DNA of 64,000 bases from Sphingobium yanoikuyae (GTDB lineage: Bacteria; Pseudomonadota; Alphaproteobacteria; Sphingomonadales; Sphingomonadaceae). A program made the translations under genes and the position numbers. The stretch covers positions 4,595,001 through 4,659,000 of the forward strand of contig NZ_CP053021.1 in NCBI RefSeq assembly GCF_013001025.1. Direction: 5' to 3'. Under the pieces are notes generated by a model. That model was not told the origin of the DNA and ran no database searches. It worked only from the letters and a program-made list of their open reading frames with translations. Positions 1 through 64,000 of the stretch are shown here, one piece after another (positions within the stretch are counted from its first letter, which is position 1; the number at the start of each line of letters is the position of its first letter).

Positions 1-48
1 CGCGGCCAGGCCCGACCCTAGGGCATTTTGCGGGGTGAAGGGGGAGAC

Positions 49-876
49 TTACCCCTTCACCACCGTATCGATCGCCTTCAACTGCTTCAGCATCGGCCCG
101 ACCCAGTCGAGCTTGAGCATCACCGGCCCGTCCGACGGCGCATTGTCGGGGTCTTCATGCGCCTCGGCGAAGATCGCCGCCACGCCCGCGGCCACCGCGC
201 TGCGCGCCAGCAGCGGCGCATAGTCGCGCTGTCCGCCCGACGCCGAACCCAGCCCGCCGGGCTGCTGCACCGAATGGGTGGCGTCGAACACGACCGGATA
301 GCCGGTTTCCGCCATCACCGGCAGCGCGCGCATGTCGCTCACCAGCGTATTATAGCCGAAGCTCGCGCCGCGCTCGGTCAGCAGGATGCGCTCGTTGCCG
401 GTCGACGCGACCTTCTGCGCCACCGCCGCCATGTCCCATGGGGCCAGGAACTGCCCCTTCTTGACGTTGATCACCGCGCCGGTCTTCCCCGCCGCGATCA
501 GCAGGTCGGTCTGGCGACAGAGAAAGGCCGGGATCTGCAGGATATCCACCGCCTGCGCCGCCGCCTCCACCTGTTCGGGGCCATGAATGTCGGTCAGCAC
601 CGGGCAGCCCAGTGTCGCCTTCACCTCGGCCAGGATCGCCAGCCCCGCATCGATGCCGACGCCGCGCTTGCCCGATACCGACGTGCGGTTCGCCTTGTCG
701 AAGCTGCTCTTGAAGATGAAGGGCACGCCCGCATCCGCCGCCGCCTTCGCCAGCGCATCGGCCATGAACAGCGCATGGTCGCGGCTTTCGATCTGGCAGG
801 GGCCGGAAATCAGGACGAAGGGCAGGTCGTTGCCGAAACTGATCGGGCCGACCTTCACATGCTTGGGATCGCTCAT
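49..876 (-). CDS. kdsA: 3-deoxy-8-phosphooctulonate synthase
   Basis: This 275-residue protein condenses phosphoenolpyruvate with arabinose 5-phosphate to give KDO-8-phosphate, the first committed step of lipopolysaccharide core sugar synthesis in the cytoplasm. The sequence shows the family hallmarks: SGPCQIES near residues 24-31, [11 protein letters not shown] near 56-66, the DIHGPEQ motif, and [12 protein letters not shown] near the C-terminal third. The cysteine in GPCQIE (about residue 27) sits where metal-dependent KdsA enzymes carry their metal ligand; the metal-independent E. coli type has Asn there. The start at 876 (MSDPKH) was preferred over an upstream in-frame ATG at 927, because that extension would overlap the preceding gene. 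The length is normal for the family. The stop is TAA at 49-51. Confidence 0.95.
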
Positions 877-881
877 GCCGC

Positions 882-1175
882 TCACTTGGGCGCCTTTGCG
901 AAGCGGCGCAACAATTGTCCGCGCCACAGCCCCTTGCCGGGATGATAATTCCAGCAGAACCAGCCAAAGGTCAGGCAGGCGAGCAGCGAAGGCAGCGCCA
1001 TCGGGTCGCCATTGGCCTTCATATGGCGATAGAATGTCATGTCGGCGCGCCAGCGGTCGCGCTCGCTGCCGCCGCCATTGATGCCGTACATATTGTCATG
1101 CTTCCTACAGCCGACATTCCGGTTGTATTTGCGATGGTCTATGAAATAGCAGTAGTCGCGTTCGGGCGTGGTCAT
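882..1175 (-). CDS. small phospholipase A2-like protein
   Basis: This encodes 97 residues ending six bases before kdsA, so the two are probably cotranscribed. Residues 23-31 read CRKHDNMYG, followed by a conserved-looking [10 protein letters not shown] around 43-52. This resembles the Cys-x-x-His-Asp catalytic helix of secreted phospholipase A2 and its partner aspartate on the next helix. A hydrophobic stretch with Trp and Cys lies at about residues 60-77, and the tail is basic. No signal peptide is visible. The resemblance is inferred from the motif alone, and the usual calcium loop is not recognisable, so enzymatic activity is uncertain. The start is ATG at 1175; a longer open frame extends upstream only antisense to the next gene. 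Confidence 0.6.
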
Positions 1176-1196
1176 GTCCCGATTAGGACCGGGGCA

Positions 1197-2321
1197 GTGC
1201 AGAAATTCAAGCGTAAAGTCTTTTACCTGGGTGGTTTTGATCCGCGCGGCGTCCGTTTCTATCACCAGCTCTATCGCGATCAGGCGGCCCGCTACACCGC
1301 GCTGACCGGCGAAGCGGTGGCGGTCAGCGCGCGCCGCGCCGGCCCCGCCAACAGCGCGATCTGGACCGTCACCAACGCCAGCGCCGGGGTCGAGACCGAC
1401 TATGAATATCTCCGCTGGGAAGATCTGATCGGCAAGGTCTGGATTCGCCATCCCTTCACCCTCGCCTGGCGCGCCGCCCGCGCCTATGCCGGCCATGCCC
1501 GGCTGATGCAGTTCGGCCGGATGCGCAAATTGCGCCGCGGCCCGGTGATCACCATCCTCTATCCGCCGATCCTGGCCGTGCTGATCCCGCTGCTGCTGGC
1601 GCTTGTCCCGGCGCTGCTGCTGTCGCTGCTGCTGCCCTTCTGGGCCAGCGCGCTGGTCGGCATCGGCATCAGCGCTTTCTTCTCCGGCCGCATCCTTAAC
1701 AAGCTGGTCGTGCCCTGGCTGCTGCGCTTCATGACCTATCATGGCGCGCTCGCCGCAGACGGGCCGGGCGACGAGCTCAATGCCCGGCTCGACCAGTTCG
1801 CCGCCCGCATCGCGGCGGAGCTGGACGGCGACTGGGACGAGATCCAGCTCGTCACCCACAGCGCCGGCACCATATTGGGCATGAGCCTGCTGCGCCGCAT
1901 CCTCGCGTTGCGCGGCGGCGCGCTGCCCGACCATTTCGTCATGGTCGGCATGGGGCAGGTGGTGCCGGTGATCGGCCTGCGCCGCGACGCGCGCTGGTAT
2001 CATGCCGACCTCAAGGCGCTCGCCGACCAGCCTTTCCGCTATGTCGACATCAGCTCGCCGCCCGACGGCGCGGCCTATTACAACGTCAATCCGCTGCGCC
2101 TTGTCGCCGATCAATTTGCCGCGCGGGTGGACATGCTATCGCCGCGTTTCCATCTCTTCTACTTGGCCGAAAATTATCACGGGGGCTGGTCCAACAAATA
2201 TGAGGCGCATTTCGATTATCTCAGGGTCGGCGACCGCCTGTCGCCGCTGGATTTCGTGAGCCTGACCGCTGGCCGCCGCAGCGTGGACGAAGCCGTCGCC
2301 GCCTTCCGGACGATCCCGTGA
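1197..2321 (+). CDS. membrane-anchored alpha/beta-hydrolase-like protein
   Basis: This is a protein of about 374 residues that I do not recognise by name. The first 110 residues are soluble and begin with VFYLGGFDPRG. One long or two short hydrophobic segments lie at about 117-165, followed by a basic stretch and a domain containing VTHSAGT at about 219-225. That is a variant of the G-x-S-x-G nucleophile elbow of lipases, so a serine hydrolase role is possible. I chose the GTG at 1197 because coding-like sequence starts there and the preceding in-frame stretch overlaps the divergent small gene; the ribosome site is weak. The stop overlaps the start of the P450 gene, so the two are translationally coupled. 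Confidence 0.75.
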   Translation: MQKFKRKVFYLGGFDPRGVRFYHQLYRDQAARYTALTGEAVAVSARRAGPANSAIWTVTNASAGVETDYEYLRWEDLIGKVWIRHPFTLAWRAARAYAGHARLMQFGRMRKLRRGPVITILYPPILAVLIPLLLALVPALLLSLLLPFWASALVGIGISAFFSGRILNKLVVPWLLRFMTYHGALAADGPGDELNARLDQFAARIAAELDGDWDEIQLVTHSAGTILGMSLLRRILALRGGALPDHFVMVGMGQVVPVIGLRRDARWYHADLKALADQPFRYVDISSPPDGAAYYNVNPLRLVADQFAARVDMLSPRFHLFYLAENYHGGWSNKYEAHFDYLRVGDRLSPLDFVSLTAGRRSVDEAVAAFRTIP

Positions 2322-3688
2322 GCGCGCCTTTCACGCCCCCCTATCCCGAACCGCCCAAGTCGAAGCGCGGCCTCGTCAAACGCTTCCTGCGCGGCTGGCA
2401 TAGCTGGATCCATGTGCTGTTCGACAAAAGCTACACGATGAAGATGGGCGAGATCCGCATGCCGGGTCAGACCATGTATATCGCCAACGAACTGCCGCTG
2501 GTGGACAAGATCCTCAAGGGTGGCACTGCCTTCCCCAAGCATAGCGAACTGGTCCGCAATCTCGATCCGCTGATCGGCAATTCGGTCTTCTCCGCCAATG
2601 GCGAGGATTGGGAAAGCCAGCGGGCGATGGTCAATCCCGCCTTCGCCCATACTGCGCTCAATCGGTCCATGCCGCTGATGGTCGCCGCCGCCGACGATCT
2701 GCTCGCCCGGCTCGACGCCGCCGATCGGTCGAAGCCGGTCGATATCGACCCGATGATGACCCATGTCGCGGCCGACATCATCTTCCGCACCCTCTTCTCG
2801 CAGACGCTGGACGAGGAACGCTCCAACATCATCCACACCGCTTTTGGCCGGTTCCAGCGGCTCGCCCATTCGGCCTCGATGCTGCGCCTCTACGGCATTC
2901 CCGCCGGCTGGTTCGAGAAGCGCTCGAAAGGGCCGGCCCGCGCCATCCATGACGTGTTCCGTCCGATCGTCGAGGCCCGTTACGAAGGCTATCATGGCCG
3001 GGGCGAGGCGCCCCATCGCGACATTCTGCAGTCGCTAATCGAGGTGCAGGACGCTCAGACCGGCGTCCATTTTACCTGCGAACAGGTGATGGAACAGGTC
3101 TCGACCATCTTCCTCGCTGGCCATGAAACCTCGGCCAGCACCATGACCTGGGCGCTCTACATGCTCGCCGAATGCGCCCATATCCAGGATCGGGTCCGCG
3201 CCGAAGTGGCCGGCATCGCTGGCGACGCAATGCTGACGGCGTCGATGCTCAAGGATATGGGTCATGTCCGCAACATCTTCCGCGAAACGCTGCGCCTCTA
3301 TCCGCCGGTCGCCTTCTTCCCGCGCGAAGTCACCTGCCCGATGGAGATGCGCGACAAGCAGTTGGAAGAAGGATCGATGCTGGTCGTCGCGCCCTGGCTG
3401 ACCCAGCGCAACAAGGACAACTGGGCCTGCCCGCACGCCTTCGATCCCGACCGGTTCGATGATCCGGCCAATGTCGACATGGTGAAACAGGCCTGGTTCC
3501 CCTTCGGTCGCGGCCCGCGCGTCTGCGTCGGCGCCGGCTTCGCCCAGCAGGAGGTGATGACGGTAATCGCCTCGGTCATCCGCCGCTACCGCCTCACCAT
3601 GCCCGCCGGCTTCAAGCCCGAACCCATCAGCCGCCTCACCATCCGCCCCAGGACCGGCATGAAATTGCTGTTCGAGCGGGTGGGGTAA
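2318..3688 (+). CDS. cytochrome P450
   Basis: This 456-residue heme monooxygenase has all P450 signatures. The I-helix motif AGHETS is near residue 267, the ExxR motif in ETLRLYPP near 323, and the heme loop FGRGPRVCVG near 395-405 with the axial thiolate Cys at about 403. It has no membrane anchor, as is usual for bacterial enzymes, so it would need ferredoxin and a reductase supplied elsewhere. The gene starts at GTG 2318, overlapping the stop of the upstream hydrolase-like gene by four bases (GTGA). It is therefore cotranscribed with that gene and perhaps acts on a lipid or hydrophobic substrate linked to it. The substrate cannot be read from the sequence. Confidence 0.93.
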   Translation: MSAPFTPPYPEPPKSKRGLVKRFLRGWHSWIHVLFDKSYTMKMGEIRMPGQTMYIANELPLVDKILKGGTAFPKHSELVRNLDPLIGNSVFSANGEDWESQRAMVNPAFAHTALNRSMPLMVAAADDLLARLDAADRSKPVDIDPMMTHVAADIIFRTLFSQTLDEERSNIIHTAFGRFQRLAHSASMLRLYGIPAGWFEKRSKGPARAIHDVFRPIVEARYEGYHGRGEAPHRDILQSLIEVQDAQTGVHFTCEQVMEQVSTIFLAGHETSASTMTWALYMLAECAHIQDRVRAEVAGIAGDAMLTASMLKDMGHVRNIFRETLRLYPPVAFFPREVTCPMEMRDKQLEEGSMLVVAPWLTQRNKDNWACPHAFDPDRFDDPANVDMVKQAWFPFGRGPRVCVGAGFAQQEVMTVIASVIRRYRLTMPAGFKPEPISRLTIRPRTGMKLLFERVG

Positions 3689-3704
3689 CTCGAAATCGAA
3701 CTGC

Positions 3705-3866
3705 TCAACGCGACAGCTTGGCGCAACCTTGCGTGCGGGAAAAAGCGCCGATCACGCCCCCTCCGCGATTGGAACAGTTGATCGCTCCAACTATCTGGTC
3801 AATCAATCCAATCGTAAAGATGGTCACAACGACAACTATCGGGATTAAATGCTTGAAGCGTCTCAT
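3705..3866 (-). CDS. small membrane protein (hypothetical)
   Basis: This is a 53-residue open frame with a basic start (MRRFKH), a single hydrophobic segment at about residues 7-29 (LIPIVVVVTIFTIG and onward), and a polar tail containing two cysteines and a GGG turn. It looks like a single-pass inner-membrane miniprotein. It lies alone between the P450 gene, which is convergent, and the degraded recombinase patch. The ribosome site is weak (GGCGAG some ten bases upstream). No family is recognised, so the call rests only on the coherent transmembrane pattern. Confidence 0.45.
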   Translation of the reverse strand: MRRFKHLIPIVVVVTIFTIGLIDQIVGAINCSNRGGGVIGAFSRTQGCAKLSR

Positions 3867-3922
3867 TTCGTTGAAACTCGCCGATTGAAATATTGACGTC
3901 AACGCCTGTTCTACTTCCCTGT

Positions 3923-3972
3923 CGGCAGTTCCACCTGCACCTGCGTCGGGACCGGCGCGGCCATGATCGCGA
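3923..3972. repeat. 50-bp direct repeat, left copy (truncated gene end)
   Basis: These 50 bases match 5416-5465 at 46 of 50 positions in the same orientation. Read on the minus strand they encode PTQVQVELP, the C-terminal portion of the small membrane protein at 5389-5577. This copy lacks the rest of that gene and ends in its own stop at 3911. The two copies flank a foreign-looking segment and may be its integration boundaries. Confidence 0.75.
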
Positions 3973-3974
3973 CG

Positions 3975-4230
3975 ATGCTGGCCGGCATCGCGCAGTTTGA
4001 GCACGATATGCTCAGCGGGCGTGTCCGCTCTGGCTTGAGCGCGGGGACGCAAGCTCGGACGACAACTGGGGGAATGCCCCAAATCCGATCGGCTCGGTCC
4101 CAAGGTGCTGGCGCTGGTGGCAGAAGGACGTAGTTATCGCTGGATCGCGCGCGATCTTGGCCTGAGCAAGAACACGGTCTCTGCGATCGTGAACCGGGAC
4201 AGATTGGCTGCAAAAATGATGTTGAAATAA
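3975..4230 (+). pseudogene. serine recombinase (resolvase/invertase) C-terminal remnant
   Basis: Two frames together spell the end of a Tn3-resolvase/Hin-type serine recombinase. Frame one, from 3975, reads MLAGIAQFEHDMLSGRVRSGL, the long helix after the catalytic domain with its usual EFERD/RVRSGL pattern. Near 4038 the reading shifts by one base and continues ARGRKLGRQLG, then AEGRSYRWIARDLGLSKNT, a typical helix-turn-helix of this family, to a TAA at 4228. The catalytic N-terminal domain with the nucleophilic serine is absent, so the gene is both truncated and frameshifted and cannot be active. It marks a past mobile element here and starts just inside the left 50-bp direct repeat. Confidence 0.8.
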
Positions 4231-4290
4231 CGGTATGAGCGCTCTCTAAAAGTCATCTGTCCACGTCCCGCTGCGGAAGTCTAAGATAAC

Positions 4291-5340
4291 ATGCACGTAT
4301 TCGATCGACGCCTTCTTTATATATGGTTGTTGATGACGCTGGGAGCTGGTTGCGCGCTTTTTCTGCCAGAAATAGTCGTTCTTCTGATGCTGACGCTTAT
4401 CGGCTTTCCTTTGGCATGGTTGATGACCCTCATGCCAGGAGCATGGATTTATTTCACGCCGACACTGGCCATCTATATGATCCTACGCAGAGTGTCGGAC
4501 GCCCCTCCGCGCTTGATGATGCTGGTTGCGGCCGCCTTACTGCCGCTTGCCGTCGGCTTTGCTATTCCATGGTGCGCTAATGGGATCACTGAACGACGCG
4601 TCCAAGCCCTGATCGCACAAGATCATGGCGCGCCTCCAATATTGCCAGTAGGCCTTTCCATCACCCATGCAATCGACAGAGGCTTAGGTTCGTCCGGCAA
4701 ATGCTGGGACACCTGCCAACGGCTCCTATTTTCGCGCACCGCAAAGAGCATTGCTGAAGTACCACTCGACATGCTGCCGAAGCAAGCCTCGCTCCCGGTT
4801 CCTGCACGTCGCTTTTCGCTCGGACCGATTGGACCGGGATGTAACAATACACGGTTACAAACGACGTATGCCACGAGCACAGAAACTGGTCGCGAGGTTC
4901 CACCCCCTCCGCCACCACTCTCGGACAAACTGGAGGACTTCGCACAGGAAGGATTGTGTTTGCACGATGATGCAGTGCGAGATGTGCGCTCCGACGTGCT
5001 CATTGTGGAACGGCGGAACTATGATCCGGCTTTCCGGGGCTTCCATTTTGAGGGTGAGGGCTGGCGCGCCTCGCTGCATCCCATCGCCCCATTCAAAAGG
5101 CGTGAAGTTTTCCGACATACGCCTTCCGGCTTGGTGCGGCTTATGCGCCGCACTGAGGTCCGATATGCGCTCTTGGCGGAGCCATTATGGCTATCTCCAG
5201 GATTCCGTTTCGACACGGCGTCCCCGACGCACTGGGCTTGGCGCGACGAGCGTGTCGTCGGCAGTCCGGTCGACAGCTTTCAGCCGACCCAATGGAACGG
5301 GTTAATTGCCAACGATCTGGCGGTGCATGGTCTCCGCTGA
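4291..5340 (+). CDS. unknown membrane protein of foreign origin
   Basis: This 349-residue protein is not recognised. The N-terminus has several closely packed hydrophobic segments (about residues 9-30, 28-47, 50-66 and 74-96). A soluble region of about 250 residues follows, with a proline run (PPPPPP near 203), several cysteines in the middle, and Trp/Phe-rich stretches near the end. Base composition is clearly lower in GC than its neighbours and codon use differs (more ATA, TTA and AGA-like choices), which fits acquisition by transfer. It sits between 50-bp direct repeats and beside a recombinase remnant. The ATG at 4291 has only a distant GGAAG as ribosome site. Function cannot be assigned; it could be cargo of the lost mobile element. 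Confidence 0.6.
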   Translation: MHVFDRRLLYIWLLMTLGAGCALFLPEIVVLLMLTLIGFPLAWLMTLMPGAWIYFTPTLAIYMILRRVSDAPPRLMMLVAAALLPLAVGFAIPWCANGITERRVQALIAQDHGAPPILPVGLSITHAIDRGLGSSGKCWDTCQRLLFSRTAKSIAEVPLDMLPKQASLPVPARRFSLGPIGPGCNNTRLQTTYATSTETGREVPPPPPPLSDKLEDFAQEGLCLHDDAVRDVRSDVLIVERRNYDPAFRGFHFEGEGWRASLHPIAPFKRREVFRHTPSGLVRLMRRTEVRYALLAEPLWLSPGFRFDTASPTHWAWRDERVVGSPVDSFQPTQWNGLIANDLAVHGLR

Positions 5341-5388
5341 AGTATCAGCGGCGGACCGAAAACGCCGCAAATGTGGAGCACCATCGGT

Positions 5389-5577
5389 TTAGGGTGTCAT
5401 TTCGCCCTGCGCCGCCGGCAATTCCACCTGTACCTGCGTCGGGATCGGCGCCGCCATGATCGCGATCCCCGCGACGATTCCTAGCGCGCCCCACACCCAG
5501 CGTTTCGCGCGCAGGTCCATGACGCCGCGCGCCAGGCAGTAAAGGCCGGCCAGGACCAGGATGATGGCGGCGATCAT
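5389..5577 (-). CDS. small membrane protein of the transglutaminase operon
   Basis: This 62-residue protein has two likely transmembrane helices, about residues 2-20 and 28-46, joined by a short RAKRW loop. A short tail reads PTQVQVELP and then acidic and polar residues. Its ATG at 5577 overlaps the stop of the transglutaminase gene (ATGA), so it is the last gene of the ATP-grasp/transglutaminase operon and is translationally coupled to it. No family is recognised. Its position suggests a membrane partner of the peptide-modifying enzymes, which is inference. The 3' end carries the sequence duplicated at 3923-3972. Confidence 0.7.
   Translation of the reverse strand: MIAAIILVLAGLYCLARGVMDLRAKRWVWGALGIVAGIAIMAAPIPTQVQVELPAAQGEMTP
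5416..5465. repeat. 50-bp direct repeat, right copy (within intact gene)
   Basis: This is the partner of 3923-3972 with four mismatches. It lies inside the 3' part of the intact 62-residue membrane-protein gene. The arrangement of intact gene at one end and gene tail at the other is what integration into the 3' end of a gene leaves behind. Confidence 0.75.
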
Positions 5578-6479
5578 GCGACTTCCTCTTTTTCTGTCTC
5601 GTCCTCGGGCACGACATCGACGGCGACGCTGATGCTCTGGCCTGATCCGCCGACGAACAGCCCGTCCATCGGCGCGACATCGGCATAGTCGCGGCCCATG
5701 GCGATGAACAGATGATCCTCGCCGGTGATGACGCCATTGGTGGGGTCGAAGCCGATCCAGCCGCGCGTCGGCCCGCACCACAGCATCACCCAGGCATGCA
5801 TGGCATCGGCGCCGACCAGCCGGGGCATGCCCGGCGGCGGATAGGTGCGGAGGTATCCGCTGACATAGGCGGCGGGCAGGCCAGCGAGGCGCAGCGCCAC
5901 CACCATCACATGGGCGAAATCCTGGCACACGCCATGACGCGCGGCAAAGGCGTCGGCCACCGGCGTGCCGGCATCGGTGGCGCTGGGATCATAGGCGAAG
6001 TCCGCCTTGATCCGCTGCGCCAGTTCCCATGCCGCCGCGACGATCGGCCGGTCGGGCGCCAGCATGTCGCCCGACCAGCTGCCGATCGCGTCCAGCATCG
6101 GCGCGCGGGGCGAGGCATAGAGGAATTGGGCGGGGGCAGAGGCGCTGATGTCGCGGTCGGCCAGCGCCGCGCGCGCCACCATGGCGATGCTGGGGTCGTC
6201 ATCCTGCGGCAGGATCGGCGCGCCGCCCGCCACCCCGGCGCGGAACCGGCTCTCGATCGTCAATTGCCGTAATGGCTGGTCGATCACCAGCCGTTCGACA
6301 TGCACCGGCCAGGCGCCCGGCCGCGCCTCGATCGACAGCGGCGCGGGATCGACGCTCAGGCTATAGTCGGCGGTCCATTGCCCGGCCCAGGCCATCGGCC
6401 GCAACCGCACATTGAAACGGGCGACCCGCACCGGCGCGCCATAGCGCAATATGCTTCTGTGCCGGACATGGTAGATCAT
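5574..6479 (-). CDS. transglutaminase-like cysteine protease family protein
   Basis: The protein has 301 residues. The N-terminal third is the beta-rich bacterial transglutaminase N-domain (MIYHVRHRSILRYG and onward). The papain-like core follows with the catalytic cysteine in HGVCQDFAH at about residue 185, the histidine in AMHAWV at about 223, and the aspartate in GFDPTNG. Proteins of this type (COG1305) hydrolyse or transfer peptide amide bonds. It overlaps the upstream ATP-grasp/alpha-E gene by four bases and the downstream small membrane gene likewise, so it belongs to a tightly coupled operon. Comparative genomics has proposed that such operons make or process a small peptide or peptide tag; the substrate is unknown. 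Confidence 0.9.
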   Translation of the reverse strand: MIYHVRHRSILRYGAPVRVARFNVRLRPMAWAGQWTADYSLSVDPAPLSIEARPGAWPVHVERLVIDQPLRQLTIESRFRAGVAGGAPILPQDDDPSIAMVARAALADRDISASAPAQFLYASPRAPMLDAIGSWSGDMLAPDRPIVAAAWELAQRIKADFAYDPSATDAGTPVADAFAARHGVCQDFAHVMVVALRLAGLPAAYVSGYLRTYPPPGMPRLVGADAMHAWVMLWCGPTRGWIGFDPTNGVITGEDHLFIAMGRDYADVAPMDGLFVGGSGQSISVAVDVVPEDETEKEEVA

Positions 6480-8959
6480 GACAGCAGCTCTGCGCCCTCG
6501 ACCTTTTCGGTCTTGCGGACCTGCAGGAAATAGCGCTGGCCGATCGCGTCGGACAAGGCGAGCAGCCGACTTTCGATATCGGTCAGCGCCGCCATGGTCA
6601 GCATGTCGCCGGTCAGCGGCGCCAGCGTCGCCGCCAGCGCGCCGGCCAGCCGCTGCGGTTCCTCCGGCATGCCGTCGCCGCGCAGCGTCGGCAATGCGGC
6701 GACATGCTCGGCAATGCGCTGCGCCTGATAGGCGATCGAGCGGGGATTCTGCGGCTCCAGCGCCACCAGATCGCGCACCGGCGGCAGCGATGGGCCGGTC
6801 AAATAGCGGTTGCGATAGCTGATCTGGCTGTCATGCAGGTCGAGCAGGACGGTCAGGTCGTCGGCCGACGCCCAGTCGCTGCCCAGCAGCAAGGTCAGCC
6901 GGCATCCGGTGATCGCCCGCTCGATCCGCCGCCCCATGTCGTGGAAGCGCCACCCCTCGGTGCGCGCCATATTCTCCGCCGCCAGCCCCGACAGCGCCGA
7001 AATCCGCTCGATCATGCGCGATGCCGCGTCCAGCAGCGTCTCGGTCACCGCCCCGTCGAAGGCGGGCAGGGGCAGGCGCACCAGTCGCCAGAAATCGGTC
7101 GCCAGCCGGTCGCGCAAACCCTCGCCGATATTGGCGACCACGCCCATCAACGCGCGCACGCTGCCGGACTGGCGCGCATCGCCCAGCGCCTGCGCGCACA
7201 GCGCACCGACCGACTGCGCCGCGTTTCCGGTCGCCCCCCACAGCGCCAGCTGTCCCGCCAGCCGCGCCATGGTCGGCGAATCCGACGACGGCCCCATATC
7301 GACCTCGATCGATTCGCCGATGACCGCGCGGATCACCCGCAGCGTCATCTCGGTCCGCTCAATATAGCGGCCCAACCAATAGAGATTGTCCGCCGCCTTG
7401 GTCGGCAGCAGCCCGCCGATCCGCCGGATCGCTGGCGCGCCGCCGTCGCCCAGCAGCGTATCGGGCGGCACAGGCTGGCTGTCGATCACGCACATGTCGG
7501 CCGACATGTCGCCCTCGCCCATCAAGGCGGCACGGATATCGCCATGCGCGGCCAGCCGGGCAAAGGCGCCCGGCATGATCCGCCATTGGCCGAGGCCATC
7601 CCGCGCCACGAACACGCGCAGGGTGAAGGGCAGGGGCATCAGTCGCCCGTCGACGATCGCCGGGGTGGTGGAGAGCTTCACCACTTCCTGCCCGACATAG
7701 TCCATCGGCCGCCGCGCCATCGCTTCCAGCAATGCCCTGCGCTGGTCCGCGTCCAGTGTCGATCCCTGCACCGATCGCGTTGGGCCAAGCCCCGCCGCAT
7801 CCCGGTCGAACGCCGATCCCACCAGCAATTCGTCCAGATGGCCGGTCACATGGCCGCGCTCGCGCTCCTGCCCGCACCACCAGGTGGCGATATTGGGCAG
7901 CAGCAATTCGGTGCCCAGCAGGGCCTTGGCCAGTTGCGGCAGGAAGGCGGCAAAGGCGCGCGCCTCGATCACGCCCGCGCCCGGCCAGTTGCTGACCATC
8001 AGCCCGCCGCGCGCGCAGGCATCATAGAGGTCCGGCACGCCGATCCGCGATTCCCCGTCGAACGCCAGCGGATCGAGGAAGCGGCTGTCCATCCAGCGCC
8101 ACAGCCCGTCGATCCGCTTCAGCCCCTCGATCGTGCGCACGAACAGGCGCCCATCGCTGACGATCAGGTCATCGCCCTCGACCAGCATCAGGCCCAGATA
8201 GCGGGCCAGATGTGCCTGCTCGGCATAGCTCTGGTTGAACCGGCCCGGCGTCAGCAGGCCGATGCGCGGATCGGCGCGCTGGCAATCGACCGCCAGGCCC
8301 CGGCGCAGGTCGGCGAAGAAGGGCGCCAGCCGCCTTGTGTTCATCGCGCCCAGCAGATCGCCGGTCGCGCGCGACAGCGCCAGCCTGTTCTCCAGCGCAT
8401 AGCCGACACCCACGGGCGTGCGCACCCGGTCGGCCAGCACGCGCCATTCGCCATCCGGCCCACGCCCCAGATCGGCGGCATAGAAATGGAGATAATGGCC
8501 ACGCGGCGGCGGCGCCCCGGTCATCACCCGCCAATAATGCGGACTGCCGGTCACCACAGCGGCGGGCAGCTTGCCCTCGCGCACCAGGCTCTGGCCGCTA
8601 TAGATGTCGCTGATCACCCGCTCCAGCAGCTCGGCCCGCTGCATCAGCCCCTGTTCGATCCGGGTCCATTCGCCAGCGCCGATCAGCATCGGGATCGGGC
8701 TCAGCGGCCAGGGCCGCTCCTGCTCGTCACCGGTCAGGCGGAACGCCAGGCCCAGATCCTGCGCCTGCCGCTCGACATTGCCGGCCAGCGTCGCGGGATC
8801 GCCCTGACCCTGTTCCGACAATCGATCCAGCATCGCCCGCCAGCGGGGCGCCATCTCCGCCGGCGCCCCGGCGAACAGGTCGCCGCCCGACGCGCGCGCC
8901 AGATAGTCGCCGGCCCAGCCGGACGCTTCGAGACCCGGCAGGACAGGCGAGTCGGTCAT
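6476..8959 (-). CDS. circularly permuted ATP-grasp / alpha-E fusion protein
   Basis: This 827-residue protein joins two modules that are separate genes in many bacteria. Residues 1 to about 480 match the circularly permuted ATP-grasp type 2 family (COG2308): RVMTGAPPPRGHY, a GRFNQSYAEQAHLARYLG stretch, VSNWPGAGVIE, and VGQEVVKLSTTP. Residues from about 510 match the alpha-E domain (COG2307), starting NLYWLGRYIERTE and including a DSQISYRNRYL motif. The ATP-grasp half should form a peptide-like amide bond using ATP; the alpha-E role is unknown. The gene follows the DUF2126 protein by three bases and overlaps the next transglutaminase by four. The length is what a simple fusion would give. Confidence 0.9.
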   Translation of the reverse strand: MTDSPVLPGLEASGWAGDYLARASGGDLFAGAPAEMAPRWRAMLDRLSEQGQGDPATLAGNVERQAQDLGLAFRLTGDEQERPWPLSPIPMLIGAGEWTRIEQGLMQRAELLERVISDIYSGQSLVREGKLPAAVVTGSPHYWRVMTGAPPPRGHYLHFYAADLGRGPDGEWRVLADRVRTPVGVGYALENRLALSRATGDLLGAMNTRRLAPFFADLRRGLAVDCQRADPRIGLLTPGRFNQSYAEQAHLARYLGLMLVEGDDLIVSDGRLFVRTIEGLKRIDGLWRWMDSRFLDPLAFDGESRIGVPDLYDACARGGLMVSNWPGAGVIEARAFAAFLPQLAKALLGTELLLPNIATWWCGQERERGHVTGHLDELLVGSAFDRDAAGLGPTRSVQGSTLDADQRRALLEAMARRPMDYVGQEVVKLSTTPAIVDGRLMPLPFTLRVFVARDGLGQWRIMPGAFARLAAHGDIRAALMGEGDMSADMCVIDSQPVPPDTLLGDGGAPAIRRIGGLLPTKAADNLYWLGRYIERTEMTLRVIRAVIGESIEVDMGPSSDSPTMARLAGQLALWGATGNAAQSVGALCAQALGDARQSGSVRALMGVVANIGEGLRDRLATDFWRLVRLPLPAFDGAVTETLLDAASRMIERISALSGLAAENMARTEGWRFHDMGRRIERAITGCRLTLLLGSDWASADDLTVLLDLHDSQISYRNRYLTGPSLPPVRDLVALEPQNPRSIAYQAQRIAEHVAALPTLRGDGMPEEPQRLAGALAATLAPLTGDMLTMAALTDIESRLLALSDAIGQRYFLQVRKTEKVEGAELLS

Positions 8960-8962
8960 CGT

Positions 8963-11900
8963 CTAATATTCGGGATGCCTGAACCGAAGGTCCAGCGTCA
9001 TCGGAAATTCGCTCGGGGGTTCGGCAGGCGGCATGTCGACGGGGCCGGGCGTATGGCCATGATCCTGGAACCGCGCCTTGCGCCGCGCCTCCGCCTCATA
9101 GCTGTTGATCGGCACATCGTCATAATTGCGCCCGCCCGGATGGGCGACATGATAGACGCAGCCGCCCAGCGACCGCCCGCTCCAGCTGTCGAAGATATCG
9201 AAGGTCAGCGGCGCATTGGCGGGCAGGTTGGGGTGCAGGCAATTGGCCGGCGCCCACGCCTTGTAGCGCACGCCGCCCACCGCCTCGCCCGGCACGCCGG
9301 TCGGCGTCATCGGCACGCGCCGGCCGTTGCAGCTGACGATATGGCGCCCGGCGACCAGGCCCGACACGCGCACCTGCAACCGTTCGGTCGAACTGTCGAC
9401 ATAGCGCACCGTGCCGCCGATCGCGCCGGTCTCGCCCAGCACGTTCCATGGCTCCAGCGCATGGCTGATTTCCAGCCCGACCCCGCCGGCCTCCACGCTG
9501 CCATGCACCGGGAAGCGGAACTGGCGCTGCGCCTCGAACCAGTTGGGATCGAAATCATAGCCCGCCTGGCGCAGGTCGTTCAGCACTTCCAGGAAATCGG
9601 CCCAGACGAAATGGCCCAGGAAGAAACGATCGTGCAGCGCCGTGCCCCAGCGCACCAGATTGCCCTGCTGCGGCTCGCGCCAGAACCAGGCGGTCAGCGC
9701 GCGCAGCAGCAATTGCTGGGCCAGGCTCATCTGCGGGTCTGGCGGCATCTCGAACCCGCGAAACTCGACAAGGCCAAGGCGCCCGGTCGGGCCATCGGGC
9801 GAGAACAGCTTGTCGATGCAGATTTCGGTGCGATGGGTGTTGCCGGTCACATCGACCAGCAGGTTACGGAACAGCCGGTCGACCAGCCAGGGCGGCGGCA
9901 GCTTGTCCGCGCCGTCGCGCACCGGATTGGGCACCTGCGCCAGCGCGATCTCCAGCTCATACAGGCTGTCGTGCCGCGCCTCGTCGATGCGCGGCGCCTG
10001 GCTGGTCGGGCCGATGAACAGGCCGGAAAACAGATAGGAGAGCGACGGGTGCCGCTGCCAGTAGAGGACGAAGCTCTTGAGCAAGTCCGGCCGGCGGATG
10101 AACGGGCTGTCGTTGACGCTCGCCCCGCCCAGCACCAGATGATTGCCGCCGCCGGTGCCGACCGACCGGCCATCGACCATGAACTTGTCGGCGGTCATCT
10201 TCACCTCGCGGGCATCCTCATAGACGCCCTGGGTGATCGCCACCGTTTCCGCCCAGCTTGTCGCCGGCTGGATATTCACCTCGACCACGCCGGGGTCGGG
10301 CGTCACCTTCAGCACATTGACGCGCGGGTCGGACGGCGGCGCATAGCCCTCGATCCGCACCGGGATGCGCGTCGCTTCGGCCACCTTCTCGACCTGCGCA
10401 ATCAACTCCAGATAATCGTCCAGCGTCTTTACCGGGGGCACGAAGACCGACAGGAAATTGCCGCGCGGCTCGACCGTGACGGCGGTGCGCACCGCCCCTT
10501 CGATGAACACCTGTTCCTGCCGGTCCTGATGCTCGGCCTGCGCCACCTCGGACCGCTCGAACCGCTCGGCCGGAGCTTCCGCCTCAGCGCGATAATCGGC
10601 CAGCGGCTCGCGTGGCTCGCTCGTATCCTGCGGGTGGATATAGGGGAAATCGGACGGCGGCACATAGGGCAGGGTGCCCAGCGGCAGGCGGTATCCCAGC
10701 GCCGAATCCCCCGGCACCGCGAACAGCGCCTTGCGCCGCACCTTCCACACCTCGCTCTGCCAGCGCGGCGCACTCGCCTGCGTCTGCCAGCGCTGGATCG
10801 GCAGCACATAGCCGACCGTCTTGCTAAGGCCGCCCTCGAATGCGCGCACCATCCGGCTGCGCTCCTCGGGATTGTCGAACTTGGGGTCGCCCGGCTCGGT
10901 ATTGGCGGGCAGTTCCGCCTCCTTTACCGACCAGGCCAGCGCATCCTCGAACACCGGCTGGACGAAATCGGTCTCGACCCCCAGCCCTTCCGCCATGGCG
11001 GTCAGGAAGTGGCCGGCATCCTCGGCGGTAATGGTCGTATCGCCCGCCTCGGGCTCGCCCGCGATCAGCCCGGCATCGCGCCAGATCGGCACGCCGTCCG
11101 CCCGCCAGTAGATCGAATAGCCCCAGCGCGGCAGGCTTTCGCCCGGATACCATTTGCCCTGGCCATGATGCAGCAGCGCGCCCGGCGCGAAGCGGTCGCG
11201 CAGCCGCCGGATCAGCCGGTCGGCATAGCCCGCCTTGGTCGGCCCGACCGCATCGCCATTCCATTCGCCCGCCTGTGGATCGTCGACCGCGACGAAGGTC
11301 GGCTCGCCGCCGGTGGTCAGCCGCACGTCCTGTGCGATCAGGTCGGCGTCCACCTGCTCGCCCAGCGCCATCAGCGACGCCCAGCGTCCCTCGGTAAAGG
11401 GCTTGGTGATCCGCACCGCCTCGGCAATGCGGCTGACATTCATCGCAAAATTGAAATCGACCTCGGCCGGCTCGGCCATGCCGCTGATCGGGGCGGCGGA
11501 CCGATAATGGGGCGTGGCGCAGAGCGGGATATGCCCTTCGCCCGCAAACATGCCGCTGGTCGCATCGAGCGCGATCCAGCCGGCGCCGGGCACATAGGCC
11601 TCGGCCCAGGCATGCAGGTCGACCACATCCTGGGTAACGCCCTTGGGCCCCTCGATCGGCTCGACGTCGGCAACCAGCTGGATCGAATAGCCCGACACGA
11701 AGCGCGCGGCAAAGCCGAGGCGTCGCAGCAACTGCACCAGCAGCCAGGCGGAATCGCGGCACGATCCGGTGCCGATGTCCAGCGTCTCCTCGGGCGTCTG
11801 CACCCCCGTTTCCATGCGGATGACATAGCCGATGCGCTGCTGCAGCTTGCTGTTCACATCGACCAGGAAGTCGATCGTCCGTCCCTCGAACGCGGCATGC

Positions 11901-12295
11901 TGCGCGACCAGTTCCTCGAACAACGGCCCCTGCATCTCGACGTCATAATAAGCGGCCAGATCGGTCTCCAGCTGCTCGTCATAGCTGAAGGGGTAATTTT
12001 CCGCATAGGGTTCGACGAAGAAGTCGAACGGGTTGATGATATCCAGATCGGCCAGCAGGTCGACCTCGATACTGAAATGATCGACCGGATCGGGAAAGAC
12101 GATCCGCGCCAGCCAGTTGCCGTGCGGGTCCTGCTGCCAGTTGAGGAAATGGTTCGCCGGCTCGATCTTCAGCGCATAATTGGGGATCTTGGTGCGACTA
12201 TGCGGCGCGGGCCGCAATCTTATCACTTGCGGACCCAGACGGATCGGGCGGCTATAGCGATAGGCGGTCAGGTGGTGCAGCGCGGCCTTGAGCAT
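8963..12295 (-). CDS. large transglutaminase-like protein with DUF2126
   Basis: This protein of about 1110 residues starts with the bacterial transglutaminase N-domain ([16 protein letters not shown]), followed by a transglutaminase core with catalytic Cys in [10 protein letters not shown] near residue 178 and the His in [15 protein letters not shown]. The remaining 800 residues match the DUF2126 region, with TTGGEPTFV, the [13 protein letters not shown] stretch, and HPGGRNYDD near the C-terminus. I chose the ATG at 12295 (MLKAALHH) over the upstream in-frame start at 12364, because the domain begins immediately after it. It is the first gene of the operon that continues into the ATP-grasp/alpha-E, second transglutaminase and membrane genes. 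The specific reaction is not established. Confidence 0.9.
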
Positions 12296-12449
12296 GATGC
12301 GATCAGAAACCACGCTTTGCTGCAATGCAATGCGAAACTGTCGCTTGGCCAAAGATTCTCGCAATTTCCGTTCGCGTCAGCCCCGGCCATCCCCTCATAT
12401 ATCGACGTCGCCCCGGCCCCTTCGACAGGCTCAGGGCATGCTTGATCCG

Positions 12450-12510
12450 GGATCCATTCGGCGCTTTCGCGCGGGTGTAACGTCGAATGGATCCTGACTT
12501 CCGTCAGGAT
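12450..12510. repeat. tandem palindromic REP-like hairpins
   Basis: Two stem-loops follow one another. The first has an 11-bp perfect arm, GGATCCATTCG at 12450-12460 pairing with 12484-12494. The second is an 8-bp arm, ATCCTGAC at 12491-12498 pairing with 12503-12510 around TTCC. The first is preceded at 12418-12437 by CCTTCGACAGGCTCAGGGC, a motif I associate with dispersed repeats in sphingomonad genomes. Confidence 0.7.
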
Positions 12511-12558
12511 GACGCAGGTCGTGATTGGCAGGAAGCGACCAAGAGCGGACGTTTCCTA

Positions 12559-12680
12559 CTCCCCTCCCTTCCAGGGAGGGGCCGGGGGTGGGTGCGCCGC
12601 GTAGCGGCGGTCTACGGTCGATAGGGCAGAAGCTCGCTATGCTCGCCACCCACCCCAACCCCTCCCTGGAAGGGAGGGGC
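12559..12680. repeat. long inverted repeat with self-palindromic arms
   Basis: The left arm at 12559-12596 pairs with the right arm at 12644-12680 over roughly 35 bases, leaving about 47 bases between. Each arm is also a hairpin by itself, built on CCCTCCC and GGGAGGG around five bases. Between 12296 and 12745 I see only these repeats and no gene. They lie downstream of the prolyl oligopeptidase gene and upstream of the DUF2126 operon. Confidence 0.8.
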
Positions 12681-12745
12681 TATGTCTTGTTCCCACCAAT
12701 CCCGGCCATTCGGCCCGCACTGAATTTGTCGACGCGGCCTAGCCT

Positions 12746-14842
12746 CTATTTCCCCTCCAGCCTTTGGCTGAAATAGACCATCTGCATCGCCTGCAACCGC
12801 GCGCCCTGTTCGATATCGGCGTCGCCCGAATGACCGCCGGCGGTGTCCTCGTAGAAAAGATAGGACAGGCCATAGTCCTTCAGCCGCGCGGCGAACTTGC
12901 GCGCATGCTGCGGCCCGACCCGATCATCCTTGGTCGTGGTCCAGATATAGGGCGTGGGATAGGCCACCCCCTTGCGGATATTGGCATAGGGCGAGATTTT
13001 TTCGAGGAACGCCTTCTCCTCCGGCACCGACACGCTGCCATATTCGTCGACCCAGGACGCGCCGGCGGCGATCTGCTCGTATCGGATCATGTCGAGCAGC
13101 GGCACCTGGATCACCACTCCGTTCCAGAGGTCAGGATGCTGGTTGAACTCGACCCCCATCAGCAGCCCGCCATTGGACCCGCCATAGATGCCGAATTTCC
13201 TGGGGCTGGACAGTTTGCGGGCAAAGATGTCCTGCGCCACCGCCGCGAAATCATCATAGATGATCTGGCGTTTGGTCTTGAGGCCCGCCTCATGCCAGGC
13301 CGGGCCGAACTCGCCGCCGCCGCGGATATTGGCCAGCACGAAACTATTGCCCCGCTCCAGCCACAGCTTGCCGGTGATCGCGGCATAGCTGGGCGTCATC
13401 GGTACCTCGAAGCCGCCATAGGCGGTCATGATCGTCGGCGTGCTGCCGTCGGGCGTCATCCCCTTCTTGTGGACGATGAAATAGGGAATTTTGGTCCCGT
13501 CGCTCGATCGGGCTTCAAACTGCTCGACCACCAGCCCCGCCGCGTCGAAGCGCGCCGGCATCGCCTTCACCTGCACCGGTTTCGGGTCGGCCGCATCCAT
13601 CGCCCATAATGTCGTCGGCGCCAGGAATCCCGCGACGCTCAGATAGACCTGGTCGCTCTTGTCGGATGCGGCGACCGTGCTGATCGTCGCATTGTCGGGC
13701 AGGTCGACCGGCTGCGCGCTCCATCCCTTTGCCCCGCGTGCATAGACACGCACCCGCCCGCGCACATTGTCGTTGAGGCTCAGCACGACCCGATTCTGCG
13801 TCGCCACCACCCCGTCGATCGACTGGCGCGGCGTCGGCGCGAACAGGATTTCGGGCGTCAGCACGCCGCCATCCTGCAACGCTTTCAGCGCCACGCTCGC
13901 CAGCGCGCCCGCCGGCACGGTCACGCCGCCGCTGGCCCATTCCTCGCTGGTCTGGATCAGCACCTGCCCGTCGACCATGCCCTGCAACTGGCTTTTGGCC
14001 GGCAGCGCCAGCCGCTTCGTCCCCTGCGCCGTCAGCAACCAGGTCTCGTTGCCGAAGAAGGTGACGCCGCGAAACAGGAAGGCCGCCCTGTTGCCCTGTC
14101 CGTCGCTCAGCAGGATCGGCATCGACATCAGCTGGTCTCTCGCCGCGCCACGGAACACTTCCTGCGCCTGATCCAGTGTCTGCCCGCGCTTCAGCGTCTT
14201 GATGACGAAGGGATAGCCCGACTTGGTCAGGTTTTCCGCGCCCCAGTCGCGCGACAGCAGCAGGCTGTCCTTGTCCAGCCACACTGCATTCTGCTTGGCA
14301 TTGGGAATGTCGAACCCGCCCGGCACGAACCTGCCGTCGACCAGGTCGAACTCGCGCAGCCGCACCGCATCCTCGCCACCATCCGACAGCGCCAGCAGCG
14401 CAATCCGCTCCTCGGGGTCGAGGATGGTCGCGCCCTTCCACACCCATTTCTTGCCCTCGGCCCTGGACAGCGCATCCAGGTCCAGCACGGTCGTCCAGCT
14501 CGGCGACGCCGACGCATAATCAGCCTCGGACGTGTATCGCCACACGCCCTGCGGATGGTCGGCATCGCGCCAGAAATTATAGATGCGGCCATGGATCAGC
14601 ATCGGCATCGCGATCCGGTCCTTGGCCGATGCGATCGCCAGCGCATCCTTAAAATAGCCGGCATAGCGCGGATCGCCTTGCAGCGTGGCGACGGTCGCCT
14701 TGTTCTCCGCCTCCACCCACTGCATCGCGCGCGGCCCGGTCCAGTCCTCCAGCCAGACGAACGGATCGTTGGCCGGAGCAGGGGCGGGCGCGCCAGCGCC
14801 GGTCAGCAAGGCAGCAGAAACCATCGTCAAAAACCTCTTCAT
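12746..14842 (-). CDS. prolyl oligopeptidase family serine peptidase
   Basis: The protein has about 698 residues. A signal peptide is likely at the start (MKRFLTMVSAALLTGAGA), so it is probably periplasmic. A seven-bladed propeller domain follows, beginning DPFVWLEDWTGPRAMQWVEAEN, which is the family start. The C-terminal catalytic domain has the nucleophile in YGGSNGGLL near residue 558, an Asp in TTTKDDRVGPQHARKF, and the His in GGHSGDAD near 670. It should cleave short peptides after proline or related residues. The ATG at 14842 was chosen because the signal peptide begins there; longer upstream frames run into the next gene. It lies 20 bases after a small membrane-protein gene and may be cotranscribed with it. 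Confidence 0.9.
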   Translation of the reverse strand: MKRFLTMVSAALLTGAGAPAPAPANDPFVWLEDWTGPRAMQWVEAENKATVATLQGDPRYAGYFKDALAIASAKDRIAMPMLIHGRIYNFWRDADHPQGVWRYTSEADYASASPSWTTVLDLDALSRAEGKKWVWKGATILDPEERIALLALSDGGEDAVRLREFDLVDGRFVPGGFDIPNAKQNAVWLDKDSLLLSRDWGAENLTKSGYPFVIKTLKRGQTLDQAQEVFRGAARDQLMSMPILLSDGQGNRAAFLFRGVTFFGNETWLLTAQGTKRLALPAKSQLQGMVDGQVLIQTSEEWASGGVTVPAGALASVALKALQDGGVLTPEILFAPTPRQSIDGVVATQNRVVLSLNDNVRGRVRVYARGAKGWSAQPVDLPDNATISTVAASDKSDQVYLSVAGFLAPTTLWAMDAADPKPVQVKAMPARFDAAGLVVEQFEARSSDGTKIPYFIVHKKGMTPDGSTPTIMTAYGGFEVPMTPSYAAITGKLWLERGNSFVLANIRGGGEFGPAWHEAGLKTKRQIIYDDFAAVAQDIFARKLSSPRKFGIYGGSNGGLLMGVEFNQHPDLWNGVVIQVPLLDMIRYEQIAAGASWVDEYGSVSVPEEKAFLEKISPYANIRKGVAYPTPYIWTTTKDDRVGPQHARKFAARLKDYGLSYLFYEDTAGGHSGDADIEQGARLQAMQMVYFSQRLEGK

Positions 14843-14862
14843 TGCGCCCCCCTTTGTTGTCC

Positions 14863-15189
14863 TCAATCCCGCGCGAGCTGGCCCTTCAGATAGCGCCGTC
14901 GCAACACCGCCCCCGCCACCAGCAAGGGTAGCGCCGCAGCGCAGGCGATCAGCCCCAGCAGCATCGGCGACCAGCCCATCAGGCTGTGGATGCCAAAGGC
15001 CGACGGCAGGATCAGCAGCAGCGCGCCCAGCGTCAGCAGCCACAGCCCCCAGCGCCGCGGCCGCACCGCCACCATCCGCATCTCGTGCCGCAACGCCTTG
15101 CGTCGAGCCTTCTCGGAATCGGGATGGGGTGGGGCGCTGTTCCGCACGATCGGCCTCTTGCTGGATATCCTTCCAATTATGGTCTCCAT
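14863..15189 (-). CDS. small two-helix membrane protein (hypothetical)
   Basis: About 108 residues from the ATG at 15189. The first 45 are polar and basic (KARRKALRHEMRMV), followed by two hydrophobic segments, about 48-66 (WGLWLLTLGALLLILP) and 73-95, and a basic end (RRRYLKGQLARD). No family is recognised. A shorter product starting at the internal MRMVAV is also possible. It is divergent from the TPP riboswitch and thiC, and sits directly upstream of the prolyl oligopeptidase gene on the same strand. Confidence 0.55.
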   Translation of the reverse strand: METIIGRISSKRPIVRNSAPPHPDSEKARRKALRHEMRMVAVRPRRWGLWLLTLGALLLILPSAFGIHSLMGWSPMLLGLIACAAALPLLVAGAVLRRRYLKGQLARD

Positions 15190-15263
15190 CGCCCCGGCGC
15201 AAGGCGATCGGCTCGCGAAGGGCTTCCCCTGCCGCCGCGCTTGCGCTATCCATTGCCCATATC

Positions 15264-17315
<2,052 letters not shown>

Positions 17316-17322
17316 TCCGGTC

Positions 17323-17351
17323 GCCGGGCGAAGCACAAGGCTTCGCCCGGC
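17323..17351. terminator. bidirectional hairpin between thiC and DUF2726 gene
   Basis: A perfect 12-bp stem, GCCGGGCGAAGC at 17323-17334 pairing with 17340-17351 around ACAAG, lies between the two convergent genes. There is no U-tract in either direction, so it is a stem-loop that could act for both strands rather than a classic intrinsic terminator. Confidence 0.65.
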
Positions 17352-18010
17352 TAGGCTTGGCCAGCGCGGGCCCGTTCCACCAATTTGCGGATCATCGCCC
17401 GGACTTCGGCCGGCGTGTCGCCACTGACCACTTCGAGATAGCCGATTCCGGCGCGACGCAGCGCTTCCCGTTTCACTGCGTCGCGGGCGGCGGTGTTATC
17501 GCTCAAATGATGGTCTTTCCCCTGCATCTCTATCGCATGCAAAGGACGGCAGTCGGCATCGACGATCAACAGGTCGACGCGTTTGGAATTGACCGCCAGA
17601 AAGGCCGCCTCGTTGGAACTGCCCAATATCTCGCCCAGAGAAACCTGACCCATGGCACGCCACCCTGGACTGTCGTCCTCCAACGCCTTGTCCAATACCG
17701 AGAGCAGCCGTCGCTCGCCCTGATTGAGCAGCGGACGCGCCGCAAAATCGGCGGTCATGACGATACGCAACTGTTCGGCGGCAGTCGCTATCGGATCGAT
17801 GGACTTTGGGGTTGGTGCCAGCGGGATGATCTTGCCGCGCCCCGCTCTCCAATCTTGTCGGCCGTTACGCGCACGCCAGCGGGCACGGCGCTCTGTCCGT
17901 TTCCATCCTTCGACCGTACGTTCAACGGCGATCCCGATCCCCGCCCCTACACCCAACACCAAGGCCAGCAACAGCGGCTTGTCGATCAACGCGGTCAGTT
18001 CCGGTGGCAT
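17351..18010 (-). CDS. DUF2726 domain protein with N-terminal membrane anchor
   Basis: The protein has 219 residues. Residues about 10-30 are hydrophobic (KPLLLALVLGVGAGIGIAVE) and should anchor it in the inner membrane. A basic linker with RRARWRARNGRQ follows. From about residue 92 the sequence matches DUF2726, a restriction-endonuclease-like fold: PLLNQGERRLLSVLDKAL, GQVSLGEILG, VDLLIVDADCRPLHAIE and a Lys-containing MQGKDHH. This fold family usually binds or cuts nucleic acid, but no experiment defines the role. It converges on thiC and its stop is at the base of the shared hairpin. Confidence 0.75.
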   Translation of the reverse strand: MPPELTALIDKPLLLALVLGVGAGIGIAVERTVEGWKRTERRARWRARNGRQDWRAGRGKIIPLAPTPKSIDPIATAAEQLRIVMTADFAARPLLNQGERRLLSVLDKALEDDSPGWRAMGQVSLGEILGSSNEAAFLAVNSKRVDLLIVDADCRPLHAIEMQGKDHHLSDNTAARDAVKREALRRAGIGYLEVVSGDTPAEVRAMIRKLVERARAGQA

Positions 18011-18160
18011 GGTGAGAAACTAGCCGGCAGATAGTTACGATCGCGTAAGTGTCGGAGGCGGCGATGGTTCACGAAAACCTTCGGTTGAATGGTCATGCCC
18101 TGACACCCTGGCGCCAATATCCCCTGTCCTACACGGCGATCCTCTGATCTACCCTGGGGA

Positions 18161-18457
18161 ATGACACAGAACCTCCCCGCTCGCCCGCCCGCGCAGCCCG
18201 CGCCGGCGCTCTTCACCCCCGCCCGCTGGACTCCGGCCCGGCAGCGAACCTTCCTGACCGCCCTCTATCAGAGCGGCAGCGTGGCGCAGGCCGCGCGCAT
18301 GGTCGGCATGTCGCCATCCAGCGCGCATCGCCTGCGCCGCCGCCTCGCCGGCACTGCCTTCGACCGGGACTGGAGCAACGCGCTGACGCTCCATGCCCAG
18401 GCGATGGCCGACCCGATCGCCACCCAGCTTCGCCCGCAGACCGCGACGCGGCGCTGA
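18161..18457 (+). CDS. small helix-turn-helix protein (hypothetical)
   Basis: This 98-residue protein has a Pro/Ala-rich start (PARPPAQPAPA) and a helix-turn-helix-like core, FLTALYQSGSVAQAARMVG then MSPSSAHRLRRRL at about residues 32-65. It looks like a small DNA-binding protein of the kind that recognises a site through a single HTH. It stands alone, with no strong ribosome site (GGGGA immediately before the ATG). It is followed by a palindrome-rich intergenic stretch, which it could conceivably bind; that link is inference. Confidence 0.65.
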   Translation: MTQNLPARPPAQPAPALFTPARWTPARQRTFLTALYQSGSVAQAARMVGMSPSSAHRLRRRLAGTAFDRDWSNALTLHAQAMADPIATQLRPQTATRR

Positions 18458-18464
18458 GGCATAT

Positions 18465-18594
18465 CGGTGCAAAACAGGTGCAAAGCTGTCGCGTCACCGG
18501 GGCATCATGGACGCATTATGCGTCGCCCCGGTGGCGCGTTCTGATGCAGAGCAGGCGCGTGGGTGACGCGCGGCCGGTGCAAAACGGGCGCAAA
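18465..18594. repeat. direct repeat pair flanking a nested palindrome
   Basis: CGGTGCAAAACAGGTGCAAA at 18465-18484 recurs at 18575-18594 with two differences, 110 bases apart. Between them lies a nested palindrome: outer arms CACCGGGGC at 18495-18503 with 18525-18533, and inner arms GACGCAT at 18510-18516 with 18518-18524. It occupies the space upstream of the secreted protein gene at 18726 and may be a regulatory or REP-like structure. Confidence 0.7.
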
Positions 18595-18725
18595 TGCCCC
18601 GGAAAGGTCGATAACGGTGTGAACTTCGGGTGTGACCCTGCGCCCTTCGTCCGTGCGGGCTTGCAGGATCGCCGAAAATATGAGAACAAATAACGAACAT
18701 GATTCGTCCTCAGAGGAGGAAGTCC

Positions 18726-19127
18726 ATGGTTCATCGTCGCGCTTCGTTATTGCCGCTGCTGCTCGCCGCGATCATCGTCGGCGTGCCGGGCCCGGCATCC
18801 GCCAAGCCGGATTTTTCCCATGTCACCTCGCGCGAACAGGCGGAGGCATTGGTGGCGACCGGTGCCCTGGTGCGCATCTATCTCTTCCCGCTCCGTCTGG
18901 GCGGGCCCAGGCGAAAGGCGAATATCAGCTATGTCCCGCCGGAGGCTGGCGCGGCGCTCGACCAGATCACCGGTACGTTGCAGCGTTTCACTCGCGAAGG
19001 GCTGGTAGACCGGCTGACCATCGAACCCGAATATCGCGGCACCAGCTTCGTGCCGACGCGCATCAACATGCATGCCACCCATAGCGGGCAGGAGGGCGGC
19101 TTCCACCCGAGCATCGAGATATGGTGA
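18726..19127 (+). CDS. secreted hypothetical protein
   Basis: A 133-residue protein with a signal peptide (MVHRRASLLPLLLAAIIVG, cut probably after PASA at about 25-26). The mature part begins KPDFSHVTSREQAEALVATG and has RIYLFPLRLGG near its middle. No family is recognised. The ATG at 18726 was chosen because GAGGAGGA lies at a good distance before it; the upstream in-frame ATG at 18699 has no ribosome site and would spoil the signal peptide. A periplasmic function is inferred from the signal alone. Confidence 0.75.
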   Translation: MVHRRASLLPLLLAAIIVGVPGPASAKPDFSHVTSREQAEALVATGALVRIYLFPLRLGGPRRKANISYVPPEAGAALDQITGTLQRFTREGLVDRLTIEPEYRGTSFVPTRINMHATHSGQEGGFHPSIEIW

Positions 19128-19154
19128 CGGCCCTCCGTCCCGGGTCGCCGGGGT

Positions 19155-19814
19155 TCAGGCCTCCAGCATGCGCAGGGTGCGGCGCTTCTTCCAGTCGAGC
19201 ACAACCTGGATGCGCATGCTCCAGCTGCCGTCCCAGTCGACCGCCAGGTCATGGGCGTCGAGCTGGGCGGCGATCCGCCGGCCGATGTCGAGCGCCGCCG
19301 CCTCGCCGGCCGCGCAGGCACCGTAATTGAGGTAGAGCGCCTCGCCCTCCACCGCCGCCTCGGTGTCCTGCATGTGGAAAAAGGCATAGCCCTCGGCCGG
19401 GCGCCCTTCGCCGATCGCTTCCTCGATCTCGTCCCAGATCTCGATCGCGCCGCAACTGCCGCAGCAGGTGAAATTCTGCCGCGCGATCACGCCCTCGGCC
19501 TCCAGCGCGGCAAAGGCCGCGTCCAGCCGGTCGCAATCGGTCATGTCGGGCCAGGCCATTTCGGCGGCATTATGCTCGGCCAGCGCCTGACGCAGCGCGG
19601 CCGATGCCTCGCGGCGCAGGGTCGGGCCGGGCAGTTCCTCGACGAACGTGTCGTGGGCGGCGGTCAGGATCGCGTCATCGTCATGAAATCCCCCGGCGAC
19701 GTCGCGCCACACCTGGTCGCGCAGCGCCGCGAGCGGATCATAGGGGGGAAGGGCTGGTTCTTGCTCGGGGGCGTTGGTCTTGCCGAAGATTCGTTTCCAC
19801 AATGCGCCGAACAT
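19155..19814 (-). CDS. DUF6891 domain protein (hypothetical)
   Basis: This 219-residue cytoplasmic protein has a charged, mixed N-terminus and a central motif, ARQNFTCCGSCGAIEIWDE, at about residues 111-129. The cysteines at about 117, 118 and 121 could bind a metal. The second half alternates acidic loops with LYLNYGACAAGE. I recall this NFTCC-x-x-CG pattern from the DUF6891 family, whose function is not known. The gene stands alone between the convergent secreted protein gene and a leftward gene beyond a pair of hairpins. Confidence 0.75.
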   Translation of the reverse strand: MFGALWKRIFGKTNAPEQEPALPPYDPLAALRDQVWRDVAGGFHDDDAILTAAHDTFVEELPGPTLRREASAALRQALAEHNAAEMAWPDMTDCDRLDAAFAALEAEGVIARQNFTCCGSCGAIEIWDEIEEAIGEGRPAEGYAFFHMQDTEAAVEGEALYLNYGACAAGEAAALDIGRRIAAQLDAHDLAVDWDGSWSMRIQVVLDWKKRRTLRMLEA

Positions 19815-20042
19815 GCGTTTGCCTGCCTCCCGCGATGCACTTTACTCGGCTCCAACATGGCGTGGCTTCGGGCAAAGGAAAAGGGGGCAATTGACCCATG
19901 AACCGCGACAGCTTCACGGTCCGCCGCAGCGATGCCCCATCTGCATAAGGCGTGTCAGTGTTTTTGCAGAAAATCGAAACTGCCAGCCCGATCCTCCAGT
20001 CGACCGCCCAACGTCAGTATTTTATGGGTGGTCGGGTGGGGG

Positions 20043-20108
20043 TTCAAACGAGTCACGTGCCTCGTTTGAAGGCTGGTGCGGCACAGAAAATGCGTTCCCG
20101 CATTTTCT
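20043..20108 (-). terminator. two consecutive stem-loops
   Basis: TTCAAACGAG at 20043-20052 pairs with 20061-20070 (perfect 10 bp). AGAAAATGCG at 20085-20094 pairs with 20099-20108 around TTCC (perfect 10 bp). The second sits a few bases after the stop of the minus-strand gene at 20113 and is the probable terminator. From 19815 to 20042 I see no gene. Confidence 0.6.
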
Positions 20109-20112
20109 AAAA

Positions 20113-20556
20113 TTATGGCGCGGGTTCCAGCACCACGTCCCAATGATCCTCGGTCACCGCCGTGCGTTTGGCTTCCTCGGCATCGAACGCCGCCTTGTCG
20201 GGGAACATCCGTGCCTTGGCCGCCGCCATCGCCGCCTTATATGCTTCGCCCGCGCCCACGCCGTCGGCGCCATGCTTGTAGACGATGGTGGTGCGCACGT
20301 CCCACCGCGTGCTGCCGCCCATATGGGTGAAGGGCATCTCGACCGTGACTTCGCTGATATAGCCCTGCCGCATCATCTCGCGCAGCAACGCTTCATGCTG
20401 CTTGTGATAGGTGGTCAGGAACTGGCCCATCCCGCCCCATTTGACGCGGTAGTAATTTTCCACCTTCAACGGGCCGTCGGCGGGTGCCGCGGTCTGGGCG
20501 GTGGCGGGCGCGGCGGCCAGGCTGGCGAGCAGGATCAGGGCAGGGGGGAAACGCAT
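20113..20556 (-). CDS. exported hypothetical protein
   Basis: A 147-residue protein with a clean signal peptide (MRFPPALILLASLAAAPATAQ, cleavage after residue 21). The mature part starts TAAPADGPLKVENYYRVKWG and contains QFLTTYHKQHEALLREMM and an alanine-rich helix KAAMAAAKARMFPDKAAF. The size and the strand/helix pattern recall ferredoxin-like dimeric alpha-beta barrel proteins, but I cannot assign a family with confidence. It is divergent from the lipoprotein gene at 20703. Confidence 0.7.
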   Translation of the reverse strand: MRFPPALILLASLAAAPATAQTAAPADGPLKVENYYRVKWGGMGQFLTTYHKQHEALLREMMRQGYISEVTVEMPFTHMGGSTRWDVRTTIVYKHGADGVGAGEAYKAAMAAAKARMFPDKAAFDAEEAKRTAVTEDHWDVVLEPAP

Positions 20557-20702
20557 CGGGCAAGGGGCCTTTCGCAATCGAAGATCATCTGCCCCTACAG
20601 ACGGATCAGCCGCCAATTTCCGCGCCCGTGGCGCAATCGCGCTTGCTCGCTGCCGCGTCCCGCCCCACCATGGGGTCATCCCTACCGCGCAAAGGACCGC
20701 CG

Positions 20703-21245
20703 ATGACCCGCCACCGCCTCTGGACCGTCCTGACCCTGCCCGTTATCCTGTCCGCCGCGCTGGCCGCCTGCAGCGGCGAAAAGAGCAGCCCGGCGGAAAA
20801 TGCCGCCGACAATGCGGTCAACGCGGTTGAAAATGCCATGGCCAACGCCGCCAACGTGACCAATGCCGCCGCGCCCAGCGCAGACGCCTTCAGCCAGTAT
20901 GTCGGCAAATATCCCTTCGACAAGGTCGGCGCGCATAGCTGGAACGACGATCCCGCCGTGGTCGCGGCGGTGAAGGCGGCGGTCGCGGACAAGGCGGTGC
21001 GCAAATGGGTGCTGGAGGATGGCGGCCCCGCTTCGCCGATCGCGACCGTGGATGGCAAGATCGCGGCCTGGTCGTGCGAAACCCATAATTGCGGCCCGCA
21101 CCAATGGCTGACCCTGGTCGATCCGGCCAGCGGCACGGCCGAGGTCTGCTATTATGACGAGGCCGTCGATGCCCAGTCGACCCGCTGGTTCAAGGCCGGC
21201 CAGGAAGAAAAGCGTCCTGGCCAATGCCCTGACGTGTCGAACTGA
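20703..21245 (+). CDS. putative lipoprotein
   Basis: A 180-residue protein with a lipoprotein signal, lipobox LAAC with Cys at residue 23. A low-complexity Ala/Asn linker follows (NAADNAVNAVENAMANAAN, about 33-51), typical of surface tethers. The folded part begins SQYVGKYPFDKVG and includes three further cysteines (WSCETHNCG and EVCYYD), plausibly disulfide-bonded in the periplasm. The ATG at 20703 follows AAAGGA at a good distance. The family is not recognised with confidence; inhibitor-like lipoproteins of this shape exist, but that is a guess. Confidence 0.75.
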   Translation: MTRHRLWTVLTLPVILSAALAACSGEKSSPAENAADNAVNAVENAMANAANVTNAAAPSADAFSQYVGKYPFDKVGAHSWNDDPAVVAAVKAAVADKAVRKWVLEDGGPASPIATVDGKIAAWSCETHNCGPHQWLTLVDPASGTAEVCYYDEAVDAQSTRWFKAGQEEKRPGQCPDVSN

Positions 21246-21285
21246 CGGGACAGGGGCGCCACATGATGCGGCGCCGCCTCTGCCG

Positions 21286-23427
21286 CTATTGGACGACGAC
21301 CCGCACCCGCCCCAGATTCTGGATGCGGGCATAGGGGGTGGCGGCGTCGCCCCTGCGTTCCGACGCGATGCGCAGCGCGGGGAAATATGTGCCGGGCGCG
21401 GCGAAGCTGTGGCGTGTGGTCAGGGTCAGGCTGCTGCCCGAACCGCCGGGCAGCTTCGCCTTCTCGGCAAAGGCGCCGCTGCCGTCGAAATCCCATTCCG
21501 CCGACACGATCCGGCCGGTGCCCGGCGGTACGCTGACGGTCGCGCGGAAGGTCACGGCCGCGCCGGGCTTCACCACCGCCTTGGCCGCGCCATTGGCGGT
21601 GACGCTGGCGATCGGCTGGATGCCGCCGCGCGCCGCCGCATCGGCCGGCACGATTACTTGCCCATTATCGATGCGATAGGCGGTGTTGGCGGGCGGCGCC
21701 ACGCCCTTTTCGACCCAGGCGGACAGGTCGCGCAGCGCCTGCTCCAGCACGCCCAGATAGCTGACCGTGCGGGTCGGGTCTTCCTGCTTGCTGCTGTCAC
21801 CATGCAGCGCATGGTCGGTGAACCAGATGCGGAAATTCTGGTCGGCACCCGCGCCCTGCGCAGCGATCACCCGCTGGCGATACCAGTCGCCCTGCCACGG
21901 CATGGCTTCGCGATCCCACAGATTTTCGACCAGGATCATCTTGCCCTGGAACTGCCCGGTCATCGGCGGCTGGCCCATCGGCTTGCCGGTGGTCGCGGCG
22001 GTGAAGAGCGGGCCGAGCAGGAAAGGGCGCTGCGGATAGAGCGGCTTGCCGTCGGCCCCGCGAAACTGGTCCCAGACCGGATAGCCGGCATCGGCCGGCG
22101 GCACCTGATGCCAATGATAGGTTTCGGCGGCCAGGAAATTGCTGTTGTCGACCCGCACCTTGTCGCCAGCCTTCAGCAGGTCGACCACGGCATCGTCCAC
22201 CACGCCCAGGATCACGACATCGCCGGCGATCCGGTTGATCGTCAACCGCTTGCCCTGCGCCGAGCCCGACCCGACGATCAGGTCGCCGCCGACGAAATAG
22301 GTCTTGGGCGGCGGGCTCGACAGGCGGAAGGCGACGATGCGCTGCGCCGCCCGACCCTGCAGCGCGGCAAAGGCATTGTCGACATTGGCCGCGCCATCGG
22401 TGATGCGGGTGTCGAGCTTCAGGTCCGCCGCCTGCGCCGCGCTGATTGGCGCGGCGACGGTCGCGTCATGCTGCAACCGATAGCCGTCGAAACTCCTGGG
22501 ATCATCATGGCCAAGATAGCCCGGCTTGGTCCAGAAATCGGTGAAATAGCCGGCATCCGCCATCACCATCCCGCCATAAAGGGCGGCAAAGCCGTGGATG
22601 CCCATCGTCTTCCAGCCAAACCAGCTCGGCGTCGGGAAACCCATCGCCGTCACTTCGCGCAGCACCGACGCCTGCTGCGGCGTCAGCCCGGCATAGGGAT
22701 CGCCCGATCCGCCCGGCTCGACCGCGTCCAATATCTGCGGGAACTTGTCGTTTAGCACCCGCATCGCCCGCATCCGCACGGAGAACATGTTGGGCGGCGC
22801 CATCGGCGATCCCAGCACATAGGGGACGACACCGTCCCACACGCCGGTCGTATTCTCGATCGAGCCGACCGTGCGGAAGCCCCCGCCGCTGCCGCCAAAG
22901 GCATAGCCATAGGGGCGCTTGCCGCCGTACATCTGTTGCGCGACGACGCGCGAATAGCGGGCCGATGCCGCATTGGCGCGATAGGCGGCGATGGTGAAGT
23001 CGTTGGGCTTGCCCGGCATGCCCACCTGGTCGCGGCCGCCGCCATTGGTCTCGACATAATAGCCGCCCGACGCGATCGAGAAGCCGATATAATTTTCCTC
23101 GCCTTGCGTCAGCTTCTGCGCCAGATTTTCGTCATCCGGGACCGGCGTGATATGCTGGAAGAAGCGGTCCTGATAGTGCGCCTTGTCGGGGAAATAGAAG
23201 GAGAAACGGGTCTCCGTCCCCTTGAACCCGCCATGGACATAGCGGTGCCGCACCGGCGCATCGCGCCATTCGTCGATGTCGATATAGGGCTGGGTGAAAA
23301 GCGGGTCTTCGGCGGCGCTTGTCTGCCCGGCAGGTGCGCTGCCCTGCTGCGCCCCGGCCATGCTGCCCATGCCGGCCATCAACACCGCTGACAGGGCTGT
23401 CATGCCCATTGCAATCGATCGACGCAT
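21286..23427 (-). CDS. secreted alpha/beta-hydrolase-like protein with C-terminal PKD-like domain
   Basis: This 713-residue protein carries a signal peptide (to about residue 26). An alpha/beta-hydrolase-like domain has the nucleophile elbow FGGSGGG with Ser near 180, and a late HALHGD motif near 560 that could hold the catalytic histidine. Residues from about 605 form an Ig/PKD-like beta domain with AEWDFDGSGAF and RHSFAAPGTYFPALRI. It probably hydrolyses an ester or amide outside the cytoplasm. AGAGGA precedes the ATG at 23427. It is the first gene of the catabolic region, 24 bases before the end of the acyl-CoA dehydrogenase operon on the same strand. It may release the substrate from an ester, which is inference. 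Confidence 0.75.
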   Translation of the reverse strand: MRRSIAMGMTALSAVLMAGMGSMAGAQQGSAPAGQTSAAEDPLFTQPYIDIDEWRDAPVRHRYVHGGFKGTETRFSFYFPDKAHYQDRFFQHITPVPDDENLAQKLTQGEENYIGFSIASGGYYVETNGGGRDQVGMPGKPNDFTIAAYRANAASARYSRVVAQQMYGGKRPYGYAFGGSGGGFRTVGSIENTTGVWDGVVPYVLGSPMAPPNMFSVRMRAMRVLNDKFPQILDAVEPGGSGDPYAGLTPQQASVLREVTAMGFPTPSWFGWKTMGIHGFAALYGGMVMADAGYFTDFWTKPGYLGHDDPRSFDGYRLQHDATVAAPISAAQAADLKLDTRITDGAANVDNAFAALQGRAAQRIVAFRLSSPPPKTYFVGGDLIVGSGSAQGKRLTINRIAGDVVILGVVDDAVVDLLKAGDKVRVDNSNFLAAETYHWHQVPPADAGYPVWDQFRGADGKPLYPQRPFLLGPLFTAATTGKPMGQPPMTGQFQGKMILVENLWDREAMPWQGDWYRQRVIAAQGAGADQNFRIWFTDHALHGDSSKQEDPTRTVSYLGVLEQALRDLSAWVEKGVAPPANTAYRIDNGQVIVPADAAARGGIQPIASVTANGAAKAVVKPGAAVTFRATVSVPPGTGRIVSAEWDFDGSGAFAEKAKLPGGSGSSLTLTTRHSFAAPGTYFPALRIASERRGDAATPYARIQNLGRVRVVVQ

Positions 23428-23451
23428 CGCTTCCTCTCCCTTTTTGCCGGT

Positions 23452-24432
23452 TCAGGCTGCTGCCTCTAGCGCCGCCCTGCCGGTCCGTTCGTCCCAATGA
23501 TCCGCATCGCCGCCGAGCGCGCCATTCAGCATCGCGCGCTTCAGGAACAGGTGACAGGGATGCTCCATGGTGAGGCCAATGCCGCCATGGAGCTGGATCG
23601 CCTCTTCCGCGACCAGCCGATAGACGGCGCAGGCCAGCGCCTTGAGCGCGCCCAGGGCGATGATATCGGCGTCGGCCTGCTGCGCCCGGCTCCAGAACAG
23701 GGCGTCGGCGGCGGTCAATTGGGTGCGCATGTCGGCGACGCGATGCTTGAGCGCCTGGAACAGCGCCAGCGGCCGGTCGAACTGCTGCCTCGTTTCGAGA
23801 TAGGCGACGGTCATCGCCAGCGCCGCCTCCGCGCCGCCCAGGCTGTCGCCCGCCAGGCAGAAGAGGCGCAGCGCCTCGATCCGATCCGCCAGCGCGCGGG
23901 CGGCATCGCCCCGCGCCAGCGTGAGGCCGGGGCCTTCAAGGACGACATCGAACAGGCGATGGCTCTTGTCCCAGCCTTCCCGATAGGTGACGGAAACCTG
24001 CTCGGCCGGCACCAGTGCCACCCGATCGTCGGTGACGTGCAAAACATGGCTGGCGGTATCGGCATCGGGCACGCAGGTCAGCCGGTCGGCGCCGTCCAGC
24101 CCGCCCGCCAGCGACGCGGTCATCACCTCACCGGCCATGGCATCGGCGATCAGCGCGTCGCGTTCGGGCAGGTCATCGGCCGCCGCCAGCGCCTCGATCG
24201 TCAGCATCTGCGCCAGCACGGGGCCGGGCACCAGCGCCTTGCCCACGCCCTGATGGATGACGCCCGTCGCCTCGCGGCCGAGGCCCAGGCCGCCCAGTTC
24301 CTCCGGCACGCCCATCATCAGCCAGCCCATCTCGGCGATCAGCGCCCAGCTCTGCGCCGCATCCGGGGCCAGTTCGCTCTGGCCGAACGCCTTGTCGGCC
24401 GCATCCTGCACTTCCGCGCGGGTCATGGTCAT
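23452..24432 (-). CDS. acyl-CoA dehydrogenase, short subunit of pair 1
   Basis: This 326-residue flavoprotein belongs to the acyl-CoA dehydrogenase fold but is shorter than the usual 380-400 residues. It has the substrate/FAD motif QLHGGIGLTMEHP near residue 285 and ETRQQFDRPLALFQALKHR, but the middle beta domain is abbreviated. Its ATG at 24432 overlaps the stop of the longer dehydrogenase by four bases. Steroid-degrading bacteria make heterotetramers from such adjacent short and long genes, with the active site shared. A heteromeric enzyme is therefore likely here, acting on a bulky acyl-CoA, which is inference. Confidence 0.85.
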   Translation of the reverse strand: MTMTRAEVQDAADKAFGQSELAPDAAQSWALIAEMGWLMMGVPEELGGLGLGREATGVIHQGVGKALVPGPVLAQMLTIEALAAADDLPERDALIADAMAGEVMTASLAGGLDGADRLTCVPDADTASHVLHVTDDRVALVPAEQVSVTYREGWDKSHRLFDVVLEGPGLTLARGDAARALADRIEALRLFCLAGDSLGGAEAALAMTVAYLETRQQFDRPLALFQALKHRVADMRTQLTAADALFWSRAQQADADIIALGALKALACAVYRLVAEEAIQLHGGIGLTMEHPCHLFLKRAMLNGALGGDADHWDERTGRAALEAAA

Positions 24433-25637
24433 GCCGCGCCCTCCTTCAAGGTCCAGCTTTTCGGTTCGCGCGGCATGCCGACCAGTCTTTCCGCGATGAT
24501 GTTGCGTTGCACCTCGTCGCTGCCGCCGGCGATGGTCCAGGCATAGCTGTTCATGAAATCCGCCATCCAGTTGCCGGTCTCCATGCCGCCGCCAAAGGTG
24601 ATCGGGCTGTGATATTGCGCGTCGATGCCACCCAGCCGAATCCCGAGCGATGTGAAATCCCGCAGCGTGCGGGAGTAGGACAGCTTGACGATCGACGCGT
24701 CGCCGACCCGCTCGATCCCGGCGATGCGGTTGGCGAGGAACTGGTCGGCGACGGCGCAGGTCGCATCCACCTTGGCGCTCAGCCGGCCGAAGTCCCGCAC
24801 TATGCCCTGATCGTCCTGCCGGCCCTGCGCCCGGATCAGCTCGCCTAGCCGCCACAAGGCGCCACGCAACCGGGCGCTGAGTTCCAGCAGGGTCAGGCCG
24901 CGTTCGGAGGAAAGGGTGGATTGCGCCACGGCCCAGCCCTGCCCCTCTTCGCCCAACCGGTCGCTGACGGGAATCTCGACATTGTCGAGGAACAGCTCGG
25001 CAAATTCCTCGTCACCATGAATCTGGTGGATCGGCCGCGCGATGACGCCCGGCGCCTTGAGGTCGAGCAGCAGATAGGTGAGCCCCGCCTGTTTCGGCCC
25101 GTCATTGCTGGTGCGCACCAGCAACAGGCATTTGTCGGCAAACTGGCCCATGGTCGACCAGAGCTTCTGCCCGTTGACGACATAATGGTCGCCGACCCGC
25201 TCGGCGCGGGTGCGGACATTGGCAAGGTCGGACCCGGCATTGGGCTCGGAAAAGCCCTGGCACCAGATTTCGCCGGCCAGGATGCGCGGGATCAGCAGCG
25301 CCTGCTGCTCCTCGCTCGCCCATTCGAACAGGGTGCAGGCGGCATGATAGGTCGACATGAAGGACAGCAGCAGCCGCGGCGTGTCGGCGCGGGCCAGTTC
25401 CTCGTAGAGGATCTTCTGTTCGGCAAGCGAGCGGCCGCCGCCGGGCCATTGGGCCGGCCAGTGCGGCACCGCATAGCCGCCCTCGACCAGCTTGGCGAAC
25501 CAGTCGCGCTGGATTTGCAGGAAGGCCGCCTCGCTGCTGCTGCGCTCGCGCCAGCCGTGCGGCGCATTGTCGGCCAGCCACTGGCGCACTTCCTGCCGCA
25601 GCCCGTCGAGCGCATCGGTCAAAGCCTGCCCCTCCAT
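24429..25637 (-). CDS. acyl-CoA dehydrogenase, long subunit of pair 1
   Basis: This 402-residue protein has the complete domain order: the N-terminal helical domain (WPGGGRSLAEQKILYEEL), the FAD-binding CQGFSEPNAGSDLANVRT and NGQKLWSTMGQFADK, and the C-terminal helical domain ending with TIAGGSDEVQRNIIAERL, the phosphate-binding end of the fold. It oxidises the alpha-beta bond of an acyl-CoA and passes electrons to ETF. It lies four bases in overlap with the short partner subunit. A small Rieske protein gene lies about 90 bases upstream on the same strand, and the second dehydrogenase pair is divergent beyond it. Confidence 0.9.
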   Translation of the reverse strand: MEGQALTDALDGLRQEVRQWLADNAPHGWRERSSSEAAFLQIQRDWFAKLVEGGYAVPHWPAQWPGGGRSLAEQKILYEELARADTPRLLLSFMSTYHAACTLFEWASEEQQALLIPRILAGEIWCQGFSEPNAGSDLANVRTRAERVGDHYVVNGQKLWSTMGQFADKCLLLVRTSNDGPKQAGLTYLLLDLKAPGVIARPIHQIHGDEEFAELFLDNVEIPVSDRLGEEGQGWAVAQSTLSSERGLTLLELSARLRGALWRLGELIRAQGRQDDQGIVRDFGRLSAKVDATCAVADQFLANRIAGIERVGDASIVKLSYSRTLRDFTSLGIRLGGIDAQYHSPITFGGGMETGNWMADFMNSYAWTIAGGSDEVQRNIIAERLVGMPREPKSWTLKEGAA

Positions 25638-25727
25638 CCCGTTCCGGTTCCTCTCATCCCCGACGCTAGGCCCAATTGCGCCGCCCCCCGCAAGATGGCG
25701 GCAGGCGATATCCCCAAGGCGATGGCA

Positions 25728-26042
25728 CTAGATCGCCACCTCGATCATGCCGTCGACGATGCGGACGGGATAGGTGGCGATCGGTTCGCTCGCCGGGCCG
25801 GTCAGCGGCGCGCCGGTCTCCAGGTCGAAGCGGGCACCATGGGCCGGGCAGGCGATCCAGCCCAGGCGAATGCGACCGCAGGCGAGCGGTTCGTCGGCAT
25901 GGGAACAGAGCGCGGCGATGGCGTGGATTTGCCCGTCGCTGTTGCACAACAGGATGGCCCGTCCGTCGATGGTCACGCTTTTGGTCTTGCCCAGCGGCAC
26001 CTCATCCAGGGAGGCTGCCATTTTGAAATCGCGCTCGCTCAT
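25728..26042 (-). CDS. Rieske [2Fe-2S] ferredoxin-like protein
   Basis: A 104-residue protein with the Rieske motif CSHAD (Cys46, His48) and CPAHGARFD (Cys65, His68), ligands of a Rieske [2Fe-2S] cluster. This form is the soluble ferredoxin type that donates electrons to ring-hydroxylating oxygenases or nitrite reductases. Two oxygenase alpha subunits lie nearby (29.2-30.6 and 36.2-37.6 kb) and no other ferredoxin appears in the window, so it is a candidate donor. That partnership is inferred from neighbourhood only. No ferredoxin reductase is visible in the window. Confidence 0.9.
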   Translation of the reverse strand: MSERDFKMAASLDEVPLGKTKSVTIDGRAILLCNSDGQIHAIAALCSHADEPLACGRIRLGWIACPAHGARFDLETGAPLTGPASEPIATYPVRIVDGMIEVAI

Positions 26043-26182
26043 GCCCGAAAGCTGCCCAAGCCGGTGGAGCGCGGCAAGGCCCGGCCCACGCCCATCACCG
26101 GGGCGTTCTCTTGCCCGCCGCCCTGTCGCGCCGCGCCGCTCTTAAGTATCGCATCCCTGTTCGGCAGGGGATGCGTGGACCG

Positions 26183-27328
26183 ATGGATTTTGAATGGACG
26201 CAGGATGAAGAGGCTTTTCGCCAGCGGTTGCGCGACTTTCTCGCCGCGACGCTGCCGCAGGATTGGGAGCGTTTCTCGCAACATGGCCCGGCTTCCCCGG
26301 CGCTGACCGACTATGCCCGCACTTTCTGCGGGCGCTTGGCCGATGAAGGCCTGCTGACCCCGCACTGGAGCAAGGAGATTGGCGGCCAGGGGCTCGATCC
26401 CTGGCACCAGACCATATTGGCCGAGGAAATGTGGATCGCGGGCGAACCGCGCGGCGGCCAATATATGAACGTCAACTGGGTCGGGCCGACGCTGATCCGC
26501 TACGGCTCGGACGCGCAGAAGGCGCGCTACCTGCCCGCCATCACCGGCGGCCGCGCACTCTGGTGCCAGGGCTTTTCCGAACCCGGTTCCGGTTCCGACC
26601 TCGCCTCGCTGCGCACCCGCGCGACCCGCGACGGCGATGTCTATCGCGTATCGGGGCAGAAAATCTGGACCAGCTATGCGGGCCTTGCCGACACCTGTTT
26701 CCTGGTCTGCCGCACCAGCGACGATCGCAAGAAGGGCATTTCCATCCTGCTGGTGCCGATGGACACGCCCGGCATCACCGTGCGGCAAATCCCCTCGCTG
26801 ATCGGCGAAGGCGATATTCACGAAGTCTTCTTCGACGAAGTCGTCGTGCCGGTGGAGGCGCGGCTGGGCGAGGAAGGCCAGGCCTGGGAAATCATCGGCT
26901 ATTCGCTCACCAATGAGCGGCTCGGCATTCCCCGCTACGCCCTCGCCCGCGCGGCGCTCGACCGTGCGGTAATGCTATTGCAGGCCCAGGGTGAATTTGC
27001 CGGCGAGGCAGTGCGGATCGAGGCCGCCCATGCCGCCGCCCTGTGCGAAGCGGCACGGATGGCCAGCTATGCGATCGTCGACCGCCGCTGCCGGGGCGAG
27101 GCGATCGGCGCCGAATCCAGCTCCGCCCGTTTCGCCACGGTGATGGCCGAACGGCGGGTATGCGAATTCATCGTCGAATATCTGCCGCAGGCACTGGCCG
27201 ACGCCCACCCCTATCTCAAAATGCATCATCAGCGCGGGATCGTCGCGGGCATCGCCGCCGGCGCGGCGGAAATCCAGCTCAACATCATCGCCAGCGATGT
27301 GCTCAAACTGCCGCGGGAGCCGCGCTGA
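26183..27328 (+). CDS. acyl-CoA dehydrogenase, long subunit of pair 2
   Basis: The protein has 381 residues from the ATG at 26183 (MDFEWTQDEE). An in-frame ATG twelve bases earlier is possible. It has the full fold: IGGQGLDPWHQTILAEEM, CQGFSEPGSGSDLASLRT, GQKIWTSYAGLAD, the motif EGDIHEVFFDEVVVP, and a C-terminal GAAEIQLNIIASDVLKLP. It overlaps the short partner by one base (TGATG). It transcribes away from pair 1, so the two pairs and the Rieske gene form a divergent block sharing a 140-base promoter region at 26043-26182. Confidence 0.9.
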   Translation: MDFEWTQDEEAFRQRLRDFLAATLPQDWERFSQHGPASPALTDYARTFCGRLADEGLLTPHWSKEIGGQGLDPWHQTILAEEMWIAGEPRGGQYMNVNWVGPTLIRYGSDAQKARYLPAITGGRALWCQGFSEPGSGSDLASLRTRATRDGDVYRVSGQKIWTSYAGLADTCFLVCRTSDDRKKGISILLVPMDTPGITVRQIPSLIGEGDIHEVFFDEVVVPVEARLGEEGQAWEIIGYSLTNERLGIPRYALARAALDRAVMLLQAQGEFAGEAVRIEAAHAAALCEAARMASYAIVDRRCRGEAIGAESSSARFATVMAERRVCEFIVEYLPQALADAHPYLKMHHQRGIVAGIAAGAAEIQLNIIASDVLKLPREPR

Positions 27329-28242
27329 TGGACCTGTCCCTGACCGACGACCAGATCGCCATCCTCGACGCGATCGACACGCTGACTCGGCCCTATGCCG
27401 GCGCGACGCTGCATGAGGCGGGCTTTGCCCTGGCCAGCGACGCGCTCGACCGCGACCTCGCCGAAGGCGGCTTCCTCGACATCGGCTTCGATCCCGATCT
27501 CGGCGCGATCAGCGCCGCCCTGGTGGTCGAGCGGCTGGCGCGCCTGCCCCAGACGGTGGAGGCGGCAGCCAGCGCCCTTATCCGCCCATTGCTGGGCGAT
27601 GCTACACCGCGCCCGCTCTGCCTGGTGGAGGAAGGCAAGACCCATCGCCCGGTACGCTTCCTAGCCCCCGGTGCGACGGTGCTGCTGGTCGGGCCGGACC
27701 AGGTGCGCAGCTTCGTCGCCGGCCCCGAGCATGTCCGGGCCGAACCCGAAGCCCTTTATGCCTATCCGATGGGCAGCCTGATCGCCCAGCCCGACGACCT
27801 GACCGATCACGACGTGTCGGCCGACGACATTCGCACCCGCTGGCGCGTGGCGCTGGCGGCGGAGGCGGCGGGCCTGCTCGCCGCCGCACTCGACAGCACG
27901 GCCACCTATGTCACTGATCGCCAGCAGTTCGGCCGCCCGCTCGCCACCTTCCAGGCGCTGCGCCATCGCCTGGCCGAGGCGCAGGTGCGCGCCAACGGCC
28001 TCTACTGGCTGGCGATGAAGGCCGCCGCCACGCTTGATGCCGGGGACGCAGCGCTGGCGGCGCTGCACGCACAGGAATCGGCGCGGACCGGCGTCTATGA
28101 CTTCCACCAGTTCCTCGGCGCCATGGGCATGACGCTGGAGCATCCGCTGCACCTGTGGACCTATCGGCTCAAGGCGCTGATCGGCGACCTGGGCGGGCGC
28201 GGCGGCCAAGCGCTGGCGGCGGCCGATGCCCTCTGGGGGTAG
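27328..28242 (+). CDS. acyl-CoA dehydrogenase, short subunit of pair 2
   Basis: This 304-residue protein keeps the dehydrogenase C-terminal half (TDRQQFGRPLATFQALRHRLAE, MGMTLEHPLHLW) but has a shortened N-terminal and middle region, like the short member of pair 1. Its ATG at 27328 overlaps the stop of the long subunit, so both are made at a fixed ratio. A heteromeric enzyme is inferred from this coupling. A stem-loop at 28253-28289 ends the unit. Confidence 0.85.
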   Translation: MDLSLTDDQIAILDAIDTLTRPYAGATLHEAGFALASDALDRDLAEGGFLDIGFDPDLGAISAALVVERLARLPQTVEAAASALIRPLLGDATPRPLCLVEEGKTHRPVRFLAPGATVLLVGPDQVRSFVAGPEHVRAEPEALYAYPMGSLIAQPDDLTDHDVSADDIRTRWRVALAAEAAGLLAAALDSTATYVTDRQQFGRPLATFQALRHRLAEAQVRANGLYWLAMKAAATLDAGDAALAALHAQESARTGVYDFHQFLGAMGMTLEHPLHLWTYRLKALIGDLGGRGGQALAAADALWG

Positions 28243-28252
28243 AATCCTTGAG

Positions 28253-28289
28253 AGAGCCTGATTCACGCCACCTCAGACGATCAGGCTCT
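28253..28289. terminator. hairpin between convergent genes
   Basis: AGAGCCTGAT at 28253-28262 pairs perfectly with 28280-28289. It lies between the end of the acyl-CoA dehydrogenase pair and the stop of the convergent LLM gene, whose TAG starts at 28288. There is no clear U-tract, so this is a probable terminator or REP-like hairpin. Confidence 0.55.
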
Positions 28290-29208
28290 AGCCCAACTTG
28301 GGCTTGATCTCCTCGATCACCCAGCGGGCATAATCCTCATATTCGCTGATGCTGCGCACCGCCGGGATCGGCACCGAACTCATGGTGACGCCCAGTGTCT
28401 GGAACCAGCCCAGGCGATCGATGATCTCCAGCGCGGTCATGCCCGGCCGGGCGCGCGGATCGTCGACCACGGCATGACCCTCACCGACCCGGCTAGTGGC
28501 AAAGCCGTACATCACGTCGAACGGCCGGCCGTCATAGCCGGGCTGCGACTTGATGAAGTCGATCTTCGCCGGGATATCCTCGGGTTTCGTCAGATAAGGC
28601 CACCAGCCGCTGGCATGGCGGGCGGCGCGCTTCAGCACGGCGTCGGCCTCACCGCCCATCCAGATCGGCAGATGCGGTTGCTGCACCGGGCGGGGCGCAA
28701 AGGCGACATCGCGAAAAGAGACGAACTCGCCCTCGAATTGCGGATCATCGCTGGTCCACAGCTCGACGATCGCGGCGAGATATTCGTCGCACATCCGCCC
28801 GCGCTGGTGGAAGGGGACGCCGAGCAGGTCGAACTCCTGCTCCAGCCAGCCCGCGCCAAAGGTCACCATCGCCCGGCCGCCCGACAGCCAGTCGATCGTC
28901 GACAGCGCCTTGGCGGTGATCGCAGGATGCTGCAGCGGCAGGATCGCGATCGAGCTGTTGATACGGATGCGGCTCGTGGCGCCGGCATAATAGCCCATCG
29001 CCGCATAGGCATGGAAATGATGCGGCCCCGACAGGTCGACATGGGCGCGCGGGATCAGGAAATGTTCCGGCACGCTGATCATGTCGTAACCCAGGTCATC
29101 GGCCAGCCTGGCCAGCCGCGTCTGGTCCGCTCCGCTGACGGACAATTCCCAGGGCTGCATCGTCGCCTTCAGCTCGATCAGCCGCGGCATGCCGAAGGCG
29201 AATTTCAT
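28288..29208 (-). CDS. LLM class flavin-dependent oxidoreductase
   Basis: This 306-residue protein has the luciferase-like monooxygenase barrel. It opens MKFAFGMPRLIELK, and has SVPEHFLIPRAHVDLSGPHHFH, IRINSSIAILPLQHPAITAKALSTID and GWLEQEFDLLGV, all typical of the F420- or FMN-dependent LLM family. It may oxygenate or reduce a catabolic intermediate. It sits 19 bases after the stop of the Rieske oxygenase alpha gene on the same strand, so the two are probably one operon. I cannot choose between F420 and FMN from this sequence. Confidence 0.85.
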   Translation of the reverse strand: MKFAFGMPRLIELKATMQPWELSVSGADQTRLARLADDLGYDMISVPEHFLIPRAHVDLSGPHHFHAYAAMGYYAGATSRIRINSSIAILPLQHPAITAKALSTIDWLSGGRAMVTFGAGWLEQEFDLLGVPFHQRGRMCDEYLAAIVELWTSDDPQFEGEFVSFRDVAFAPRPVQQPHLPIWMGGEADAVLKRAARHASGWWPYLTKPEDIPAKIDFIKSQPGYDGRPFDVMYGFATSRVGEGHAVVDDPRARPGMTALEIIDRLGWFQTLGVTMSSVPIPAVRSISEYEDYARWVIEEIKPKLG

Positions 29209-29227
29209 GACCCCGCCTCCCGCCGAC

Positions 29228-30628
29228 TCAGAAGCCCAGATCGAGCACCGGCCCGTCGAAATTGCCGGCCAGCTTCTGCGTCGCCGCGCTCAGCTTGTCC
29301 ATGGGTTCATGCCGGATATAGCCGTCGATGATCCGCTGATAATTGCTGATCAGCCCCTCGATCACCTTGGACAGGCGCATGAAGTCGAAACCCTCGGCAT
29401 GCAGCCCCTTCTGCTGCAACGGGATGTTGGAATAATCCTGGCGCGGGATCATCGGGAACTGGTCGCTGTCATAGGGCAGCATCACCGGTTCCATCACCAC
29501 CGGCGGCTCCTGCCCTTCGGGGAAATGGGTGAGCGACCATAGCTCGAACATGCAGCTTTCCGGGCCGAGCGGGCGGATGCGATAGGCCGCCATGCTGGAG
29601 AGGAAGGGCAGCAGGAAATAATTGGGGAAGATGAATTCCACCGACTTGACGGGGGTTTCCACCGCCAGCTTGTTGAGATCGGGCGTGGGTTCGCCGCGCG
29701 CCTGCCCGGCCTGGGTCACGCAATGATTGACCATGCCGAACCAGTGCATGATCGCCTGTTGCGGGTCTTCGGGCAGTTCGACGTCGATCAGGGTCCGGGC
29801 GACCGCGACATCCTTGGCATGGCACATGCCGGCCATGCCCTCGCTCAACAGCTGCATATGGTCGACCTGGTCGACGATATTCTCCTTCATCGACCGGTTG
29901 GGATTGATCGGCACGCCGATCCCGCCCGTGTCCATGCCGTACATCATGTTATAGAGGATCGGCACCTTCTGCTGCAGCTGCGGATGGGTGCGCATCACAT
30001 GATAGCCTTCCATGAAGGCTTCCATCGCGGCCTTCCAATTGGCCGGCAGCACCGTGCCGAAGCACCATTCGGCGCGCATCTTGTCGGCATTATAGGCGTC
30101 GAGCCCCACCGCGAGCGGGCCGAGCTGTTCACGCAGTGACGGCGCGTCATCGTCGAAATTGATGAAGACGCAGCCCATCTCGATCTCGGTGCGGCACGGG
30201 CGCAGGGCCAGATCCTGCTCGTCCAGCTGATGCTCGGAGAACATGTGCCGGCCATAGACGAAGGTATTCTTGCCCTCGATATTCCAGCGCCAGCCATGAA
30301 AGGGGCAGATGAAGCCTTTGCCCTTGCAATTGCCATGACTGCCCTCGGTCAGCGGCACGCCGCGATGGCGGCAGGCATTATGATAGGCGCTGATCCCGTC
30401 CTTGGTCCGCACGATGATGACGGATTTGCCCAGATTGCTATATTCGATCCAGTCGCCGACCTCCGGCACCTGCTCCACGCGGCAGGCCATCTGCCAGACA
30501 TGGGGCCACAATTCCTCGCATTCGCGGCGATAGAAATCCGCGTCATAATAGCGTGCCGTGGGAATGCGCTCGGGATCGCTGATTTCCAGCGGGAAGCCCG
30601 CACGCGTCATTTCAGCAGCCTCAACCAT
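29228..30628 (-). CDS. Rieske non-heme iron oxygenase, alpha subunit
   Basis: The protein has 466 residues from the ATG at 30628 (MVEAAE). The Rieske ligands are CRHRG (Cys86, His88) and CPFHGW (Cys108, His111). The catalytic iron site is in MEGYHVMRTHP (His210, His215). These enzymes dihydroxylate or monooxygenate aromatic and alicyclic rings, with electrons from a ferredoxin. No beta subunit is adjacent, which is usual for the alpha-only subgroup (including ketosteroid hydroxylases), but that comparison is inference. It precedes the LLM oxidoreductase on the same strand. About 100 bases separate it from the CaiB gene. Confidence 0.93.
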   Translation of the reverse strand: MVEAAEMTRAGFPLEISDPERIPTARYYDADFYRRECEELWPHVWQMACRVEQVPEVGDWIEYSNLGKSVIIVRTKDGISAYHNACRHRGVPLTEGSHGNCKGKGFICPFHGWRWNIEGKNTFVYGRHMFSEHQLDEQDLALRPCRTEIEMGCVFINFDDDAPSLREQLGPLAVGLDAYNADKMRAEWCFGTVLPANWKAAMEAFMEGYHVMRTHPQLQQKVPILYNMMYGMDTGGIGVPINPNRSMKENIVDQVDHMQLLSEGMAGMCHAKDVAVARTLIDVELPEDPQQAIMHWFGMVNHCVTQAGQARGEPTPDLNKLAVETPVKSVEFIFPNYFLLPFLSSMAAYRIRPLGPESCMFELWSLTHFPEGQEPPVVMEPVMLPYDSDQFPMIPRQDYSNIPLQQKGLHAEGFDFMRLSKVIEGLISNYQRIIDGYIRHEPMDKLSAATQKLAGNFDGPVLDLGF

Positions 30629-30728
30629 GCCATGCCTCACCCAGATTTCTTGCTTGGATGAAGTGGTAAAGGCTGGGCTGGGGAGCGCCAAGGCAGCGCC
30701 CCAACCCATCGCCCTACCGATGGGACGA

Positions 30729-31898
30729 TCAGGCGTCGGAAGCGCCCACGCCCAGTTCGTCCAGCACTTCGCGACTATGCGCCCCCAGTTCCGGCGCACC
30801 GCCCGCGACCCGGCCCGGCGTCTGCGAGAACCAGGTCGGCACGCCGGGGAAGCGCACCGGCCCCTGCGGCGTCTCCACCGTCTCGAAAAAGCCGATCGCG
30901 TTGAGATGCGCATTGTCGAACAGTTCGTCCGTGGTGCGCAGCGGCGCGGCCGGGATATGCAGCGCCTCCAGCAGCTCCAGCCATTCCTGCGTCGTCCGCT
31001 CGGCAAAGGTCTCGCCCAGCAGGCCATAGACCCGGTCGATCTGCTTCGCCCGCTTGGCCAGCGTATCGAATTCCTCGGTCGCCCAGGGCGGGTTCACCGC
31101 CGCGACGAAGGCGTTCCAATGCTTGTCATTATAGACCAGCGCGGCGACATGGCCGTCCTTGGTCGCATAGGGCTTGCGGTTGCGGGCGACGACGCGGTGA
31201 TAATGGGCCGGCCCCAGCGGAGGCTCGAACAGCATGCCGCTGGCATGTTCGGTCAGCATGAAGGACGCCATGGTCTCGAACATGGAGACTTCCACCTCCT
31301 GCCCCTCGCCGGTGCGCTCGCGGTGGAACAGCGCCATCATCGTCGCATAAAGGCCAGTGAGGCCCGCCACCTTGTCGGCGATGATCGTCGCCATGAAATC
31401 GGGCTTGCCGGTCATCAGCTGTTGCAGATGCGGGATGCCGCATTCGGCCTGGATCGTGTCGTCATAGGCCGGCTTGTCGCCGTCCGGCCCGCGTCGGCTA
31501 TAGCCATAGCAATTGGTGTAGACGATGTCGGGCCTGATCGCCTTTACGGCCTGATAGTCGAAGCCCAGCTTGGCGATCGCCTTGCCGCGCATCGAGTGGA
31601 TGAAGACATCGGCGGTAGCGATCAGCGCGCGCAGCGTCGCCTTGTCCGCCTCCTGCCGCAGGTCCAGCACCAGGCTGCGCTTGCCGCGATTGACGTTGGT
31701 GAAGACGCCGCCCAGCTCGGGCGTCGGCCCGGCATTGATATAGCGCGTCGCATCGCCCGCCGGCGGCTCGATCTTGATCACGTCGGCGCCCATGTCGGCC
31801 ATGATCTGGGTCGCATAGGGGCCGAATACCATCGCCGTCAGGTCCACCACGCGGATCCCGGCCAGCGGCCCTTTCGGCATGTGCGTCGCGTCCATCAT
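30729..31898 (-). CDS. CaiB/BaiF family III CoA transferase
   Basis: This 389-residue protein has the family start PLAGIRVVDLTAMVFGPYA, MGADVIKIEPP, and the motif NRGKRSLVLDLR. It transfers CoA between carboxylic acids, so it could activate a substrate acid or move CoA between intermediates. It ends the leftward block that contains the oxygenase and LLM gene. A divergent acyl-CoA dehydrogenase gene lies 160 bases away, so a shared promoter region at 31899-32059 is likely. Confidence 0.9.
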   Translation of the reverse strand: MMDATHMPKGPLAGIRVVDLTAMVFGPYATQIMADMGADVIKIEPPAGDATRYINAGPTPELGGVFTNVNRGKRSLVLDLRQEADKATLRALIATADVFIHSMRGKAIAKLGFDYQAVKAIRPDIVYTNCYGYSRRGPDGDKPAYDDTIQAECGIPHLQQLMTGKPDFMATIIADKVAGLTGLYATMMALFHRERTGEGQEVEVSMFETMASFMLTEHASGMLFEPPLGPAHYHRVVARNRKPYATKDGHVAALVYNDKHWNAFVAAVNPPWATEEFDTLAKRAKQIDRVYGLLGETFAERTTQEWLELLEALHIPAAPLRTTDELFDNAHLNAIGFFETVETPQGPVRFPGVPTWFSQTPGRVAGGAPELGAHSREVLDELGVGASDA

Positions 31899-32059
31899 CC
31901 TCTCCCCATAACTGCCTTGGGGCTAGGCCAAGGGCGCGGCGAAATCCACGCGCAACCCCTTCGCCCCACCGATATGTGGGGCCGCCCGATTGTGCGCGCG
32001 GGAGGCCGGGTGATACCCGCAGGCGATCATCCAGACGCCAGCAGAAGGCCCCCAGAGAC

Positions 32060-33226
32060 GTGGATTTTGCCCTGACCGAAGACCAGAGGAACATCCGCGA
32101 CGCGGTGTTCCAGCTCTGCGCCCAGTTCCCCGACGACTATTGGCTGGAACGGGACAAGGATGCCGTCTTCCCGTTCGATTTCCACCGGGCGATGGCGGAC
32201 GCCGGCTGGCTGGGCATCGCCATGCCTGAAGCCACCGGTGGCGCAGGCCTGGGCATTACCGAAGCGGCGATCATGGTGCAGGCTGTGGCGGAGGCCGGCG
32301 GCGGCATGACCGCGGCGTCCAGCATCCACGGCCCGGTCTTCAGCCTGGAGCCGATCGCCCTGTTCGGCACGGCGGAGCAGCAGCAGCGCATGATCCCGCC
32401 GATCATCTCGGGCGCGGAGAAGATGTGCTTTGCCGTGACCGAGCCCAATACCGGGCTCGACACCACCAAGCTCAAGACCCGCGCCGAGCGGGTCGAGGGC
32501 AGCTATCGCGTCAATGGCGAGAAGATCTGGATCACCAACGCCCATGTCGCCGACCGGATGATGCTGCTCGCCCGCACCACCCCGCTCGATCAGGTGAAGA
32601 ACAAGACGCAGGGGCTGTCGCTCTTCTTCACCAAACTGGATCGCGACAGGATCGAGCATCAGCTGATCCCCAAGATGGGCCGCCATGCGGTCGGCTCCAA
32701 CATGCTCTTCATCAACGACCTCTTCATCCCCGAGGAGGATCGGATCGGCGAGGAAGGTCAGGGCTTCAGGATCATCCTCAAGGGGCTGAACCCGGAACGC
32801 ATATTGCTCGGCGCCGAAGCAATCGGCATCGGCCGCAACGCGATCCAGCGCGCCGCCCGCTATGCCCGCGAACGCATCGTCTTCGACCGGCCGATCGGCA
32901 TGAATCAGGGCATTCAGCATCCGCTCGCCAAATGCTGGATGCAGCTGGAAGCGGCCAACCTGATGGTGATGAAGGCCGCTACCCTGTTCGACAAGGGCGA
33001 GGAATGCGGCGTGGAAGCGAACAGCGGCAAATATCTCGCCGCCGAATCCGCGTTCGAGGCCTGCCATACCGCGATGCTGACCCTGGGCGGCATGGGCTAT
33101 GCCCAGGAATATCATGTCGAACGGCTGCTGCGCGAAGTGCTGATCCCGCGCACCGCTCCGGTCAGCCCCCACATGATCCTCAATTTCATCGCCGAAAAGG
33201 TGCTGGAATTGCCCAAATCCTATTGA
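32060..33226 (+). CDS. acyl-CoA dehydrogenase
   Basis: This 388-residue protein is of full family length and stands alone. It has PEATGGAGLGITEAAIMVQ, CFAVTEPNTGLDTTKLKT, and INGEK-type NGEKIWITNAHVAD, plus GRNAIQRAARYARERIVFDRPIG and LGGMGYAQEYHVERLLRE in the C-terminal domain. It is the first gene of an operon that continues into a CoA-ester lyase, a CoA transferase and an enoyl-CoA hydratase. The start is GTG at 32060 with GAAGG some eleven bases before; no ATG fits. The substrate is unknown. Confidence 0.9.
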   Translation: MDFALTEDQRNIRDAVFQLCAQFPDDYWLERDKDAVFPFDFHRAMADAGWLGIAMPEATGGAGLGITEAAIMVQAVAEAGGGMTAASSIHGPVFSLEPIALFGTAEQQQRMIPPIISGAEKMCFAVTEPNTGLDTTKLKTRAERVEGSYRVNGEKIWITNAHVADRMMLLARTTPLDQVKNKTQGLSLFFTKLDRDRIEHQLIPKMGRHAVGSNMLFINDLFIPEEDRIGEEGQGFRIILKGLNPERILLGAEAIGIGRNAIQRAARYARERIVFDRPIGMNQGIQHPLAKCWMQLEAANLMVMKAATLFDKGEECGVEANSGKYLAAESAFEACHTAMLTLGGMGYAQEYHVERLLREVLIPRTAPVSPHMILNFIAEKVLELPKSY

Positions 33227-33237
33227 GGCGAGAGACG

Positions 33238-34119
33238 ATGACGCTGCCGATCAAGATGCGCTCCTGGCTGTTCGCGCCGGGCGACGCCGAGAAGAAGATG
33301 GCCAAGGCGGCGGACAGCGCCGCCGATATCGCGCTGTTCGACCTGGAGGATGCGGTCGCGACCGAAAACAAGCCGCTCGCCCGCCAGATGGTGCATGATT
33401 TCCTCGCCGCCAGGCCGGAAGGGCGCGAGCGGCTCTGGGTCCGGGTCAATCCGCTCGACGGCCCCTATACGCTCGATGATCTCGCCGCGATCATGCCGGC
33501 GCGGCCGGGCGGCATCATGCTGCCCAAAGTCTATGGCCGGCAGGATGTCGAACGGCTCGACCATTTTCTGACCGCGTTCGAGGCGGCGCATGGCATCGAA
33601 CGGGGATCGACCCCGCTGATCGTGCTGGTCACCGAAACGGCAGAAGCCATGTTCCATACCGGCGATTACAAGGGCGCGCCGCGCGTGGTGGCGCTGACCT
33701 GGGGCGCGGAGGATCTGGCCGACTCGATCGGCGCCAGTTCCAACCGCAACGCCGATGGCAGCTATGGCTTCACCTATGAACTGGCGCGCTCCATGTGCCT
33801 GCTGGGCGCCGCCACCGCCGGCGTCACCGCGATCGAGACGATCCAGGGCGATTTCCGCGATCTCGAAGGATTGAAGGCGCGGGCCGAAAAGGTGCGGCGC
33901 GACGGCTATCGCGGCATGCTGGCGATCCACCCGGCGCAGGTCGACGTCATCAACGCGGCCTTCACCCCGACCGAAGAGGAGATCGCCGAGGCGCAGGCGA
34001 TCGTCGACATCTTCGCCGCCAATCCCGGCGTCGGCGCGATCGGCTACAAGGGCGGGATGCTCGACCGGCCTTATCTCAGTCGCGCCGAGCAATTGCTGCG
34101 CCAGGCCGGGGCCTCGTGA
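33238..34119 (+). CDS. CoA-ester lyase (HpcH/HpaI, citrate-lyase beta type)
   Basis: This 293-residue TIM-barrel enzyme is of the family that includes malyl-CoA, citramalyl-CoA and citrate lyases. The motifs are RSWLFAPGDAEKKMAKA, FDLEDAVA near residue 35, WVRVNPLDGPYT, and ESPxG-like VTETAEAMFHTG, with WGAEDLADSIG. These enzymes cleave a beta-hydroxyacyl-CoA into acetyl-CoA, or run the reverse, using magnesium. It is directly followed by a CoA transferase (four-base overlap), so the operon can activate and cleave a hydroxylated acid. Confidence 0.9.
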   Translation: MTLPIKMRSWLFAPGDAEKKMAKAADSAADIALFDLEDAVATENKPLARQMVHDFLAARPEGRERLWVRVNPLDGPYTLDDLAAIMPARPGGIMLPKVYGRQDVERLDHFLTAFEAAHGIERGSTPLIVLVTETAEAMFHTGDYKGAPRVVALTWGAEDLADSIGASSNRNADGSYGFTYELARSMCLLGAATAGVTAIETIQGDFRDLEGLKARAEKVRRDGYRGMLAIHPAQVDVINAAFTPTEEEIAEAQAIVDIFAANPGVGAIGYKGGMLDRPYLSRAEQLLRQAGAS

Positions 34120-35363
34120 TCGACCTCACCCCCTATCTGCGGCGCGGCGACCGCATCGTCTTTGGCCAAGCCTGCGGCGAGCCGGTCAGCCTGGTCAGCG
34201 CGCTGATCGAGCAGGGCGCGCGGATCGGCGACCTCTCCGCCTTCATCGCCACCAGCTTCTCGGGGCTGTTCACGCCGGAGAGCGCCGACAGCTTCCGCCT
34301 CTCCTCCATGGGTGCGATCGGCGCGCTGCGGTCGATGACGAAAGCCGGCAAGCTGCAGGTCATCCCCATCCATGTCAGCCAGGTCGCGCCGATGATAACG
34401 GCCGGCATCATCGGCTGCGACGTCGCGATGATCCAGCTCAGCCCCGCCGATGCCGACGGCAATCATAGCTGCGGCCTGATCGGCGACTATGTCCGCGCCG
34501 CCGTGGACAAGGCGCGGGTGGTGATTGCGGAGATCAACGAAGCCGTGCCCTATGTGCCGGGCGAGCTGATCCCGGCGTCGGCCATCGACGTCGCCATCCC
34601 CGTGTCGCGCCCGCCGGTCGAGGTGGCGCCCGCGAAGATCAGCACCACCGACGAGGCGATCGCCCGCAACTGCGCCGCCTATATCGGCGACGGATCGGTG
34701 ATCCAGACCGGGGTCGGCGCGGTGCCCGACGCGATATTGCGGCTGCTGGGTGATCGCAAGGATCTGGGCGTCCATTCGGGCATGCTGGGCGACGGGCTGG
34801 TCGAACTGGCGCAGGCCGGCGTGCTGACCAACGCCCGCAAGGAAATCGACACCGGCGTCTCGATCAACGGCGCGCTGATCGGCACCCGCCGCCTCTATGA
34901 CTGGGCGGACAATAACCCGGCCATCCGCATGTGCGCGACCAGCTACACCCATGACGCCGCCATCCTCGGGCGGCTCTCGCGCCTCGTCACCATCAACAGC
35001 GCGCTGGAGGTGGACCTCACCGGCCAGGTCAATGCCGAACAGTCGGGCGCGGCCTATCTCGGCGGCACCGGTGGCCAGGTTGATTTCGTCCGCGCCGGCG
35101 CCTGCTCGCCCGGCGGCTGCTCGATCATCGCGCTTTCCGCCTCGGCCAAGGGCGGCAGTTTGAGCAAGATCGTGCCAGCCTTGTCCGGCCCGGTCACCAC
35201 CGCGCGCAGCGATGTCGACATCATCGTCACCGAATATGGCGCGGCGGAACTGAAAGGGCAGACGCTGGCCGAGCGCACCCGCCGCCTGATCGCCATTGCC
35301 GATCCCACCTTCCGCGAGGAACTGGAGCGGGCCGCCCATATCATCCAGCAGAGGGGATTCTGA
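34116..35363 (+). CDS. acetyl-CoA hydrolase/transferase family CoA transferase
   Basis: This 415-residue protein is of the 4-hydroxybutyrate CoA-transferase/acetyl-CoA hydrolase family. Recognisable are PHVSQV-like IPIHVSQVAPMI, IGDGSVIQTGVGAVPDAIL, VHSGMLGDGLVELAQAG, and GGTGGQVDFVRAG with an EYGAAELKGQTLAER end. It moves CoA between acetate and a larger acid. It starts at GTG 34116, overlapping the lyase stop, and its own stop overlaps the start of the enoyl-CoA hydratase. The neighbours suggest it activates an acid for beta-oxidation. Confidence 0.9.
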   Translation: MIDLTPYLRRGDRIVFGQACGEPVSLVSALIEQGARIGDLSAFIATSFSGLFTPESADSFRLSSMGAIGALRSMTKAGKLQVIPIHVSQVAPMITAGIIGCDVAMIQLSPADADGNHSCGLIGDYVRAAVDKARVVIAEINEAVPYVPGELIPASAIDVAIPVSRPPVEVAPAKISTTDEAIARNCAAYIGDGSVIQTGVGAVPDAILRLLGDRKDLGVHSGMLGDGLVELAQAGVLTNARKEIDTGVSINGALIGTRRLYDWADNNPAIRMCATSYTHDAAILGRLSRLVTINSALEVDLTGQVNAEQSGAAYLGGTGGQVDFVRAGACSPGGCSIIALSASAKGGSLSKIVPALSGPVTTARSDVDIIVTEYGAAELKGQTLAERTRRLIAIADPTFREELERAAHIIQQRGF

Positions 35364-36130
35364 TGAACGATCCTGTCCTGTTCGAGGCGCGGCCCGACGG
35401 CATCGCCATCCTCACCATCAACCGCCCCGACCAGCGCAATTGCCTCAGCCGCGACGTGCGCGAAGGGCTGCGCACCGCCTGGCAACGGTTCGAGGATGAT
35501 CCCGCGCTGCGCGTCGCCATCCTGACCGGCGCGGGCGACAAGGCCTTTTGCGCGGGCGGCGATCTCAAGGAAATGGTCGACACCGGCATGACCGTCCCGC
35601 CGCGCGCCATGTTCCCGCTGCCCTATGACAGCATCGAACTCAGCAAGCCGACGATCGCGGCGGTCAATGGCGTCGCCTTTGCCGGTGGCTGGATGATCGC
35701 CCAGGCCTGCGACCTGTGCGTTGCCAGCACAGCCGCGCGCTTTGCCATTACCGAGGTGAAGGTGGGCCGCAGCTCGCCCTGGGCCGCGCCCCTCATTCAC
35801 ATGATCCCGCAGCGGATCATGATGGAGATCATCCTCACCGGCAAACCGATCACCGCGAGCCGAGCCTACGAGATAGGCCTGGTCAATCGCCTGGCCGAGC
35901 CAGAGGCGCTGATGCAGACGGCGCTCGATCTGGCAGCGGAGATATTGGAGGGCGCGCCTTTGTCTGTGAAGGCCGGGCGCGACACGGTGATGCTGGCGAC
36001 CGAAATGGGCCGCGCCGCCGCGCTGCAGGCCGCCCGCGCCGCCTCCGAACATACCTATAACAGCCAGGACGCGCAGGAAGGACCGCGCGCCTTTGCCGAA
36101 AAACGCACGCCGCAATGGACCGGGCGCTGA
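35363..36130 (+). CDS. enoyl-CoA hydratase/isomerase family protein
   Basis: This 255-residue crotonase-fold protein has INRPDQRNCLSR, AFCAGGDLKEM at residues 61-71 (oxyanion hole), and AAVNGVAFAGGW, the second oxyanion segment. The EVKVGRSSPWAAP region corresponds to the site of the catalytic acid. It should hydrate the double bond made by an acyl-CoA dehydrogenase, or isomerise it. It starts at ATG 35363, overlapping the upstream CoA transferase stop by one base. The Rieske oxygenase gene follows after 74 bases. Confidence 0.9.
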   Translation: MNDPVLFEARPDGIAILTINRPDQRNCLSRDVREGLRTAWQRFEDDPALRVAILTGAGDKAFCAGGDLKEMVDTGMTVPPRAMFPLPYDSIELSKPTIAAVNGVAFAGGWMIAQACDLCVASTAARFAITEVKVGRSSPWAAPLIHMIPQRIMMEIILTGKPITASRAYEIGLVNRLAEPEALMQTALDLAAEILEGAPLSVKAGRDTVMLATEMGRAAALQAARAASEHTYNSQDAQEGPRAFAEKRTPQWTGR

Positions 36131-36204
36131 GCCCGACTGTCTGAAATCGTCAAGTCCGGGTGACGCGGGCGTGGCAAAAGGGTGAAATGGAGAAGGAATA
36201 GGCC

Positions 36205-37566
36205 ATGAACGAGATCAGCAGCATCGGCACGCCCGGCGAGGATCTGATCGAGCCGGTCATCGTCCCGGTCGAAGCCTATGTGTCCAAGGATTATGCCCGC
36301 GCCGAGCAGGACCGGCTGTGGCGCAAGGTCTGGCTGCAGGCGGCCCGGCTGGAGGATATTCCCGAGGTTGGCGATTTCGTCACCTATGACATTCTCGAAG
36401 ACTCGGTCATCATCATGCGCACCGGGCCGGATGAGCTGAGCGCCTATCATAATGTCTGCCCGCATCGCGGCCGCCGCCTGATCGATACGCCCGCAGGCCA
36501 GCGCAACGCGCGGGGCAACCGCAAGTCGATCATCTGTGGCTTTCATGGCTGGACCTTCGACCGCCAGGGCCAATGCACCTTCGCCAACCATGCCGATGAC
36601 TGGCAGGGCAAGCTGACGGCACAGCGTACCGCGCTCGGCAAGGTCAGCGTCGATAGTTGGGGCGGCTGGGCCTGGATCAATCTCGATCCCGATTGCGGCC
36701 CGCTCGCTGAATATCTGGGCGTGGTGCCCGACATGCTCGATCCCTTCGGTCTTCAGAATATGCGCTATCGCTGGCGCAAATGGATCATCTTCGACTGCAA
36801 CTGGAAGGTCGCGATGGAGGCGTTCAGCGAGACCTATCATGTCCAGACAACCCATCCCGAATTCAACGCCTTCGGCGAATTTCGCGGCTGGGCGCGCAAA
36901 CATGGGCTGCACACCAATATCGGCTATGAAGCGCCCAAGAATATGGACGAGAACCAGGCCAAGCTGCGCATCGGTTCAGGCGAAGACCCCCGCCTGTCGA
37001 CCGCGGAGATGCAGCTTTTCACCTGGGAAAATGCCAATACCAACACCACCATGACATTGGTCGCCGCCGCCCAGCGGCTGAAGGACGAACTGCCCGAGGG
37101 CACCCCCGCGCCGCAGGTGCTGCAGCACTGGCTCGCCACCGCCCGCGCCGACGATGAACGGCGCGGCGTCTTCTGGCCGGTGGTCGAACCCGCCCATACC
37201 GCCAAGAGCGGCACCGCCTGGCAGATCTTCCCCAATTTCCAGATCGGCCACGCCGTCAACAATATGCTCTGCTATTCCGCCCGCCCCTATGGCGCGGACC
37301 CGGACAAGTGCATTTTCGAGGCGGCGGTCTATGAGCTTTTCCCGGACGCGGAAACGCCCGCCACAGAATGGGAATATACCAAGGCGGAGGAATGGCCGCC
37401 GGTGCTGCAGCAGGATTTCACCAACATGCAGGCGGTGCAGCAGGGCATGAAGAATGTCGGCTTCCGCGGCACCCAGCCCAACCCCTATATGGAGCGGGCG
37501 GTGGCCAGCCTCCATTACAACCTGTCCCGCTACATGGGGACTGGCGCACCAAAGCCGCTGGACTGA
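36205..37566 (+). CDS. Rieske non-heme iron oxygenase, alpha subunit (second)
   Basis: The protein has 453 residues. Rieske ligands are CPHRG (Cys85, His87) and CGFHGW (Cys111, His114). Iron ligands are in SETYHVQTTHP (His212, His217), with an upstream NWKVAMEAF helix as in related enzymes. It is clearly a paralogue of the enzyme at 29228-30628, differing in length and in the active-site region, so the two probably act on different intermediates. No beta subunit is near. A perfect 15-bp hairpin at 37676 terminates the transcript. Confidence 0.93.
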   Translation: MNEISSIGTPGEDLIEPVIVPVEAYVSKDYARAEQDRLWRKVWLQAARLEDIPEVGDFVTYDILEDSVIIMRTGPDELSAYHNVCPHRGRRLIDTPAGQRNARGNRKSIICGFHGWTFDRQGQCTFANHADDWQGKLTAQRTALGKVSVDSWGGWAWINLDPDCGPLAEYLGVVPDMLDPFGLQNMRYRWRKWIIFDCNWKVAMEAFSETYHVQTTHPEFNAFGEFRGWARKHGLHTNIGYEAPKNMDENQAKLRIGSGEDPRLSTAEMQLFTWENANTNTTMTLVAAAQRLKDELPEGTPAPQVLQHWLATARADDERRGVFWPVVEPAHTAKSGTAWQIFPNFQIGHAVNNMLCYSARPYGADPDKCIFEAAVYELFPDAETPATEWEYTKAEEWPPVLQQDFTNMQAVQQGMKNVGFRGTQPNPYMERAVASLHYNLSRYMGTGAPKPLD

Positions 37567-37675
37567 CCGACATTGCCGCGATCATGGCCCTTCGCCGCCG
37601 ATCATCTGTGTGGCGGCGGAGCGCTTTCGCGTCTCCATTTTCACCAATGACTGTCTTCGACGACCGCCCTCCAAT

Positions 37676-37714
37676 GGAAAGGGGCGCTCCCGGCAGGAGC
37701 GCCCCTTTCCGTTT
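37676..37714 (+). terminator. strong intrinsic-type terminator
   Basis: GGAAAGGGGCGCTCC at 37676-37690 pairs perfectly with 37696-37710 around a 5-base loop, and GTTTT follows. It lies after the second oxygenase gene and before the convergent amidohydrolase, so it ends the 32060-37566 transcripts. Confidence 0.85.
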
Positions 37715-37732
37715 TCATCCGGATTGCGCCCC

Positions 37733-39007
37733 TCAGAAAGGCAGCTTGTAGAGGTTCACCGCATTGTCCTGCAGCACCTTCTTCTTCACTGCAAAGTCAT
37801 AGCCGCCCAGCACATCGGTCAGATGCGCCTGCACGCCCGGATAGAGCGAGGTCGGATGCGGGAAATCGGTTTCGAACATGACCTTGTCGACGCCGATCGT
37901 TTCCAGCAGCAGCTTGGGCGCGACCTTCTCGAACCAGAAGGTGACCCAGAAATGGTCGCGGAAATATTCCCACGGCCGCTTGTTGAGCAGGCCGACCTTG
38001 CTCGGCAGCATTTCGTCGAACTGATGCTCCAGCGCCTCGATCGCGAAGGGCACCCAGCCCGCGCCGCTCTCGATCAGGCCGATCTTCAGCTTGGGATGAC
38101 GGTCCAGGCGACCCGACACCATCCAGTTGCCCAGCGTCGCGGCATTGCCGATCGAGAACATGGTGGCGACCACCGACAGCGTCTGTTCAAAGCCGAAGCC
38201 GTCCCAGGTGAGTGTATTGGGGTCGATCGCCGCATTGAGATGGAAATTGAGCGGCAGGCCTTCGGCTTCGCACATTTCCAGGAAGGGGGTCCAATAATCA
38301 TGCAGGAAGCTGGGCACGCCGACGCGCTCGGGTGTATCGGGCAGCACGAAGCCGCGCAGGCCCATGTCGACGCAGCGCCGCGCTTCGGTCTCCATCGCCT
38401 TCTGGTCCCAGAAGGGCAGATGGGCCATGTTGAAGATGCGTTCGCCCGACACCTGCTGATATTCGGCCGAGGCGTCATTATACATCTGGATGATCGCGAC
38501 CGCGAGGTCTGGGTCGCCCAGCGACATCAGCGATCCGGCCTGGGTCACGCCCGAATTCTGGAAGCCGATCTGGGCATAGATGCCCATATCGTCCATCGCC
38601 TGCAGCCGTTCCTTGATCAGATGGCCACCGGGATGCGCTTGCGCCAGCTTGGGGAAGGCAAGACGGCCGAGCAGCTTGTTATTGTCGGCGCGGATGACGT
38701 TGCCGCCCATCGATCCGAAATTGCGGTCGCCCACATACCAGCGTTCGACGCCGTCGGCGTCCTGCTTCACATAGGGCACCTTGGCCTTGTACTTGGCCGG
38801 CGCGCGCGAGGTGAAGAGGTCCGGCGCCTCGGTGATATGGGTGTCGGTGTCGACAATCTTGATGCCGGCCAGCGACGGGTCGAGCCCGCCCGACTGGGTG
38901 CTGTAGTCAACCTCGCGGATGACGCCGCCTTCGGTATAGCCTTCGGCCGACCAATATTTGCGCGCGGCCTGGGCGTCGGCGACGTCCTTGTCCTTCACAT
39001 CAGCCAT
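37733..39007 (-). CDS. amidohydrolase family 2 (decarboxylase-like) protein
   Basis: This 424-residue metal-dependent TIM-barrel protein is of the family that includes aromatic-acid and amidohydrolase decarboxylases. Its metal-binding start is in IVDTDTHITE, where the amidohydrolase-2 family has its D/E-x-H ligands; the third His is in LPLNFHLNAA, and the FETDFPHPTS motif with the conserved aspartate is near the C-terminus. It may cleave a C-C or C-N bond of a ring or side chain. Its start overlaps the stop of the IclR gene (39000-39007), so the two are coupled and the regulator may control it. Confidence 0.85.
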   Translation of the reverse strand: MADVKDKDVADAQAARKYWSAEGYTEGGVIREVDYSTQSGGLDPSLAGIKIVDTDTHITEAPDLFTSRAPAKYKAKVPYVKQDADGVERWYVGDRNFGSMGGNVIRADNNKLLGRLAFPKLAQAHPGGHLIKERLQAMDDMGIYAQIGFQNSGVTQAGSLMSLGDPDLAVAIIQMYNDASAEYQQVSGERIFNMAHLPFWDQKAMETEARRCVDMGLRGFVLPDTPERVGVPSFLHDYWTPFLEMCEAEGLPLNFHLNAAIDPNTLTWDGFGFEQTLSVVATMFSIGNAATLGNWMVSGRLDRHPKLKIGLIESGAGWVPFAIEALEHQFDEMLPSKVGLLNKRPWEYFRDHFWVTFWFEKVAPKLLLETIGVDKVMFETDFPHPTSLYPGVQAHLTDVLGGYDFAVKKKVLQDNAVNLYKLPF

Positions 39008-39866
39008 GCTTCACCTCCAGCGCGCCCTGCCAGCTGGCGGATTCGAAGATCGGCTGGACGGAGGCGGCCGGCGACTGTTCCTCGACCGAGCGGCGGACCG
39101 CTTCGCTGAGCGTGCGCTGCAGGCCGGCGGCGTCGATCTGGTCGGAGGGTTCATAGACGAAGCCGATCGCCAGCGGCTGGCCGTCGGGCATGTGGGGCAG
39201 CAGCATGGCGGTGACGTCGGCGATCGAGCCAAAGCCGGCAAAACCGCTGATATGCCCTTCGTCACGGCAGCGCTGCACCTGGCCGGCGACGTCGGCGAAG
39301 ACAAACTTGCGCTCCTGCGGCGCTTCGGCATTGAGGCGACGGATCAGGCCGTCGCGGCGCGGCTGCTGCACGGTCGACAGCATCAGCAGACCGGCGGCGG
39401 AGTCGGTCAGCCGTTCCTGGCGGCCACCGGCCAGGCCGTTATTGGCCGAGGTGCGCAGCGCCTTCTTGCCGGCGCGCCAGTGAACGATCTGGATGTTGAG
39501 GCCGACCATGCCGAACACGGCAATGCCAAGGCCCGTCTGGGCCGATAGCCGATCGATCAGGCCGTTGAGGACGCCATCGCGCACCATGCGCGGCTGGATC
39601 GCGGCACCCAGCATCGCGGCGCGCGGGGTCGGCGAATAGGCGCGCGAACCCGGATCCTTGTGGAGCAGGCCCAGATCGACCAGGCTCGACAGCAATTCGG
39701 ACGTGCTCGACTGCGGGCGGTCGAAGCGACGGACAATGTCCATCACCGTTGCCTGCGGATGATCCTCGTCGAAAAATTCCAGTACCTCGACCACGCGCTT
39801 GGCGATCTTCGCCTTGTTGGACTCGGTCTTGGCTACCCTCGGCTTATGGGACTCGATCAGAGCCAT
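39000..39866 (-). CDS. IclR family transcriptional regulator
   Basis: A 288-residue regulator. Residues about 20-80 form the winged helix: VVEVLEFFDEDHPQATVMDIVRRFDRPQSSTSELL. The rest is the effector domain with GLGIAVFGMVGLNIQIVHWRAG and PDGQPLAIGFVYEP. IclR proteins bind small aromatic or acid ligands. A palindrome TGAACA-N4-TGTTCA lies 20 bases upstream of its start and is a likely autoregulatory site. The downstream amidohydrolase overlaps it, and the rest of the catabolic genes are candidates for control. Confidence 0.9.
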   Translation of the reverse strand: MALIESHKPRVAKTESNKAKIAKRVVEVLEFFDEDHPQATVMDIVRRFDRPQSSTSELLSSLVDLGLLHKDPGSRAYSPTPRAAMLGAAIQPRMVRDGVLNGLIDRLSAQTGLGIAVFGMVGLNIQIVHWRAGKKALRTSANNGLAGGRQERLTDSAAGLLMLSTVQQPRRDGLIRRLNAEAPQERKFVFADVAGQVQRCRDEGHISGFAGFGSIADVTAMLLPHMPDGQPLAIGFVYEPSDQIDAAGLQRTLSEAVRRSVEEQSPAASVQPIFESASWQGALEVKHG

Positions 39867-39885
39867 GGTTCCTCTCCTTCGTTAT

Positions 39886-39901
39886 TGAACATGGTTGTTC
39901 A
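39886..39901. promoter_or_regulatory. IclR operator candidate
   Basis: The perfect palindrome TGAACA-TGGT-TGTTCA lies 20 bases before the IclR ATG, where a promoter for that gene would run. IclR members bind palindromes of this size and often repress themselves. I did not find the same motif elsewhere in the window. Confidence 0.6.
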
Positions 39902-39943
39902 CTAACGCCGGGAGGCTGTCAACAGAAAATGAGATGCTCTCGT

Positions 39944-41515
39944 TTATGTGATATTCTCTGTCTCATTCTGCGTTTCCGGCGACATATTCGCAAACAGCGC
40001 CTGCAGCGCGCGGCGATCGGTCTTGAGCGAGGGCGTGCGCGGCAAGTCCATGACAAACAGCCATTTTACCGGAACATGGGTGGCAGGAAGATGCTGGCGC
40101 ACATGCGTTTCCAATGCTGCGATCGCAGGTGCAGCAAAATCGGCGTGAAGCCGGATCGCGGCCGCCGGCACTTGCCCCAGCCGGTGATCCGCCATGCCTG
40201 TCACTGCCGCTTCGGCGACGGCGGGGTGCAGCATCAGCGCGCGTTCGATCGACTCGGGCAGCAATTTGAAGCCGCCGCGGATGATCGCGCCGTCCGCCCG
40301 GCCGCGCAGGAACAGGAAATCATCGGTATCGATCAGCGCGATGTCGGATGTCCGAATCCAGTCCGGGCCGATTCGCGGCGCAATGACTTCCAACAGGCCT
40401 TCGGCGCCGGGTGGTAGCGGAACGCCGCTGTCTGGATCGACGATGCGCAACTGCGCGCCCGGCATGGCGCGGCCGACCGACCCGATCTTGCGGGCGCCCC
40501 ATTCGGCATGGAGCGCGGCGGTCATCGACGCCACCGGGCCGGCGAACTCGGTGGCGCCATAGGAGAGCAGGATGGGAATGCCGTAGCGCGCCTCGAACGC
40601 CTGCTGCACGCCGGGATCGAGCGGCGCCGCGCCGCAGCCGATCGCGCGCAGGGAAGCGAGGTCTTCGACCGCTATGTCGGCGTCCAGCACCGCCTGCACG
40701 CTGGCCGGGGGCAGGCCGCCATGGCTGGGCCGCCAGCGCCGCACATGGGCATGCCAGGCGGCGAGCGAGAAGCGCTCCAGCAGCTCGACCCGCTGCCCGC
40801 GCAGCAGCATCGGCAGCGTCGAATAGAGGCCGGTGATGTTGCCGAGCGGGAAATAGAGGAGGAAGGGCGGTGCGGCTTGGGGATCGTCCGCCTGTTGCCG
40901 GGTCAGCGGGGTCGAGAGGAAATGTCGTTCCAGCAGCGCATAAGGCACGGCAAAGCTTTTCGGCGGTCCGGTGGTGCCGCTGGTCAATATCTCGATCTGT
41001 GGCGCGGCGGGGCCGTGGCGTTGCTGAACTTCTGGCGAGGCATATCCATGATCCGGCATGGCGGCAGCGGCCATGCCGTCGATCGCGACCGCTACTATCC
41101 CTTCCGTCGCCAGCACCGCGCGGATGTCCGGCCCGATATCCTCGACAAAGGCGACCAGCGCGGCGGGCGCCATGCGCGCCAGATCGCGGGCAATGGCGGC
41201 GTCCGACTGAAAGGCATAGATCATGCGGATCGTCCGCCCCTGCGCGATCAGGCCCAGCAGCGCGGCGAGCGCCGCCGGCCGATTGCGCGCGACGAAGGCG
41301 ACCGGGGCGTCCGCCGCAATGCCGCTCGCATCCAGTGCCGCATCGATCTCTTCGGCTACTGCGCGCAGCGCTCCCCAAGCGATCCATTCGCCCTCATAAA
41401 GGATCGCTGCCTGATCGGCGGGCCGTTGCAGGGCGTCGGCGGCGAGCGCGCGCAGACTGGGGTGATCCGTCTCCATGGCATGATATTGCGGCAGGGCGCG
41501 GCGCTGGTCAGCCAT
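39944..41515 (-). CDS. AMP-forming acyl-CoA synthetase-like protein
   Basis: This ANL-superfamily protein has about 523 residues. The phosphate-binding motif is LTSGTTGPPKSF, followed by YGATEFAG (A5-type motif), and WIRTSDIALID with the conserved aspartate, and GGFKLLPESIERAL in the C-terminal domain, and a late lysine in SLKTDRRAL. It should activate an acid to its CoA thioester through an acyl-adenylate. The start is uncertain: 41515 (MADQRR) or 41476 (METDHP); neither has a strong ribosome site. It is divergent from the hydratase at 41589. Confidence 0.85.
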   Translation of the reverse strand: MADQRRALPQYHAMETDHPSLRALAADALQRPADQAAILYEGEWIAWGALRAVAEEIDAALDASGIAADAPVAFVARNRPAALAALLGLIAQGRTIRMIYAFQSDAAIARDLARMAPAALVAFVEDIGPDIRAVLATEGIVAVAIDGMAAAAMPDHGYASPEVQQRHGPAAPQIEILTSGTTGPPKSFAVPYALLERHFLSTPLTRQQADDPQAAPPFLLYFPLGNITGLYSTLPMLLRGQRVELLERFSLAAWHAHVRRWRPSHGGLPPASVQAVLDADIAVEDLASLRAIGCGAAPLDPGVQQAFEARYGIPILLSYGATEFAGPVASMTAALHAEWGARKIGSVGRAMPGAQLRIVDPDSGVPLPPGAEGLLEVIAPRIGPDWIRTSDIALIDTDDFLFLRGRADGAIIRGGFKLLPESIERALMLHPAVAEAAVTGMADHRLGQVPAAAIRLHADFAAPAIAALETHVRQHLPATHVPVKWLFVMDLPRTPSLKTDRRALQALFANMSPETQNETENIT

Positions 41516-41588
41516 TGTCCGCAACGCCCTGGCGATCAGTGCTGCGTCCGCCTTTGCCGCGCTTCGGCCCGGTCCTACCCTGCCACCC

Positions 41589-42536
41589 ATGCCCGGCCAT
41601 GCCGCCCTGATCGACCCCGATGGCCTGACCCTTCCCTGGGCCGGGGAGGTGCAAGCCTATGGCCTGATCGATCTCGACCGGGCGCCGCGCACCGATGTGC
41701 CGTTGCACCTGCCACCCTTTCCGCTGCTGGGGATCGGCGATCCGACCCACCCGCTCGCGCTGCGGCTGGACGCGCTGGTCGAACTGCCGGTCTCGCTCAA
41801 TGCGATCACGCAGCAGATCGCGGCTCAGCCGGAAGCGGCGCGGGTGCTGGTGCAATTGCTGCGGCTGATCGACGGGCTGGACCCGGCCCAGGCGCTGGTC
41901 GCGGAATCGCTCGCTTATGGTCTGCTTCAGGGCAGCGCCGGCCATGCCCGCTGGCTGGCCGCGCAAATGCCCGCGCCGATGCAGTCGCCCGGCATCATCC
42001 GGGTTGATCGGGACGGTGACCGGCTGTCGATCCTGATCGATCGGCCAGATGCCCATAATGCCATCGACCGCGATCTGCGCGACGGGCTGCGCGCGGCGTT
42101 CGGCATTGCCGCGTTCGATCCTGACATCACCCATGTCAGCCTGCGCGGCGCGGGCCGCAGCTTCTGCACCGGCGCGGACCTCAGCGAATTTGGCACCACG
42201 CGCGATCCGGCGACCGCGCATGACATAAGGATGCAGACATTGCCGGCCCATGCGCTGCTGGGATGCGCCGATCGGCTGTCGGTCCATGTGCAGGGTGGCT
42301 GTGTCGGCTCTGGCCTGGAAATGGCGGCCTTTGCCGGGCACATCACAGCCAGCGCCGACGCCTGGTTCCATCTGCCCGAACTGGCGATGGGGATCATTCC
42401 TGGCGCAGGCGGCTGCGTCTCGCTCAGCCGCCGGATCGGGCGTCAACGCGCGGCGCTGATGATCCTGTCGGGCAAGCGGATCAACGCCCGCACGGCCCTA
42501 GGCTGGGGTCTGGTCGACACGATCATGGACGACTGA
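41589..42536 (+). CDS. enoyl-CoA hydratase-like protein with N-terminal extension
   Basis: This 315-residue protein has an ordinary crotonase core only from about residue 135 (IDRPDAHNAIDRDLRDG, SFCTGADLSEFG near 191, HVQGGCVGSGLEMA, GIIPGAGGCVSLSRRIG). The first 130 residues are an unrecognised extension with VQAYGLIDLDRAP and several Pro/Leu-rich stretches. The core should hydrate or isomerise an enoyl-CoA. It ends within the convergent amidohydrolase (39-base overlap at 42498-42536). The extension could be a partner-binding or regulatory domain. Confidence 0.8.
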   Translation: MPGHAALIDPDGLTLPWAGEVQAYGLIDLDRAPRTDVPLHLPPFPLLGIGDPTHPLALRLDALVELPVSLNAITQQIAAQPEAARVLVQLLRLIDGLDPAQALVAESLAYGLLQGSAGHARWLAAQMPAPMQSPGIIRVDRDGDRLSILIDRPDAHNAIDRDLRDGLRAAFGIAAFDPDITHVSLRGAGRSFCTGADLSEFGTTRDPATAHDIRMQTLPAHALLGCADRLSVHVQGGCVGSGLEMAAFAGHITASADAWFHLPELAMGIIPGAGGCVSLSRRIGRQRAALMILSGKRINARTALGWGLVDTIMDD

Positions 42537-43892
42537 TCCGCCGATCCACGTCATCGCGACATCCTCCGCCCGCAGGCGGTCCCGTGCCTGCGCCCAGGGA
42601 CGATCCAGCAGACACAGATCGGCCGGCGCGCCGACGACCATGCTGCGTTGCCGGCGCAGGTCCAGCGGATCGGCGAGATAGAGGGCGAGCGTCGCTTCGG
42701 GCGTCAGCGCCTCATCCTGCCCGATCACCGCGCCGCTCTCCGTCCTGCGCGCCACCGCCGCGCGCATCGCCGCCCAGGGATCGGCGACGCCATAGGGGGC
42801 GTCGCTGCCCGCCGCCAGCACCAGCCCGGCGCGGGCGAAGGCACCCAGCCGATAGAGCAAGGGCCGCTCGCGCGGTTCGACATCGCGCAGATACTGATCG
42901 CCACGCTCGGCGATGAAATGCGGCTGGCTCACCACCTGCACGCCCAATTCGACCATCTGCTCCAGCAGCACATCGGGGGTGACGCCGGCATGCTCGATCC
43001 GGTCGCCCTGCCGCGCGCCGGCCTGTGCCAGCGCGGCGAGGGTGAAGACCAGTTCGGTCTCGGTCGTGCAATGGCTGGCGATCGCCCGGCCCTGCTCATG
43101 CGCGGCGCGCAGGAAAGCGACGCACTGGTCGAAGTCGGGCAGGGCATTTTCATGCAGATGTAGCTTGGCCGGGCCGATCGCGATGCCGGGCGGCGGCGGT
43201 GTGTCACCCAGCGTCAGCGTGCCGGCGGCAACCAGATGCTGGGGCAGGCGACCGGCCCTTCGCTCGGCGGCGAACCAGGCAAGGCTCGCACCGTCATTGC
43301 CGGGCGACATGTCGGTAACGCCGGTGACGCCATGGCGCGCCAGTTCGGCCCCCACCGCGTCCAGCGCCGGCGGCGTGCCGCCCAGCACCCGGCGCAGCCA
43401 GCCATCCTCGTCGAACAGCCGTCCGGTCCAGCGCCCGTCGATCCGCTCCAGCCCCGGCGGCGGCGCGCCCAGCGCCAGCAGCAGATCCAATGCCCGGCTG
43501 TTGAGCAGCCACATGCGCCCCGACCGATGCTGGATGCGCACCGGCCGTTCCGCCTGCCATCGGTCGATCGTCCGCGCGTCGGGCAGTCCGGCGACGCTTT
43601 CATGATAGCCGATGCCGCGCAGCCAGCCCTCGCCCGGCTGTGCCAGCGCGGCGGCCAGATCGGCTTCGCTGGTCACGGTCGGCGGCCCGCAGGGCAGCGA
43701 GGCGCGGGCGACGGCATAGGCCGCAAGATGGATATGATGGTCGTGCAGGCCGGGCAGCAGGGCGCCGCCGCCCGCATCCATCACCGCTTCGCCGGGCAGA
43801 GGGGCCAGCGTGCCGATCGCCGCGATCCGCCCGTCGGCGATGCGCAGGTCGGCCCGGCCCATGCTCCATAGTTCGGCGTCGCGGATCAGCAT
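42498..43892 (-). CDS. amidohydrolase family protein (YtcJ-like)
   Basis: This 464-residue metallo-hydrolase has the composite beta-sandwich start ADLRIADGRIAAIG, the HxH metal motif in GLHDHHIHL near residue 54, SHCTTETEL, DRIEHAG and the conserved AGSDAPYG. It belongs to the amidohydrolase 3 family, whose members cut amide or cyclic amide bonds. It is the last gene of the leftward operon 48114-42498 and overlaps the convergent hydratase end. It starts seven bases inside the upstream CoA transferase. Confidence 0.85.
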   Translation of the reverse strand: MLIRDAELWSMGRADLRIADGRIAAIGTLAPLPGEAVMDAGGGALLPGLHDHHIHLAAYAVARASLPCGPPTVTSEADLAAALAQPGEGWLRGIGYHESVAGLPDARTIDRWQAERPVRIQHRSGRMWLLNSRALDLLLALGAPPPGLERIDGRWTGRLFDEDGWLRRVLGGTPPALDAVGAELARHGVTGVTDMSPGNDGASLAWFAAERRAGRLPQHLVAAGTLTLGDTPPPPGIAIGPAKLHLHENALPDFDQCVAFLRAAHEQGRAIASHCTTETELVFTLAALAQAGARQGDRIEHAGVTPDVLLEQMVELGVQVVSQPHFIAERGDQYLRDVEPRERPLLYRLGAFARAGLVLAAGSDAPYGVADPWAAMRAAVARRTESGAVIGQDEALTPEATLALYLADPLDLRRQRSMVVGAPADLCLLDRPWAQARDRLRAEDVAMTWIGGSVVHDRVDQTPA

Positions 43893-45040
43893 AGCCAGGC
43901 CCCATTATCCTGTCCCAGCGCCGCGACCGGCCCCGTGGTTCGCGATGGAAGAGCGGGGAAGGCAAGGCCCTCGGCCTCGGCCCAGCGTTGCAGCGTCGCG
44001 GTGAAGCCCGCGTCGTCGCGCGCCCGTTCCCAGCCGATCGCCTCGGCCACCACGGCGCTCATCGACAACAGCAGATGCGCGCCCGTGCCGCCATGCCACT
44101 GTGCCAGCGCCAGGTGGGCAGCATGGATCCCGGTCAGCGGGTCGGCGCAGGCATCGCCGCCAAAGCCGATCCGCCCGCTCGCCCGCCGCAATGCGGCGCT
44201 CAGCCCGCCGGCGACGCTGCAATCATCGCCAAAGCCGATCCAATGGGCGGCGTCGCCCTCCGCGCCATGGCCGGTGATCGTCACCCACACCAGCCCCGGC
44301 ACCTCGCGCACCAGCGCATCGGCATCGATCCCCAGTTGCGTCAGCGCGCGCGGCCGCGCGGCAGCGATCACCATGTCGGCGCGGCGGATCAGCGCGATCA
44401 GCGCCGCCCGATCCTCCGCGTCGCGCAGGTCGATCGCGACATTGGCCTTATGCTGGTTCAGCCGCCCGAACAGCAGCGGATCGCCCGTGCGCATCCGGTC
44501 GGGCCGGTTGCGGCTCTCCACCTTGATCACCTGCGCGCCGGCCAGCCCCAGCAGATGCCCGGCCAGCGGCCCGGCCCACAGCGCCGACAGGTCGATCACC
44601 AGCGGCAGACGGTCGCGCATCGGCCGGGCACCCCCTGTCATCATCAGGCGGCAGGCCGGGCTGGCCGGCACCTCGTCGATGGCGGCGATCGCGAGGCCCA
44701 GTTGCCGCCCCTGTGTCACGATCTCCACCATCCGCGCAGTAGCGAAGCCTGCGACAATATCGCTGTCACTTTCGATGCCGACATCGCCGAACAGAGCCGG
44801 CATCAACTCCCGGTCGTCGGCCCGTGCCAGGGTCAGCGCGACCTGTCCGTCGATCGTGTCGTAGAGCCGGCATCCCCCCCCGGCCGAGCGCCGCCCCGGT
44901 ATGGCAAAGCCGTTCAGCGTCGCCCGTTCGCCCAGCAGTTGCGCGCCGCTCAAACCACCCAGCACCGGCGTTCCCGCCAGCGCCCGGATCGCCTGCAATT
45001 GCGCCTCGGCCCAGCCGGCAAGCGGCAGGGCGAGAGCCAT
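43886..45040 (-). CDS. CoA transferase, permuted CaiB domain order
   Basis: The protein has 384 residues. Residues about 40-110 match the small domain that normally sits in the middle of CaiB proteins (RSAGGGCRLYDTIDGQVALT). The usual N-terminal Rossmann half comes later, from about residue 150 (LVIDLSALWAGPLAGHLLG, GAQVIKVESRNRPDRMR). The end carries FPALPSRTTGPVAALG. This order is known in a subset of family III transferases. It starts at ATG 45040, overlapping the AMP ligase stop, so it is coupled to an activation enzyme. The exact reaction is unknown. Confidence 0.8.
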   Translation of the reverse strand: MALALPLAGWAEAQLQAIRALAGTPVLGGLSGAQLLGERATLNGFAIPGRRSAGGGCRLYDTIDGQVALTLARADDRELMPALFGDVGIESDSDIVAGFATARMVEIVTQGRQLGLAIAAIDEVPASPACRLMMTGGARPMRDRLPLVIDLSALWAGPLAGHLLGLAGAQVIKVESRNRPDRMRTGDPLLFGRLNQHKANVAIDLRDAEDRAALIALIRRADMVIAAARPRALTQLGIDADALVREVPGLVWVTITGHGAEGDAAHWIGFGDDCSVAGGLSAALRRASGRIGFGGDACADPLTGIHAAHLALAQWHGGTGAHLLLSMSAVVAEAIGWERARDDAGFTATLQRWAEAEGLAFPALPSRTTGPVAALGQDNGAWLC

Positions 45041-45041
45041 G

Positions 45042-46538
45042 TCAGGCTGCGAACAGCTTCTTGATTTCCCGGCGGAGGAGCTTGCCCATTTCATTATAGG
45101 GCAGGCTCTTAGCAAAGAGCACGCGCTCGGGCACTCGCGAAGAACGCAGCCGGGCGCGGATGACCTGCTTCAGTTCCTCGTCGGCCGGCGCCGCATGGCC
45201 GTCGCGCACGACCACGATCAGGCCGACCGCCTCGCCCCATTCGGCGGACGGGATGGCGACCGCCGCCGCTTCGGCGATGGCGGGCAGGGCCAGCATCACA
45301 TCCTCGATCTCGCCGGGCGAGATATTCTCGCCGCCGCGCACGATCACGTCGTCGGCGCGGCCCGACAGGAACAAATAGCCCTCGGCATCGATATAGCCGG
45401 CGTCGCGGGTCGGGAACCAGCCATCGGCATCGAGCGCGCTGCGCTCGCGATATTCGCCCGACACCTGGTCGCCGCGGACATAGATTTCGCCCGGCTCGCC
45501 GGCTGGCAGGCAGCGGCCATCCTCGTCGCGAATCTCGATCTCGACCGTCGGCAGCGGCCGGCCGACCGACGCCAGCCGAGCACGGGCGGCGGGATCGGTC
45601 GCGACATGGGCGGCGCGATGCTCGTCCGGCCCCAGCAGGGCGACCGTCGAACTGGTCTCGGTCAGGCCATAGGCATTGGTGAAGCCGGTATTGGGAAACA
45701 GGTCGAGCGCGCGCTGGATCAACTCCAGCGGCATCTTGCCGCCGCCATAGGCGACCGCGCGCAAATTGCTGAGGTCGGGGTGATTGCCCTTGTCGACGGT
45801 CTCGATGATGCGCGACAACATGGTCGGCACGACGAAGGCATTGCTCGCCCGCTCGCTTGCCGCCAGGTCCAGCCAGGCGGCCGGATCGAAGGCGGGGAGC
45901 AGCAGGATGCGGCGCAGCGCATAGATAGAGCTGAGCAGGGCGGCGATGCCGGCGATATGATAGGGCGGCACGCTGACCAGCGCGGCATCCTCTTCGGGCG
46001 CGGCGCCGAACTCGACCGTGCCCAATATATAGGAGACCAGATTGGCGTGGCGCAGGATCGCCGCCTTGGGCGCGGCGGTCGTGCCGCTGGTGAAGAGCTG
46101 GATGGCGACGCCATCGCCTTCGTCCGCCTCGATCGGTGCATCGGCCGCAGCGTCCAGCGCGGCGGTAACGAAATCGGCCCGCGCCAGCACCTTGTTGTCG
46201 GCCGTGGGGCAGAGCCGTTCGACCCGTGCGACATCGCCGACGATCAGCGCCGGGGTGATCCGCGTCAGCAGCGCGGCGAGGTCCGCGTCGGCCAGCCGAT
46301 AGTTGAGCGGCACATAGGGCACGCCGGCAATCGCCGCGCCGAACAGCGCCATCGCCGCCGCCTCGCTGCTTTCGTCGAGCAGCGCGACATGGCTGCAGCC
46401 ACTGTCCCGGATCAGCGCGGCGGCGCCGCGCGCGCCAGCCAGCAGCCGGGCATAGCTCCAGCGCTGGCCGTCACAGACCAGGCCGATGCGGTCGGGCGCG
46501 GCATCAGCCGCCATTTCGAGGAACAGGGCGATGTTCAT
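45042..46538 (-). CDS. AMP-forming acyl-CoA synthetase
   Basis: This 498-residue ANL-superfamily enzyme has the phosphate loop TSGTTAAPK at about 150-158, the motif NAYGLTETSS, GYIDAEGYLFLSGRADDVIVRGG with the conserved Asp and hinge, and the catalytic lysine in PYNEMGKLLRREIK near the end. It should convert a free acid to its CoA ester. It lies between a small hypothetical gene (ten-base gap) and the permuted CoA transferase (overlap), within one operon. Confidence 0.9.
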   Translation of the reverse strand: MNIALFLEMAADAAPDRIGLVCDGQRWSYARLLAGARGAAALIRDSGCSHVALLDESSEAAAMALFGAAIAGVPYVPLNYRLADADLAALLTRITPALIVGDVARVERLCPTADNKVLARADFVTAALDAAADAPIEADEGDGVAIQLFTSGTTAAPKAAILRHANLVSYILGTVEFGAAPEEDAALVSVPPYHIAGIAALLSSIYALRRILLLPAFDPAAWLDLAASERASNAFVVPTMLSRIIETVDKGNHPDLSNLRAVAYGGGKMPLELIQRALDLFPNTGFTNAYGLTETSSTVALLGPDEHRAAHVATDPAARARLASVGRPLPTVEIEIRDEDGRCLPAGEPGEIYVRGDQVSGEYRERSALDADGWFPTRDAGYIDAEGYLFLSGRADDVIVRGGENISPGEIEDVMLALPAIAEAAAVAIPSAEWGEAVGLIVVVRDGHAAPADEELKQVIRARLRSSRVPERVLFAKSLPYNEMGKLLRREIKKLFAA

Positions 46539-46548
46539 GGGATGGGCG

Positions 46549-46839
46549 TCAGTCCGAAGCGGGCAGGGGCTTGGCGTCCTTGGGGCTCAGGGCCACGCCG
46601 TCGACCGACAGCGAGCCCTTGCCCGGCTTGACGCACAGCAATTCGAAATTGCCGGCCGGATCGACATAGCGTTTGCCCATCAGCGTGCCGGCGCTGAAAT
46701 CGGCGGCGGGCGTGCCAACCGCTTCCGGCTTGGCTTCGCCCATGGCGCTGCCGCCGCATTCGATCGTGCCAGTGCCGCTGCGGATCACCATCACTTCGGT
46801 GTCGCACACCGCGCTTTTCAGTTTCGTACCCGGTTTCAT
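46549..46839 (-). CDS. small hypothetical protein in CoA-activation operon
   Basis: This 96-residue protein reads as a compact beta-rich fold with CDTEVMVIRSGTGTIECGG in the first third, and FELLCVKPGKGSLSVDGVAL near the end. Three cysteines are present. No family is recognised. It sits tightly between a CaiB transferase and the AMP ligase and may be an accessory subunit or metal-binding protein of the activation step. That role is inference from position. Confidence 0.7.
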   Translation of the reverse strand: MKPGTKLKSAVCDTEVMVIRSGTGTIECGGSAMGEAKPEAVGTPAADFSAGTLMGKRYVDPAGNFELLCVKPGKGSLSVDGVALSPKDAKPLPASD

Positions 46840-46875
46840 ATCATTCCTGCCTTCCAGCCCCCCGACGTCGCCCCT

Positions 46876-48114
46876 TCAGGCGATAGCGCCGCTGGCCTTC
46901 CATTGTTCAATCTGGTCCCACTCGACGCCTAGTTCCATCAGCACCAGTTCGGTATGTTCCGATGCCTGGGGCGACCGCGTGGTCTGCACCGGCTGGCCGT
47001 CAAACTGCACCGGGCCGCGCACCAGCCGCAGCGGCGCGCCGCCATCGGCGCCCTCGACCTCGATGATCATGTCGTTGGCGATCGCCTGCTCGTCGGTCAG
47101 CAGATCCTTGAAGCTCTGGATCGGCGCCCATTGGCCCTTCATCGTCTTCAAATGCTCGCGCCAATAGGCGAAGGGCTTCTGACCGAAGGCCTTGACCAAT
47201 ATGTCGCTCGCCGCGCCGGCATTCTCGATCAGCGCCAGCACATCCTTGAAGCGCGGATCGTCCGCCGCCTCGGGCACGCCGACATGGGCGAAGGTGTCGG
47301 CGATCAGGCCGGTGGGGCTGACCATGCACAGGTTGATCGTGCCGCCGTCCGAGGTGCGGAAATTGCCCATGAAGGGGTTGCGCAGCGACCCGCCGGACGA
47401 CGGCATGCCGTTGCGGGTCAGGATGTCGGTCTCCATCACCTGCGCGATCAGCGCGCCCGATGCCCACCAGGCGCTGGACAGCAGCGAGACGTCCAGCTCG
47501 ACCGCCTCGCCGGTCTTTTCACGATGGAACAGCGCGCCGGAAATGCCGCCGGCGATGAACATGCCGCCGATGGAATCGCCAAAGGCGGGAATGCCCTGGG
47601 TCAGCGGGCCGGGCAGTTCCTCGGGCGTCATCGCATGGGCGACGCCGCTGCGCGACCAGAAGCAGGTGCCGTCGAAGCCGCCGACCTCGCGCTCCGGCCC
47701 CTTGTTGCCCAGCGCACTGCCACGGGCATAGATGATATTCGGATTGACTGCGCGGATATGCTCGACGTCGAACTTGTTCTTCTGCCGCACCTGGGGAAGA
47801 TAGTTGGTCAGGAATACGTCGGCGCTCTTGGCCAGCTCATAGAGTACGGCCTGGCCTTCCTCCGTCGACAGGTCGATGCCGACGCTGCGCTTGCCGCGAT
47901 TGGGATGCTCGAACAAGGTGTGGCGCAGCGGATCGAGCTGGACCCCGCCCATGTTCAGGAACCCGCGCTGCGTGTCACCGCGCACCGGATGCTCGATCTT
48001 GATGACGTCCGCGCCCCAGTCGGCCAGGATCGCGCCGGCAGCCGGCACATAGGTGAACTGCGCCACTTCCAGAACGCGCACCCCCTTCATCACCTGGGTC
48101 ATAAAATCAGCCAT
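46876..48114 (-). CDS. CaiB/BaiF family III CoA transferase
   Basis: The protein has 412 residues. It has the usual order: MKGVRVLEVAQFTYVPAAG, WGADVIKIEHPVRGDT, NRGKRSVGIDLS, and EVGGFDGTCFWSRSG, then a small domain (NPFMGNFRTSDGGTINLCM). The first gene of the operon that runs to 42498. It likely exchanges CoA between acids in the catabolic pathway. It is divergent from the SDR at 48322 across about 200 bases. Confidence 0.9.
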   Translation of the reverse strand: MADFMTQVMKGVRVLEVAQFTYVPAAGAILADWGADVIKIEHPVRGDTQRGFLNMGGVQLDPLRHTLFEHPNRGKRSVGIDLSTEEGQAVLYELAKSADVFLTNYLPQVRQKNKFDVEHIRAVNPNIIYARGSALGNKGPEREVGGFDGTCFWSRSGVAHAMTPEELPGPLTQGIPAFGDSIGGMFIAGGISGALFHREKTGEAVELDVSLLSSAWWASGALIAQVMETDILTRNGMPSSGGSLRNPFMGNFRTSDGGTINLCMVSPTGLIADTFAHVGVPEAADDPRFKDVLALIENAGAASDILVKAFGQKPFAYWREHLKTMKGQWAPIQSFKDLLTDEQAIANDMIIEVEGADGGAPLRLVRGPVQFDGQPVQTTRSPQASEHTELVLMELGVEWDQIEQWKASGAIA

Positions 48115-48321
48115 CCCCTCATTCGCCGCATGATGCGACCTGTTGGAGAAAGGGTAGAAGCTGCGCCGGTCGCCGCAAGTCCGGCGGGCCTGCTATCGCT
48201 ATCGCGATGCGCCCCGGCCCCCTAGCGCCGCAGCGATATTGCCGGCGTCGGCGGGGTCATGGGTTGAGCCGCCTTGTTGCTGTGCCATAGCCGGTCCGAA
48301 AACAGATGTGGGAGACATGCC

Positions 48322-49113
48322 ATGAAACTCGACTCTTCCCTGTCCGCCGTGGTGACCGGCGGTGCGTCGGGCCTGGGGCTGGCGACGGTGCGGGCGCTGC
48401 GCGAAGCCGGCGTGAAGGTCGCGATCTTCGATATCAACGAGGATAGCGGCCAGGCGATCGCGGCGGAGGTCGGGGCCACCTTCTGCAAGGTCGACATCAT
48501 GTCGGAAGACAGCGTGCTCGCGGGTTTCGACGCGGCGCGGGCGGCGCAGGGGCAGGAACGCATCCTGGTCCATTGCGCGGTCGTGTCGAAGGGCGGCAAG
48601 ACCGTGTCTAAGGACAAGGAGACCGGCGGCTTCAAGCGCATGTCGACGCAGGATTATGCGATTTCGGCCGAAGGCGTGCTGGTCGCCAGCTATCGCATGG
48701 CCTCGATCGCGGCGCTCGGCATGGCCGGGTTGGACCCGCTGGAGGATGGCGAGCGGGGCAGCATCCTGCTCACCTCCAGTGCTGCGGCGCAGGATGGGCA
48801 GGTCGGCCAGGTCGCCTATGGTTCGCTCAAGGCCGGGGTCAACGGCATGGTGCTACCCATGGCGCGTGACCTGATGGAGTTGGGGATTCGCGTCAATGCG
48901 ATCATGCCGGGCATCTTTGCGACGCCACCGATGCTGCGCTTCAAGGATATGAACCCGGCCATGTACGAAAGCCTGAACAACAGCGTCCCCTTCCCCAAGC
49001 GTCTTGGAAAGCCCGAGGAATTTGCCGGGCTGGCGCTGGAGATCACACGCAACAGCTACATCAATGCCCAGCTGTTCCGGATCGACGGCGCGATTCGCTT
49101 TCCGCCGCGCTGA
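48322..49113 (+). CDS. SDR, 3-hydroxyacyl-CoA dehydrogenase type 2-like
   Basis: The protein has 263 residues. The nucleotide motif is TGGASGLG at 12-19, the active site SSAAA and YGSLK (Tyr166, Lys170). The substitution pattern (VPFPKRLGKPEEFAGLALEI, close to the end) resembles HSD17B10-type 3-hydroxyacyl-CoA dehydrogenases, which oxidise the 3-hydroxy group in beta-oxidation. The ATG at 48322 was taken with GGGAGA before it; an upstream in-frame ATG at 48274 has none. It is transcribed alone, opposite to the CoA transferase operon. Confidence 0.85.
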   Translation: MKLDSSLSAVVTGGASGLGLATVRALREAGVKVAIFDINEDSGQAIAAEVGATFCKVDIMSEDSVLAGFDAARAAQGQERILVHCAVVSKGGKTVSKDKETGGFKRMSTQDYAISAEGVLVASYRMASIAALGMAGLDPLEDGERGSILLTSSAAAQDGQVGQVAYGSLKAGVNGMVLPMARDLMELGIRVNAIMPGIFATPPMLRFKDMNPAMYESLNNSVPFPKRLGKPEEFAGLALEITRNSYINAQLFRIDGAIRFPPR

Positions 49114-49214
49114 ATCACCGGGGCTGCGTCCATGGGACGAAGAGGTCGCGTGCCGAATGGACGCGGCCTTTTGTCTGCCCGCTCAAGCCGCTGTTCGCAC
49201 ATGCAAAAATAAAT

Positions 49215-49262
49215 ACTAAGCTAGGTTGACATTATCGTCGGCAATAGCTAACCTAGCTTAGT
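49215..49262. promoter_or_regulatory. promoter with 13-bp inverted repeat (operator candidate)
   Basis: ACTAAGCTAGGTT at 49215-49227 pairs perfectly with AACCTAGCTTAGT at 49250-49262. TTGACA at 49226-49231 begins inside the left arm, and TAACCT at 49249-49254, 17 bases away, begins in the right arm, so both core promoter boxes lie in or at the repeat. A repressor bound here would block transcription of the secreted protein at 49313. The MarR gene nearby is one candidate. Confidence 0.75.
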
Positions 49263-49312
49263 GTTAAGGGGATATAGTTCCTCGACCAGTTTTTAGTTGA
49301 AGAGGTTGTGCC

Positions 49313-49615
49313 ATGACTCGTTTCGCCAAGATCGCCCTGTCGCTCTCCCTCGCCGCTGCCGCCCTGCCGCAGGTCGCTGCCGCTGGCGAAGCCGTCCAGA
49401 TCAGCGCGGCCACTGCCGCCGCCGACTACAAGGGCAAGATGCTCTACACCGCCAGCGGCGATCGTCTGGCCGCCATCTATCGCGTCGCTGCCGATGGCAA
49501 TGCGCAGATCATCCTCAACGGCAAGATGGTGAACGTGCCGGCGTCGAGCCTGACCGCCGCCGACGGCAAGCTGACCACCAGCCTGTCGAAGAAGGATCTG
49601 CTGACCGCGCACTAA
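49313..49615 (+). CDS. small secreted hypothetical protein
   Basis: A 100-residue protein with a signal peptide (MTRFAKIALSLSLAAAALPQ, cleavage after about residue 24, VAAAG). The mature 76 residues form short repeats of DGNAQIILNGKMVNVP and DGKLTTSLSKKDL, likely beta strands. No family is recognised. GAAGAGG lies at a normal distance before the ATG. It is controlled by the palindromic promoter just upstream and ends at a strong terminator, so it is a single-gene regulated unit. Confidence 0.8.
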   Translation: MTRFAKIALSLSLAAAALPQVAAAGEAVQISAATAAADYKGKMLYTASGDRLAAIYRVAADGNAQIILNGKMVNVPASSLTAADGKLTTSLSKKDLLTAH

Positions 49616-49659
49616 GAGATCGCCGGGCGCGGCCTCCCCTGCGCCGGCCGATAGCGAAT

Positions 49660-49690
49660 GGGCCGCCCCATCACAGGGCGGCCCTTTTTT
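49660..49690 (+). terminator. intrinsic terminator
   Basis: GGGCCGCCC at 49660-49668 pairs perfectly with 49676-49684, and TTTTTT follows directly at 49685-49690. It ends the small secreted gene transcript. Confidence 0.9.
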
Positions 49691-49728
49691 ATGTCCGGGA
49701 AGGAAGGGCGCCTGGGCGCCGGCGGCCT

Positions 49729-50193
49729 TCAGGGCTTGACGATATTTTCCGAAATCGTGTCGAGCAGGCTGTTGAGGCGCTTCAAATCCTCGGCCGAGAA
49801 GCCGGCGAAGGCGACCTCCTCATTCTCCTGCGCGATGCCGGACAGCTGCATGGTGATCGCCTGGCCGCGCTCGGTCAGGAACACGGCATGGGCGCGCCGA
49901 TCATCATCCTTCTGCCGCCGTTCCAGCAGGCCGTCGGCACAGAGCCGGTCGATCAGCCGCCCGGCCGATGCCTCGGCCATTTCCAGCAGATTGGCGATAT
50001 GGCGCTGGGTCGTGCCGGGATAGCGCGCGACCGCCGCGATCACCGTCCATTGCGAGCGGGTGACGCCCAGTCGGACCACGCTCTGGTCGAAATGCGCGCG
50101 CAGCTGACGCGCGATGATCGTCAGCTTCATCGTCGCGTTGCGCATCAGCGCCGGCGGGTTGTCGGCGAGTGTCTTGTCCTGCAGGCTTTCCAT
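49729..50193 (-). CDS. MarR family transcriptional regulator
   Basis: This 154-residue regulator has the winged-helix core VVRLGVTRSQWTVIAAVARYPGTTQRHIANLLEMAEASAGRLIDRL and the wing RRQKDDDRRAHAVFLTERG, classic for MarR. I chose the ATG at 50193 (MESLQDK); a longer frame upstream to 50283 has no typical domain. MarR members sense phenolic or other small ligands. It lies downstream of the thiolase gene on the same strand (82-base gap), so it could regulate that operon or the nearby palindromic promoter. Confidence 0.9.
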   Translation of the reverse strand: MESLQDKTLADNPPALMRNATMKLTIIARQLRAHFDQSVVRLGVTRSQWTVIAAVARYPGTTQRHIANLLEMAEASAGRLIDRLCADGLLERRQKDDDRRAHAVFLTERGQAITMQLSGIAQENEEVAFAGFSAEDLKRLNSLLDTISENIVKP

Positions 50194-50275
50194 TGTGCGC
50201 GCAGCATAGCGCCATCGCGGCGAAACGAAAGCAGCCTCCTCCTGTTCGGCGCAGCGCGGCGGCCGGACGATCCGA

Positions 50276-51532
50276 TCAGACACGTTCGATGATGATCGCG
50301 GGCGCCATGCCCCCGGCCGCGCACATGGTGATCAGGGCATAACGGCCACCGCTGCGCTCCAGCTCGTCGAGCGCGGTGCCGATCAGCACCGCCCCGGTCG
50401 CGCCGATCGGGTGGCCGAGCGCGATCGCGCCGCCATTGGGATTGAGCTTGGCGCGGTCGACGCCCAGATCGCGGATGAACTTCTCCGTCACCACGGCGAA
50501 GGCTTCATTGACCTCGAACACATCGATGTCGGCCACGGTCAGCCCGGCCTTGGCCAGCACCTTGCGCGCGGCCGGGACCGGGGCGTTCAACATCAGCGTC
50601 GGATCGTCGCCGACATTGGCGGTCGCGACGATCCGTGCGCGGGGCTTCAGCTCATGGGCGTCGGCATAGGCTTTAGAGGCCAGCAGGATCGCGGCCGCGC
50701 CATCGACCACGCCGGACGAGGTGCCGGCATGATGCAGCGGCTCGATCGCCAGATCGGGATATTTCTGGTTGATGAGCTGGCGGAAGGTCGGTCCATCCTG
50801 GCGCGAGGGCATGTCCATGAACGCGGCGAAGGCGGGTTTCAGCCCGGCAAGCTGCTCGGCGGTGGTGTCGGGGCGGGGATATTCCTCATGGTCCAGCACG
50901 ACACTGCCATCCTCGTCATGCACCGGCACAGTCGACCGGGCGAAGCGGCCTTCCTTGAGCGCGATGCCGGCCCTGCGCTGGCTCTCCGCGCCGAACGCAT
51001 CCAGATCTTCGCGCGTGATCCCCTCCATGGCGGCGATCGCGTCGGCGGCGACGCCCTGGTTCGACTGGGGGTGTTTTTCCTGCAACCGCATATTGCCGGT
51101 GCCAAGGCCGCCAGCGGCCTTCACCCCCGCCTCGCGCAGCGACTGGCCGTACCAGGTGACATAGGACATCATCTCGGTCCCGCCGGCGATCACCAGATCC
51201 TCCATGCCGGACATGATCTGCGCGGCGGCCAGGTTGGTGGCGGTGAGGCCGCTGCCGCAGAAGCGATCCAGCGTCACCCCCGAAGCCTTGACGTCATAGC
51301 CCGCATCGAGCGCCGCCATCCGGCCAAGGTCGCCGCCCTGCAGCCCCATCTGCGCGCTGGTGCCCCAGATGATGTCGTCGACATCGGCGGTGTCGAGGTT
51401 GTTGCGATCCTTGAGCGCCTTCAGCACCGCCACTGCAATATGCTGCGGGTGCATGTGCGACAGCGCGCCCTTGCCCATCTTGCCGATGCTGCGCGGGGTG
51501 CGGACGGCATCAATGATATAGGCGTCGGTCAA
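50276..51532 (-). CDS. acetyl-CoA C-acyltransferase (thiolase)
   Basis: A 418-residue thiolase with catalytic Cys92 in [19 protein letters not shown], the His in [15 protein letters not shown], and the second Cys in CAAGGMAP at the end. It performs the last step of beta-oxidation, releasing acetyl- or propionyl-CoA. It shares an operon-like arrangement with the MarR gene, 82 bases ahead of it. The start at 51532 is ATG ([13 protein letters not shown]), typical of family members. A divergent MFS gene starts at 51693. Confidence 0.93.
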
Positions 51533-51692
51533 GCATCTTCTCCCGGTCTCTTTTGCCGCAGGCGCGGCTCTCGCATCCTATCGCATGGAAGCGGGACTGC
51601 CCCCAATCGCACAGGCGATTGATCGCGCGCCGATTGGCCTGCGTCGCCCGGCTGGTGCAGGCTGGGCGGGCAGATGATGAGGAGGGAGACGG

Positions 51693-53357
51693 ATGGCGCA
51701 AGGCGAAGTCGCGCAGGCGACGGGCGGCAGCTTCGCGCCGCTGCGCGAACCGGTGTTCCGCCGCATCTGGACCGCCAGCCTTCTCTCCAATTTCGGCCAG
51801 CTGATCCTGGGCGTCGGCGCGGCTTGGGAAATGACGCGGATGAGCGCGTCGCCCAGCATGGTCGCGCTGGTCCAGACCGCGATGATGCTGCCGCTGATGC
51901 TGGTGACATTGCCCGCCGGGGCCTTTGCCGACATGTTCGACCGGCGGCGGATCGCGATGAGCGGCCTCGCTTTCTCCATGGCCTGCGCCGCGCTGCTGAC
52001 TTTCCTGGCCTGGACGGGGCATAGTTCGCCCTGGATGCTGCTCGCCTTCTGTTCGCTGATCGGTGCGGGCGTGGCGCTCTATTCGCCGGCCTGGCAGGCG
52101 TCGATCAGCGAACAGGTCGGGCCGCGCCTGCTGCCCGCCGCCGTCGCGCTGGGCACGATCAGCTATAATGTCGCGCGCAGCTTCGGCCCGGCGCTGGGCG
52201 GCATCATCGTGCTGGCCGCCGGCGCCCATGCCGCCTTCGCGATCAACGCCATCTGCTATCTGCCGCTGTTTCTCGCCTTCTTCGCCTGGCAGCGGCGTCA
52301 TGTCCCTGCGCGCCTGCCGCCCGAACAATTCCACCGGGCGATGGTGTCGGGCATGCGCTATGCGCTGCATGCCGGGGCGATCCGCACGGTGCTGCTGCGT
52401 GCCTTCCTGTTCGGGCTGGCCGGGGCGTCGGCGTCCGCGCTCGCGCCATTGGTGGCGAAGGATCTGCTGGGCGGCGATGCCAGCATCTATGGCCTGTTGC
52501 TGGGCGCCAGCGGGGTGGGGGCCGTGCTGGGGGCGCTGCTGGTCGGGCCATGCCGCGATCGCTTCGGAACGCAGCGGACGACCGCCGTGCTGGCGCTGGT
52601 CAGCGGCCTCGCGCTGGCGCTGGTCGGGGCCAGCCGGCATGTGCCGCTCACCTGCCTGGCGTTGCTGGTCGCGGGCGGCGCCAATATCCTGACCATCGCC
52701 TTGTTCAACGTCTCGGTGCAGCTGTCGGCGCCCCGCTGGGTGACGGCGCGGGCCTTGTCGCTCTTCTCCTCGGCACTGACCGGCGGCATCGCGATCGGCG
52801 CGCTGCTCTGGGGGCTGGTGGCGCAAAGCTGGTCGGTCGACATCGCCCTCTATGGATCGGGGCTGGCATTGGCCATATTGCCGTTGCTGGGCTGGCTGCT
52901 GCCACTGCCGGAGACCAGCGAGGCGGATGTCGAACCCTTCATCATTGCGGGCGAACCGGAAGTCGGCATGGCGCTCACCCGTCGTTCCGGCCCGGTCATC
53001 ATCGAGATCGATTATGATGTCGATCCCGACCAGGCGCGCGATTTCTGTGCGGCGATGGTGGAGGTGCAGCGCACCCGGATGCGCAATGGCGGCTTCAACT
53101 GGTCGATCGCGCGCGACATCGCCAATCCCGCGCTGTGGACCGAGCGCTATCAATGCCCGACCTGGGGCGACTATCTGCACATGCGCGATCGTTTCACCCA
53201 GGCCGACAAGCTGGCGCAGCAGGTGGCGCGCGCCTTCGACCGCAAGGCCGGCGAAGTGCGGGTGCGGCGGCGGCTGGAGCGGCCATTCGGATCGGTCCGC
53301 TGGCGCGCGGACTCGCCCGATCCGCGACAGGATACGATCGGATATCTTGGCCCCTGA
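51693..53357 (+). CDS. MFS transporter with C-terminal ABM-like domain
   Basis: The protein has 554 residues. About twelve transmembrane segments fill residues 20-410, and the DMFDRRRIAMSG loop between helices 2 and 3 is the MFS signature. A soluble C-terminal domain of about 110 residues follows (VIIEIDYDVDPDQARDFCAAM, ending QQVARAFDRK), resembling a dimeric ferredoxin-like (ABM/DUF4) domain. This type is seen in enterobactin-exporter-like MFS proteins. GGAGGGA precedes the ATG. It probably exports or imports a hydrophobic metabolite of this pathway. Confidence 0.85.
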   Translation: MAQGEVAQATGGSFAPLREPVFRRIWTASLLSNFGQLILGVGAAWEMTRMSASPSMVALVQTAMMLPLMLVTLPAGAFADMFDRRRIAMSGLAFSMACAALLTFLAWTGHSSPWMLLAFCSLIGAGVALYSPAWQASISEQVGPRLLPAAVALGTISYNVARSFGPALGGIIVLAAGAHAAFAINAICYLPLFLAFFAWQRRHVPARLPPEQFHRAMVSGMRYALHAGAIRTVLLRAFLFGLAGASASALAPLVAKDLLGGDASIYGLLLGASGVGAVLGALLVGPCRDRFGTQRTTAVLALVSGLALALVGASRHVPLTCLALLVAGGANILTIALFNVSVQLSAPRWVTARALSLFSSALTGGIAIGALLWGLVAQSWSVDIALYGSGLALAILPLLGWLLPLPETSEADVEPFIIAGEPEVGMALTRRSGPVIIEIDYDVDPDQARDFCAAMVEVQRTRMRNGGFNWSIARDIANPALWTERYQCPTWGDYLHMRDRFTQADKLAQQVARAFDRKAGEVRVRRRLERPFGSVRWRADSPDPRQDTIGYLGP

Positions 53358-53489
53358 ACGGTGCGCGGCAACGCCGAGGCGATGAGTCAGCCGCCGGCCG
53401 CTTATCTGCGCGCGAGACCGCGGTTCTCGGCCTTATCATGCCGCCCATAGGGAAGGCCGGACCACCGGCACCGATCATGGGAGGCAAGG

Positions 53490-55679
53490 ATGATCCATCG
53501 GAAGGCGCTTATTCGTTCGTCGGGCATTGGCGCGGCCATGCTGCTGGCCACCGTGTCGCACCTGGCTGTCGCACAGGAGGCGGCGCCGCCGCCAGCCCAG
53601 AATGATCAGGATCTGATCATCGTCACCGCCCAGCGCCGTGCCGAATTGTCGCGCGACGTGCCGATCAGCATCACCACCGTCACCCAGGATCAACTGACCA
53701 GCGCCGGCGCCAGCCAGCTCACCGACATCGCCACCGTCACCCCGGCGCTGCGCTTCGACAGCGCGGCCGCCTTCGTCCAGCCGACCATTCGCGGTGTCGG
53801 CACAGCGGTCGCCAGCTCGGGCGGCGGCGCCAATGTCGGCATCTATGTCGACGGCTTCTATTCGCCCAACCCGCTGGCGGCCGATTTCCAGCTGATGAGC
53901 CTGAAAAGCGTGCAGGTGCTGAAAGGACCGCAGGGCACTTTGTTCGGTCGCAACACCACCGGCGGCGCGATCCTGTTGACCACGGCCGATCCCAGCAGCG
54001 ACGGCGCGGGCGAGTTCAAGGTCAGCTATGGCCGCTTCAACAGCCTGGCGGTGCAGGGCTATGCCACCTTCGGCGTGGTCCAGGATGTGGCGATGGATGT
54101 CGAAGGGCTGTTCCGGCGCGGCAACGGCTTCGTCCACAATATCATCACCGGCAGCGACCGGGACGGGCGCTACAGCAACTGGTCGGTGCGCACCGGGATC
54201 AAGGCGGACCTGAGCGATTCCGTGTCGCTGCTGCTGCGTTATACCCATAGCGACACCGACGATCCGACCCTGCTCAACACCAATATCTATGTCGGCGACG
54301 ATATTGGCGGCGCGGGCACCAACCTGCCGCCCAGCCTCTACGCCACCAAACATGATGAAGTGGCGACCGGCGGCCCGACCGAATTCCTGTCGAACAATGA
54401 TGTGATCCAGGGGACGCTGAAGGCGGACCTGGGCTTTGCCGACCTCACCTCCTACACCCAGTATCGCGACGAAAATTCGCTGATCGTCGAGGATCTGGAC
54501 AGCACGGCGGCGAACATCTTCCTGCTGCACATTCCGGTACGCAGCCAGACCGTATCGCAGGAATTGCTGCTGACCTCGAAGCCGGGCGGGCCGCTGCAAT
54601 GGACCGCCGGCCTCTTCTACTTCAACAACAAGGACCGATGGGGCACGCGCGTCGGCACGCCGACCGCCGGCGATCCGCTCGCCAGCATTGCGCTGGGCGG
54701 TTCGGGCACCAACAGCAAATCCTATGCGGCCTTTGCCGACCTTACCTATGCCTTCACGCCCGACCTGTTCCTGACGGTGGGCGGGCGCTACAGCCATGAC
54801 AGGATCGGCGACGCCTATTATATCATCCCCTTCTCCGGCGTGCGCACCTATGTGCCCGACCTCAAGGGCAACAAGTTCACGCCGCGCGCGGTGCTGCGCT
54901 ACAAGCCCAGCGAGGAATCGAGCGTCTATGCCTCCTATAGCAAGGGCTATAAGTCGGGCATTCTCGACGTCGGCGGCAATACCGGCAACAAGGTCGCGCC
55001 GGAGGATATCGACGCCTTTGAGGCCGGCTTCAAATATGATGACCGGCGCCTGTCGGTCGATCTGTCGGCCTATTATTATGATTACAAGAATCTGCAGGTG
55101 TCGCTCTATCGCGGCAACCCGCCCTCGGCCCAGATCATCAACGCCGCCTCGTCGGAAATCTATGGTCTGGAAGGCCAGCTCTCCTACCGGCTGACCGACC
55201 GGTTCCAGTTCAATGTCGGCGCCGCCTATACCCATGCGCGCTACACCAATTTCGAGGATGCGCCGATCTATACGCGCTGCACGCTCGCCAGTTGCGCGGC
55301 GCAGGGGATCAGCTTCGTCGTCGTGCCGACCCAGCTCAACGACGTGCATATGCAGCGCACGCCCGACTTCACCGGCAATGTCGGGGCGCGCTACACGCTC
55401 GATCTGGCGGGCGGGTCGCTCGCCCTGTCGGGCAATCTCTATTACACCTCGAAATTCTATTTCGGCCCGTCCGGCACCCAGTTCGCGCAGAAGGGCTATG
55501 AGGTGCTGGCGCTGCGCGCGGAATGGACCGACGCCAGCGACCGTTTCTCGCTGGCCGTCTTCGGCGACAATGTCACCGACAGCCGCTACCGCACCCAGGT
55601 GCTCAGCAATAATTTCGGCATCGGCAATGTCTGGAGTGCGCCCGCGACCTGGGGCGTCCAGGCCGGCGTCAAATTCTGA
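53490..55679 (+). CDS. TonB-dependent outer-membrane receptor
   Basis: This 729-residue receptor has a signal peptide (to about residue 28), a TonB-box-like LIIVTAQRR region around 42, and the plug domain (DVPISITTVTQDQL, VGTAVASSGGGANVGIYVDGF, LKGPQGTLFGRNTTGGAILLTT at about 145-168). The 22-strand barrel ends in a typical GVQAGVKF phenylalanine terminus. It should take up a bulky substrate across the outer membrane using TonB energy. It follows the MFS gene by 132 bases and precedes the reductase and SDR genes on the same strand, which suggests uptake of the substrate of this pathway. Confidence 0.93.
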   Translation: MIHRKALIRSSGIGAAMLLATVSHLAVAQEAAPPPAQNDQDLIIVTAQRRAELSRDVPISITTVTQDQLTSAGASQLTDIATVTPALRFDSAAAFVQPTIRGVGTAVASSGGGANVGIYVDGFYSPNPLAADFQLMSLKSVQVLKGPQGTLFGRNTTGGAILLTTADPSSDGAGEFKVSYGRFNSLAVQGYATFGVVQDVAMDVEGLFRRGNGFVHNIITGSDRDGRYSNWSVRTGIKADLSDSVSLLLRYTHSDTDDPTLLNTNIYVGDDIGGAGTNLPPSLYATKHDEVATGGPTEFLSNNDVIQGTLKADLGFADLTSYTQYRDENSLIVEDLDSTAANIFLLHIPVRSQTVSQELLLTSKPGGPLQWTAGLFYFNNKDRWGTRVGTPTAGDPLASIALGGSGTNSKSYAAFADLTYAFTPDLFLTVGGRYSHDRIGDAYYIIPFSGVRTYVPDLKGNKFTPRAVLRYKPSEESSVYASYSKGYKSGILDVGGNTGNKVAPEDIDAFEAGFKYDDRRLSVDLSAYYYDYKNLQVSLYRGNPPSAQIINAASSEIYGLEGQLSYRLTDRFQFNVGAAYTHARYTNFEDAPIYTRCTLASCAAQGISFVVVPTQLNDVHMQRTPDFTGNVGARYTLDLAGGSLALSGNLYYTSKFYFGPSGTQFAQKGYEVLALRAEWTDASDRFSLAVFGDNVTDSRYRTQVLSNNFGIGNVWSAPATWGVQAGVKF

Positions 55680-55705
55680 TCGGCGCGGCAAGGGAGAGGA
55701 TGGCG

Positions 55706-56743
55706 ATGGGCAAACACTATCGGGTGATCCAGTGGGCCACCGGCAATATCGGCGGCCGCGCCCTGCGCGCGGTGATCGAGCATCCGGGGCTGGACCTGGC
55801 CGGTCTGTGGGTCAGTTCGGCGGCCAAGGCGGGGCAGGATGCCGGTGTGCTCGCCGGCACCGCGCCGCAGGGCATCGTTGCGACCAGCGATGTTGACGCA
55901 CTGGTCGCAACCCCGGCCGATTGCGTCCTCTATATGCGGCAGGGGACCGACATCGACGAACTGTGCCGGCTGCTGGCATCGGGCAAGAATGTCGTCACCA
56001 CGCGCGGCGATTTCCACCATCCCGCCTCGATGGACCCGGATGTCCGCGCCCGGATCGAGGCGGCCTGCCAGGCCGGCAACAGCGCGATCTACAGCACCGG
56101 TTCCAGCCCCGGTTTCGTGACCGAGGCGCTGACCATTCCCTTGCTCTCGCTCTCGCGCCGGCATGACTGCCTGACGATCGACGAGTTCGCCGACATGGAA
56201 AGCCGGGATTCACCCGACCTCTTGTTCAACATCATGGGCTATGGGGTCGCGCCGACCGCGTTCGACCAGCGCAAGGTCGATTATGTGAAGCATGATTTTG
56301 CGGGGTCACTCGCCCAGTTGGCCGACGCCGCCGGCATCGTGGTCGACCGGTGGGAGGCATTCGGCGAAATGGCGGCGGCGACCCGCGATGTGACGATCGC
56401 GGCCGGCACGATCGCCGCCGGCACCGTCGGCGCCCAGCGCATCACCATATCGGGGATGCGGGGCGACAAGGCCGTGCTGCGCTTCCGCGCCAACTGGTAT
56501 TGCACCCGCGACATAGACCGGCCCGACTGGGAATTGCGCGAGTCCGGCTGGCGTATCCAGGTGCAGGGCGACACCCCACTCGACGTCAACATCAGCTTCC
56601 CGGTGGCGCCGGAAGATTATGCCGCCTTCACGCCGGGCCTGACCGCCCACCGCGCGGTGAATGCCATAGCGGCCGTATGCGATGCGCCGCCGGGCATCCG
56701 CACCACCGCCGACCTGCCGCAGATCATCGCGCAACTGGGATGA
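55706..56743 (+). CDS. dihydrodipicolinate reductase-like NAD(P)-dependent oxidoreductase
   Basis: A protein of about 345 residues with the Rossmann motif QWATGNIGGRALRAV at 9-22, and a Cys-bearing RQGTDIDELCRLLASGKNVVTT segment. The C-terminal half matches the 2,4-diaminopentanoate-dehydrogenase-like domain (STGSSPGFVTEAL). These enzymes reduce or oxidise a carbonyl or imine group. I took the ATG at 55706 because GGAGAGG is well placed; 55700 is possible. It overlaps the next SDR gene by four bases. Confidence 0.8.
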   Translation: MGKHYRVIQWATGNIGGRALRAVIEHPGLDLAGLWVSSAAKAGQDAGVLAGTAPQGIVATSDVDALVATPADCVLYMRQGTDIDELCRLLASGKNVVTTRGDFHHPASMDPDVRARIEAACQAGNSAIYSTGSSPGFVTEALTIPLLSLSRRHDCLTIDEFADMESRDSPDLLFNIMGYGVAPTAFDQRKVDYVKHDFAGSLAQLADAAGIVVDRWEAFGEMAAATRDVTIAAGTIAAGTVGAQRITISGMRGDKAVLRFRANWYCTRDIDRPDWELRESGWRIQVQGDTPLDVNISFPVAPEDYAAFTPGLTAHRAVNAIAAVCDAPPGIRTTADLPQIIAQLG

Positions 56744-57681
56744 GCATGGACAGGATCGATTTCACCGGCCGCACCATCCTCATTACCGGGGCGGGCGGGG
56801 GCCTGGGCCGTGCCTATGCGCTGGACATCGCCGCGCGGGGCGGCGCGGTCATCGTCAATGATCTGGGCGGATCGGTGACGGGGGAGGGGGCGTCCGCGAC
56901 CATGGCCGACGCCGTCGCGGCAGAAATTGTTGCGGCGGGCGGCATCGCGATCGCCAATGGCGATGATGTGTCGTCGCCCGACGGCGCACAGGCGATGATC
57001 GACCTCGCCATCGCCCGCTTCGGCCGGATCGACGCGGTGATCGCCAATGCCGGCAATATGCGCTTTGCGCCGGTCGAGGATCTGACGGCGGCCGATCTCG
57101 ATGTGCTGCTCGCCGTCCATGTGCGCGGTTCCTTCAATGTCGCGCGCGCTGCCTGGCCGCATATGCGGGCGCAGGGCGGGGGTCGGCTGGTGCTCACCAC
57201 ATCGGGCGGCGGCATGCTGGGGATGGGCCAGCTGTCCGCCTATGGCGCGGCGAAGGGCGGCGTCATGGGGCTGATGCATAATCTGGCGGAGGAAGGGCGC
57301 CCCTATGGCATCCTCTGCAATGCGGTCATGCCCAATGCCGCCAGCCGCATGTCGGCGGGCATGAGCGAGGGGACACTCGGCCATAATCCCTGGGGCCGGG
57401 CACTCGGTCCCAGCTTCGATCCGCGTTTCACGGCCGGCCTCGTCGCGTATCTGGCGCATGAGCGCTGCACTTCGACTCACAGCATCTATTCCGCGCTCGG
57501 CGGCCGGATCGCGCGGGTTTTCGTTGGCGCGACCACGGGTTGGGACCATGGGCTGGACGCGCCGCCGACCGCAGAGGATGTCGCCGCCCATATCGACAGG
57601 ATCCGCGACGATGGCGCCGGCTATGCCATCCCGGCCGATATCTTCGACGAGTTCCGCATCGTGGCCGAGGGGCGGGGCTAG
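56740..57681 (+). CDS. SDR, MFE-2/HSD17B4-type hydroxyacyl-CoA dehydrogenase
   Basis: The protein has 313 residues, longer than usual SDRs. It opens ILITGAGGGLGRAYALDI and has VIVNDLGGSVTG, both strongly like the dehydrogenase part of multifunctional enzyme 2 (HSD17B4). Active-site residues are Tyr168 and Lys172 in YGAAK. The related enzymes oxidise (3R)-hydroxyacyl-CoAs, including branched and sterol side-chain esters. It is the fourth gene of the operon from the MFS gene. A hairpin-rich repeat follows its stop. Confidence 0.85.
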   Translation: MSMDRIDFTGRTILITGAGGGLGRAYALDIAARGGAVIVNDLGGSVTGEGASATMADAVAAEIVAAGGIAIANGDDVSSPDGAQAMIDLAIARFGRIDAVIANAGNMRFAPVEDLTAADLDVLLAVHVRGSFNVARAAWPHMRAQGGGRLVLTTSGGGMLGMGQLSAYGAAKGGVMGLMHNLAEEGRPYGILCNAVMPNAASRMSAGMSEGTLGHNPWGRALGPSFDPRFTAGLVAYLAHERCTSTHSIYSALGGRIARVFVGATTGWDHGLDAPPTAEDVAAHIDRIRDDGAGYAIPADIFDEFRIVAEGRG

Positions 57682-57782
57682 AGCATTCTGAAGTCGGCTG
57701 GAACAGCCGACGACTCGCAGAATGCGGCAAACCAAAGGAAATTAGAGCATCCTCCGATCCAACCTACTCGGAGGATGCTCTA
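57682..57782. repeat. two tandem hairpins, REP-like
   Basis: The first hairpin has outer arms GCATTCTG at 57683-57690 with 57718-57725 and inner arms GTCGGCTG at 57693-57700 with 57704-57711. The second has a perfect 15-bp stem TAGAGCATCCTCCGA at 57743-57757 with 57768-57782. The TAG stop of the convergent SDR gene is part of this last arm. They may terminate both transcripts. Confidence 0.8.
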
Positions 57783-58643
57783 GAAGCCCGCCACCATCGC
57801 TTCGCTCAGCTGCCACAGTTTCAGCGCCTGCGCATCATCCTGCGCGGCCACCGATGGGGTGAGTTCCGCGCGCTGATGGAAATAGCCGCCGCTGCTGCGT
57901 CCCGGTTCCTCCGCGCTGGCGAGCCAGACCAATGTGTCGGCGGCCTGCGCCGGCGTGACCGATCGGTCGAGGATCGATTCCATATAGGCCTGCATCGGCG
58001 CGTCGCAGTGGCTGGCGAAATTGCTGGCGACGACGCCGGGATGCATGGCGTGGGCGACGATGCCGTCATCGGCGACGCGGCGGGCCAGTTCGCGGGTGAA
58101 CAGGATATTGGCGAGCTTGGCATGGCAATAGGCCGCGCCACCGGCGAAATTGTCGGCGAAGCTGAGGTCGTCCCACTGGATGCCCGGGCTCTGTTCATGC
58201 CCGGTCGAGGACACGGCGATGACGCGCACCGCGCCCGGCCCCCGCTTACGGGCAGCAGCCCGCAGATTGGGCAGCAACTTCTGCGTCAGCAGGAAGGGGG
58301 CGAGATGGTTGGAGGCAAAGGTCGCCTCGAACCCTTCGGGCGTGATCGTCCGTTCCGCCACCACGCCGCCGGCATTATTGAGCAGCGCGTCGATTTCCGG
58401 CGCAAGCGTCGCGATCTCCCGCGCGACCCGCGCGGTATCGGCCATGGACGATAGGTCGGCGCGCAGCATCGTGAAATCGCCGCCGGCATCGGCCCTCAGA
58501 TCGGCCTCCGCCGCGGCACAGCGTGCGGCATCACGCCCCACGCCGATCACGCGCCAGCCCTGTTGCAGCAGGGCGCGGGCGGCTTCCTTGCCGACGCCGG
58601 CGCTAGCGCCGGTGACGATCGCGGTGCGTTGGGTGTCGCTCAT
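57780..58643 (-). CDS. SDR family oxidoreductase (retinol-dehydrogenase-like)
   Basis: The protein has 287 residues. It has TGASAGVGKEAARAL at 11-25, the NNAGG motif, and YCHAK (Tyr172, Lys176). It resembles the retinol-dehydrogenase/WW-domain-oxidoreductase class and would oxidise or reduce a hydroxyl or ketone of a hydrophobic compound. It overlaps the MFS gene start (four bases) and its stop lies within the tandem hairpins. Confidence 0.85.
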   Translation of the reverse strand: MSDTQRTAIVTGASAGVGKEAARALLQQGWRVIGVGRDAARCAAAEADLRADAGGDFTMLRADLSSMADTARVAREIATLAPEIDALLNNAGGVVAERTITPEGFEATFASNHLAPFLLTQKLLPNLRAAARKRGPGAVRVIAVSSTGHEQSPGIQWDDLSFADNFAGGAAYCHAKLANILFTRELARRVADDGIVAHAMHPGVVASNFASHCDAPMQAYMESILDRSVTPAQAADTLVWLASAEEPGRSSGGYFHQRAELTPSVAAQDDAQALKLWQLSEAMVAGF

Positions 58644-59866
58644 GCGTAAACGGGCTCCATAGTGGGGGGACGGCGCCCCAGGGTCAGGAACAGGGCGGCA
58701 CCAGCCAGGGTGACGCAGGCGCTCAGCGCCAGGAACGGCGCATAGCTGCCCCAGATGCTCAGGGTCAGGCTGAGCGTCAGCGAACCCAGCGCCGCGCCGC
58801 CCGCGATCGCTGCGCCGACGAAACCCATGACCAGGCTGAACACGCCCAGGCCAAAGCGGCGCGAGACCAGATAGGCGGCGATGTCGCCCTCCGCGCCCTG
58901 TGCCAGCCCCATCATCGCGACCGAGAGGGCAAGGACGATGGTTGCGTCCAGTGGCGAGGCCATCAGCGCCATGCCGATCGCCGGCATCGCCAGCGCCAGC
59001 GCGGCGACATGGTGCGGCGGCATCCGGTCGAGCGACAGGCCGCAGGCGAATCGGCCGAGCAGCACGCCGATCGCATAGATGGAAATCAGCCAGGTCGCGG
59101 TCTGCGACGCGGCGCCGCTATCCATCAGCACCAGCTTCATCTGGGCCGAGGCGAGTCCCTGCGGGAAATTGACCAGCACCATGCCGACGATCAGCACCCA
59201 GAAGGCGGGATTGCGAAAGATGACGCGGCTGCCGACCGGTGCGGGCGTCCCTGCCTCCTCGACCTCCTCATGGGGATGTACGCCGATGTGCGCCGGGGTC
59301 AGCAGCACCGCGATCAGGCCGAAAACCAGGGTAACGCCGCCCATCAGCAGATAGCCGTTGCGCCAGCCCTGGCTCTCGATGAAGCCACCGAGCAGCGGGG
59401 CGATCACCGCGCCGACCAGCGGCGGACCGGTCATCACGATCGAGAAGGCAAGGCCGCGTGCCCGCTCGAACCGTTCGGCGACGATGCGGGTATAGACCGG
59501 CGATGTGGTGAGCGTGCCAAGGATGATCTGCAGCACGGCGACGGCGAAGAAGGCGCGGATGCTGCCCGGCTGGAAGGCGAAGCCCAGATAGGCGATCGGC
59601 CCCGCCAGCACGCCGACGGCGGATACCGCGCGCACACCGAAGCGGTCGGTCAGCCGCCCGGTGATCGGCTGCATGATCAGCATCAGCAGGCCGAAACTGC
59701 CGAGCAGCGCGAATTGGGATTTCTCCCAGCCGAACTCGCCGATCATCTTCGGCGCGAACAGGCTCATCGTATAGGCGGACAGGCCGATGCCGAAGCCCAG
59801 TCCCATCGTCGCGGCGAGCAGGGGGCGCCAATGCGTCCGCAACTCGCCCCAATAGGCCGATCCCAT
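58640..59866 (-). CDS. MFS transporter
   Basis: The protein has 408 residues and about twelve transmembrane segments, with GRLTDRFGVRAVSAVG as the helix 2-3 loop and GRFACGLSLDRMPPHH as its repeat. Members with this layout carry oxalate/formate-like or monocarboxylate ligands, so it could import the substrate acid. The start at 59866 has GAGGAGAGG well placed before it. It forms an operon with the SDR and probably with the TetR gene at 59917, whose stop is 50 bases upstream. Confidence 0.9.
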   Translation of the reverse strand: MGSAYWGELRTHWRPLLAATMGLGFGIGLSAYTMSLFAPKMIGEFGWEKSQFALLGSFGLLMLIMQPITGRLTDRFGVRAVSAVGVLAGPIAYLGFAFQPGSIRAFFAVAVLQIILGTLTTSPVYTRIVAERFERARGLAFSIVMTGPPLVGAVIAPLLGGFIESQGWRNGYLLMGGVTLVFGLIAVLLTPAHIGVHPHEEVEEAGTPAPVGSRVIFRNPAFWVLIVGMVLVNFPQGLASAQMKLVLMDSGAASQTATWLISIYAIGVLLGRFACGLSLDRMPPHHVAALALAMPAIGMALMASPLDATIVLALSVAMMGLAQGAEGDIAAYLVSRRFGLGVFSLVMGFVGAAIAGGAALGSLTLSLTLSIWGSYAPFLALSACVTLAGAALFLTLGRRPPTMEPVYA

Positions 59867-59916
59867 ATCCCTCTCCTCATCTGGTGCCGGCCCCCTCTTG
59901 CGGGTGGTCCGGGCTG

Positions 59917-60570
59917 CTAGTCCGATCTGGTCCTTATGCCGTTCAGGAACAGGCGCACGGCAGCCCGCACCCAGTCGTCCACCTCGGCGGCGCTCATCGG
60001 CTGGAGCGATCCCACCAGCCGGATTGGCCCGCCCAGCACCATCGTCATGAACAGGCTGGCTGCCATGTCCGGCCGGTCCACGCAAATCGCCCCGGCGCTA
60101 TCGTGGCGGCGCAGCAACTCGGCCAGATGGTCATGCACCGGCTGGGCGCCCTGGCTGTAGGACAGCATCAAGAGGTCGGGGAAGCGATAGGATTCGGTGG
60201 TGATGACCCGCCGCAGCCGGACACCTTCGGGCGTAGACAGGTCGGCGATGCGCAGCCGGGCGATATCGACCAGTGTGGTTTCCAGATCGTCGCCAGCGAT
60301 TGCCTCCAGCGCGGCGCGTGGCGTGGCGGTGCGGGCGATCGCCCGGCCGACCGCCGCCATGAACAGCGCCGCCTTGTCGGGATAGCGGGCATAGATGGTG
60401 CGCTTGGTCATGCCGACGGCGGCGGCCACCGCCTCCATCGTCGTCAGCTCGAACCCCTTGTCGAGGAACATGTCGAGCGCGGCGTCGAGCATTTCGGCCT
60501 GGCGTGCCTGCGCCTGCGCGCGGGTCGGGCGCCCGGCGGCGGGGCGGGGATCTGAAATCGGAGTGTCCAT
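59917..60570 (-). CDS. TetR family transcriptional regulator
   Basis: The protein has 217 residues. The helix-turn-helix lies near 25-75: AEMLDAALDMFLDKGFELTTMEAVAAAVGMTKRTIYARYPDKAALF. The rest is the variable ligand domain. I took the ATG at 60570 (MDTPISD); an in-frame start upstream at 60615 has no support. A 23-base imperfect palindrome at 60616-60638 is its likely operator. It can repress both its own strand and the lux-like pair. Confidence 0.9.
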   Translation of the reverse strand: MDTPISDPRPAAGRPTRAQAQARQAEMLDAALDMFLDKGFELTTMEAVAAAVGMTKRTIYARYPDKAALFMAAVGRAIARTATPRAALEAIAGDDLETTLVDIARLRIADLSTPEGVRLRRVITTESYRFPDLLMLSYSQGAQPVHDHLAELLRRHDSAGAICVDRPDMAASLFMTMVLGGPIRLVGSLQPMSAAEVDDWVRAAVRLFLNGIRTRSD

Positions 60571-60615
60571 GACCAGCATCATTATGGCCCTTGCCGCCTT
60601 TTGCGAATCATGCAT

Positions 60616-60638
60616 AATGATACGAACCAGGTGTCATT
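60616..60638. promoter_or_regulatory. TetR operator candidate
   Basis: AATGATAC at 60616-60623 faces GTGTCATT at 60631-60638 with one mismatch, separated by seven bases. It lies in the 102-base gap between the divergent TetR and LuxE-like genes. Its length and AT-rich flanks fit TetR binding sites. Confidence 0.6.
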
Positions 60639-60672
60639 AATGTACCGGAGCCACAAGGGCAAGGAGCAGGAT

Positions 60673-62025
60673 ATGGGCGCGCAGGCCGATCGCCTCACCG
60701 GACTCGTCAGTTCGGATTATCGATTCAACATTCCCCATGCCGAATTGCGCGACGCGCAGATCGCGGCGCTGAACGAACGGTTTCAGGAAAAGAAGGATGG
60801 CATCCGCCTGCTGGGCCACCGCGCACGGGAGGCAGGGATCAGCGAGGTGACCTCGCTCGGCGACGCGGTGAAGCTGCTGTTCCCGCATACGGCGTATAAG
60901 AGCTATCCCGAAAACTGGCTGATGCAGCAGCGCTGGGACAAGCTGACCCAGTGGCTCAACACCATTTCCGCCCATCCCGTGACCGACATCGATCTGGACG
61001 GCATCACCGATGTCGACGACTGGATCGCCCGGCTGCAGGCGGCCGGCCATTATGTCTCCTGCTCCAGCGGCACCACCGGCAAGTCGGCGATGCTGATCGC
61101 GTCGCAGGCGGACATGGACTGGTCGAAGCTCGACACCGTCAATGTCTTTGCCTGGGGATCGGGCGTGCAGCCGGCGCAGGACCGCCGCATCATGGGGCTG
61201 GCCCCGGTCGCCAAGGTGCCCAAGAACGAGATTATCGGCGAAGCCCAGCGCGAGGCCTTTGGCGATCCCGACAAGGCGATGTTCCAATATCCGGTGCCGC
61301 CGATCACCGTCGGGTCGCTGACCCGCATGGTCGTGCTGCGCAAGGCGATGGCGGACGGCAGCGCGCTGCCCGGAGACATTGCCGAGTTCGAGGAAACGTC
61401 GCGCTTCCGGCAGGAGGCGATGGACGCCGCCGTCCATATCGCCGCCGATGCGATGATCGAACATCGCGCCGAAAAGCTCTATATCGCGGGCATGTGGAAC
61501 GCGCTCTACCATGTCGCCAAGGCGGTGCGGGAGCGCGGCTATAGCGCCAAGGATTTCAACCCGGACAACTGCATCTATATCGGCGGCGGCCTCAAGCGCG
61601 CGCAACTGCCGGACGATTATCAGCAGTTCGTGCATGAAACCTTCAACATTCCCGAAGGCCGGCACTTCCAGAATTATTCGATGCAGGAACTCAACAGCGG
61701 CATGCCCAAATGCCGCGAGGGCGGGCGTTACCATGTGCCGCCCTGGATCGTGCCGATGGTGCTGGACAAGGATGGCGATGCGTTGATCGCCCATGATCAT
61801 GATGGCGAGGTCGAGGGGCGGGCCGCCTTCTTCGACCTGTCGCTCGACGGCCGCTGGGGCGGAGTCATCACCGGCGACCGGATATCGGTCGACTACAGCC
61901 CCTGTGCCTGTGGCAATAGCGGGCCATCCATTCGCGACAATATTGCCCGCTATGCCGATCTGGACGGCGACGACAAGATCGGCTGCGCGGGCACCGTCGA
62001 TGCCTATGTGCGAGGTGTGGCATGA
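60673..62025 (+). CDS. LuxE-like acyl-protein synthetase / ligase
   Basis: This 450-residue protein of the ANL-related LuxE/PaaK group has the phosphate loop SCSSGTTGKSAML at about 129-141, and a later CAGG-like CACGNSGPSI. LuxE activates a fatty acid with ATP and passes the acyl group to the reductase. It starts at ATG 60673 after AAGGAGCAGG; longer upstream frames lack a ribosome site. It overlaps the LuxC-like gene (ATGA), so the pair is coupled. No luciferase subunits are present, so an aldehyde-producing role is likely. Confidence 0.8.
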   Translation: MGAQADRLTGLVSSDYRFNIPHAELRDAQIAALNERFQEKKDGIRLLGHRAREAGISEVTSLGDAVKLLFPHTAYKSYPENWLMQQRWDKLTQWLNTISAHPVTDIDLDGITDVDDWIARLQAAGHYVSCSSGTTGKSAMLIASQADMDWSKLDTVNVFAWGSGVQPAQDRRIMGLAPVAKVPKNEIIGEAQREAFGDPDKAMFQYPVPPITVGSLTRMVVLRKAMADGSALPGDIAEFEETSRFRQEAMDAAVHIAADAMIEHRAEKLYIAGMWNALYHVAKAVRERGYSAKDFNPDNCIYIGGGLKRAQLPDDYQQFVHETFNIPEGRHFQNYSMQELNSGMPKCREGGRYHVPPWIVPMVLDKDGDALIAHDHDGEVEGRAAFFDLSLDGRWGGVITGDRISVDYSPCACGNSGPSIRDNIARYADLDGDDKIGCAGTVDAYVRGVA

Positions 62026-63440
62026 GCGTGCTTGAACAGACAGCGCCGGTCGAAACGGCGGCCGAACCGATCCGCGTCGATCATTTCGTGCGTGGCAGAC
62101 TGGTCGAGGGCGGGGCGGTGCGCCATCGCTCGCGCGACCTGGGCGTCGATTTCGCGACGCCGCAGATCGACCTCAATGCGCTGGTCGCGCCGCGATCCGA
62201 ACTGCCGCCGCTGCTCGACGTGCCGGTCAGCGAGATCATCGATTTCCTGGTCGAGGCCGGACAGCGGATGGATTTCGAGACCAATCCCTATCTGCAGGCG
62301 GCGCTGGAACATACGGTCAAGGTCAATCCGCTGCCGCGCCGGGTGGTGGAAAATCTGTTCCGCCGGGCCAAGCATTTCCTGACGCCCGAGGGGCTGCGTT
62401 GCAGCATCGAATCGAGCTTCCTTGATCCCGCCGCGCTCGACCGCTGGGTGGAGCGCACCGACATGCACGGCAATCGCGGCGCGCTGCGCGCCTTCCCGCC
62501 GCGCATGGTGCATATGCTGGCGGGCAATTCGCCCACCGGCTGCATCTCCTCGATCGCGCAGGGCGCGCTGGTAAAGGCGGTCAACGTCTTCAAGATGCCG
62601 TCGAGCGACCCCTTCACCTGTGTCGCGATGCTGCGCACCATGGCCGATGTCGATCCCGATCATCCGGTGGTCCGGTCGATGTCGGCGGTCTATTGGCGCG
62701 GCGGCGACGAGCGGATCGAAGGGACGCTCTATCGCCCGCAATATTTCGACAAGATCGTCGCCTGGGGCGGCGGCGACGCAATCAAGAATGTCATCAAATA
62801 TCTGGGGCCGGGCATCCAGATGGTGTCGTTCGATCCCAAGACGTCGATTTCGATGATCGGGCCGGAAGGGTTCGATCCCGCCATCATCGACGATGTCGCC
62901 GATGCTGCCGCGACCGACGTCGCGACGATGAATCAGGAAGCCTGTCTCGCCAGCCGCTTCATCTTCGTCGAGGGCGATCGCGCTGGCGTCGAATCCTTCT
63001 GCGCCAGGTTGCAGCAGAAGCTCGGCCTAGATCGCGAAACCGCCTCGGCGGTCGCGCATCCGCTGCCGGTCGAGGTGCGCGACGAGATCGAGATGCTGAC
63101 GCTGATGGGCGACGATACCAAAGTCTGGGGCAAGCCGGACGGCCGGGGCTTGGTCATCCTGACTGACGAGCCGGTCGATTTCCATCCGAGCAACAAGACC
63201 GCCAATGTCGTCCATGTCGCCTCGCTCGATGCGGCGGTCCGCTATGTGAATGTCGCGACCCAGACGATCGGCATCTATCCGCCCGAACGCAAACACGCCC
63301 TGCGCGACCGCTTGGCCAGCGCCGGGGCGCAGCGCGTGGTGCGGCTGGGCGGCGCGGCCAAGCATGTGATGGGCGGCGCCCATGACGGCATGTTGCCGCT
63401 CCAGCGCTTCGTCCACTGGATGAGTGACGAGGACGCCTGA
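62022..63440 (+). CDS. LuxC-like acyl-CoA/acyl-protein reductase
   Basis: A 472-residue protein of the LuxC family (aldehyde dehydrogenase superfamily). The active-site motif is NQEACLASR with Cys at about residue 308; other matches are HMLAGNSPTGCISSI and GPGIQMVSFDPKTSISM. The enzyme reduces an activated acyl group to an aldehyde with NADPH. Its ATG overlaps the LuxE-like stop, so the two act as one unit. It may reduce a carboxyl side chain of the degraded compound, or run in the oxidising direction. Confidence 0.85.
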   Translation: MSVLEQTAPVETAAEPIRVDHFVRGRLVEGGAVRHRSRDLGVDFATPQIDLNALVAPRSELPPLLDVPVSEIIDFLVEAGQRMDFETNPYLQAALEHTVKVNPLPRRVVENLFRRAKHFLTPEGLRCSIESSFLDPAALDRWVERTDMHGNRGALRAFPPRMVHMLAGNSPTGCISSIAQGALVKAVNVFKMPSSDPFTCVAMLRTMADVDPDHPVVRSMSAVYWRGGDERIEGTLYRPQYFDKIVAWGGGDAIKNVIKYLGPGIQMVSFDPKTSISMIGPEGFDPAIIDDVADAAATDVATMNQEACLASRFIFVEGDRAGVESFCARLQQKLGLDRETASAVAHPLPVEVRDEIEMLTLMGDDTKVWGKPDGRGLVILTDEPVDFHPSNKTANVVHVASLDAAVRYVNVATQTIGIYPPERKHALRDRLASAGAQRVVRLGGAAKHVMGGAHDGMLPLQRFVHWMSDEDA

Positions 63441-63453
63441 TCCTCTCTGGCCG

Positions 63454-63492
63454 GGCGGGGAAGGGCCATCGCGCAAGCGATCCTTTCCCGCC
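63454..63492. terminator. hairpin after the lux-like pair
   Basis: An 11-bp stem, GGCGGGGAAGG at 63454-63464 with 63482-63492 (one G-T pair), encloses a smaller stem ATCGC at 63468-63472 with 63477-63481. No U-tract follows. It may attenuate or end the LuxEC-like transcript before the MFS gene. Confidence 0.5.
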
Positions 63493-63601
63493 TGCATTGC
63501 CTCGCCGGGCGAACCGGTTTCAAATCCTGCCCGGACAAGACGGCTCCAGCCGCATGATCGTCGCGCGCCACGACCGCGCCGCAACAGGTGAGGACAAGCG
63601 C

Positions 63602-64000
63602 ATGGCAGACAGCGACCCGCATTTTGACACGGCTTCCGCCGTCACGCCGCCCGAAGCGCTGCCCTCCATGGCCTATCGCGCCTATTTCCTGCTGCTGATG
63701 GTGCTGGTGTCGGCTTCGGTCCAGGGCGAACGCTATCTGATGGTGGTGATGGTGGAGCCGATCCGCCACGAACTGGGCCTGTCCGACGCCGCGATCGGCA
63801 TGGCCAAGGACATGATCATCGCGATCGTCTATATCCTCGCCATCATCCCGCTGGCGCGGCTGGCCGATGGCTGGTCGAAGCGCAAGATCGTCGCCATCGC
63901 CGCCACGGTGTGGAGCGCCGCCGTCATCGTCTGCGGCCTGGCGAAGAGCTTCTGGATATTGCTGATCGGTCGGGCCGGCATCGGCCTTGGCGAAGGCGGC
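63602..64000 (+). CDS. MFS transporter (partial, runs off the window)
   Basis: Only the first 133 residues are inside the window. They carry a polar start, SMAYRAYFLLLMVLVSAS as the first transmembrane segment, VEPIRHELGLSDAAIGMAKD, and the MFS loop LARLADGWSKRKIV with two further helices. The ATG at 63602 follows GAGGAC. It is 161 bases downstream of the LuxC-like gene and is probably part of the same catabolic region. The substrate is unknown. Confidence 0.85.
   Translation, partial: MADSDPHFDTASAVTPPEALPSMAYRAYFLLLMVLVSASVQGERYLMVVMVEPIRHELGLSDAAIGMAKDMIIAIVYILAIIPLARLADGWSKRKIVAIAATVWSAAVIVCGLAKSFWILLIGRAGIGLGEGG

Follow-up and report, generated by a model that had tools for sequence, protein, structure and literature searches.

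We suggest that a gene pair in Sphingobium yanoikuyae, encoding a LuxE-like and a LuxC-like protein, belongs to a TetR-repressed module that reduces a carboxylic acid to an alcohol; with a probability of roughly two in three, this is the best explanation of the locus. Homology, conserved cysteines, a predicted fold, the co-occurrence of the two genes and a common operator all support a TetR-controlled module for carboxyl reduction. The pair lies near the end of the window, i.e., the whole stretch of 64,000 nucleotides that was analysed. An earlier note on this DNA had read it as a LuxE-like/LuxC-like pair; both open reading frames are present and both homologies were found, the LuxE-like one being remote.

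The putative LuxE-like acyl-protein synthetase (60673..62025, forward strand, 450 aa) is followed by the LuxC-like acyl-protein/acyl-CoA reductase (62022..63440, forward strand, 472 aa). The two frames share four bases (62022-62025), which fits translational coupling, as the earlier note had proposed. It had also placed SDR and MFS genes around the pair, and these are indeed found: upstream of the LuxE-like gene lie a divergent TetR gene, an MFS gene and an SDR gene, and another MFS gene lies downstream of the LuxC-like gene. The TetR repressor (59917..60615, reverse strand) contains a TetR_N and an AefR-type TetR_C_7 domain; judging from the length of its homologues, its true start is probably near 60579. 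For the upstream MFS transporter (58640..59866, reverse strand) the start at 59866 is our own reading, as the frame is open up to 60085; among NCBIfam models the protein comes closest to monocarboxylate-type carriers, with every score far under the cut-off. This gene probably forms one co-transcript with tetR, and its frame shares four bases with that of the SDR (57780..58643, reverse strand). The SDR is nearest to PRK06197, below cut-off, and in the PDB to protochlorophyllide reductases; we propose that it is an aldehyde reductase. After luxC, a GC-rich hairpin (63449..63501, forward strand, -43.3 kcal/mol for 90 nt, z -2.6, no T run) is a possible end of the luxEC transcript; 4 of 200 shuffled sequences were as stable, and it is absent from a separate terminator prediction. 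Because of this hairpin, and because the downstream MFS is seen only in sphingomonads (loci L005, L013–L015 and L048, as well as L016 and L017 at 44–46% identity), that gene was set aside as a part of the unit.

The frame at 62022-63440 clearly encodes, by sequence, a LuxC-family reductase. It matches PF05893 with E 8.5e-59 and 199.9 bits (cut-off 21) over profile positions 3-401 of 401, and this is the sole full-length match in the genome (5.94 Mb). Two shorter ones, in other reading frames, cover about 140 of the 401 positions (26.7 and 22.4 bits). The structure 7xc6_A is similar to the LuxC-like profile over nearly the whole length (E 2.8e-115). Cys308, the putative catalytic residue, is invariant in all eight aligned LuxC-like proteins and aligns with residue 288 of the LuxC of the pOX38 reporter plasmid (L012), a position which we take to be the catalytic cysteine of LuxC. 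The equivalog model for LuxC of luminous bacteria (NF052251) gives 180.5 bits, below its cut-off of 750.

The LuxE-like protein is, by sequence comparison, a remote LuxE homologue, below every Pfam and NCBIfam cut-off. It has no Pfam match at E 0.001, and PF04443 is absent among its matches at E<=10, while four of 42 relatives match that family at E<=1 (best 2e-4). From the single sequence the similarity to LuxE is weak (PDB 7xc6_E, E 0.0018), and with a profile built from eleven relatives the same chain is found at E 6.3e-7; the NCBIfam LuxE model (NF052244) gives 15.5 bits, where the cut-off is 550. These weak matches span the C-terminal half of LuxE. The top Pfam match, a rhamnosidase domain at E 0.011, is below cut-off and was taken as chance; the same domain is touched by 14 of the 42 relatives (best 2.7e-5).

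The predicted model of the LuxE-like protein has an adenylate-forming (ANL) fold (pLDDT 89), and SSGTTGK is found at residues 131-137. Residues 13-432 of 450 in the model already match residues 6-334 (of 424) of BT_0428, which leaves no room for the C-terminal domain that CoA ligases have. The protein is likely, according to the model, an ATP-using acyl-protein synthetase lacking that domain. Lys435 is invariant, as is Cys438 in all 42 chosen relatives; Cys438 lies in the tail of the model (residues 435-450), where pLDDT is mostly under 50. In a MAFFT alignment Cys438 is placed at the tail cysteine (residue 360 of 370) of the pOX38 reporter-plasmid LuxE, presumably a Photorhabdus protein. This placement is based on weak similarity. 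The family is large, with 2452 relatives at E<=0.001 among 7997 scored candidates; among the best 120 of these 2452, the names, where given, are nearly always 'hypothetical protein'.

The two genes usually occur together. Among 149 genomes of the bacterial family, 11 contain both, two only the LuxE-like gene (2 of the 13 genomes with a LuxE-like gene), one only the LuxC-like gene and 135 neither; the sole LuxC-only case is a partial match in a draft of about 320 contigs. A LuxE-like gene lies within about 1.1 kb of 16 of 17 LuxC places, in all four relative arrangements. LuxC is at most 1.7 kb from LuxE in 68 of 80 genome loci; the remaining 12 comprise one LuxE-LuxE-LuxC locus and 11 loci in ten genomes, each with a LuxC match of at least 55% identity elsewhere. 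Distant LuxC matches on plasmids of Streptomyces, Pantoea and Azospirillum have neighbours that are annotated as an acyl-protein synthase or a long-chain fatty acid–CoA ligase. An SDR is located upstream in 39 of 70 loci and, when both flanks are considered, in 48 of 80. The other 32 showed no SDR of this type, with some stretches being short, and thus the alcohol step may not be general. An MFS gene between TetR and SDR is seen in 13 of 71 loci.

A common operator connects these genes. The earlier note had mentioned control by a TetR site, and a 25-bp TetR-type operator, TAATGATACGAACCAGGTGTCATTA, is predicted at 60615..60639 on the forward strand. It is an imperfect dyad that overlaps the -10-like hexamer of a sigma-70-like sequence before luxE (TTGCCG-N16-CATAAT, 60591..60618, forward strand). 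The latter is a consensus match only (9/12) and is not significant alone, as 57600-64000 contains two such matches against 0.9 (sd 0.9) in shuffles. The operator, on the other hand, precedes LuxE in 71 of 82 loci, far above chance, although the position-weight matrix was trained on the same upstream regions that it scores and the shuffles were mononucleotide; reversed patterns in whole genomes served as independent controls. TetR is divergent and at most 1 kb from LuxE in 59 of 77 loci. No operator above 10 bits was found in 11 of 80 loci, and in eight of these 11 the neighbouring TetR is missing as well (L030, L038, L066, L074, L079, L083, L086 and L087).

A perfect-consensus search with three mismatches missed the window's own site, so a looser pattern was used; 21 of its 23 matches have three mismatches, a class in which the reversed control gave more (35). 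The operator is a single site in its own genome, and no site was found in ten other genomes of the genus. In 14 selected genomes, 17 sites occur in 11 genomes, against none for the reversed pattern: 13 at LuxE, three at an unlinked SDR (one of these a partial match, 115 of 287 aa) and one at an unlinked LuxC. That is, where the genes are apart, the operator precedes the unlinked SDR in three genomes and the unlinked LuxC in one. A survey of two families gave seven sites in 397 genomes and seven in 301, with none for the reversed control in both; 11 of these 14 sites are at LuxE, one is at an SDR, and the two exceptions lie before an unrelated FAD-dependent protein (L129) and beside a TetR gene without LuxE (L130). 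Near the single match on a viral contig (L106), none of 17 query proteins from the window region was found within 8.6 kb. The presence of one operator before luxE, an unlinked SDR and an unlinked LuxC indicates that TetR, SDR, LuxE and LuxC form one regulon.

In the mechanism that we propose, an organic acid, or a compound related to it, would release TetR from the operator overlapping the luxE promoter. The LuxE-like protein would then adenylate the acid with ATP and load the acyl group onto its own tail Cys438, as its fold and residues suggest. From there the acyl group would pass to Cys308 of the LuxC-like protein, where, by homology to LuxC, NAD(P)H would serve to reduce it to the aldehyde; the co-regulated SDR may then convert the aldehyde to the alcohol, while the MFS transporter may move the acid or the product. 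Sequence and model together suggest such a relay of adenylation, Cys-thioester and NAD(P)H reduction from acid to aldehyde; that it serves acid detoxification or channelling is our guess. The earlier note had left the direction between acid and aldehyde open. Computationally, carboxyl reduction is supported and acid to aldehyde is favoured over the reverse, because LuxC is regularly paired with what is likely an ATP-using acyl-protein synthetase and the regulon has an SDR as its third enzyme; the link to catabolism that it had also assumed is only partial.

The module resembles LuxC/LuxE of luminous bacteria (PF05893/PF04443) in its full-length LuxC homology, the ANL core of the LuxE-like protein, the aligned cysteines and the adjacent genes. 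However, the LuxE-like protein has 450 aa rather than 370 and an additional invariant C411-x-C413, which has no counterpart in the LuxE alignment. Unlike the lux operon (luxCDABE), the locus belongs to a TetR/SDR regulon, and the absence of luciferase noted earlier holds for the region scanned: no luxA or luxB was found by Pfam among 40 proteins from window 21289-64000 and the stretch downstream. The one luciferase-like protein, a monooxygenase about 31 kb away (28288-29208), passes TIGR03619 (F420-type LLM) and gives 38.9 bits with the luciferase-alpha model (cut-off 600). Carboxylic acid reductases (CAR, A-PCP-R) convert acid, ATP and NADPH to the aldehyde via an acyl-adenylate and a thioester in one protein; here the genes are separate, a cysteine would take the place of phosphopantetheine, the reductase is of LuxC type, and neither protein contains a Pfam carrier domain at E<=0.001. 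EhpF (346 residues) shares the fold of the LuxE-like model up to its own end, but with 10-12 percent identity in the structural alignments, and it was not found at E<=10 by the LuxE-like sequence profile. EhpF and EhpG belong to a phenazine operon for D-alanylgriseoluteic acid biosynthesis in Enterobacter/Pantoea agglomerans. In grixazone biosynthesis of Streptomyces griseus, GriC and GriD, an AMP-binding protein and a reductase, are described as converting an aryl acid to the aldehyde (PMC10179220), and they too are two separate proteins. The module would work like luminous LuxC/LuxE and perhaps like EhpF/EhpG or GriC/GriD, with EhpG, GriC and GriD compared by description, as a separate unnamed branch.

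An ordinary long-chain fatty-acid reductase, making fatty aldehydes or alcohols for lipids or wax esters next to irrelevant catabolic genes, is unlikely. It would explain the nearly end-to-end resemblance of the LuxC-like protein to 7xc6_A, a long-chain acyl-protein thioester reductase, the LuxE matches in the C-terminal half, and a wax-ester-synthase-type gene about 8 kb away in one distant relative (L009). Yet both proteins are far below the curated fatty-acid cut-offs, another distant relative (L008) follows a type I PKS and precedes a P450, and neither TetR control nor the patchy distribution (13 of 149 family genomes, and the ten operator-less genomes of the genus) suits a housekeeping lipid role. 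A biosynthetic reductase for aryl acids, comparable to EhpF/EhpG or GriC/GriD, would make an aldehyde that acts as a signal or antibiotic instead of dealing with an acid taken up from outside. We consider this quite improbable: no recurring biosynthetic cluster was seen among the ten annotated representatives of neighbour clusters.

Somewhat less likely than the fatty-acid reductase is oxidative catabolism, where the SDR would oxidise an alcohol, the LuxC-like protein would turn the aldehyde into an acyl-thioester, and either CoA or the LuxE-like protein would pass this on to nearby beta-oxidation genes. LuxC is an aldehyde-dehydrogenase-superfamily enzyme and in principle reversible, and the part of the window upstream of the pair contains genes for a thiolase, a CoA-transferase, an AMP-ligase and a hydratase. 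When neighbours were clustered over 89 stretches, window included, homologues of the upstream MFS3 (17), a DAPDH-like protein (14) and the thiolase (13) recurred beside the module, nearly all of them in sphingomonads; the others are in Solimonas (L061) or are single genes in other loci. But oxidation does not need a likely ATP-using synthetase without a CoA-ligase C-terminal domain as regular partner, and most loci outside the sphingomonads, and many inside, carry the TetR-LuxE-LuxC core with other neighbours. The same clustering shows housekeeping genes such as that for a peptide chain release factor (17 loci); a TauD-type dioxygenase occurs in 9 loci, and different genes in the rest. Thus no one pathway accompanies the module everywhere. 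The catabolic setting emphasised in the earlier note holds mostly for sphingomonads, and of the TetR-LuxE-LuxC-MFS order it had asked about, the core is conserved in most loci but the downstream MFS was seen only in sphingomonads.

Returning to the TetR-repressed reduction module, we see an even chance that it represents an unnamed regulon of TetR, SDR, LuxE-like and LuxC-like genes sharing one 25-bp operator, with hosts that range from sphingomonads to Nocardia and Streptomyces and with probable transfer among these hosts. It would be a dedicated acid-to-alcohol pathway with a Cys-thioester relay for a non-fatty, probably plant- or microbe-derived acid, and the 450-aa LuxE-like protein would define a new carboxylate reductase family. 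Among the matches listed in a search that left most subscription journals outside, no paper describes a luciferase-free LuxC/LuxE module of this kind, which speaks weakly for novelty. A term search in the main text of a paper on saponins and tomato Sphingobium (PMC10653915) gave no match.

The reduction of carboxylic acids by two proteins, apparently without CoA or a carrier, is of interest for biocatalysis, and it bears on why non-luminous bacteria retain lux-type reductases. Since the family is large and its listed relatives, where named, are nearly always a 'hypothetical protein', a single assay would assign a function to many genes. The conserved operator is of direct practical use, as it points to regulon members in other genomes and could serve in a reporter for the inducing acid.

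The 5.94-Mb host genome holds the window at 4595001–4659000 of contig C1. The two genes under study lie on the plus strand and their reading frames share 4 bases (62022–62025): a LuxE-like gene (60673–62025, 450 aa, AAGGAG 6 bases 5' of the ATG) is followed by a LuxC-like gene (62022–63440, 472 aa). The product of the latter is a LuxC-family reductase. It matches PF05893 (E 8.5e-59) and is the single full-length match to this family in a whole-genome profile search, and a profile of 8 relatives aligns with residues 3–457 of the 477 in the LuxC chain of PDB structure 7xc6 (E 2.8e-115). For the LuxE-like protein, a Pfam search gave no match at E 0.001; as a single sequence it shows a weak LuxE likeness in the PDB search (E 0.0018), while a profile of 11 relatives finds the LuxE chain, 7xc6_E, at E 6.3e-7. 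Four of its residues, C347, H354, C411 and C413, are invariant across a 42-member alignment and could form a metal (zinc) site; the His alone has a clear counterpart in the alignment with LuxE.

A GTDB genome scan provided the locus set, the best 80 of 335 loci, in which Sphingobium scionense DSM 19371 is the closest named locus (LuxE-like identity 98%). The LuxE-like gene has a LuxC match no more than 1.7 kb away in 68 of these 80. Among the other 12, one has the order LuxE-LuxE-LuxC (L085), and the remaining 11 come from 10 genomes, each with a LuxC match of at least 55% identity elsewhere; this genome search also took in the genome of locus L076. In the 149-genome family sample, LuxE-like is found in 13 genomes, LuxC-like in 12 and both together in 11; G078 and G107 have only the former and G154 only a partial match to the latter. 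Here 16 of 17 LuxC places have a LuxE place no farther than ~1.1 kb away, and every one of the four relative arrangements occurs; the place in G036 is a fragment at the end of a contig. Three of the 19 LuxE genes, counted after merging gene pieces, lack a LuxC neighbour.

Five loci (L033, L047, L084, L085, L006) contain one LuxC and two LuxE-like genes, tandem or split, perhaps two acid specificities supplying one reductase. Another five (L019, L030, L038, L074, L091) are 70–79% identical to the LuxC of the window and 54–70% to its LuxE, against 53–60% and 56–71% in the majority of the remaining loci beyond the closest group. This contrast in identities hints at an exchange of partners between LuxE and LuxC lineages.

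Upstream, on the minus strand, are TetR (59917–60615), MFS (58640–59866) and SDR (57780–58643), the last two overlapping by 4 bases. The order SDR-TetR-LuxE-LuxC is common to Novosphingobium, Nocardia, Pseudonocardia, Williamsia and others. A divergent TetR (at least 35% identity, at most 1 kb from LuxE-like) is present in 59 of the 77 loci whose upstream stretch is 900 bp or longer, and SDR on the upstream side in 39/70 loci or on either side in 48/80. At 40% identity, TetR occurs 0 times in 639 kb lying >5 kb from LuxE-like versus 61 times in 841 kb nearby, and SDR 2 versus 47 times. MFS lies between TetR and SDR in 13 of 71 loci. The SDR has PRK06197 as its best match (167 bits, under the cut-off of 268), and its nearest PDB entries are an uncharacterised mycobacterial SDR and protochlorophyllide reductases; the models nearest to MFS are monocarboxylate-type carriers, all far under cut-off.

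A 25-mer, TAATGAWACGCATNAGKTGCCATTA, with half sites TAATG…CATTA forming an imperfect dyad, scores >10 bits in 71 of 82 upstream regions (the 80 genome loci, sphingomonad locus L005 and the window), where the maximum in 4100 shuffled control regions is 7.0 bits. It ends 21–120 bases, mostly 24–69, before the inferred LuxE start, and exceeds 20 bits in 35/41 Sphingomonadales, 19/24 Actinomycetota and 6/15 others. In the window the predicted operator, a pattern match at 60615–60639, shares bases with the -10-like hexamer of a sequence resembling a promoter and is the sole site in its genome with <3 mismatches, in agreement with the suggested control of the pair by a TetR site.

Fourteen genomes, picked since they carry a LuxE locus, contain 17 operator sites in 11 genomes and none of the reversed pattern; no site was found in the Solimonas, Pseudomaricurvus and L059 Streptomyces genomes. 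LuxE starts account for 13 of them; 3 more, all from Nocardia, precede an SDR homologue distant from LuxE, and 1 precedes a LuxC distant from LuxE. The family of the window (397 genomes, including its own with 1 site) and that of N. jiangxiensis (301 genomes, including that species with 2 sites) each have 7 sites in 6 genomes, with reversed controls of 0. Eleven of these 14 belong to LuxE and 1 to SDR; stretches L130 and L129 have one each. As copies precede LuxE, unlinked SDR and unlinked LuxC, the predicted operator independently marks luxE, luxC and SDR as a single regulon with tetR.

The perfect-pattern site in L129 (~1501–1525, minus strand) lies near the start of a protein that is, by eye, FAD-dependent and of the fumarate-reductase type, in a genome that carries the LuxE operator too; it is either chance or an additional regulon member. 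L130 has the operator and a TetR homologue (45%), with LuxE absent; by eye, a patatin-like gene flanks it on one side and genes resembling carboxymuconolactone decarboxylase (CMD) and dehydrogenase lie on the opposite side, and in the genome of the window a CMD gene is located downstream of the pair (L004:7291–7944). An exact match occurs in L106, an IMG/VR contig filed as viral (4660–4684, minus strand), where none of 17 query proteins was found within 8.6 kb. Weak sites (14–17 bits) in L071 (9451, minus) and L073 (14544, plus) coincide with the start of the SDR homologue, downstream of LuxC.

The proposed tie to a catabolic region is real within sphingomonads, but the core reaches beyond it. 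The wide neighbourhood is found on both sides in sphingomonad loci L005, L013–L017 and L048, partially in L018, L025, L026, L028, L034, L066, L084, L092 and the gammaproteobacterium Solimonas (L061), and as isolated genes in L059, L062 and L079. Clustered neighbours in 89 stretches, including the window, number 17 for MFS3, 14 for the DAPDH-like protein and 13 for thiolase. The TetR/SDR/LuxE/LuxC core is thus more widely kept than its catabolic surroundings. In L048, SDR, MFS, TetR, LuxE and LuxC are 45–66% identical and the flanking genes 57–84%; its core may have been exchanged as a cassette.

The earlier note also reported no luxA or luxB and a possible new carboxyl-reduction module. The product of 28288–29208 (minus strand, adjoining a Rieske oxygenase) is a TIGR03619 F420-type luciferase-like monooxygenase, above cut-off; it is not LuxA/LuxB, yet the luciferase family is present in the window. 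LuxC/LuxE homologues without luciferase are as such not new, because several plasmids pair an acyl-CoA reductase-annotated gene with a LuxE-type or 'hypothetical' partner, L008 (Pseudonocardia plasmid pLS1-1) has a distant pair, and both GriC/GriD and EhpF/EhpG have been described before. The L008 pair, right behind a type I PKS, a cupin and an adenylating enzyme and with a P450 downstream, is likely a biosynthetic use of the same chemistry. As far as the parts of the literature searched show, what is new is the LuxE-like branch, which has no name so far, the regularity with which it is coupled to LuxC across phyla, and the operator-defined TetR/SDR regulon.

In the lux system, acid and ATP give acyl-AMP, and an acyl-Cys relay leads to the aldehyde. 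By analogy, the LuxE-like protein would form acyl-AMP from an acid and ATP, and the acyl group would pass to its Cys438 and from there to Cys308 in the LuxC-like partner for reduction to the aldehyde. The SDR may then reduce the aldehyde to the alcohol, as its nearest relatives share a broad class with retinaldehyde reductases. A repressor on 60615–60639 would block polymerase at the -10-like hexamer, and the tetR-MFS-SDR unit and luxE-luxC would be induced jointly once TetR binds its ligand. The regulon defined by this operator is the strongest new result.
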